Positions 1-32,071 of a DNA stretch of 32,071 nt are shown one piece after another (position 1 is the stretch's first letter; each line of letters begins with the position of its first letter). The notes beneath the pieces were generated by a model, which saw nothing but the letters and a program-made list of their open reading frames with translations, made no database searches and had not been told where the DNA came from. The DNA comes from Balneolaceae bacterium (GTDB taxonomy: Bacteria; Bacteroidota; Rhodothermia; Balneolales; Balneolaceae): NCBI GenBank assembly GCA_020832225.1, contig JAFIFA010000131.1, forward strand, positions 1 to 32,071. Direction: 5' to 3'. Both the position numbers and the translations under genes were made by a program.

Positions 1-247
1 GCCCCAGCCGGTCCATGCTATCAAAAAAACGGCGGCGCTGCAGCTGATGGCGATCAACCTCCCCTTTCTGATAAAGCTCCCATAAATGGTGGTTCACCGT
101 TCGGTAGGTCTCGATCCATTTTGTGTATGGTGCATCCTGCAGCTCTTGAAATGATTCGAATATCTCCTTTTGTGCCGCACTTTCTGCCGATGAGTGGTTG
201 AGCAGCGTGTTATCGAGATCGAAATAGATATAGGCGGGCTTCGTCAT
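1..247 (-). CDS. HAD-superfamily hydrolase, N-terminal part (cut by window edge)
   Basis: The ATG is at 247-245 on the minus strand and the frame stays open for 82 codons to the window edge. The protein begins MTKPAYIYFDLDNTLLNH, which contains HAD motif I (DLDNT, residues 10-14). In this family the first Asp is the phospho-accepting nucleophile and the second is the acid/base. Residues 20-82 are helical and charged, as expected for the cap region of YjjG or phosphoglycolate phosphatase-like members. Motifs II-IV lie outside the window, so the substrate cannot be named; nucleotide or sugar phosphates are typical. The gene follows the methionine gamma-lyase-like gene in the same direction, but the terminator at 316-354 lies between them, so it is probably transcribed separately. 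Confidence 0.85.
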   Translation of the reverse strand, partial: MTKPAYIYFDLDNTLLNHSSAESAAQKEIFESFQELQDAPYTKWIETYRTVNHHLWELYQKGEVDRHQLQRRRFFDSMDRLG

Positions 248-315
248 GCCTTCTGTTTGGTTCAAAAGGCCGAAAAATAGGGGCAGGAGCGGTCAATTGA
301 AACCGTTTTTGAAAG

Positions 316-354
316 AAAAAAATAGTGAGAGGCGCTGTTCCACACCCCTCACTA
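316..354 (-). terminator. Rho-independent terminator after the methionine gamma-lyase gene
   Basis: On the minus strand TAGTGAG (354-348) pairs with CTCACTA (329-323). A G-T wobble and two G-C pairs extend the stem. Seven T residues (322-316) follow at once. It starts five bases after the lyase stop codon, which fits the end of the lrp-lyase transcript. Confidence 0.85.
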
Positions 355-358
355 ACTG

Positions 359-1582
359 CTACGATAAAGCCTGTTCAAGGTCGTCAATAATATCTTCGGG
401 CGATTCAATTCCCACCGAAAGCCTCACCAGACCATCGGTAATCCCTGCCTTCTGCCGGATCTCCGGCTTGACCACAGAGTGGGTCATCGACGCAGGGTGC
501 TGAATAAGAGTATCTACCGTTCCAAGACTGACGGCAAGCGTGCAGAACTTCACACGATTCATCATCTCTACTCCGGCCTGCATGCCTCCGATCAGTTCGA
601 AAGCAATCATCCCGCCATAGCCGTTCACCAGATGGCGATCGATAATTTCTGCATCGGGATGGCTTGGGTGACCCGGATACCAGTAACGGCTGATTTTAGG
701 ATGCGTGGAGAGATAGTCTGCCACCACCCTTGTATTTTCATTATGCTGCTTCATCCTGAGCGGGAACGTCTTCAAACCCATCAGTGTGAGCCATGCATCA
801 AAGGGACCGGATACACCACCAAAATTCTTTCTGAATACAGGAAGTTCCGTTGCCTCAAAGAAACCCTTTTCTGCTGTTAGAGCTCCGCCAATAACCGTAC
901 CGTGCCCGTTCAGGTACTTCGTTGTGGAGTAAGCAACCAGATCCACCCCAAAATTGAGCGGACGGATATGATATGGTGTTGCAAAGGTGTTGTCTACCAT
1001 TACGAGGGCCCCGTGACGATGAGCCATATCGGTAATGGCCTGCAGGTCGCAAACCCTCATCGTTGGATTTGCAATACTTTCAAGATAGACCAGCCCAACG
1101 TCGTCATGCTCTGAAAGAGCTTTTTGAACAGAGATCAGATCGTTTGGATCAATGTTCGTCACACGAATGTTAAACCGGGGAGCATCTTCCTGTAGAAACT
1201 GTGATGTGCATCCATAGAGAGCTTCCTGGGCAAGTACACGCTTGCCGGCAGCCAAAGCCATAATACCGGTTGTGATGGCAGCCATTCCGGAGCCAAAGAG
1301 CATCGCCTCGCCCTCATTTTCCATGTCGATGGTCTCCATCGCCGCAAGAGTGCGCTCAACCTGCTGAACGGTGGGGTTACCGAGCCTGGAGTAGCTGTGC
1401 GTGGCCCCTCCTGCTTCATGGGCAAAAAAGCGTCGACCTGCCTCAACATCCTTGAATTTGAATGTCGATGTCTGATAGAGCGGCATTGTATGAGACCCAT
1501 ACGGATCCATCTCAGGATGATCAGCCTGGGCACAGACGCTCTCCATCGAAACAGCTCTATTTTTCACTTTCATTCGTTTCAT
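359..1582 (-). CDS. Cys/Met-metabolism PLP enzyme, methionine gamma-lyase-like
   Basis: This is a fold-type I PLP enzyme of the trans-sulfuration family. It probably splits methionine into 2-oxobutanoate, methanethiol and ammonia in the cytoplasm. The internal aldimine lysine is K222 in STTKYLNGHG. YSRLGNPT (residues 64-71) supplies the neighbouring-subunit Tyr and Arg that bind the PLP phosphate. ALYGCT (121-126) carries Cys125 at the place of the active-site Cys typical of methionine gamma-lyases. The end (GGMIAFEL, then QHPASMTHS and DGLVRLSVGIE) also resembles that group. The length of 407 residues is normal. The first ATG overlaps the lrp gene by 26 bases; ATGs at 1573 and 1546 are possible starts. 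Cystathionine gamma-synthase or gamma-lyase activity cannot be excluded from sequence alone. Confidence 0.85.
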   Translation of the reverse strand: MKRMKVKNRAVSMESVCAQADHPEMDPYGSHTMPLYQTSTFKFKDVEAGRRFFAHEAGGATHSYSRLGNPTVQQVERTLAAMETIDMENEGEAMLFGSGMAAITTGIMALAAGKRVLAQEALYGCTSQFLQEDAPRFNIRVTNIDPNDLISVQKALSEHDDVGLVYLESIANPTMRVCDLQAITDMAHRHGALVMVDNTFATPYHIRPLNFGVDLVAYSTTKYLNGHGTVIGGALTAEKGFFEATELPVFRKNFGGVSGPFDAWLTLMGLKTFPLRMKQHNENTRVVADYLSTHPKISRYWYPGHPSHPDAEIIDRHLVNGYGGMIAFELIGGMQAGVEMMNRVKFCTLAVSLGTVDTLIQHPASMTHSVVKPEIRQKAGITDGLVRLSVGIESPEDIIDDLEQALS

Positions 1583-2042
1583 GCACTTTAATCTTCGTCA
1601 TTTCTTTCTGAACAGCCAGGACAATACTGGTGTGAATTCTCTCCACACCGGGAATACGCGTTAACTTTTCACGCAAAAACTTTTCGTATGCCTTTGTGTT
1701 TTCAACTACCGCATGAAGCAGATAGTCATACTCACCGGTGGTGTTATAACAGGCCAGAATCTCCGGCACACCGGCAATATGTTTTGAAAACTCAACCATC
1801 TCACCCATTTGGTGGACGGATAACTTGATATTGCAGAGAACGGTGAGGCCCTGCCCCACTTTGTCTCTGTCAATCACGGCCGTGTAGCCCTTTATTACAC
1901 CTTCCCGCTCCAATCGCTTAACCCGCTCCAGCGTTGGGGTTGTTGTCAACCCAACACGCTTGGCAAGTTCATTATTGGTGATACGGCCATTTTCCTGCAG
2001 ATGCTCAAGGATCTGCCTGTCAATTTCATCCAACTTTACCAT
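1557..2042 (-). CDS. Lrp/AsnC-family transcriptional regulator
   Basis: The 161-residue protein has the two-part Lrp/AsnC layout. The N-terminal winged helix-turn-helix (about residues 4-60) includes IDRQILEHLQENGRI and a recognition helix around 32-45 (TTTPTLERVKRL). The C-terminal RAM ligand-binding domain (about 66-150) contains GEYDYLL at 103-109. Such proteins form octamers or larger discs and sense amino acids. The gene sits directly upstream of the lyase gene, overlaps it and shares its transcript, so it probably controls that gene. A related pairing is known in Pseudomonas putida, where the Lrp-type MdeR activates mdeAB for methionine gamma-lyase. The sensed amino acid is not evident here; methionine or a branched-chain amino acid would be reasonable. 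Confidence 0.93.
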   Translation of the reverse strand: MVKLDEIDRQILEHLQENGRITNNELAKRVGLTTTPTLERVKRLEREGVIKGYTAVIDRDKVGQGLTVLCNIKLSVHQMGEMVEFSKHIAGVPEILACYNTTGEYDYLLHAVVENTKAYEKFLREKLTRIPGVERIHTSIVLAVQKEMTKIKVHETNESEK

Positions 2043-2070
2043 TCGGAGCAGAATTATTTAATGCGTTAGT

Positions 2071-2098
2071 AATATAAAAAAGTTTTTTGTCCTGCCAA
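2071..2098 (-). promoter_or_regulatory. Promoter of the lrp-lyase operon
   Basis: Reading the minus strand, TTGGCA (2098-2093) is followed after exactly 16 bases by TATATT (2076-2071). The -10 box ends 28 bases before the ATG at 2042. This is the best sigma-70-like promoter in the window. The 188 bases between it and the thrC stop hold an AT-rich stretch near 2165-2185 that could take an autoregulatory Lrp protein, but no clear operator can be read. Confidence 0.6.
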
Positions 2099-2286
2099 GA
2101 GCGATTGGATTAGAATAATATATCGCCCGGAATTTATCCGCAGTCCTCTGAGGAGTAATGACTTATCAATTATTATAAATTAGAGGTATTCCACGCGATA
2201 AGGCACCTTACTTAGGGAAAGTTGCCCGTAATGCACTACTCTAACGACATCTGAAATGTATCATTTCGGGCTGATTTGCAGAAATG

Positions 2287-3585
2287 TTAACCCTGTATCA
2301 GAAAATGCCTGAATTCCTCGAAATCCGACCTCATTTCACGAAATACACCCTCTTTCTCAAGAACCTTCTTCAGCCTGTCAGGCACCGGAATCTTCTCACC
2401 CGTCTCATGTTCAACTACTTCCCTGAACTTTACCGGATGTGCGGTTCCAAGAATCACCCGCTCAGTTCTGCCTCCCCTGATTTGCGCATCCCGTTTCGCT
2501 GCCAGGTAGCCAACCGCCGTGTGGGGACAGAGCGTATACCCTATTGATTGATACACCTCCCTGATCGCCCTCCTCGTCTCCTCATCTGTATAGCTGTAGC
2601 CCGGAATCTCTCTCCGTAAACGATCCGCATCGCCCTCAAAAAGGTGCATCATCCGCACAAAATTACTGGGATCACCCACATCCATGGCATTGGAGATGGT
2701 CTGCACCGACGGCCCCGGCCTGAACTCCTCTCCCCCTAAAAAGCGAGGTACCACATCGTTGCTGTTTGTGGCAGCAACAATCCTCTCAAGGGGCACTCCC
2801 ATCTCTTTCGCAATCAAACCGCCGGTAAGATTTCCAAAATTCCCGCTGGGAGTGATGAAGGAGGTTTTATTGGCTGAACCGATCCGGTTTGCGGCCCATC
2901 CATAGTAGAAAGACTGCGGAAGAAGTCGGGCGATATTAATCGAGTTGGCAGAGCTCAACCGCATCTTTTTGGCCAGCTCTTTATCAGAGAAAGCCTGTTT
3001 AACCAATCTCTGGCAGTCATCAAATACCCCATCAATCTCGATGGCTGTGATATTTTTTCCCAGGGTTGTCATCTGCTTCTGCTGCAGGGGGCTCACTTTT
3101 CCTTTCGGAAAGAGGACAACCACCTCTACACCAGGCACATCATAAAAACCGCCGGCAACGGCACTGCCCGTATCGCCCGAAGTAGCAACCAGAATGGTCA
3201 CTTTCTCTCCGCGACTATTTGCGTCTTCCGCAAAGAGCCTCGCCATAAACCGGGCACCAAAATCCTTGAACGCAAGCGTAGGCCCATGGAAAAGCTCCAG
3301 AACATGGAAACCGGGCTCTATCTCACGAAGCTCCAGCGGAAAGTTGAACGCATCTTCTGCTACCGACCCCAGGGCTTCTTCCTTCAGTTCATCACCCAGA
3401 TATGGCTTGGCCATCTCCAGCGCGATCTCTGCGAAGGATCTGTGTACCGGCTTTTTAAAGAATTGATCATCCATTTTCGGCATCCGGTCCGGCATGTAGA
3501 GTCCTCCATCGGGAGCCAACCCCTGCCTCATCGCTTCCATAAACGATACCGGTTCGGCTTTACCTGACGTACTGATGAATTTCAT
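2287..3585 (-). CDS. thrC: Threonine synthase
   Basis: This PLP enzyme converts O-phosphohomoserine and water to threonine and phosphate, the last step of the pathway. The Schiff-base lysine is K107 in FHGPTLAFKDFGARF (residues 99-113). The phosphate-binding loop is SGDTGSAV (136-143). The N-terminal APDGGLYMP (24-32) is typical of the family. At 432 residues it matches the E. coli-type enzyme. The gene overlaps thrB by four bases (ATGA, 3585-3582), so translation is probably coupled. No strong terminator follows; a six-pair hairpin (2253-2267) with a three-base loop lacks a T tract. Confidence 0.96.
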   Translation of the reverse strand: MKFISTSGKAEPVSFMEAMRQGLAPDGGLYMPDRMPKMDDQFFKKPVHRSFAEIALEMAKPYLGDELKEEALGSVAEDAFNFPLELREIEPGFHVLELFHGPTLAFKDFGARFMARLFAEDANSRGEKVTILVATSGDTGSAVAGGFYDVPGVEVVVLFPKGKVSPLQQKQMTTLGKNITAIEIDGVFDDCQRLVKQAFSDKELAKKMRLSSANSINIARLLPQSFYYGWAANRIGSANKTSFITPSGNFGNLTGGLIAKEMGVPLERIVAATNSNDVVPRFLGGEEFRPGPSVQTISNAMDVGDPSNFVRMMHLFEGDADRLRREIPGYSYTDEETRRAIREVYQSIGYTLCPHTAVGYLAAKRDAQIRGGRTERVILGTAHPVKFREVVEHETGEKIPVPDRLKKVLEKEGVFREMRSDFEEFRHFLIQG

Positions 3586-4535
3586 CGTTCCTCCTCTATC
3601 ACAGCACCTTTTCTGTTGATCTCCGAAAGATGAAGGTCGAACTCCAGACCAATCTCCTTCAACACATCGCCCATCTTTTCTCCTGCGCGGTGGGCATCAC
3701 TCTCTCCTCTGGTAAGCGCAAAGAGTGAGGGGCCCGATCCTGATATGGAGCAGCCCAGAGCGCCGGCCTCCATCGCACCCTTTTTCATTCCCTGAAAACC
3801 GGGAATCATTACCGAGCGCACCGGTTCAATAATTTCATCGTGCAGTGAGCGGCCAATCAGGCTGTAATCTTCCCGAAAGAGTCCCGCAACAAGTGCACCC
3901 ATGTTGGCCCACTGTCTGATAGCCTTCTCCAGCAGCACCTCTTTTTTCAAGATCTGCCGGCTTCTGCGCGTCTGAATTTCGATATGGGGGTGTATTACCA
4001 CGCAGTAGAGCTCCGGCGGAGATGGAAGCGGAATCACATCCGGTGGATTGTGCTCCTTCACCAGTACAAATCCACCAAGAAGCGCCGCCGCTACATTGTC
4101 TGCGTGCGGAGTTCCGCTGGCAGCGAGTTCGCCCTCTACAGCAAACGGGAGGAGCTCCATCTGGCTAAAGGGTTCCCCCAGAAGGTGGTTCACGGCCGCA
4201 ACAGCTGCTGCGGAGCTTGCCGCACTCGACCCCAATCCGCTACCCAGCGGCATCTTCTTTTCGATTCTAAGCTCTATGCCGATATGCTCTTTTCCCGCCT
4301 TTTTCAGAAGGGAGAGAACGGAGAGACCGGCTGTATTTTTCTCTGTCTCATAGGGTAGTTTACCATCCTCACCGGTAATCGATACAATCCGAACGCCTGC
4401 CTTATCACTCAGGGTTGCCGACACGGAGTCTCCCGGTCCGTGAATGGCAAAACCGAGCACATCGAAGCCACATCCCACATTGGCTACCGTAGCCGGTGCA
4501 AACGCCTTTACAAACGTACGTTGACTTTTCCCCAT
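3582..4535 (-). CDS. thrB: Homoserine kinase (GHMP family)
   Basis: ThrB phosphorylates homoserine with ATP to give O-phosphohomoserine. The GHMP kinase signature is PLGSGLGSSAAS (residues 96-107), the glycine/serine-rich loop that binds ATP phosphates. An N-terminal APATVANVGCGFDVLGFAI (13-31) and a C-terminal GCSISGSGPSLFAL complete the family pattern. The length of 317 residues is normal. The ATG lies three bases after the thrA stop and the gene shares four bases with thrC, so the three form one compact operon in pathway order. Confidence 0.96.
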   Translation of the reverse strand: MGKSQRTFVKAFAPATVANVGCGFDVLGFAIHGPGDSVSATLSDKAGVRIVSITGEDGKLPYETEKNTAGLSVLSLLKKAGKEHIGIELRIEKKMPLGSGLGSSAASSAAAVAAVNHLLGEPFSQMELLPFAVEGELAASGTPHADNVAAALLGGFVLVKEHNPPDVIPLPSPPELYCVVIHPHIEIQTRRSRQILKKEVLLEKAIRQWANMGALVAGLFREDYSLIGRSLHDEIIEPVRSVMIPGFQGMKKGAMEAGALGCSISGSGPSLFALTRGESDAHRAGEKMGDVLKEIGLEFDLHLSEINRKGAVIEEER

Positions 4536-4538
4536 CCT

Positions 4539-7013
4539 TTACGACCCCGAATTACTGGTTGCCTTGGTGTTGGTGACACGCAGAATATCCGCAATGATTC
4601 CGCCTGCAGTCACATTTGCCCCTGCACCCGGACCCTGTATCACCATTGGGTTTTCGTTGTAGTGGCGGGTATAGAGCGCAATGATATTATCGCTTCCTGA
4701 AAGATTATAAAAAGGGTGATCACTGCCAATCTGCTCCAGAGCAACCCTCGGTTTCCCATTTTCAAATTTGGCGATATAGCAGAGCTTCTTCCCCTCTTTG
4801 GCAGCCTCCTTTAGGAGTAGCTCAAATTCATGATCATATTCCGAAAGTTTATCAAAAAACTCCTCTACACTGCCCCCATTCCTCGCTCCTTTCGGCACCA
4901 GGTTCTGGATCTCAACATCCTCAAACTCCAGCTTGAAACCGGCCACTCTGGCAAGAATCAGCAGTTTTCTGCCCACATCAAACCCGTTGAGGTCTTCCCG
5001 CGGGTCCGGCTCCGTATACCCTTTCTCCCGGGCCTGCTTCACCACTTCACTGAACGGGGTTGAGCCATCATAGTTGTTAAAGATGTAGCTCAACGTACCG
5101 GAGAGAACCCCCTCAATCCGGTCTACCCTGTCGCCGGTGGTAACCATTTCATTCATGGTCCCGATCAGCGGAAGTCCGGCACCCACGTTGGTTTCGTAGC
5201 GAAAGGCACAGTTATGGCGGTCTGCCGTTTTCTGAAGACGATCAAACAGCTCCTGCGATGAGGAGTTCGCCTTCTTGTTGGGTGTAACGATTGAGATGCT
5301 TTTTGAGAGCACCTCCTCATACACTTTCTGAATATCGGTACTGGCTGTACAGTCGATAAAGATGGAGTTCGGAAGGTTCATCTCCGCCATCTGCTCAACA
5401 AAACCGGGAAGGTCCATATCATCCTCTCCTTTCTCCAATCTCTCTCTCCACTCCTTGAGGGAAATTCCGGCTTCATCAATGACCATCTTGCGGCTATTCG
5501 CCACACCCTTCAGGTTGATATCGATCTGATACTCTTTATAAAGGCTTTCAGACTGCTCGGTCAGAATGTCGAGCAGTGTTCCTCCAATGAGTCCAACCCC
5601 AACCATATAGAGGTTCACACTCTTCACTCCGGCCAGGAAAAATGCATCGTGTAGTGTATTGAGCGCTTTTTTCTCATTCTTCTTATCCACAACAAAGGAG
5701 ATATTCCTCTCCGAAGAGCCCTGCGCTATCGCCACAATGTTGATTCCATTACGTCCAAGAGCATTGAATACCCTGCCGGCAATTCCGGGTATACGCCTCA
5801 TATTGCCTCCCACAACGGCTACCACTGAGAGATCCCTTTCAATTTTGATCTCATCAATCAGATCTTCGTTCAGCTCTGTCCTGAACTCGTTTTGAATGGA
5901 CAATCGGGCCACATCGGCCTGATGAGGCAGCACCGCAAGCGTTACCGTATGTTCAGATGAAGACTGCGTAATCAGAATGATGTTGATCCCCTCTCTGGCA
6001 AGGGCGGTAAACATTCTGGATGCCACACCGCTTATACCGATCATACCGCTTCCCTTAATCGTAATCAGCGAAATATTATCAATTGAAGAGATACCGCGGA
6101 TCATGCCGGGTTTATAGTCTGCCTTATCCCTTATCATCGTGCCGGGCTGATCCGGGTTGAAAGTGTTTTTGATCACAATCAAAACACCCGATTTAAGCGC
6201 GGGCTGAATGGTTGGCGGATAGATCACCTTGGCCCCGAAATGGGAGAGCTCCATCGCCTCCTCGTAGGTGGCGTTGGCAACCGGAAAGGCACGCCTCACT
6301 TTTCGCGGATCGGCCGTCATAAGCCCATCCACATCGGTCCAGATCTCCACCCTCTCCGCATTCATTGCTGCACCAAAAAGAGAAGCCGTATAGTCGGATC
6401 CACCACGGCCGAGCGTCGTAGATTCATTGTTTTCTGTGGATGCAATAAAGCCGGTAGCTACAATCACCTTGCCGCGAGACTTATCGGCATAGGCCTTCAG
6501 GTTGGAGTAGGTCTCCGCAATTTTGACCCTGGCCGCCCCAAACTGGTTGTCTGTCTTGATAAGACGTCGGGTATCCGTAAATTGGGCCGGCACATGCCGG
6601 CTGCTCAGCGCTGCCGCAAGCACGAGTGCAGAGAAGCGTTCGCCAAACCCAACAATAAAATCGAGTGTTTTACGGGTTAGTTCACGAATCAGCGCCACTC
6701 CCTGCAGCACATCCTCAAGCTCGTTGAGAGTGAGTTTAAAACTGGTAATGACATCACTTTGATGCTTTGCCGGAACCAAAGCCCGAATCGCATCATAATG
6801 GCGCTCCTCAATCTCCCGAAGGTGATCTTTATAAGATAGATCTCCCTCCGAAGCGAGAGAAGACATAACCAGAAGCTGGTCAGTAACTCCGCGAAATGCA
6901 GAGACCACAACCGCCAATTCATCTTCCTCTTTTGATTTTGTGATAATGGAGATCACTTTCTCCAGTGCATCGGGGGTTCCGACGGAACTTCCTCCGAATT
7001 TCAATACCCTCAT
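4539..7013 (-). CDS. thrA: Bifunctional aspartokinase / homoserine dehydrogenase
   Basis: One 824-residue chain carries both the first and third steps from aspartate to homoserine. The aspartokinase part (about 1-300) has KFGGSS (5-10), FGERFSAL (123-130), LGRGGSDYTA (201-210) and WTDVDG (225-230). Two ACT domains follow (about 310-455) and would carry feedback control by threonine. The homoserine dehydrogenase part (about 465-824) opens with the NAD(P)-binding VGVGLIGGTL (471-480). It has TPNKKAN (577-583), YETNVGAGLPLI (606-617), GVLSGTLSYIFN (635-646) and the catalytic-region GYTEPDPREDLNG (665-677). The aspartate-semialdehyde dehydrogenase needed for step two is not in the window. The fused form is usual in Bacteroidota and enteric bacteria. 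Its leader has competing inverted repeats. Confidence 0.97.
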   Translation of the reverse strand: MRVLKFGGSSVGTPDALEKVISIITKSKEEDELAVVVSAFRGVTDQLLVMSSLASEGDLSYKDHLREIEERHYDAIRALVPAKHQSDVITSFKLTLNELEDVLQGVALIRELTRKTLDFIVGFGERFSALVLAAALSSRHVPAQFTDTRRLIKTDNQFGAARVKIAETYSNLKAYADKSRGKVIVATGFIASTENNESTTLGRGGSDYTASLFGAAMNAERVEIWTDVDGLMTADPRKVRRAFPVANATYEEAMELSHFGAKVIYPPTIQPALKSGVLIVIKNTFNPDQPGTMIRDKADYKPGMIRGISSIDNISLITIKGSGMIGISGVASRMFTALAREGINIILITQSSSEHTVTLAVLPHQADVARLSIQNEFRTELNEDLIDEIKIERDLSVVAVVGGNMRRIPGIAGRVFNALGRNGINIVAIAQGSSERNISFVVDKKNEKKALNTLHDAFFLAGVKSVNLYMVGVGLIGGTLLDILTEQSESLYKEYQIDINLKGVANSRKMVIDEAGISLKEWRERLEKGEDDMDLPGFVEQMAEMNLPNSIFIDCTASTDIQKVYEEVLSKSISIVTPNKKANSSSQELFDRLQKTADRHNCAFRYETNVGAGLPLIGTMNEMVTTGDRVDRIEGVLSGTLSYIFNNYDGSTPFSEVVKQAREKGYTEPDPREDLNGFDVGRKLLILARVAGFKLEFEDVEIQNLVPKGARNGGSVEEFFDKLSEYDHEFELLLKEAAKEGKKLCYIAKFENGKPRVALEQIGSDHPFYNLSGSDNIIALYTRHYNENPMVIQGPGAGANVTAGGIIADILRVTNTKATSNSGS

Positions 7014-7090
7014 GGCAGACAGCTAGATTAACAATTAAGTAACCTTCAGTTTAGTTAATCGCCTCTCCCCCTTCAACAATAGATAGCATA

Positions 7091-7135
7091 GAAAGCCACT
7101 TTTTTATAGAAGCGCTTTCAATACTACATTGAAAG
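7091..7135 (-). promoter_or_regulatory. Competing inverted repeats in the thrA leader
   Basis: CTTTCAAT (7115-7122) and ATTGAAAG (7128-7135) form a perfect 8-base inverted repeat with a 5-base spacer in the thrA/proC divergent region. GAAAGC at 7091-7096 is also the reverse complement of GCTTTC at 7114-7119. In a thrA transcript that starts upstream, the middle arm could therefore pair with either neighbour. No poly-U tract follows, so a classical terminator is not visible. The perfect repeat may instead be a protein operator. Confidence 0.4.
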
Positions 7136-7145
7136 AGATAATTGG

Positions 7146-7151
7146 TATAAT
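7146..7151 (+). promoter_or_regulatory. Likely -10 box for proC
   Basis: A perfect TATAAT lies 59 bases before the proC ATG. No good -35 hexamer is found 16-18 bases upstream; that place falls inside the inverted repeat at 7115-7135. A factor bound there could therefore act on proC as well as on thrA. Confidence 0.35.
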
Positions 7152-7210
7152 CCCTCGCTTTTTTGTTGATTTAGGGTTCTGCTATCTGATCATAAAAACA
7201 ACTGCTGCAC

Positions 7211-8020
7211 ATGTCTTCAACCAATCGAAAAGTAGCCATTCTGGGCGCCGGCAACATAGGCTGTGCCATCGCCGATGGTCTCGAATCTTCCGGAACGTTT
7301 AAAGCATCAAACATAACCCTCACTCGCAGACGGCCCGAAAAGCTGCAATCCTTCCGGGAGAAAGGCTTTGTTGTTTCGGATAACAACATCGAGGCTGTTC
7401 ACTCTTCCGACATTCTGCTGATCTGCGTGGAGCCGCATCAAGCCGACGAACTCCTCGAGGAGATAGGAAAAGAGGTCGATCCGGCCAAACAGCTGGTAAT
7501 CTCCGTTGTATCCGGTGCAACTATCCGCGATCTCAAGAGGCATCTGCCAAATGGAACTCCCGTTTCCCGGGCTATGCCAAATACCGCTATCGCCATTCGG
7601 GAATCGATGACCTGCATCTGCTCCGACAGTAACGACAATGGTGTTATTGATGCTACAAGTGCCATTTTTGATACCGTGGGAATCACTAGAATCATCAGAG
7701 AAGAACAGATGACATCCGCAACGGCGCTCTGTGCGTGCGGAATAGCGTTCTTTCTGAGAGCGATCAGGGCTGCCTCTCAAGGTGGTATTGAGATCGGCTT
7801 CGACTCGGACGACAGCCTCGCCATGGCCGTTCAGACCGCAAAAGGGGCCGCATCACTTCTGAGTGAAACAACCAATCATCCCGAATTTGAGATCGATCGG
7901 GTAACGACACCAAAAGGCTGCACTATATCGGGGCTCAATCAGATGGAACATGGCGGGTTTAGCTCTGCAATGATTCGGGGTATACTCACATCGGCAGAGA
8001 AGGCTGAAAAGCTCTATTGA
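7211..8020 (+). CDS. proC: Pyrroline-5-carboxylate reductase
   Basis: ProC reduces 1-pyrroline-5-carboxylate to proline with NAD(P)H, the last step of proline synthesis. The Rossmann loop is VAILGAGNIGCAIADGL (residues 8-24), and SRAMPNTA follows the central domain. The C-terminal signature reads TPKGCTISGLNQMEHGG (about 233-249) where most members have a form like TSPGGTT.AGL..LE..G; it is a variant but recognisable. The length of 269 residues is normal. The gene is divergent from thrA and converges on the ATPase gene with 23 bases between stops. No Shine-Dalgarno site is evident. Confidence 0.94.
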   Translation: MSSTNRKVAILGAGNIGCAIADGLESSGTFKASNITLTRRRPEKLQSFREKGFVVSDNNIEAVHSSDILLICVEPHQADELLEEIGKEVDPAKQLVISVVSGATIRDLKRHLPNGTPVSRAMPNTAIAIRESMTCICSDSNDNGVIDATSAIFDTVGITRIIREEQMTSATALCACGIAFFLRAIRAASQGGIEIGFDSDDSLAMAVQTAKGAASLLSETTNHPEFEIDRVTTPKGCTISGLNQMEHGGFSSAMIRGILTSAEKAEKLY

Positions 8021-8043
8021 GTTCCCCCCCTTCTGCTAACCGG

Positions 8044-9531
8044 TCATATATCAAACTCATCATCCTCGAAACTTCCCATGCCCCCGAGCATGCTCCCAAC
8101 CATATCGGAGTATGAGCGGGCGTTGTCAAGGTCATCCTTGCCGAGCTTGGAGTTTTGATGGAGTCCTTCTATCACGAGATCCATAAGTGGATAGAGTTCG
8201 GATTTCTCCTTGGCCGTCAATTTCTTCACAAACTCCTTGAGCCCTTTCACGCTCTCGAGTTTTTTTCTGTAGGTCGCCTCATCACTGAGGTCGGGCACCT
8301 CGAGGGTGTTTCCTTCTGAAAACCAGTTCAGAATCTCTTCGTACTCGCTCGTTTCATGCTCCGGCTTTTTCCGGTTGGGGTCCGGAAAATGGCTTTTGAA
8401 TGTGTTGTTGATCGCTTTTCCAATGAGATGGATGGCAACGTTCACAGCCCCTTCCTGCTCACCTTCATAAACGAGCTCCATCTTTCCGGTAAGCGCCGGC
8501 ACCATATGGTATAGATCGGTTATTCGGAGCGTCACCTCTTTTTCGCCGCTGGCCAGCGCACGTCTCTCAGCTGCAGAGATGACCTGCTCCATAGCGGTGA
8601 TCGTCATACGGGCAGATACACCACTCTTTTGGTCGATATATTCACTCTCACGCGCCTCAAAGGCCACATACTCAAGGATATTTCTGTACGCTTCAGGGAT
8701 ATTTACCTGAACATCTCCGTTTCTCTGCGTCCATGCCTCCTGACGGGTAATTTCTGCCGCTACAGTCAGCTCGTTTGGATAGTGGGTGATGATCTGAGAG
8801 TCAATCCGGTCTTTCAGCGGTGTAATGATATTCCCCCTGTTGGTATAATCTTCCGGGTTGGCAGAAAAGGCCATCGACACATCCAGCGGAATCCGGATGT
8901 TAAACCCACGAATCTGAATATCCCGCTCCTGCATGATGTTCAGAAGTGCCACCTGAATTCTTGGCTGCAGATCTGGCAGTTCGTTAATCACAAAAATTCC
9001 GCGGTTTGTTCTGGGAATCAGTCCAAAGTTGATCACCTTCTCATCGGAAAGAGAGAGACGTTTGGATGCCGCTTTAATGGGGTCAATATCTCCGATCAGG
9101 TCGGCAACGGTGGTATCCGGGGTGGCCAGCTTCTCACCGTAGCGCTCATCACGGCCAATCCAGGCGATCGGGGTTTTATCACCCATTTCCGCAATTTTCG
9201 TCTTCGCATAGAGCGAAACCGGATTCAGCGGATCATCATTGATTTCGGAGCCATCTACAATCGGGACCTGCTCATCCAGAAAGCGCGTCAACATTCTGAG
9301 CATTCGCGTCTTGGCTTGTCCGCGTAGCCCCAGCAGGATTATATCGTGGCGTGCCAGGATGGAGTTCTGGATTTGAGGCACAACCGTCTTCTCGTAACCC
9401 AGAATTCCCGGGAAGAGTGGCTCACCCTCTCTCATCATGGCAATCATATTCTTTCTCATCTCTTCCTTTACGGTAAGAGATTCCCAACCGCTTTTTTTCA
9501 GCTCGCCGAGTGTCTTTATCTTGCTGCTCAT
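8044..9531 (-). CDS. MoxR/Mg-chelatase-type AAA+ ATPase with unusual Walker motifs
   Basis: This 495-residue AAA+ protein resembles the ChlI/MoxR branch. Walker A reads GLRGQAKT (residues 68-75), with Ala in place of the usual Gly before Lys. Walker B reads GIFVINELPDL (178-188), with Asn183 where Asp is usual. Sensor 1 is in SANPEDYTNRG (about 223-233), and PLKDRIDSQI (238-247) holds the likely arginine finger. The tail (GGMGSFEDDEFDI) is glycine-rich and acidic. MoxR-type ATPases usually work as chaperones with a von Willebrand A partner, but no such gene is adjacent. The ATG at 9531 is chosen because AAAGGAG stands just upstream; the longer frame opens with TTG at 9570. It may be cotranscribed with pabB. 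The substrate is unknown. Confidence 0.8.
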   Translation of the reverse strand: MSSKIKTLGELKKSGWESLTVKEEMRKNMIAMMREGEPLFPGILGYEKTVVPQIQNSILARHDIILLGLRGQAKTRMLRMLTRFLDEQVPIVDGSEINDDPLNPVSLYAKTKIAEMGDKTPIAWIGRDERYGEKLATPDTTVADLIGDIDPIKAASKRLSLSDEKVINFGLIPRTNRGIFVINELPDLQPRIQVALLNIMQERDIQIRGFNIRIPLDVSMAFSANPEDYTNRGNIITPLKDRIDSQIITHYPNELTVAAEITRQEAWTQRNGDVQVNIPEAYRNILEYVAFEARESEYIDQKSGVSARMTITAMEQVISAAERRALASGEKEVTLRITDLYHMVPALTGKMELVYEGEQEGAVNVAIHLIGKAINNTFKSHFPDPNRKKPEHETSEYEEILNWFSEGNTLEVPDLSDEATYRKKLESVKGLKEFVKKLTAKEKSELYPLMDLVIEGLHQNSKLGKDDLDNARSYSDMVGSMLGGMGSFEDDEFDI

Positions 9532-9577
9532 AGCTCCTTTCAGATTTTGATTTGTGTAAGCACAACCCAAACTGGGC

Positions 9578-10885
9578 TCACTTCATTTCAAAACCGGCGG
9601 AACTCTCTTCAAAAACTTTGGTGATGGCACGAGCCTTGATTTCGGTCTCGCTCCACTCGCTCTTCGGATCAGAATCGCCGGTAATTGCACCCCCGGCCGG
9701 ATAGACCAGCTCCTTACCATTCAGAATGGCTGTCCGAATTACCACATTCAGATCAAAATCCGCGTCCGGTGTAATATACCCGATAGCGCCGGAGTAGATC
9801 CCCCTGCGAAAAATCTCAAGCTCTTCAATCACCTCCATCACACGGATTTTGGGCGCACCCGTCATCGACCCCATAGGAAAACAGGCCCGGATGATATCAA
9901 TAGGATCGGCATCGGGCGCCGCCTCTGCGGTAACAGATGAGATGAGTTGATGAACCGTTCCAAAACTCTGCACTTCGTAGAGCTTCTCAACCTTTACGCT
10001 TCCGGTTTTGGAGACTGCTGAGAGATCGTGACGTACCAGATCCACAATCATGAGATTCTCCGCACGATTCTTTTCGCTGAAGAGCTCCTCTCTTCGTTTC
10101 CGGTCCTCATTTGGATCATCTGAGCGGGCGGATGTCCCTTTTATCGGTTCTGATAGCAGGTGATTCCCCCTCTTTCTGAGAAACCGTTCTGGCGAAGAGC
10201 AGATCACCTCAACGTCATCGAGTTCCAGATAGGCGGCAAATGGTACGGGATTCACACCCCTCATCGATTCGAATAGATCAAACCCATCACCGTAAAACGT
10301 ACCTCTCATGGGGTGAGCGTAATTCATTTCATAGAACTCCCCCTCCCTTATCATCTCCTGGATCTTCTCAATTTTACGGCAGTAGTCCACTTCTGTCTCT
10401 ATCGGCCCGAACTCCTCAAGACTGAATTCAACACCAGACTCTTCCGTTGAGTGGGAAAGCGCCTTTTTCAGAAATGATTCATCACCCCTTATCAAATGTA
10501 TGCGATCTTCCTCAATTTCAGCCAGAAAACCGGGCACCATAAAGAAGAGATCCGGCATGCCGGTCAGATCCCGGTTGTTGCTCGATAGTTTTTCGGAATG
10601 ATTCTTCAGATCGTACCCCAGATAGCCAAAAAGCCAATCGCTATGCTTATGACGAAAATTTTTCAGCTCACTCCATGGATTTCCTTCATATTCAGAACAA
10701 CTCCCCTCCTCATTGATCCGGATCGTATTTCCCCTGGCGGATATGGATGCTGCGGGAAGACCTGCCACGTAGGACTTTACCGATGAGGGGTGTTCCTTTA
10801 ACTGTGACTCCAGACAGATCAACGAAGAGTCTTTTCGGGCACTTCGGAGTGCTTTGACCAGTTTTTTTATGGTGGGATGATTCAT
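9578..10885 (-). CDS. pabB: Aminodeoxychorismate synthase component I
   Basis: This chorismate-binding enzyme adds ammonia to chorismate to make 4-amino-4-deoxychorismate for folate. Lys249 in PIKGTSAR (residues 247-254) is the marker that separates PabB from anthranilate synthase TrpE, which has Ala there. Other family motifs are SSPERFLR (230-237), the region VDLVRHDL (281-288), and GSMTGAPKIRVMEVIEELE (339-357). The final E.KAR.I pattern near 416 is also usual. At 435 residues it is a stand-alone component I. The glutamine amidotransferase PabA and the lyase PabC are not beside it, so they must be elsewhere. The start at 10885 leaves a short shared promoter region with pyrD. Confidence 0.9.
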   Translation of the reverse strand: MNHPTIKKLVKALRSARKDSSLICLESQLKEHPSSVKSYVAGLPAASISARGNTIRINEEGSCSEYEGNPWSELKNFRHKHSDWLFGYLGYDLKNHSEKLSSNNRDLTGMPDLFFMVPGFLAEIEEDRIHLIRGDESFLKKALSHSTEESGVEFSLEEFGPIETEVDYCRKIEKIQEMIREGEFYEMNYAHPMRGTFYGDGFDLFESMRGVNPVPFAAYLELDDVEVICSSPERFLRKRGNHLLSEPIKGTSARSDDPNEDRKRREELFSEKNRAENLMIVDLVRHDLSAVSKTGSVKVEKLYEVQSFGTVHQLISSVTAEAAPDADPIDIIRACFPMGSMTGAPKIRVMEVIEELEIFRRGIYSGAIGYITPDADFDLNVVIRTAILNGKELVYPAGGAITGDSDPKSEWSETEIKARAITKVFEESSAGFEMK

Positions 10886-11014
10886 CTGTCAATGATATAT
10901 CTTTTTTGAACATCAGTCTAATGGAATCGGTTGAACCGGCTGCTCATTCCCGATTCAGTTTTTTTCTTAGCTGATACTCTTTACCTTGATGCTGATTTAG
11001 CAAACCAAGAAACT

Positions 11015-12088
11015 ATGTATAAATATCTGGCGAAACCTCTGCTGTTTCGGCTGCCCGCGGATTCCGCTCACGAACTGGCTGTCAAAACTGCTTCATCGAT
11101 CAGTACCAAGTCGTGGCTCCTGAGCACCGCCGGTGCCGTCTACAACTATTCAGACCCTTCGCTCTGCCAGAAAATCTGGGGTCTCGAATTCCCCAACCCA
11201 ATTGGCCTGGCAGCAGGGTTTGACAAGAATGGGACTATGGCTCCCCTTATGGAGAAACTCGGCTTTGGTTTTGTTGAGGTAGGTAGCATAACGGCTAATC
11301 CTTCCACCGGAAACCCGAAACCTCGATCTTTCCGGCTACCTTCAGACCGATCCCTGATCAATCGAATGGGACTGAACAACGATGGCGCGCCCACCATCTC
11401 ACGAAGGCTTCAGAAAATGAAACTGGGTATTCCGCTTGGGGTGAACATTGCCAAAACTCACAACCCCGATATTGTTGGTGAGCTGGCACTGCAGGATTAC
11501 AAGATTAATTTTGACCTGGTGAAGGATCATGCAGACTACATCACGCTCAACATCTCCTGCCCAAATACCAGTGAGGGCAAGACATTTGAAGAGCCGGAAC
11601 CGCTCAACGACCTTCTGAGTCTGCTGGAAATCAGCAAGGATTCGAGCCTGCCACCGGTGCTGGTAAAGTTTTCTGTTGATGTGGAGCCGGATGTACTGGA
11701 TGAACTACTCGACGTTTGCGAAAGCCACAACATCAGTGGCTATGTGGCTACCAACACATCATCGGGGAGAGACAATCTCACCACACCGCACAAAACGGTT
11801 AAGGAGATCGGACGCGGTGGTCTTAGCGGAAAAGCTATCGCGTCAAGAAGCACCGAAATTATCCGGAGAATTTTCGCAAAGACGAAAGGAGATAAAACCA
11901 TCATTGGTGTGGGAGGTATCTCAACCGCTGAAGATGCTGTTGAGAAACTTAAGGCGGGGGCTGATCTGCTTCAGATCTACACCTCCATGATTTATGAAGG
12001 GCCCTCTGTGGTGAGGCGAATCAACAAAGATCTGGTTAAGTACATGAAGCAGAATGACCTCGAGCACATCTATCAAATAAGGTCCTGA
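11015..12088 (+). CDS. pyrD: Dihydroorotate dehydrogenase, class 2-like, with a Cys at the catalytic base
   Basis: PyrD oxidises dihydroorotate to orotate in pyrimidine synthesis. The N-terminal YKYLAKPLLFRLPADSAHE (residues 2-20) is the helical quinone-channel region typical of membrane-associated class 2 enzymes. GLAAGFDKNG (64-73), VGSITANPSTGNPKPR (89-104) and NRMGLNNDG (116-124) also fit class 2. The loop at 179-185 reads NISCPNT, so Cys182 stands where class 2 enzymes carry the catalytic Ser; Cys is normal for class 1. The FMN phosphate site is around GVGGISTAEDA near the C-terminus. The ATG at 11015 is preferred because the longer frame begins with TTG at 10931 and adds no family sequence. 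The gene converges on the TPR gene with three bases between stops. Confidence 0.92.
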   Translation: MYKYLAKPLLFRLPADSAHELAVKTASSISTKSWLLSTAGAVYNYSDPSLCQKIWGLEFPNPIGLAAGFDKNGTMAPLMEKLGFGFVEVGSITANPSTGNPKPRSFRLPSDRSLINRMGLNNDGAPTISRRLQKMKLGIPLGVNIAKTHNPDIVGELALQDYKINFDLVKDHADYITLNISCPNTSEGKTFEEPEPLNDLLSLLEISKDSSLPPVLVKFSVDVEPDVLDELLDVCESHNISGYVATNTSSGRDNLTTPHKTVKEIGRGGLSGKAIASRSTEIIRRIFAKTKGDKTIIGVGGISTAEDAVEKLKAGADLLQIYTSMIYEGPSVVRRINKDLVKYMKQNDLEHIYQIRS

Positions 12089-12091
12089 GGC

Positions 12092-14869
12092 TCAGTTACC
12101 AAGATCAATTTCGAAGGTTAGGTGGCATACGGCGCGCCCGCCGTCCGGTTCCGGAGTAAACCGCAGTGTTTCGCCTATTGCCTGCTCAATCGCTTCAGGA
12201 ACTCCGCTCCTGTCGATGGATCGAACCGGCTCATAGCTCAAAATTTCACCTTCCGCACCAATCTCTATTCGATAGGTAATGGCTCCTCTGAATTCCGCAT
12301 CATGAGCCCACTGCGGGTAGTTTACTCCCGCAAAAAAGGCTTCGTAGCCTCCATTCATGTCGGGCACAAAGCCCATTTCACGGCACTCGGTCGGTTTCGG
12401 GGCAGGCTCTTCGGGGAATCGATCTTCGGGAAACGCCATAGTAGCAACAACCCGCGATGTATCGGCTGCCTGTGTTGACGGCGGCTTGATGGTTGTCAGC
12501 ATGGCATCGGCTCTCGGTGCAACAGCGCTTTGTGGGTAGTCATCCACAATTCGATTCAGAAGATCTCTTGCTGAATCCCATAGTTCACCCTCAAAAGGAA
12601 ACTCTGCACTCCTCTGCGGTGCAACAAACTCACCCTCAGCCAGGGTCTCCAGTTCCCTCCGCTCTTCATCCGAAAGCTCTCCCGCTACTTCTGCAAGCGT
12701 GACCCGCGCGCTGTCTCTGACTACCTCATGAATAATCCGGGCGGAGTCGGCAGCACTCTCCTCACGATTCCATTCGCGCAACTTCTGTCTGTGGCCGGGC
12801 TCTTCTCTTGCCGCATCGATAAAACTTCGTGTAGCTTCAAACAGAAGCAGCGGTCTCTGTCTCTCATTTGCCATCTCTTCGGCAAGCGCCACTAATTCGT
12901 TTGCTCTCTCAATTGCTCCCTTTTCGTCACCCAACTCGTGAAGCCTCATATAATTTTGTGATAGTGAGCCTCTTCCGCTACTTGCCGAGAGCGGCTGAGG
13001 CCTGCCCGTTCGCTCCATAATCCTGAAGGTATATTGAGATTCAGGAAACGAACCGGCGAGTTGTGTAGCCAGCCTGTCTGCCTCCTCATCCCTACCCTGG
13101 GTCAACTCCAGCTCTGCAAGAGAGTAGAGTGCCCTCTCCGTAATTCCCGGATTGAGCCCGCTCTCAATCACTTCGCTGAAGTAGTATCGTGCGCTGTCCG
13201 GCATTTCAAATGAGAGGAAAAAGAGATTGCCGAGCCTGTATTGATACCCTTCCCTCTCCATTCGCATATTGGTTCGGGCCTCTTCGGTCATCGGTATTTC
13301 ACTCAAATCGAGCGCTGCAGCTGCGGCCGCTTCCGTCTCGCTGGCAGTTGCCTCTTCAACTTCCGTTTCACCGTCAGACAGAAAAATCTGATCGAACCGG
13401 CTCCCCGACACAGCCGACCTTCTTCGCCAGTTATCCTGAAGAGCACGATCGCCCCATACGGCCTGAAACTGAAGACTCGCATCGGTCAGCATTACGCGGT
13501 TTCGGATATTCAAAAACCCTTGTTCCCCGATCTGATCTGCGGCAACCACAGTATCTGCAGCGGCATCAGAGACCAGGAAGCGATCTTCTCTCTGCCTCTG
13601 CTCTTCCTGAAGCTCCTCCGCTTCCAACGCCAGGCGCTGCTGAATCTCCGCAATAGCTGCATCAAACTGATCCGGTTCAAGCCCGCCCAGATGGAGCAGG
13701 CTATCTCTATGGGTGATCTCACGTTTCAGGGAGGCATACTCCCCGAAAGAGTTGGCCATCTCGGAGATGTTCATTCGGTTTGGCAGAAGCGATCGATCTG
13801 CGCTCTGCGCAGAGGCCGAATCGAAATAGGCGGCAGCAAGCGGGAAGTTATCGAGATCGTCCCGATAAATTTCACCCAGACTGAAGTAGACCTTTGTTCG
13901 TGTAAGTTCAGAAGGAGGTTCAAAACGGTCGGAGATCAGACGGTTATAACGTTCAATAGCCCCATCGGTATCACCCCTAATCTGGTAGGTGTAGGCCGCT
14001 TCAAATCGCAGCTCTTCACGGTAATCAATAAAATTGTCGTTGCGAATCATTGAGCTGTAGAGTGAAAGGGCCCGGTCAAAATCGCCCACATTTCGCGCCA
14101 TTTCAGCCTGTTTCTTCAGGGAGTGATATTGAATATCGAAGTCGGCTCTGGATTCGGATGAGATACGGAATGCGGCCAATGCCTGGGCATCAAATCCCTG
14201 CATTTCCAGAATCTGACCGTGAAGAAAATAGGCCCTCACTTTCATTTCGCGATCCTCGATACGGCCTGCAGAGAAGTGAAGATATTCGGACGCCGTTTGC
14301 AGATTGCCTAGCTCCGCATGAAACTGCGCAAGCAGGGCATATAGTTCAGCCTCCAGCGCCGGATCCCACTCGTCGATCATCGCAGATTCACTCTCCAGAA
14401 AGCGCACTCCCTGTGAATGATTTCCCATCTCAAGGTAGGTTCTCCCCTGCCATATCAGCGATTTTTTCAGGTTCTCGCCGGAACTGATCGCCTGCAGATC
14501 CTGAAAGGTCTCCAGTGCAGAGAAAAATTCAGAGCGATAGTAGTAAGATTGGCCAATCAGCAGAAGGGAGGGTTCAACGTATCGTGACTTCTCGTGATTT
14601 CGAAGGATCGATGCTCCACGCTCAATCGCCTCGGCAAACTGATCTGCCCCGCCCTGAGACGGAGATCGGTGGATTCTGAGAGGGACGTTAGGGTCGAGAG
14701 ATAGCGTCTGAGCCCTGTTCAGCTCAAGACCCTCTGAGAAGTATTGCTGTGCATTATAAAATGTGTTGTAGTAGGCTGTGAAATTGTACCATCCCTGCTT
14801 GACAGGTGTGACACATCCGGCCAAGGCCAGCAGAAGAAAAAGCGGAGCTATTTTCAGAAGTTTAATCAC
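12092..14869 (-). CDS. Large TPR lipoprotein, SprE/PorW-like, with C-terminal TonB-C-like domain
   Basis: The 925-residue protein has a lipoprotein signal: a hydrophobic stretch (8-17) and the lipobox LAGC with Cys19. Directly after it comes WYNFTAYYNTFYNAQQYF, which recalls the start of SprE/PorW, TPR lipoproteins needed for gliding and type IX secretion in Bacteroidota. Residues about 60-360 and 530-660 hold degenerate TPR-like helical pairs such as YYYRSEFFSALETFQDL. A Glu/Ala-rich linker lies between. Residues 845-925 resemble a TonB C-terminal domain: NYPQWAHDAEFRGAITYRI, then IGAEGEI and LRFTPEPDGG. It is likely anchored in the outer membrane facing the periplasm. It lies 26 bases after pyk on the same strand. 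The SprE/PorW and TonB-C assignments come from pattern recognition. Confidence 0.75.
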   Translation of the reverse strand: MIKLLKIAPLFLLLALAGCVTPVKQGWYNFTAYYNTFYNAQQYFSEGLELNRAQTLSLDPNVPLRIHRSPSQGGADQFAEAIERGASILRNHEKSRYVEPSLLLIGQSYYYRSEFFSALETFQDLQAISSGENLKKSLIWQGRTYLEMGNHSQGVRFLESESAMIDEWDPALEAELYALLAQFHAELGNLQTASEYLHFSAGRIEDREMKVRAYFLHGQILEMQGFDAQALAAFRISSESRADFDIQYHSLKKQAEMARNVGDFDRALSLYSSMIRNDNFIDYREELRFEAAYTYQIRGDTDGAIERYNRLISDRFEPPSELTRTKVYFSLGEIYRDDLDNFPLAAAYFDSASAQSADRSLLPNRMNISEMANSFGEYASLKREITHRDSLLHLGGLEPDQFDAAIAEIQQRLALEAEELQEEQRQREDRFLVSDAAADTVVAADQIGEQGFLNIRNRVMLTDASLQFQAVWGDRALQDNWRRRSAVSGSRFDQIFLSDGETEVEEATASETEAAAAAALDLSEIPMTEEARTNMRMEREGYQYRLGNLFFLSFEMPDSARYYFSEVIESGLNPGITERALYSLAELELTQGRDEEADRLATQLAGSFPESQYTFRIMERTGRPQPLSASSGRGSLSQNYMRLHELGDEKGAIERANELVALAEEMANERQRPLLLFEATRSFIDAAREEPGHRQKLREWNREESAADSARIIHEVVRDSARVTLAEVAGELSDEERRELETLAEGEFVAPQRSAEFPFEGELWDSARDLLNRIVDDYPQSAVAPRADAMLTTIKPPSTQAADTSRVVATMAFPEDRFPEEPAPKPTECREMGFVPDMNGGYEAFFAGVNYPQWAHDAEFRGAITYRIEIGAEGEILSYEPVRSIDRSGVPEAIEQAIGETLRFTPEPDGGRAVCHLTFEIDLGN

Positions 14870-14895
14870 AGTTCATACAACGGAGGCAACTCAAT

Positions 14896-16347
14896 TTACG
14901 TATTGTCCGGTTGGGGCTCTTCGATGGTGCTCACCTTGATCATATTGGTGCGTCCACGCTGAGCAAGCGGCATTCCCGTGGCAATAATCACCCGGTCGCC
15001 CTTATCAACCAGCCCGTTTTCAACCATATAGTTTTCCATAAGCTTTACACTCTTGTCTGTATCGAAGAGTTCCCGAAGTCTTACCGAGCGTACGCCCCAT
15101 ACCAGGTTAAGCTGTCGGCGAACAATACGGCTCTCTGTAAATGCCACTATTGGAACTTCCGGCCGGAACTTGGCAATCCGGCGGGCAGTGTTACCAGAGT
15201 GTGTGATTGTTGAAATGGCGCGCGCATCCACATTTTCCGCCATCATCACACAGGAGTAGGCTAGCGACTCGATCACCTGCTTCTCTTTCCAGTCCGGTTT
15301 CCGGTACTCAAGGCTGTTGTAGATCTTCGCATTCTCTTCCACAGAACGGATGATTTTTGCCATCGTCTTCACCGCTTCCGTCGGGTACTGGCCGGCTGCG
15401 GTCTCTCCCGAAAGCATAACTGCATCGGTACCGTCAATTACCGCATTGGCAACATCAGAGCTCTCCGCACGGGTGGCACGCGGGTTGTTGATCATGGAAT
15501 CGAGCATCTGAGTGGCGGTGATTACCGGTTTCCCGGCTACACGACAGCGATCAATAATCTTTTTCTGAACCAGGGGTACCTGCTCACTGGGAATCTCGAT
15601 ACCCAGATCGCCTCTCGCCACCATAATTCCATCCGCCTCCTCAATAATCTCATCGATATTATCTACTGCTTCCGGTTTTTCGATCTTGGCGATGATCCCT
15701 GCATTGCTGTTAGCAGCCCGAACCCTGGAAACCACCTCCTGAATATCCCTGGCGTTTCTCACAAAAGACATCGCTACAAAATCGACGCCCACAGTGAGTC
15801 CGAACTCCAGATCTTCGATATCCTTCTCCGTGAGTGAAGACATCGAAATATCTACATCGGGCAGGTTCACACCCTTTCTTGATTTCAGAAGTCCGCCCAC
15901 AATCACTTTGGCGATCAGATCCACCCCCTCCTTTTTTACGATGCGCAGCTCCAGAAGGCCGTCATCGATCAGAATCTGGTTGCCCTCTTTGGAATCTTCG
16001 GCCAGATTGGGATAGTCGATTGGAATGAGTTTACTTGTACCCTCCACACTCTGCGTGGTGATCTTCACCATGTCTCCCTCGGTGAGAATCTGTGCGTCAT
16101 CTTTCATCTGCCCAACCCGGATTTTCGGGCCCTGCAGGTCCATCAGAACAGGTATAGAGTACTGATATTTTTTAGCGACACCCCTCACATAACCGATTGT
16201 TCGTTTGTGAACTTCGTGGGAACCGTGAGAGAAATTAATCCGGACTACATTCATTCCCGCCCTGAATAGTCCCTCTATTCCTTCGGGTGTGTTACTGCTT
16301 GGGCCTAATGTACATACAATTTTCGTCCGTCTTGAGCCGCTTAACAT
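14896..16347 (-). CDS. pyk: Pyruvate kinase
   Basis: Pyruvate kinase transfers phosphate from phosphoenolpyruvate to ADP in the last step of glycolysis. RTKIVCTLGPSS (7-18) and MNVVRINFSHGSHE (32-45) form the start of the barrel with the ATP- and cation-binding residues. MDLQGPKIRVG (69-79) precedes the mobile B domain. The signature is IIAKIEKPEAVDNIDEII (218-235) with catalytic Lys221 and metal ligand Glu223. ARGDLGIE (244-251) and ITATQMLDSM (276-285) complete the active site. The length of 483 residues is normal and no extra C-terminal domain is present. The upstream gap to the GWxTD gene is divergent and contains an inverted repeat. Confidence 0.97.
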   Translation of the reverse strand: MLSGSRRTKIVCTLGPSSNTPEGIEGLFRAGMNVVRINFSHGSHEVHKRTIGYVRGVAKKYQYSIPVLMDLQGPKIRVGQMKDDAQILTEGDMVKITTQSVEGTSKLIPIDYPNLAEDSKEGNQILIDDGLLELRIVKKEGVDLIAKVIVGGLLKSRKGVNLPDVDISMSSLTEKDIEDLEFGLTVGVDFVAMSFVRNARDIQEVVSRVRAANSNAGIIAKIEKPEAVDNIDEIIEEADGIMVARGDLGIEIPSEQVPLVQKKIIDRCRVAGKPVITATQMLDSMINNPRATRAESSDVANAVIDGTDAVMLSGETAAGQYPTEAVKTMAKIIRSVEENAKIYNSLEYRKPDWKEKQVIESLAYSCVMMAENVDARAISTITHSGNTARRIAKFRPEVPIVAFTESRIVRRQLNLVWGVRSVRLRELFDTDKSVKLMENYMVENGLVDKGDRVIIATGMPLAQRGRTNMIKVSTIEEPQPDNT

Positions 16348-16379
16348 AAAGATGTGGTTGTATAAGAGTTTTTTTTTGA

Positions 16380-16419
16380 ATAGATAACAGTATGTCTACA
16401 AATGTAAGCAATTATCTAT
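16380..16419. repeat. Inverted repeat in the pyk/GWxTD divergent promoter region
   Basis: ATAGATAA (16380-16387) is the exact reverse complement of TTATCTAT (16412-16419), with a 24-base spacer. It lies 33 bases before the pyk start and 79 before the GWxTD start. It could be an operator or chance in AT-rich DNA. A plausible -10-like TATAAA lies at 16432-16437 on the plus strand without a good -35. Confidence 0.35.
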
Positions 16420-16497
16420 CGATTCTGATGTTATAAATAATGTCCTTCCGGAAATGTTATCGGAAATTTTTTGATTATATGAGCCAAAGATAACCTT

Positions 16498-17925
16498 ATG
16501 AACCCGTATCTGAAACAGTTTCTCCTTCCCTCCCTGGCACTGATCTGCATCATTGTTACCGGTTGTGCAAGATCGGCTAATCCCGATGTGGAGAGGGGTT
16601 CACTGTTTCAATTCCGGGATGGTTACCCCGAAATCCGTACTTCATCCATCGGTCTTTTGAGTGAGACTGATGAGCCACAGATCAACATCACAACTGATAT
16701 TGTACTGGGAAGCCTCATATACACAACGCATGAGGATGACAAGAGGATTGCCCAGATCTCACTGGAAGTCAGAATCCTTGAAAAAGATGGTGATTTCACC
16801 AAAACCGTTCGAAAAGATTTTGAAATCGAGCATGAGTTTGAAGGCAGCTATGTAAGCCAGGAGGTATTTACTCACGAGGAGATTCTGAAAGCTCAGCCAG
16901 GTGAATTTGAGGTGATTGTCACCGTATTGGACCAAACATCGGGACGCGCTTCATCCCGGGAATCGTCTGCTTCAATACCCGATCCTGAAAATCCTGAAAT
17001 TGCCGTAACTACCGTCAGGCTGCTTGGTAAGAATGTGAGCGACGTCCCCACACCGTTTTTTCCCATCACCACATATACGGTTCCCTCCCGTCTCGATAGC
17101 CTGAAATTTGAATTTCAGGTAACAAATAACGATATGGAGGATCCGCTAACCATCAGGAGCAGGCTGCTGAAGTACAATGCTGACAGATCGGCTGCGCGCC
17201 CTATGAATTTCAACAACTACAGTCCATCTTCTCTCCCCTATGTTGGTGTGGATATGCGGCGCCCCGATGAGATTGACTCCAGCACCAGGCGCCTGGATGA
17301 ACCGGGAAGTGTATTGATTGAGTTCAAATACGATCTTTTTACCAAAGGTACATACAGATTTGAAGTGGAGATTGAAAACCCTAATGGAGAATCGCTCTAC
17401 CGTGCCAGGGATTTCTCTGTAATGAGTGAAAATTATCCGAATATTCTGACTCCACGGGAAATGGCTGAGCCATTAATTTACCTGATGGATCGCCGAGACC
17501 ACGAAAGAATGATGGAAATTGAGGATCCGGATGAGCTGAAGGAGGCCGTTGACCGTTTTTGGCTCTCCAATGTCAGAAATATGAATCAGGCGCGCTCGGT
17601 AATAAATCTATTCTATGAGAGGGTTGAACAGGCAAACAAGCAGTTCACCAACTTCAAAGAGGGTTGGAAAACCGATCTTGGCATGATTTATATCCTGTTT
17701 GGTCCGCCATGGTATGTGGATCGTTACCTCAACACCATGCAGTGGTCATATTCTTACGATCGAACTGATCCCCGCTACAACTTCACATTTGAGCGCCCAA
17801 AACTGAGAAATGAATTCTTTCCGTTCGACAACTATCTGCTACAGCGCAATCAGGGCTACTTCAATGTTCAGTACAGACAGATGCAGCTTTGGTTGAGCGG
17901 CAGTATTCTCACAACACGCCTCTGA
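16498..17925 (+). CDS. GWxTD-domain lipoprotein
   Basis: The protein has a lipoprotein signal with lipobox VTGC and Cys23 after a hydrophobic stretch (8-20). The family-defining motif GWKTD is at 389-393 and is followed by LGMIYILFGPPWYVD, exactly as in GWxTD-domain proteins. These are known mainly from Bacteroidota and related phyla, and their function is not established. Residues 30-300 are rich in beta strand and may form immunoglobulin-like folds; residues 320-385 (RDHERMMEIEDPDELKEAVD onward) are helical and contain the usual lead-in FW....... . The stretch WSYSYD follows the motif. At 475 residues the size is typical. It is the first gene of a plus-strand run with envelope and signalling genes. 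No regulatory function can be assigned. Confidence 0.9.
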   Translation: MNPYLKQFLLPSLALICIIVTGCARSANPDVERGSLFQFRDGYPEIRTSSIGLLSETDEPQINITTDIVLGSLIYTTHEDDKRIAQISLEVRILEKDGDFTKTVRKDFEIEHEFEGSYVSQEVFTHEEILKAQPGEFEVIVTVLDQTSGRASSRESSASIPDPENPEIAVTTVRLLGKNVSDVPTPFFPITTYTVPSRLDSLKFEFQVTNNDMEDPLTIRSRLLKYNADRSAARPMNFNNYSPSSLPYVGVDMRRPDEIDSSTRRLDEPGSVLIEFKYDLFTKGTYRFEVEIENPNGESLYRARDFSVMSENYPNILTPREMAEPLIYLMDRRDHERMMEIEDPDELKEAVDRFWLSNVRNMNQARSVINLFYERVEQANKQFTNFKEGWKTDLGMIYILFGPPWYVDRYLNTMQWSYSYDRTDPRYNFTFERPKLRNEFFPFDNYLLQRNQGYFNVQYRQMQLWLSGSILTTRL

Positions 17926-18060
17926 CACGATTATTGAGACTAAAATTTCCACTATTCACTACTTCTGACTAACAGAGCAATTTTTTTGCATCTTCATTAG
18001 GGATTTACTGAATTTATGTTAGCTTATCGGGACTAAAACCGGAATGACAAAGAAACATAC

Positions 18061-18438
18061 ATGTCTGAGACAAAAAAGGTGCTGATCGTTGAAGATGATC
18101 TGATCCTGAATCTTCTCTACGAGAGCTACATGGAAAAACTCGGATTTGAAACCGAGGGTGAACTGGTTTACGGTAAAACTGCGATCGAGACGGCAAAAAA
18201 AGTGAAGCCGGACCTGATATTAATGGACATATCGCTTGAAGGGGATATGGATGGTATCCAGGCGATGACGGAGATCAGAAAGTTCTCTGATGTCCCCGTT
18301 ATCTACATTACCGGTAACTCCGACAAGGCTCATCACGAACGGGCAAAGTTGACCAACTACACCGACTATCTGATCAAGCCGATCGAATTCAACGAACTTA
18401 AAGCCAGCCTGATAAAGGCAAAAATTATTAAGTCCTGA
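18061..18438 (+). CDS. Single-domain response regulator (CheY-like)
   Basis: The 125 residues are one receiver domain with no output domain. The acidic pocket is EDD (11-13), the phospho-acceptor is Asp56 in LMDISLEG, and the switch residues are Thr84 (ITGNS) and Lys106 (LIKPI). DISLEGDMDG is characteristic of receivers that work with hybrid or multi-sensor kinases in many environmental bacteria. It must act by protein contact rather than DNA binding. It stands alone between the GWxTD and M1 genes, 2.3 kb before the histidine kinase. Whether that kinase phosphorylates it cannot be told from sequence. Confidence 0.93.
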   Translation: MSETKKVLIVEDDLILNLLYESYMEKLGFETEGELVYGKTAIETAKKVKPDLILMDISLEGDMDGIQAMTEIRKFSDVPVIYITGNSDKAHHERAKLTNYTDYLIKPIEFNELKASLIKAKIIKS

Positions 18439-18526
18439 CAGCACACCGGGCTTTTCCACTCTTATGGGTTTAAACGGGGTCCGGTGGCGCAATCCCCAAT
18501 ACAACAACATCAAACCTGATTAAGAG

Positions 18527-20539
18527 ATGGCATACTCCATACAAACTCGCCTGATTCTTCTTTTCCTGCTGTTCTCCTTTGCCGCATGCGGTACAACTGA
18601 AACCGCCCAGCAGGAGACCGTCGAAACCGAATACCCTACTGTAGACCAGATTGAGCGACCGCTACCCTATGCGCCAGACGTCCCTATGGCGTTTCAGCGC
18701 GCTATTGAGAGGGAGACGAGATCGGCTGATGGTACGCCGGGTGAGTCCTACTGGCAAAATATGGCCGTCTATTCGCTAACTGCTGAGATCGACCCCGAAA
18801 CACACACGCTCTACGGCAGTTCGGAGGTGCGATATATCAATAACTCCCCCAACAGACTTGAAGTGATCGTAGTGGAGCTGGCGCAAAATCTCCACAAGGA
18901 AGGAACTCCCAAGAAAGACCTGACGGAGATCACCGGAGGTAAAACGATCAGCCATGTTTCGGCTGCCGGATCAGAGCTGAATGAGATTACGATTATGGAT
19001 CGCTGGACTCAGCGAAGTGCGGGCTACATTATAGAAGGCACAACCATGTACCTTTTCCCTGAGGAGGAGCTGCGCTCCGGTGAAGAGCTGGAGCTTGAAT
19101 TCGAATGGTCGTTTTCAGTACCTCAGGAAGGGGCTTCAGGCAGAATGGGCCGAAGCCGCGACAACCTTTACTTCATCGGCTACTGGTACCCCCACATTGC
19201 CGTCTATGATGATGTTTACGGCTGGATGGACGATCCGTTTGTGGGAAATGCAGAATTCTACCACGGATTTGCAGAGTATGACCTTACGGTAACCATGCCT
19301 GGCGATTGGATTGTGATGGGCACGGGCGAATTTCTCAATCCAGAAGATGCCCTGGCAGAGGATTACCTGGAGCGATACAACCGGGCGGCAGAGAGCGATG
19401 AGACGATGATGATAGCCGACTTCGATGAGCTCGACCAGGTAACCAGACGTGACGAGAGCGGAAATGTAACCTGGCGATTTCATTCCGAAAAAGTCCGGGA
19501 TGTAGCTTTTTCAGCAACGAAAGCGTCGCGCTGGGAGTCTTCTCGTACCCCTGTAGGCGACTTAACCGGAGATGGAGAGACCGATTATACGCGAATTCAC
19601 ACCTTCTACCGCGAAACTGCACCTCTTTGGAGTGAGCAGACGGAATATGCCCGCCACTCCATCACGTTCCTGTCTGACTATATGAATACCCCCTATCCAT
19701 GGCCTCACATGACCTCGGTTGAAGGGGCTGAGATTATCGGTGGAGGAATGGAGTTTCCAATGATCACAATCATCGGAGACTATAACAATGCCGGAGCGGT
19801 GAGACTCTACGGAGTAACCGCGCATGAGCTGGCACACATGTGGTACCCTATGATTGTAAGCACCAACGAGCGACGCTATACATGGATCGATGAGGGATAT
19901 ACCAGCTTCCATACCAACGAAGCCAACATCGACTTTTATGGTGACCGGTTCGATCATAACGACGTTTTTGATGGCTACCTCAGAATTGCCGGCACGGACC
20001 TTGAGGGCGAAATGATGCGCTGGTCAGACTTTCACTACCCGGGCCCGGCATTTGGTGTAGCATCCTACCCTAAACCGGCCTCCGTACTAATTGCACTTCG
20101 CGGTGTACTTGGCGAAGATCTTTTCATGGAAGCGCATCACGAACTCATTGAGCGGTGGGCATACAAGCACCCCTACCCGTGGGATATCTTCAGCACCATT
20201 GAGAATGTTGCAGGTATGGATCTCTCCTGGTTCTGGCGGGCGTGGTACTACGAAACATGGACACTCAACCAGTCTGTTGCCGACGTATATGAAGATGGTA
20301 ATGAAACCGTTATCAGAATCGAAGATCTTGGAGATGTCCCGATGCCCGTACTTTTGGAGATCACATTGGAAGATGGATCAACACTATCTGAACGAATCGA
20401 AGCCGATCACTGGCTGAAAGGATTTCGAACCAAGGATCTGCGGCTTGAACTCCCCTCCCCTGTTGTTAAAGTGGAGATCGACCCGGACAATCACTTCCCA
20501 GATATAGATACGCGTAATCTAATCTGGGAGCGGGACTAA
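18527..20539 (+). CDS. M1-family metallopeptidase lipoprotein
   Basis: This 670-residue protein is a zinc aminopeptidase-like enzyme exported as a lipoprotein: the lipobox FAAC places Cys21 after a hydrophobic run (9-19). The zinc site is HELAH (433-437) with the third ligand Glu456 in WIDEGYTSF, the HExxH-x18-E pattern of family M1. The exopeptidase motif, usually GAMEN, reads GGMEF (406-410), a variant found in several bacterial M1 groups, so the cleavage preference may differ. The N-terminal beta domain spans about 70-290. Residues 560-670 form a C-terminal beta-rich part containing DLSWFWRAWYYETW. Its likely role is degradation of peptides at the outer membrane or in the periplasm. The AT-rich gap after it contains the histidine kinase promoter. 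Confidence 0.92.
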   Translation: MAYSIQTRLILLFLLFSFAACGTTETAQQETVETEYPTVDQIERPLPYAPDVPMAFQRAIERETRSADGTPGESYWQNMAVYSLTAEIDPETHTLYGSSEVRYINNSPNRLEVIVVELAQNLHKEGTPKKDLTEITGGKTISHVSAAGSELNEITIMDRWTQRSAGYIIEGTTMYLFPEEELRSGEELELEFEWSFSVPQEGASGRMGRSRDNLYFIGYWYPHIAVYDDVYGWMDDPFVGNAEFYHGFAEYDLTVTMPGDWIVMGTGEFLNPEDALAEDYLERYNRAAESDETMMIADFDELDQVTRRDESGNVTWRFHSEKVRDVAFSATKASRWESSRTPVGDLTGDGETDYTRIHTFYRETAPLWSEQTEYARHSITFLSDYMNTPYPWPHMTSVEGAEIIGGGMEFPMITIIGDYNNAGAVRLYGVTAHELAHMWYPMIVSTNERRYTWIDEGYTSFHTNEANIDFYGDRFDHNDVFDGYLRIAGTDLEGEMMRWSDFHYPGPAFGVASYPKPASVLIALRGVLGEDLFMEAHHELIERWAYKHPYPWDIFSTIENVAGMDLSWFWRAWYYETWTLNQSVADVYEDGNETVIRIEDLGDVPMPVLLEITLEDGSTLSERIEADHWLKGFRTKDLRLELPSPVVKVEIDPDNHFPDIDTRNLIWERD

Positions 20540-20650
20540 CCGGTTTTACAATTAACCGCTTGTCCGTAGATGTTTTACTGCATCTTTGTTAGCGACTCTT
20601 TAATCAACCATTATGTAAAATTGTATTACATTATTGGATACTCTTTACAG

Positions 20651-20678
20651 TTGTCGCTTTTTTGTCGGACATTATAAG
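20651..20678 (+). promoter_or_regulatory. Likely promoter of the histidine kinase/response regulator pair
   Basis: TTGTCG (20651-20656) and TATAAG (20673-20678) are separated by 16 bases. The -10 box ends 21 bases before the ATG. Upstream, ATGTAA (20613-20618) and TTACAT (20626-20631) form a 6-base inverted repeat with a 7-base spacer that could bind a regulator, perhaps the OmpR-type protein itself. Confidence 0.4.
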
Positions 20679-20699
20679 ATGTAAAAATCTTTTGAGTAT

Positions 20700-22421
20700 A
20701 TGCCTCTACTAAAAAAACTTAAACAGCAGAACGCTCTCCGGTGGTTTTTTCTTGGCCTCGGTATTGTTGCCGTTCTTGCACTTACAACCTTGAACATCTA
20801 CTCGCTCTATGCGCTGCGGGAGTCAACCATTGAGGCTGCCAAAGACAGCAAAAAGAACCAGTTGGATGAGTTCACCAATCAGGTTCGCTATAAATTTATC
20901 AGCCCTTTTCTGGAGATCAGAAAACTGAATATGGGTCGTCTTGATAATAGCTGGAATCTGACAGGTAATTTTCCCGACAGGTACTCTCAGGTTCTTGCAG
21001 AAGCGATGGAGGATTCCCTCTTCAACGACCTCTATTACATTCCCAAGAACGAGGATGCCTGCATGAGTGATGATCACCACATCTACCACTTTGATCCTCA
21101 AACCCGAACGTTTGTTGTTGCAAATGATGTCGCGCAGGCTACTTGTGATGGTTTCGGCCTTTCGATCTCCAGAACCCAAGTTGCTCTTAATGAGTACAGG
21201 TTCAACAATAAAGTGACCTTTGATGCACACCGAAGCATGACGATTGCCTTGATCAACACAAGGGATCGCTCTGTTGTGGGCCACCTCAACTTTACAATTG
21301 ATTACGACCATCTGGTACACTCTTTTCTGAACCGTGAGATAAAAGAAAAGTTTGGCCCCACAGATCGATCCGGACTCGTGGTGTGGCTAAGAGACTGGAT
21401 GCAGGATGATATATTGATCGGCAGCGATGACGCCTATGAGTACAATCGGGATATTTATCAGATCGATATTCGTCAACGCTTTCCTAACATGCTGGATAAC
21501 TGGGTGCTACAGGCTTCTTTTCTCGAATCTCCAACTGTTGCCGCATCCAACGCATCTTTGACCAGAAATTTGATAGTTCTCGGATCGGCCGTAATTGTTC
21601 TTTTCGGTGCTCTCGTTTTCATGTTCATCAATGCTCAACGCGAAAGAGAGCTGGCTCAGAGACAGGCCGGCTTTTTGGCCAACATCACCCACGAACTGAA
21701 AACTCCGCTTGCAGTGATGCAGGCAGCCGGTGAGAACATTGCGGACGGCAGGGTTACAGAAGGTTCAAGGCTACGCAACTACGGTAATCACATCTATGAT
21801 GAAGCTGTACGCCTGCGAAAAATGATTGAGAAGCTGCTGGATGTTGCCAAAGTGGATGCAGGGCAGAGCCTGGTTGAACAAGCTCCACACTATCTGGAAA
21901 CAATCGCTGAAAGCTGCTACAACAACAGCAGGGAATTTGTAGAGTCTAAAGGATTTGAATTTAAGTTCACCACAGAGAACAACATTCCAATGGTGATGGT
22001 CGATTCAGATCAGATAGAAACGGTACTGAATAATCTGATTGAAAATTCCGTAAAGTATAGTTCAAAAGAGAAATTCATCCACCTCCACGTTAAAAGAGCT
22101 AAAAACAGTGTAGAAGTCTCTGTTACCGATAAGGGTGATGGAATCCCTGCCAAGGCTCAAAAACTGATTTTCAACAAGTTCTACCGGGTCGAAAACAGTC
22201 TCACTGCAAAAACTAAAGGACACGGATTGGGCCTGTCGATCGTTAAGAATCTGATCGAAATGAACGGTGGAAATGTCCGGATTAAAAGCAAAGTTGGACA
22301 GGGTTCGACCTTTACCATAAGCTTCCCCGCACTGCTTAAAGATGCACCTGTTGCACAAAGTGAACCACAGAAATCGGAAAAACCGATCGAAAAACCTAAA
22401 GATGTAGAAGAGTATGTCTGA
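20700..22421 (+). CDS. Membrane sensor histidine kinase
   Basis: The 573-residue protein has a first membrane helix at about 14-38 and a second at about 288-311. They enclose a roughly 250-residue periplasmic sensor with no recognised ligand domain. The HisKA region carries the phospho-acceptor His331 in NITHELKTPLAVMQ. The ATPase part has the N box NNLIENSVKYS, the G1 box DKGDGIPA and the G2 box GHGLGLSIVKN. A charged Pro/Lys/Glu-rich tail of about 25 residues follows. No HAMP domain is evident; only about 15 residues separate the second helix from HisKA. The gene overlaps the regulator gene by eight bases, so they form an ordinary two-component pair. Confidence 0.95.
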   Translation: MPLLKKLKQQNALRWFFLGLGIVAVLALTTLNIYSLYALRESTIEAAKDSKKNQLDEFTNQVRYKFISPFLEIRKLNMGRLDNSWNLTGNFPDRYSQVLAEAMEDSLFNDLYYIPKNEDACMSDDHHIYHFDPQTRTFVVANDVAQATCDGFGLSISRTQVALNEYRFNNKVTFDAHRSMTIALINTRDRSVVGHLNFTIDYDHLVHSFLNREIKEKFGPTDRSGLVVWLRDWMQDDILIGSDDAYEYNRDIYQIDIRQRFPNMLDNWVLQASFLESPTVAASNASLTRNLIVLGSAVIVLFGALVFMFINAQRERELAQRQAGFLANITHELKTPLAVMQAAGENIADGRVTEGSRLRNYGNHIYDEAVRLRKMIEKLLDVAKVDAGQSLVEQAPHYLETIAESCYNNSREFVESKGFEFKFTTENNIPMVMVDSDQIETVLNNLIENSVKYSSKEKFIHLHVKRAKNSVEVSVTDKGDGIPAKAQKLIFNKFYRVENSLTAKTKGHGLGLSIVKNLIEMNGGNVRIKSKVGQGSTFTISFPALLKDAPVAQSEPQKSEKPIEKPKDVEEYV

Positions 22422-23118
22422 TAACACAAAAAAGATCATCATTGTAGAAGACGAACCAAGCCTGGTTTTTACCCTTCAGGATACACTTGAAACCGAAGGG
22501 TATGAAGTAACCGTGGTTACAGATGGTGATGAGGCGATCGACAAAGTAAAAGAGGTCGATCCCGACCTGATGTTATTGGACCTCATGCTTCCCGGAAGAA
22601 GTGGCTATGACATCTGCAAAGATGTTCGGGATCTCAAATATACTTTCCCCATCATTATGCTTACTGCCCGCGATCAGGAGATTGATAAAGTTGCCGGCCT
22701 TAATATCGGTGCCGACGACTATATGACCAAGCCCTTCGGCGTTAAAGAGCTGTTGGCACGTATTAAAGCCAGGCTCCGACGTGCGAATGCCTATTCCAAA
22801 AGCGGACCTGTTGAAGTACTCAAGCTGGGTGATGTACGCATCGACCTCAGGGAATCCAAGGTTGAAAAGCCGGATGGCGTGGAACATGAACTCTCCACAC
22901 GTGAAGTGGAGCTGATTCAGTATCTCGTCTCCAAATCCAACCAACCGATCTCAAGAGACGATCTTCTTGAAAACGTTTGGCGATACGAGCACAGCACCAA
23001 CACCCGTACGGTTGATGTTCACGTTTCAAAATTGAGAGCTAAGATTGAGGTTCACCCCGATGAACCCCGCTATCTGGTAACGCTACACGGTGTAGGTTAT
23101 ATGCTAAGAATTAACTGA
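22414..23118 (+). CDS. OmpR/PhoB-family response regulator
   Basis: The protein has 234 residues. The receiver domain (about 5-122) has the acidic pocket VEDE (11-14), phospho-acceptor Asp56 in LLDLMLPGRSG, Thr84 and Lys106 (TKPFGVKELLARI). The winged-helix DNA-binding domain (about 135-234) has LSTREVELIQYL (160-171), the recognition helix NTRTVDVHVSKLRAKI (196-211) and the terminal wing YLVTLHGVGYML (220-231). The start overlaps the kinase stop by eight bases, so the two are translationally coupled and almost certainly partners. Target genes cannot be read from sequence. The bidirectional terminator lies 27 bases downstream. Confidence 0.97.
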   Translation: MSDNTKKIIIVEDEPSLVFTLQDTLETEGYEVTVVTDGDEAIDKVKEVDPDLMLLDLMLPGRSGYDICKDVRDLKYTFPIIMLTARDQEIDKVAGLNIGADDYMTKPFGVKELLARIKARLRRANAYSKSGPVEVLKLGDVRIDLRESKVEKPDGVEHELSTREVELIQYLVSKSNQPISRDDLLENVWRYEHSTNTRTVDVHVSKLRAKIEVHPDEPRYLVTLHGVGYMLRIN

Positions 23119-23145
23119 TCCCCGTTTTCTGAATTTGAAGGACAT

Positions 23146-23184
23146 AAAAAAACCCGCATTGGAGATCCCAACCGCGGGTTTTTT
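23146..23184. terminator. Bidirectional rho-independent terminator
   Basis: AAAAAACCCGC (23147-23157) is the perfect reverse complement of GCGGGTTTTTT (23174-23184). Inner TTGG and CCAA extend the stem. The T tract on each strand serves the convergent genes on both sides: the response regulator (plus) and the FMN reductase (minus). Confidence 0.93.
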
Positions 23185-23200
23185 AATTAAGTGGTCGTAA

Positions 23201-23761
23201 CTAACCAGGCACTTCTTCATTTTTAGCAACAGCCTCAACAAAATCCGGGAAGTTTTTGAGCTGGCTTTCGAGCAGCCCCTGCAACACGTCATTTGAGAGC
23301 CCGTCCTCCTCGTCAAAAGTATCATTCACGCGCTGAATGAACATCCGCTCAGGATATACGTATGCTTTTCTGTATTTGAGAAGCTGCTCAAACTGTTCTA
23401 CAGGGCGTAAAGCGCCAAAAGCACCAGCCGCCTCGCCAATCAGGCTTACGGGCTTCAGCTCCAAAGCGTCCGGAAACGGGAGGTAGTCAAAAAATAGCTT
23501 AAGAATTCCCGGAAAACCGCCATTGTACTCCGGAATCACAAACAGAAATCCATCTGCCTTCAGCAGCTCACTGTTAAATTCCTTAACCGAATTGGGTGTA
23601 TTGCCATACTTCCCTCCATGAAGATCGGCAAGAGGATAATCGCGAAGGGAAAAGATTTTTGTGTCGGCATACTCGCTTAATTTAGACTCGACATACTTGG
23701 ATACTTTAAGGGCATTTGATCCGGGTCGGTCTGTAGCAGAAATAATGTGTATCAGGCTCAT
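23201..23761 (-). CDS. NADPH-dependent FMN reductase-like flavoprotein
   Basis: The 186-residue protein has the flavodoxin-like fold of NADPH-dependent FMN/quinone/azo reductases. The FMN phosphate loop is SATDRPGSNALKV (8-20). The flavin-edge motif is PEYNGGFPGILK (77-88), very close to the family consensus PEYN.S.PG.LK. GEAAGAFGALRP matches the second flavin-contact loop. Such enzymes reduce free FMN, quinones or chromate in the cytoplasm and are often linked to redox stress; the natural substrate is open. It is monocistronic. The shared terminator lies just beyond its stop. CTGTT-ATA-AACAG at 23794-23806 is a small inverted repeat about 35 bases before the start and overlaps a possible -10. 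Confidence 0.9.
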   Translation of the reverse strand: MSLIHIISATDRPGSNALKVSKYVESKLSEYADTKIFSLRDYPLADLHGGKYGNTPNSVKEFNSELLKADGFLFVIPEYNGGFPGILKLFFDYLPFPDALELKPVSLIGEAAGAFGALRPVEQFEQLLKYRKAYVYPERMFIQRVNDTFDEEDGLSNDVLQGLLESQLKNFPDFVEAVAKNEEVPG

Positions 23762-24136
23762 CTCAATATTTAGATTAATGTTGGTTCATTTAACTGTTAT
23801 AAACAGCTCAATTTCGGGAATCATTCATTCCTAAACTCTCAAGTTTAGTGACCAATGATCAATTTGCACACCATATTTGATTGCCGAAACCGCTTCCAAA
23901 TCAATATGGAAAGAGATTTTTGATTTAAAAAAAGCGCTTTTCTGATTCAGAAACTTAAATTAGGTTCGCCGATACACTTAAATACCTTACTTTATTTGAT
24001 ATAAATTAGACAGGCCGTTATCATAGTAGTGGATTTTGAAGAACTCATGTTATGGTAGACATCGAGCAATAGCTCCAATACTTAGCTCACCTGGATTTGA
24101 AACTCCGGGTGAGCATTTTTTTTACCCTTCAGTTAT
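23762..24136. other. 375-base gene-free gap with palindromes and an orphan terminator
   Basis: No convincing coding frame is seen between the FMN reductase start and the rarA stop. The gap holds a perfect 12-base palindrome AAAAGCGCTTTT (23930-23941). Overlapping it is a 7-base inverted repeat with one spacer base (23939-23953, arms TTTCTGA and TCAGAAA). A small hairpin GAGC-AATA-GCTC (24064-24075) and a plus-strand terminator (24085-24123) follow. The last two suggest that a short plus-strand transcript ends here. Confidence 0.5.
24085..24123 (+). terminator. Plus-strand terminator without a recognised upstream gene
   Basis: GCTCACC (24085-24091) pairs with GGTGAGC (24108-24114). Inner GGA (24093-24095) and TCC (24104-24106) extend the stem, and a T tract follows at 24116-24123. 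The minus strand has no T tract on the correct side, so it cannot be the rarA terminator in the usual form. The nearest plus-strand gene upstream is more than 900 bases away, behind another terminator. Confidence 0.75.
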
Positions 24137-25492
24137 TTATTCTCCACGTCTCTTTATCTCCTCAAGACGTTTCCACATTTTTGGTTCTCTCCCCTCACTT
24201 CCGGGGGCATACCAGCTTGTCTCTTTCAGTTCATTCGGCAGATACTGCTGATTAACCCAACCACCGGGATAGTCATGTGGATAGAGGTAGTTTTCTGATG
24301 CATTATCCCGATCCAGGTATCGGGAGGCCAGCTTGTTTGCTGTTTTATCCTTCAGGTGGGATGGCACCTCCTTAATCCCCTCTTTCTTGATCCGGTTGTT
24401 CACCTCAAAAATAGCCTTGGTGGTATTGCTCTTTGGGCAAAGAGAGAGAAAGATTGCAGCATGTGAAAGAAAATAGAACCCCTCGGGCATCCCTGTTTTG
24501 AGAAACGATTCGTGGCACGATGTAACCACTGTAATTGCGTAGGGGTCGGCCATGCCTACATCCTCCGATGCAAAGATCAGCAGCCGGCGGAAGATAAAAT
24601 TCGGATCTTCACCCCCTTCCAGCATTGCTGTGAGCCAGTAGAGTGACGCATCTGTGTCTGAGCCCCTCAGAGACTTGATCATAGCGGATGCGTAGTGGTA
24701 ATGCTCATCACCGGTTCGATCGTACCGTACAGAGCGTTTCTGAATGGAGGCCTTTGCGATCTCGAGCGTGATCACCACTTTCCCATTCTCACTTTTCGGA
24801 GTCGAGAGAGCGGCAACCTCAAGCGCATTCAGCGCGTTCCGAACATCGCCGCCGGCATACTCGGCCAGGTGGTCTTTCGCCTCATCCTTTAGCTCAATCT
24901 CCATAAAGCCAAGCCCGCGCTCCTCATCTTCAAGGGCACGATCGAGCATTAAAATGACATCCTCTTTTGTGAGTGGAAAAAGCTCAAAGAGCTGGCATCG
25001 GGATAACAGCGGGTTCACCAGCGAGTAGAAGGGGTTTTCGGTAGTGGCACCAACCAGTGTAATCACTCCCGATTCAAGATGGGGAAGCAGTGCGTCCTGC
25101 TGAGCTTTGTTCCAGCGGTGTATCTCATCCACGAAGAGAATGGTTTTCATGCCGTTCGCTTTTTTTCGCTGCTCAGCACGAGCCACAACCGTCCGAAGCT
25201 CTTTCACTCCATCAAGTACCGCATTCACAATTTCGAAACGGGCTTCAATTTCGCGGGAAATTACGTGAGCCAGCGTGGTTTTACCGGAGCTTGGTGGTCC
25301 ATAAAAGATCAGTGAACCGATCACACCACTCTCGATCATTCTTCCCAACATCTCCCCTTCACCAACAAGGTGTGGCTGACCCGCAAACTCCTCGAGGGAA
25401 ACCGGCCTCATTCGGGTCGCAAGAGGCTGGTTGCTGCTACCGGACTTTGCCGATTTGCTGTTTGATCCTGAGTCTTCTTCAAATAGATCCAT
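24137..25492 (-). CDS. rarA: Replication-associated recombination protein A (AAA+ clamp-loader-like)
   Basis: RarA/MgsA works at stalled replication forks and resembles clamp-loader subunits. Walker A is GPPSSGKT (65-72) and Walker B is LFVDEIHRW. GATTENPFYSLVNPLLSRC supplies sensor 1 and the arginine finger region. The N-terminal PLATRMRPVSLEEFAGQPHL (23-42) is the family hallmark. The second half has the conserved tetramerisation region, including DEHYHYASAMIKSLRGSD and MLEGGEDPNFIFRRL. The C-terminal YPHDYPGGWVNQQYLP is also typical. The length of 451 residues is normal. The first 22 residues are Ser/Lys-rich and probably disordered. It is monocistronic and divergent from the CBS gene. Confidence 0.96.
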   Translation of the reverse strand: MDLFEEDSGSNSKSAKSGSSNQPLATRMRPVSLEEFAGQPHLVGEGEMLGRMIESGVIGSLIFYGPPSSGKTTLAHVISREIEARFEIVNAVLDGVKELRTVVARAEQRKKANGMKTILFVDEIHRWNKAQQDALLPHLESGVITLVGATTENPFYSLVNPLLSRCQLFELFPLTKEDVILMLDRALEDEERGLGFMEIELKDEAKDHLAEYAGGDVRNALNALEVAALSTPKSENGKVVITLEIAKASIQKRSVRYDRTGDEHYHYASAMIKSLRGSDTDASLYWLTAMLEGGEDPNFIFRRLLIFASEDVGMADPYAITVVTSCHESFLKTGMPEGFYFLSHAAIFLSLCPKSNTTKAIFEVNNRIKKEGIKEVPSHLKDKTANKLASRYLDRDNASENYLYPHDYPGGWVNQQYLPNELKETSWYAPGSEGREPKMWKRLEEIKRRGE

Positions 25493-25726
25493 AGTGGGTA
25501 TATCGGTTTCGGATTGAGACAGATGGAGTTAAAAACGTTAGTCTCTGCTAATTTTCTTGATTCTCCACAAAAATCTGATTATTCATTATTCAGAAGGGAG
25601 AATAGTCTGAGGGTGTTTAGCTATCCGTAAAAGATATTACAATACGGGGAGGAGTCATACCAGCAGATTAGAGGATACCATGTAGAGAAATCCTTACTTA
25701 ACATTAATAAAAACAGGGAGCATAAC

Positions 25727-26164
25727 ATGCTTGTAAAAGATATACTGAACCGCAAAGGCAGCGAAGTTTACAGCGTTCACCCTCAGGAATCGGTCTATGA
25801 CGCCATAAAAAAAATGTCTGACCTGAACATTGGCGCACTTCTGGTGATGGAAGAGAATGAATTGACAGGTATCATTTCTGAACGGGACTATCGAAATAAG
25901 ATCATCCTGATGGGGCGTACATCCTCTACCACACCCGTAAAAGATATCATGGTTTCAGAGGTGATCGTGGTAAACAGCTCAGACAATATTGAAACCTGTA
26001 TGCAACTCATGTCAAGAGAAAAAATACGTCACTTGCCAGTTGTAGACTCCGGCCGTGTAATCGGGGTTGTATCGATTGGTGACGTTCTTAAGTCTTTGAT
26101 TGATGAGCAGGAGGTAGAGATCAACTCACTCCGAACCTACATCTCAGGCGACTATCCCGCCTGA
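25727..26164 (+). CDS. Two-CBS-domain protein
   Basis: The 145 residues consist of two CBS motifs, at about 8-62 and 72-128, which together form one Bateman module. VYDAIKKMSDLNIGALLVME and CMQLMSREKIRHLPVVD are the two recognisable cores. GIISERDY and GVVSIGDVLK are the typical ends. Such stand-alone modules bind adenine nucleotides or other ligands and regulate partner proteins; no partner is identified here. A purine-rich ACAGGGAGC site lies six to eight bases before the ATG, one of the few good ribosome sites in the window. It converges on the carboxylase gene with 17 bases between stops and no visible terminator. Confidence 0.92.
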   Translation: MLVKDILNRKGSEVYSVHPQESVYDAIKKMSDLNIGALLVMEENELTGIISERDYRNKIILMGRTSSTTPVKDIMVSEVIVVNSSDNIETCMQLMSREKIRHLPVVDSGRVIGVVSIGDVLKSLIDEQEVEINSLRTYISGDYPA

Positions 26165-26181
26165 CCCGTTCTTAAATTCAA

Positions 26182-27732
26182 TCAGAGCGGCAGATTGTCG
26201 TGTTTCTTTTTAGGTACGGTATCGGCCTTGTTCTGTGAAACTTCCAGGGCCCGAATCAGCTTCTTCCGCGTTTCGGATGGCAGAATCACATCATCGATAA
26301 AGCCCCTGGCGGCTGCCTTGTAAGGGTGTGCAAACTCTTCGCTATACTGCGCCTCAAGCTCCTTCTGTTTTGCCTCCGGGTCGTCAGCTTTCGAAATCTC
26401 CCTTCTGAAGATGATTTCAACCGCACCCTTTGTGCCCATTACTGCGATCTCCGCAGTTGGCCAAGCCACGTTATAGTCGGCACGGATATGCTTGGAGTTC
26501 ATTACATCGTATGCGCCACCATACGCTTTACGTGTAATTACCGTCATTTTTGGAACAGTGGCCTCACAGAACGCATAGAGCAGCTTGGCTCCATGTTTGA
26601 TGATTCCGCCCCACTCCTGGTCCGTACCCGGTAAGAATCCCGGCACATCTTCAAACACCACCAGTGGAATGTTAAACGCGTCACAAAAACGAACAAACCG
26701 CGCTCCCTTGAGCGAGGCGTCAATATCCAAAACACCGGCAAGTGAGAGTGGCTGGTTGGCTACAATACCGACTGATCGTCCATCCAGACGGGCAAACCCC
26801 ACCACGATGTTGTCAGCATACTGTTCGTGCACTTCATAGAAAGAGTCTTTATCCACCACACCCCCAATTACATCCTTAATGTCGTATGGCTTGTTGGGGT
26901 TGAGCGGCACCAGATTGTCAAGGGCGTCTGCCTTGCTTCGATCCGGCTCTGCGGAAGCCTGCCGGGGCGTTTTCTCCTCACAGTTCTGCGGAATGTAGCT
27001 GATCAGTTCTCGAATATCCTTCAGACATGTGGCGTCATTCTCAGCAGCAAAGTGCGCTACACCCGATCGGGAACCATGAGCTGATGCACCGCCCAGCTCC
27101 TCAGAAGTAACCTCTTCATGCGTCACCGTTTTTACCACATTTGGCCCGGTCACAAACATGTAGCTGGTGTTCTTAACCATATAGACAAAGTCGGTGAGAG
27201 CGGGGCTGTATACCGCACCACCTGCGCACGGTCCCATTACCGCAGAGATTTGCGGCACAACACCGGAAGCCATCGAATTTCTCCAGAAAACCTCTGCGTA
27301 TCCGCCCAGGGAGCTTACACCCTCCTGGATTCGAGCACCACCCGAGTCGTTCAGGCCAATTACGGGAACACCATTTTTCATGGCGAGATCCATAATCTTA
27401 CAGATCTTTTCGGCATGAGTTTCTGAGAGAGAGCCGCCAAAGACCGTAAAATCCTGGCTAAAAACATAGACGGGGCGTCCCTCAATTTTTCCAAATCCGG
27501 TAACCACACCATCGCCCGGAACCAGCTTCTTATCCAGGCCGAAAGCGGTACTTCGGTGTGTTACGAATGTATCGATCTCTTCGAATGAATCTTTGTCTAA
27601 AAGCAGAGCGATCCGTTCGCGGGCTGTCAGCTTCCCTTTATCGTGCTGCTTTTTGATTCGAGCCGCGCCGCCCCCTTTTTTTGCTTCTTCCCTGAGCTTT
27701 AAGAGTTGTTCCGCCTTTTTGTTATGAGACAT
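26182..27732 (-). CDS. Acyl-CoA carboxylase carboxyltransferase (beta) subunit, propionyl-CoA type
   Basis: This is the 516-residue carboxyltransferase subunit that moves CO2 from biotin to an acyl-Co[14 protein letters not shown] near the start is typical. The two crotonase-like halves carry the oxyanion-hole glycines [17 protein letters not shown] and [32 protein letters not shown] and [15 protein letters not shown] are family hallmarks. It is closest in pattern to propionyl-CoA carboxylase beta chains; acetyl- or methylcrotonyl-CoA cannot be excluded. The biotin-carboxylase alpha subunit is not in the window. The ATG at 27732 is preferred to an in-frame start at 27795, which lies inside the preceding gene. 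The gap from that gene's stop is 10 bases, so the two are likely cotranscribed. Confidence 0.93.
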
Positions 27733-27742
27733 TCCTGAAGAT

Positions 27743-28237
27743 TTATTTCGATTTAAATTCGAGGAAAAAGGTATGAAGTCTGTCGGTAAAATCAACAGCT
27801 ACTTCATCAAATACATCCACGTCGCGCGGTTCAAAGATATCGGATGCGATAAAGGCGGATGCTTTTTTCCAGTTTTCAAACCGGCTGATCTCCTCCAATA
27901 CCTGCATATACTCCTTACTGTTGCCTGAAAAGATGTTTTTCACAAACCGTGCCTCTTCAGCCTCCATCCAGTCGATCAGACGCTCTGCCTGGCTGGTATC
28001 GTCTTTTACCTGCTCATCCTCAACATCAGTTGTGCCAAATAGCTCGGATAGAGTACGGGAGTCATCATCCTCTTCATCAGAGTCGTCATCCAGCTCAGAC
28101 CGCATCATGGATCCGTTTGGAACCTCATCATTTTCGTCATCTTTTACCTTGCTGAGATCTTCCCGGTCGAGAAAAGCGCGCCACATCGGCACCTCTTCAT
28201 CATCGGTTGTTTCATTGTAGAGCTCGATTGAGTCCAC
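27743..28237 (-). CDS. Acidic hypothetical protein; likely C-terminal half of the split gene
   Basis: I do not recognise a named family. The first 80 residues are strongly acidic (for example [16 protein letters not shown]) and contain [13 protein letters not shown]. Residues about 85-164 look like a compact helical domain: [19 protein letters not shown], then [11 protein letters not shown] and [18 protein letters not shown]. The only start near the 5' end is GTG at 28237, with no ribosome site. The frame is the same as that of the preceding gene and is separated from it only by TAA (28246-28244) plus two codons. This piece is therefore most simply the remainder of one ancestral protein of about 594 residues. 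If translated separately it would depend on weak GTG initiation or translational coupling. Confidence 0.55.
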
Positions 28238-28243
28238 TTCATC

Positions 28244-29527
28244 TTAATCTTCCGGCTTATCGGTTTCAGAAAGCACCGGTTCATCTTCATCTTTCGACAC
28301 GCCGCCAATACTCTGCCATTTTTTGAGCAGGTCGTTATCAAACTCCAGCCGGCCCTCTTCTTTTTCATTAGACTTCTCTTGCTGAAGCTTCATCTCCTTA
28401 TAGATCGATGGCTCCTCAGATTCATTCTCCTCTTCTTCATCTGAAATTTCATCTTCTGCACCCGCAAATCGGGAGAAGATCGGCCGCTCCTCATCCTCAT
28501 TGGAATCTTCTTCATCCCTGATCAAAGGTGAAGACTCTTCGGGAACATTGACAGTTTCCTCTTCTCTCGGCAGCCTATGCTGTTCCTCATCGTCATCATC
28601 AAATCTTTTTTTCTGAAATGCAGCAAGAATGGAATCTTCAGGCGACTCTTCAGGCTTCTTCTTCACCGGCTCATCGATCTTCTTCTCCTCTTTGCCGGGA
28701 GATGGCTCAACCTCTTTCGCTTCACTTTTAATTTCCGAGGTAATGCTTCTGTCCGGCTTCTTTTCAACTTTGGGTAAACTTTTCTGTTGTCGTTTCAACG
28801 TGCTCGCCGGTGCTGCAATAATTTCAATCATCTCTGTGCGGTCTACACTGCCGTCATGCCGATCGAAGCGTTCAGCCAGATCGATCTCACCTTTATCCTC
28901 AAAGTAGATTCTGAGAAGTTCGGTATCCACTGAGGGTCCGGCAAGCTGAAAGAGGGAGTCGAGTTCTTTAGCCCAGTCCAGAGAGTTATTCCCCTCCATC
29001 AGGCGCTCGTCTACCTTGGTGATGATCTCCCTGCACTCTTCAACCGAGAGGCTTTTCCTCTCTTTCTTCTCCATGTAGCGAACCAGAGCAGCAGCCAGTT
29101 TTCGACCGATAGTGATGTAGCGAACACGCTTCTTCAAAAGATCAACCGTCAACTCTTTATCGACACCAAAAAGGGTATCAGGAATTGAAACCCTCGGCTT
29201 AACGGCCAGTTCAAGGGTATCTGCCACCGCTGTTTCCAATAGCGAACGCGCATAGACAGCCGGCATACGAACCTCCGCCTTGATCGCCTCCAGAAAATTC
29301 TTCCAGGCAAAACGAACAGCCTGTTCATCCATCGATGCCCACTCCGTATCGGGTGGAGTCAGTGATTCACTAAGATTTTGATTCATCTCAATGATCACCC
29401 TGTCTGTTATAAATTCGGGTATTTCAAGAACCTGAAGATCTTCAGGTGTGTAAAACTCTCTGCCGGGGGGCAGCTTTTCGGCGAGCCGGTCTGTGATGTT
29501 GCGGATTATTCGCTCCATGGATGCCAT
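28244..29527 (-). CDS. Hypothetical protein with helical N-terminus and long acidic disordered C-terminus
   Basis: I do not recognise a family. Residues 1-235 appear folded and mostly helical (FITDRVIIEMNQNL, AWKNFLEAIKAEVRMP, KKRVRYITIGRKLAAALVRY). The segment near 160-215 (VEECREIITKVDERLM) suggests helical hairpins. Residues about 245-427 are Glu/Asp/Lys/Ser-rich and probably disordered. No signal peptide or membrane segment is present, so it should be cytoplasmic. The reading frame continues in the same phase past the TAA at 28246-28244 into the acidic gene downstream. The local codons GAA GAT TAA GAT GAA would be a simple Glu-Asp run if TAA were GAA. The annotated stop may therefore be a nonsense mutation. 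The neighbouring gene downstream is an acyl-CoA carboxylase subunit. Confidence 0.65.
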   Translation of the reverse strand: MASMERIIRNITDRLAEKLPPGREFYTPEDLQVLEIPEFITDRVIIEMNQNLSESLTPPDTEWASMDEQAVRFAWKNFLEAIKAEVRMPAVYARSLLETAVADTLELAVKPRVSIPDTLFGVDKELTVDLLKKRVRYITIGRKLAAALVRYMEKKERKSLSVEECREIITKVDERLMEGNNSLDWAKELDSLFQLAGPSVDTELLRIYFEDKGEIDLAERFDRHDGSVDRTEMIEIIAAPASTLKRQQKSLPKVEKKPDRSITSEIKSEAKEVEPSPGKEEKKIDEPVKKKPEESPEDSILAAFQKKRFDDDDEEQHRLPREEETVNVPEESSPLIRDEEDSNEDEERPIFSRFAGAEDEISDEEEENESEEPSIYKEMKLQQEKSNEKEEGRLEFDNDLLKKWQSIGGVSKDEDEPVLSETDKPED

Positions 29528-29620
29528 CTGTTTATCTGTTAGGGAGAGCAGCAGTCAGTATGTTTAACAAAAGCGGTCTCTGATCATTTCATCTGAACCT
29601 TAAATTTACGCTAAAATTTG

Positions 29621-29632
29621 AAAAGATCTTTT
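29621..29632. repeat. Perfect 12-base palindrome in a divergent promoter region
   Basis: AAAAGATCTTTT lies 27 bases before the ABC ATPase start and 94 bases before the divergent acidic gene. It could be an operator for either gene; no consensus is recognised. Confidence 0.3.
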
Positions 29633-29658
29633 ATCTTGAACGGCTGAAAAACTACCTT

Positions 29659-30291
29659 ATGATTATGATTCAATTATCGATTCAATCTCTTGGTAAACGG
29701 TACGGAAATCAGCCTGTATTTGATAATCTTTCCTACCGGTGCAGTTCCACCATTCTGGGAATAGCCGGTAAAAATGGGTCCGGCAAATCAACCTTCCTGA
29801 AGTGCTGCACGGGGTTGATCAAACCTTCATCCGGAACCGTAGTCTGGACCGAGAACGGAGAATCCAGAACACCATCTCAGATTAAACGCAGGGTCGGTTT
29901 TGCCGCTCCATACATTCAACTCTATGAGGAACTCTCCGTCAATGAGAACTTACAGTTTTTAAATGATCTTCAAAAGAGCCCTATGCCCATTTCCGGGCTG
30001 CCTGAACTCCTCGAGAGATTCCAGGCCGGACACCTTTCAGACAAGTTATACGGCAAGCTTTCAACCGGACAGAAACAGAGGGTGAAACTGGCAGCAGCCG
30101 TACTTAAGAAACCGTCTGTACTGGTACTTGATGAACCTGGCTCAAACCTGGACGATGCAGGTCGCGAAATGGTGAAAGCCCTCACCGAGCAGTGCCGCAA
30201 TGAAAATCAGATGGTGCTACTGGCATCAAACCTGTCGGGTGAACTTGACCTCTGCGATGAAATCTTAGACCTTAACAGCCAAAACGGATAG
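29659..30291 (+). CDS. ABC transporter ATP-binding protein (CcmA-like), non-canonical H-loop
   Basis: The 210-residue ATPase has Walker A GKNGSGKST (37-45), signature LSTGQKQRV (134-142) and Walker B VLVLDEPGSNLD (154-165). Its compact size and the form of the signature resemble CcmA, the ATPase of the heme exporter for cytochrome c assembly. By position, Asn191 in LLASNLSG replaces the H-loop His, and Pro occupies the usual Q-loop Gln place in GFAAPYIQLYEEL (80-92). No CcmB/C permease genes follow; the next gene is an aminopeptidase five bases downstream and is likely cotranscribed. It may serve a distant permease. CcmA assignment is tentative and no symbol is given. Confidence 0.8.
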   Translation: MIMIQLSIQSLGKRYGNQPVFDNLSYRCSSTILGIAGKNGSGKSTFLKCCTGLIKPSSGTVVWTENGESRTPSQIKRRVGFAAPYIQLYEELSVNENLQFLNDLQKSPMPISGLPELLERFQAGHLSDKLYGKLSTGQKQRVKLAAAVLKKPSVLVLDEPGSNLDDAGREMVKALTEQCRNENQMVLLASNLSGELDLCDEILDLNSQNG

Positions 30292-30296
30292 ACCCC

Positions 30297-31400
30297 ATGA
30301 TATCACCCGAAGACAGAAAACTGGCCGAACAACTCCTCAATCACAGCGTGCAACTTCAAAAGGGAGAAAATGTGATGCTCCAGCTGATCGGGCTAAACGG
30401 AATCGGGTTGATCCGCGCCCTGGTAGAGGCTGTTCGCAAGCGGGAAGCAAACCCCTTTATTAAGATTGAAGACCCTGAGATCAACCGGATTCTTCTTGAG
30501 AATGGCGACGAATCGTTCTGGAGCAGACAGGCTGATACCGATCAGCTGCCGCTTATGAAGCTGATGGATGCATTTATTGGAATCCGCGCCGCCGAGAATA
30601 TCTATGAAAACTCCGGGGTTTCGAAAGCACAAAACAAGGCCTATTCACAGAAATTTCTGAATCCCGTTCACTTTGAAGAGCGTGTAAACAATACAAAATG
30701 GGCTGTATTAAGGTATCCATCCGCCGCATTTGCCATGAACGCCAAAATGCCGACAGAGACCTTCCGGAAGTTCTACTACGACGCCTGCCTCTTCGACTAC
30801 AACAAGCTGGAAGAGGCGATGAAGCCTCTCGAAAAGCTGCTGCGAAAGACCGACATCATTGAACTGAAGGGTGAGGGAACCGACATCCGTTTCTCGGTGA
30901 AGGGTCAGAACTGGATACCCTGCTACGGTAGACGAAATATCCCCGATGGAGAACTCTTCTCCTCCCCGGTCATTGACTCGGTAAACGGTCATATCACCTA
31001 TGCGCCTTCGGTCTATCAGGGCAAGCCGTTTGAATTTGTGAAGCTCATTGTAAAAGATGGTGTGGTAACCGATTTTGATTCATCGAACAACTCTGCGCTT
31101 GAAGAGATCCTTGAAACCGATGATGGCGCCCGGCGTTTCGGTGAGTTCAGCTTTGGCCTGAACCCAATCATCAAGGAGCCGATGTATGACATTCTGTTTG
31201 ATGAGAAGATCTACGGATCGAACCACCTTACGCTGGGTAAAGACTATGAAATTGCCCCGAATGGCAATAGCAGCAATATCCACTGGGATTTGGTCTGTAT
31301 CGGCGCTGATGTCTATTTCGACGGAGAGCTTGTCAGAAAGGGTCGTGAGTTCGTTAAAGATGAGCTCAAGGGGCTCAATCCCCGGAATCTGAAAGACTAA
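30297..31400 (+). CDS. M29-family aminopeptidase
   Basis: This cytoplasmic metallopeptidase (AmpS/AmpT/PepS type) removes N-terminal residues from peptides using two metal ions. All six expected ligand or active-site residues can be placed: Glu219 in NIPDGELFSSP, Glu283 in RRFGEFSFG, His310 in GSNHLTLGKDY, Tyr317, His329 and Asp331 in NSSNIHWDLVC. The N-terminal half (1-180) has the usual nucleotide-fold-like region and EERVNNTKWAVLRYPS. At 367 residues it is slightly shorter than the roughly 400 of well-known members. The ATG is five bases after the ABC gene stop. A role in general peptide turnover is likely. Confidence 0.93.
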   Translation: MISPEDRKLAEQLLNHSVQLQKGENVMLQLIGLNGIGLIRALVEAVRKREANPFIKIEDPEINRILLENGDESFWSRQADTDQLPLMKLMDAFIGIRAAENIYENSGVSKAQNKAYSQKFLNPVHFEERVNNTKWAVLRYPSAAFAMNAKMPTETFRKFYYDACLFDYNKLEEAMKPLEKLLRKTDIIELKGEGTDIRFSVKGQNWIPCYGRRNIPDGELFSSPVIDSVNGHITYAPSVYQGKPFEFVKLIVKDGVVTDFDSSNNSALEEILETDDGARRFGEFSFGLNPIIKEPMYDILFDEKIYGSNHLTLGKDYEIAPNGNSSNIHWDLVCIGADVYFDGELVRKGREFVKDELKGLNPRNLKD

Positions 31401-31442
31401 TCTCGCTTCAAGAATACCATTTAGATAGCGGAATTGACCGTC

Positions 31443-31727
31443 TCAGCAGTTCGTGAGCTCACTCGTCTTCACTCGGGTATTGATTGCCGAATTGATCACC
31501 CCAAGCATTACAACTAGAATGAGGAAGAGGAACGTGGTTTCGGTTAGCGGCGAAAAAACGTAGAAAAGGAATGCAGCCGCAAATAACATGTAAAGAAGGT
31601 TTGCCGCAAACTTCCATGAAAAAAAGAAGAGCGATGGAATTGCGTACTCGCCCCGCACAATCCCTGAAATTTTATGCGCGGTGAATCCAATCCAGGCGAG
31701 AGCTAAAATAATTATCGAAAATGACAT
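31443..31727 (-). CDS. Small multi-pass membrane protein, function unknown
   Basis: The 94-residue protein begins MSFSIIILALAWIGFTAHKI and has about three hydrophobic helices: residues 2-16, about 37-57 and about 62-80. A short conserved-looking charged loop (HKISGIVRGEY) follows the first helix. I do not recognise a family. The ATG at 31727 is preferred to GTG at 31766, although neither has a ribosome site. It converges on the M29 gene with 42 bases between stops and no clear terminator. Nothing in the context suggests a role. Confidence 0.6.
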   Translation of the reverse strand: MSFSIIILALAWIGFTAHKISGIVRGEYAIPSLFFFSWKFAANLLYMLFAAAFLFYVFSPLTETTFLFLILVVMLGVINSAINTRVKTSELTNC

Positions 31728-31877
31728 GACAACTGTTTGATTGATATCAAGACTGAAGACTACCACTTCATTGAATTATAGTAAACCGGCATTACACTCT
31801 CCATTAGATTTTGGCAGGTATTGATAAATAGCACCTCGCTAACCAGAACAATCACTAAGGTTGATTTGAGTCATCGT

Positions 31878-31932
31878 GTGATAATTGGTAGATAGAAGAT
31901 GGATGATGGTGGATGGATTTTGTAATTATCAC
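31878..31932. repeat. 9-base inverted repeat around a GATG-rich spacer
   Basis: GTGATAATT (31878-31886) is the exact reverse complement of AATTATCAC (31924-31932). The 37-base spacer contains GATGGATGATGG and GGATGGAT. The arrangement could be a palindromic intergenic element, but only one copy lies in this window. Confidence 0.45.
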
Positions 31933-31957
31933 CTGAATCCGTGATCTCACGATTCAG
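31933..31957. repeat. Near-perfect 25-base palindrome
   Basis: CTGAATC (31933-31939) pairs with GATTCAG (31951-31957), and GTGA (31941-31944) pairs with TCAC (31947-31950). One unpaired C (31940) and a central TC remain. It abuts the larger inverted repeat directly, and could be an operator or part of the same element. Confidence 0.45.
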
Positions 31958-32071
31958 AGTTGTTCTTTAACGTACTTATTTCGTGATTGAGTTGCCAGAA
32001 CATCCTTTTGCACTGTTTTTTTGGCTCGGATCCAACTCTGTACTGCAATGCAGTCGAAATTTGCACGATTT

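Follow-up and report, generated by a model that had tools for sequence, protein, structure and literature searches.

The 32,071-nucleotide stretch of DNA that was analysed (hereafter the window) belongs to the assembled genome of a salt-loving bacterium of the Balneolaceae. Its minus strand carries a single reading frame that runs from ATG 29527 to a TAA at 27743-27745 and is interrupted only once, by a further TAA at 28244-28246 (Table 1). The frame is listed as two open reading frames, one of 427 amino acids starting with ATG (28244-29527) and one of 164 amino acids starting with GTG (27743-28237), and the gap between the two consists of nothing but the TAA and two codons. Around the internal stop the minus-strand codons read GAA GAT TAA GAT GAA GTG, with the TAA at 28246-28244 and the GTG beginning six bases past it. 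The original prediction, that two reading frames in register are split by just this TAA, was thus exact in its coordinates and codons. It had also pointed to the lack of a nearby ATG and of a ribosome site for the second frame, and both observations are correct: no in-frame ATG occurs before the 20th codon of the downstream frame, where one lies within a conserved motif. The missing ribosome site, however, says little, as Shine-Dalgarno-like words are rare here and precede only 3 of the 19 other window genes checked, the remaining 16 being without one. In relatives the conserved start corresponds to ATG 29518, three codons inside the listed ATG 29527, its methionine being invariant in the alignment.

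Table 1. Features of the interrupted gene and of its neighbours in the window.
Feature	Position	Strand	Basis or remark
Acyl-CoA carboxylase carboxyltransferase (PccB/MmdA-like)	26182..27732	-	PF01039, 674.7 bits; synteny
Downstream piece of the interrupted gene, open up to the natural TAA	27743..28243	-	
C-terminal helical domain	27746..27988	-	Alignment; fold of relative L037
Conserved linker motif IELYNET...[14 protein letters not shown], directly 3' of the stop	28151..28228	-	Alignments of relatives
GTG listed as start of the downstream reading frame	28235..28237	-	Valine codon in 6 of 7 close relatives
In-frame TAA	28244..28246	-	Seen only in the window's genome among the genomes examined
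Upstream piece of the interrupted gene	28244..29527	-	427 amino acids from ATG 29527; conserved start ATG 29518
N-terminal helical domain, weakly EF-hand-like pairs	28808..29518	-	Alignment; AlphaFold2 pLDDT 92.8, pTM 0.86
ABC transporter ATPase, divergent neighbour	29659..30291	+	PF00005; synteny
M29 peptidase	30297..31400	+	PF02073; synteny

The gene order around the interrupted gene is conserved in relatives. At all 29 loci L032-L060 the gene is followed by the PccB-like gene; 28 of them also carry the divergent ABC ATPase gene and 26 the M29 peptidase gene. At L039 and L058 the sequence stops before the missing neighbours could appear, and L050 has no M29 gene within 3.6 kb.

We searched 40 genomes, the window's own and 39 relatives, for the upstream piece. 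It was matched in 37 of these relatives, every frame being open with zero internal stops; no match for it was obtained in G036 and G039. In this piece even the most similar relative reaches only 56% identity. In 28 of the 29 relative loci fetched from this search, one terminated open reading frame ends in the domain that occupies the window's downstream piece, and the remaining locus (L029) runs off its end, the same contig being complete as L047. When titled genomes were scanned with the C-domain, 29 loci were obtained, all 29 with an uninterrupted frame, that of L039 being cut within the N-domain by a contig edge. These loci share many genomes with the first locus set, and the two sets are therefore not independent. 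Two of the titled loci come, by title, from isolates, namely Rhodohalobacter halophilus JZ3C29 (L037) and R. sulfatireducens WB101 (L041), so that the single-gene form is founded on more than metagenome assemblies. Both isolates share the N-domain, the acidic linker, the C-domain and the order of genes with the window; there the gene is single and uninterrupted, whereas the window's copy has a TAA in the linker. Since both pieces lie in one frame in relatives, the same-frame pair in the window is more than chance.

Profiles of the N-domain (A1) and the C-domain (A2) were then run on 92 family genomes, the window's own included, with contig and open-frame length compared row by row. Both domains stand in one open frame on one contig in 82 of the 92 genomes (442-806 codons), which gives the single homologue spanning both halves that the original prediction had proposed to look for. 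The window's genome is alone among the 92 in having a stop between the domains, which occupy two abutting frames of 436 and 166 codons. In G307, G291 and G315 the domains lie on two contigs, each frame reaching a contig edge, and in G296 the N-domain is found alone at a contig edge; these four were rejected as split genes because contig edges cut the linker. Neither domain was matched in the other five family genomes (G293, G295, G297, G311 and G318). Two C-domain rows flagged with one TAA (G310 and G315) were likewise discarded, the profile match having overrun the natural end of the gene. Of the 66 good-quality family genomes (own included), 65 carry the gene. At the level of the phylum, 92 of 247 sampled genomes (own included) match the N-domain profile, with one match each and no internal stops, and 155 are without a match. 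As a separate observation, the contigs of the three fragmented assemblies G315, G307 and G291 (loci L106-L111) end inside the acidic linker of this gene, with visibly shared sequence at both ends in two of the three; perhaps the repetitive linker breaks assembly there.

The stop of the window sits in the acidic linker, which is predicted to be disordered, immediately ahead of the motif that close relatives conserve. An LSETDKPDD-like stretch lies just 5' of the stop place in the seven closest loci, with [26 protein letters not shown] just 3' of it, and a VPxW-like core persists in most rows of the wider relative set. The codons aligned with the stop in these seven loci encode Asp, Ser or Glu and none is a stop, the alignment within the acidic run being approximate; to that extent they agree with the earlier suggestion that an acidic codon was lost. 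Beyond the stop, the downstream piece keeps all four invariant C-domain residues, which is true by definition as the window's sequence is included in the alignment, and the near-invariant C-domain residues are present as well. With a fixed eight-sequence tree, the window's terminal branch accounts for 0.17 of the tree when the N-part is used and for 0.24 with the C-part; that of the intact L002 rises similarly, from 0.13 to 0.24, so such an increase also occurs in an unbroken copy. We accordingly rejected the idea that the downstream piece has decayed in any special way, there being no more decay than in intact L002. Synonymous codon choice is about equally gene-like in both pieces (0.066 downstream and 0.047 upstream, both weak signals). 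With the downstream piece in this state, there are three options: a recent stop, an erroneous one, or a downstream part that continues to be used.

Taken together, the single frame with its single stop, the fused and intact genes of relatives and the conserved gene order make it almost certain that one ancestral gene for a two-headed protein is interrupted, in this assembly, by one nonsense codon in its linker. The original prediction had favoured such a split gene, and the spanning homologues, together with the lack of any stop between the domains in the relatives examined, bear it out. Translation would end at the TAA; the truncated product would retain the N-domain with about 187 residues of linker and would lack the conserved motif and the C-domain, probably with loss of function. 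The nonsense codon would be either a recent strain mutation or a base that entered the assembled consensus by error or from a minor variant, and we take the odds of mutation versus consensus error to be about equal. Two findings sit less comfortably with this explanation: the presence of the gene in nearly every good-quality family genome makes a true null somewhat surprising, and the absence of decay in the downstream piece beyond that of an intact relative also fits continued use. The same two findings, a gene that almost the whole family carries, elsewhere unbroken, and no special downstream decay, favour the version of this explanation, not exclusive of it, in which the TAA is a consensus error or the base of a minor strain in a fragmented assembly (231 contigs), a version to which we give slightly less than an even chance. 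At 56% likeness, the closest relative provides no second genome of the species against which the TAA base can be checked. Against an erroneous base stands the general soundness of the assembly. A sample of 313,509 bases, made up of the window and 20 arbitrarily chosen stretches (about 9% of the assembly), was filtered for same-frame pairs having at least 100 codons and a coding signal on each side of the stop. Four pairs passed, the window's included; in the other three, two of which presumably correspond to atpG and an mlaD-like gene (judged by eye only), an ATG comes first among the start codons, 1, 3 or 16 codons past the stop, and in the window's pair the GTG does. Thus no other pair without a prompt ATG was seen in this sample, and an assembly generally full of in-frame stops was rejected. 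The neighbouring genes of the window (M29 peptidase, ABC ATPase, PccB-like, CBS, RarA and FMN reductase) can also be aligned with those of relatives along almost their entire length.

The other reading offered by the original prediction, a real arrangement of two proteins in which translation stops at the TAA and restarts at the GTG, with the motif and the C-domain forming a separate protein, is very improbable. A GTG six bases past the stop would allow a restart, the intact downstream frame with its conserved domain fits a separate protein, and the absent ribosome site does not speak against a restart in a genome region where most genes checked lack one. No relative examined, however, has two genes with a conserved stop and a second start, and the place of the GTG holds a valine codon (GTA, GTT or GTG) in six of the seven close relatives, the valine of L005 being one residue away, so that the GTG needs no start function; as the normal state, two genes are contradicted by the fused genes of relatives. 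We consider it just as improbable that the stop has become fixed in the species and that the two heads are made as two polypeptides by termination-reinitiation at the GTG, which, if true, would mean that the heads need not be joined. Least likely of all, with next to no probability in our estimate, is readthrough, in which the TAA would be decoded and the full protein still made. The conservation of the downstream piece fits it, but a TAA-reading anticodon occurs in none of the 29 tRNA genes found in this incomplete genome, on which ground a suppressor tRNA was rejected, and TAA terminates 6 of the 22 genes counted in the window, which makes general reassignment unlikely. The interrupted gene is thus an ordinary broken copy or a sequencing error rather than a novel arrangement of two genes. 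Annotation should merge the two hypothetical genes into one interrupted gene, and the split itself matters little.

The more lasting lead is the uncharacterised, single-copy, two-domain protein family to which the gene belongs, spread over the Balneolaceae and, by its N-domain, over part of the phylum. For the intact 574-residue protein of L037, AlphaFold2 predicts the N-domain (about residues 1-237) and the C-domain (about 491-570) with confidence, and the linker between them (about 244-487) with low confidence. The architecture is, by prediction, an N-terminal helical domain, a long acidic linker with a conserved aromatic motif, and a small helical C-domain. The C-terminal domain is predicted with a pLDDT of about 90 in the L037 model, in keeping with the earlier remark that the downstream piece ends in what looks like a folded helical domain, and the window's own N-domain, folded alone with AlphaFold2, is predicted with the high confidence given in Table 1. 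The predicted secondary structure of the N-domain can be read as three pairs of helix-strand-helix units. Most of its leading structure matches in the PDB are, as we take it from their titles, EF-hand proteins, the best match having a Z of 6.4 (rmsd 2.1, 61 residues aligned) and the best Foldseek E being 0.029, both weak and below the caution level of the tool. As in calmodulin, calbindin D9k and other EF-hand proteins, the modelled N-domain has helix-loop-helix pairs with short strands in the loops; on the side of differences, a PROSITE-like pattern finds the canonical calcium loop in none of the aligned sequences (0 of 28 and 0 of 29 in two overlapping sets), all structure scores are weak and there is no convincing PDB sequence match. 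The predicted N-domain may thus be called weakly EF-hand-like. OtDUB chains are also among its structure matches, FtsY chains appear in the full-length search, and the C-domain of the full-length model gives a Z of 5.2 to a Nab2 chain and of 4.4 to a viral matrix protein.

Comparison with Pfam, NCBIfam and the PDB gave no convincing sequence match for the family. The downstream piece returned weak matches to MobC_2 (E 0.17), Bacteroid_MobA (0.027) and a radical-SAM model (0.038). Twenty-six full-length members gave Erf4 (0.0029, in five members), MobC_2 (0.028), RhlB (0.03), RPT (0.031) and S_layer_C (0.061) in Pfam, none of them convincing, and six NCBIfam models matched at 0.025 or weaker. 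One PDB sequence-profile hit for each domain (E 0.062 for the N-domain and 0.72 for the C-domain) was taken as chance, and a limited portion of the Rhodohalobacter genome literature contained nothing on the gene. Our working idea, drawn from the predicted architecture only, is that the protein may be a tether with two binding heads, and a tether role is accordingly put forward as a candidate function for this family, uncharacterised in the database comparisons.

Fourteen further loci extend the neighbourhood beyond close relatives (two from the family, five from the class and seven from the phylum), with Pfam scans of the neighbours at all but L065. The PccB-like gene is adjacent in five of them, namely both family loci and three of the class. 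In four phylum loci (L068-L071) the gene that follows encodes an Obg GTPase and in two others (L066 and L067) an AAA_23 ATPase, that of L067 being SbcC/Rad50-like by its further domains. The next gene encodes a LysM/transglycosylase protein in L061 and is without a Pfam match in L072. In the distant genomes of L066-L071, then, an Obg GTPase or AAA_23 ATPase gene replaces the PccB-like gene after the gene of this family.
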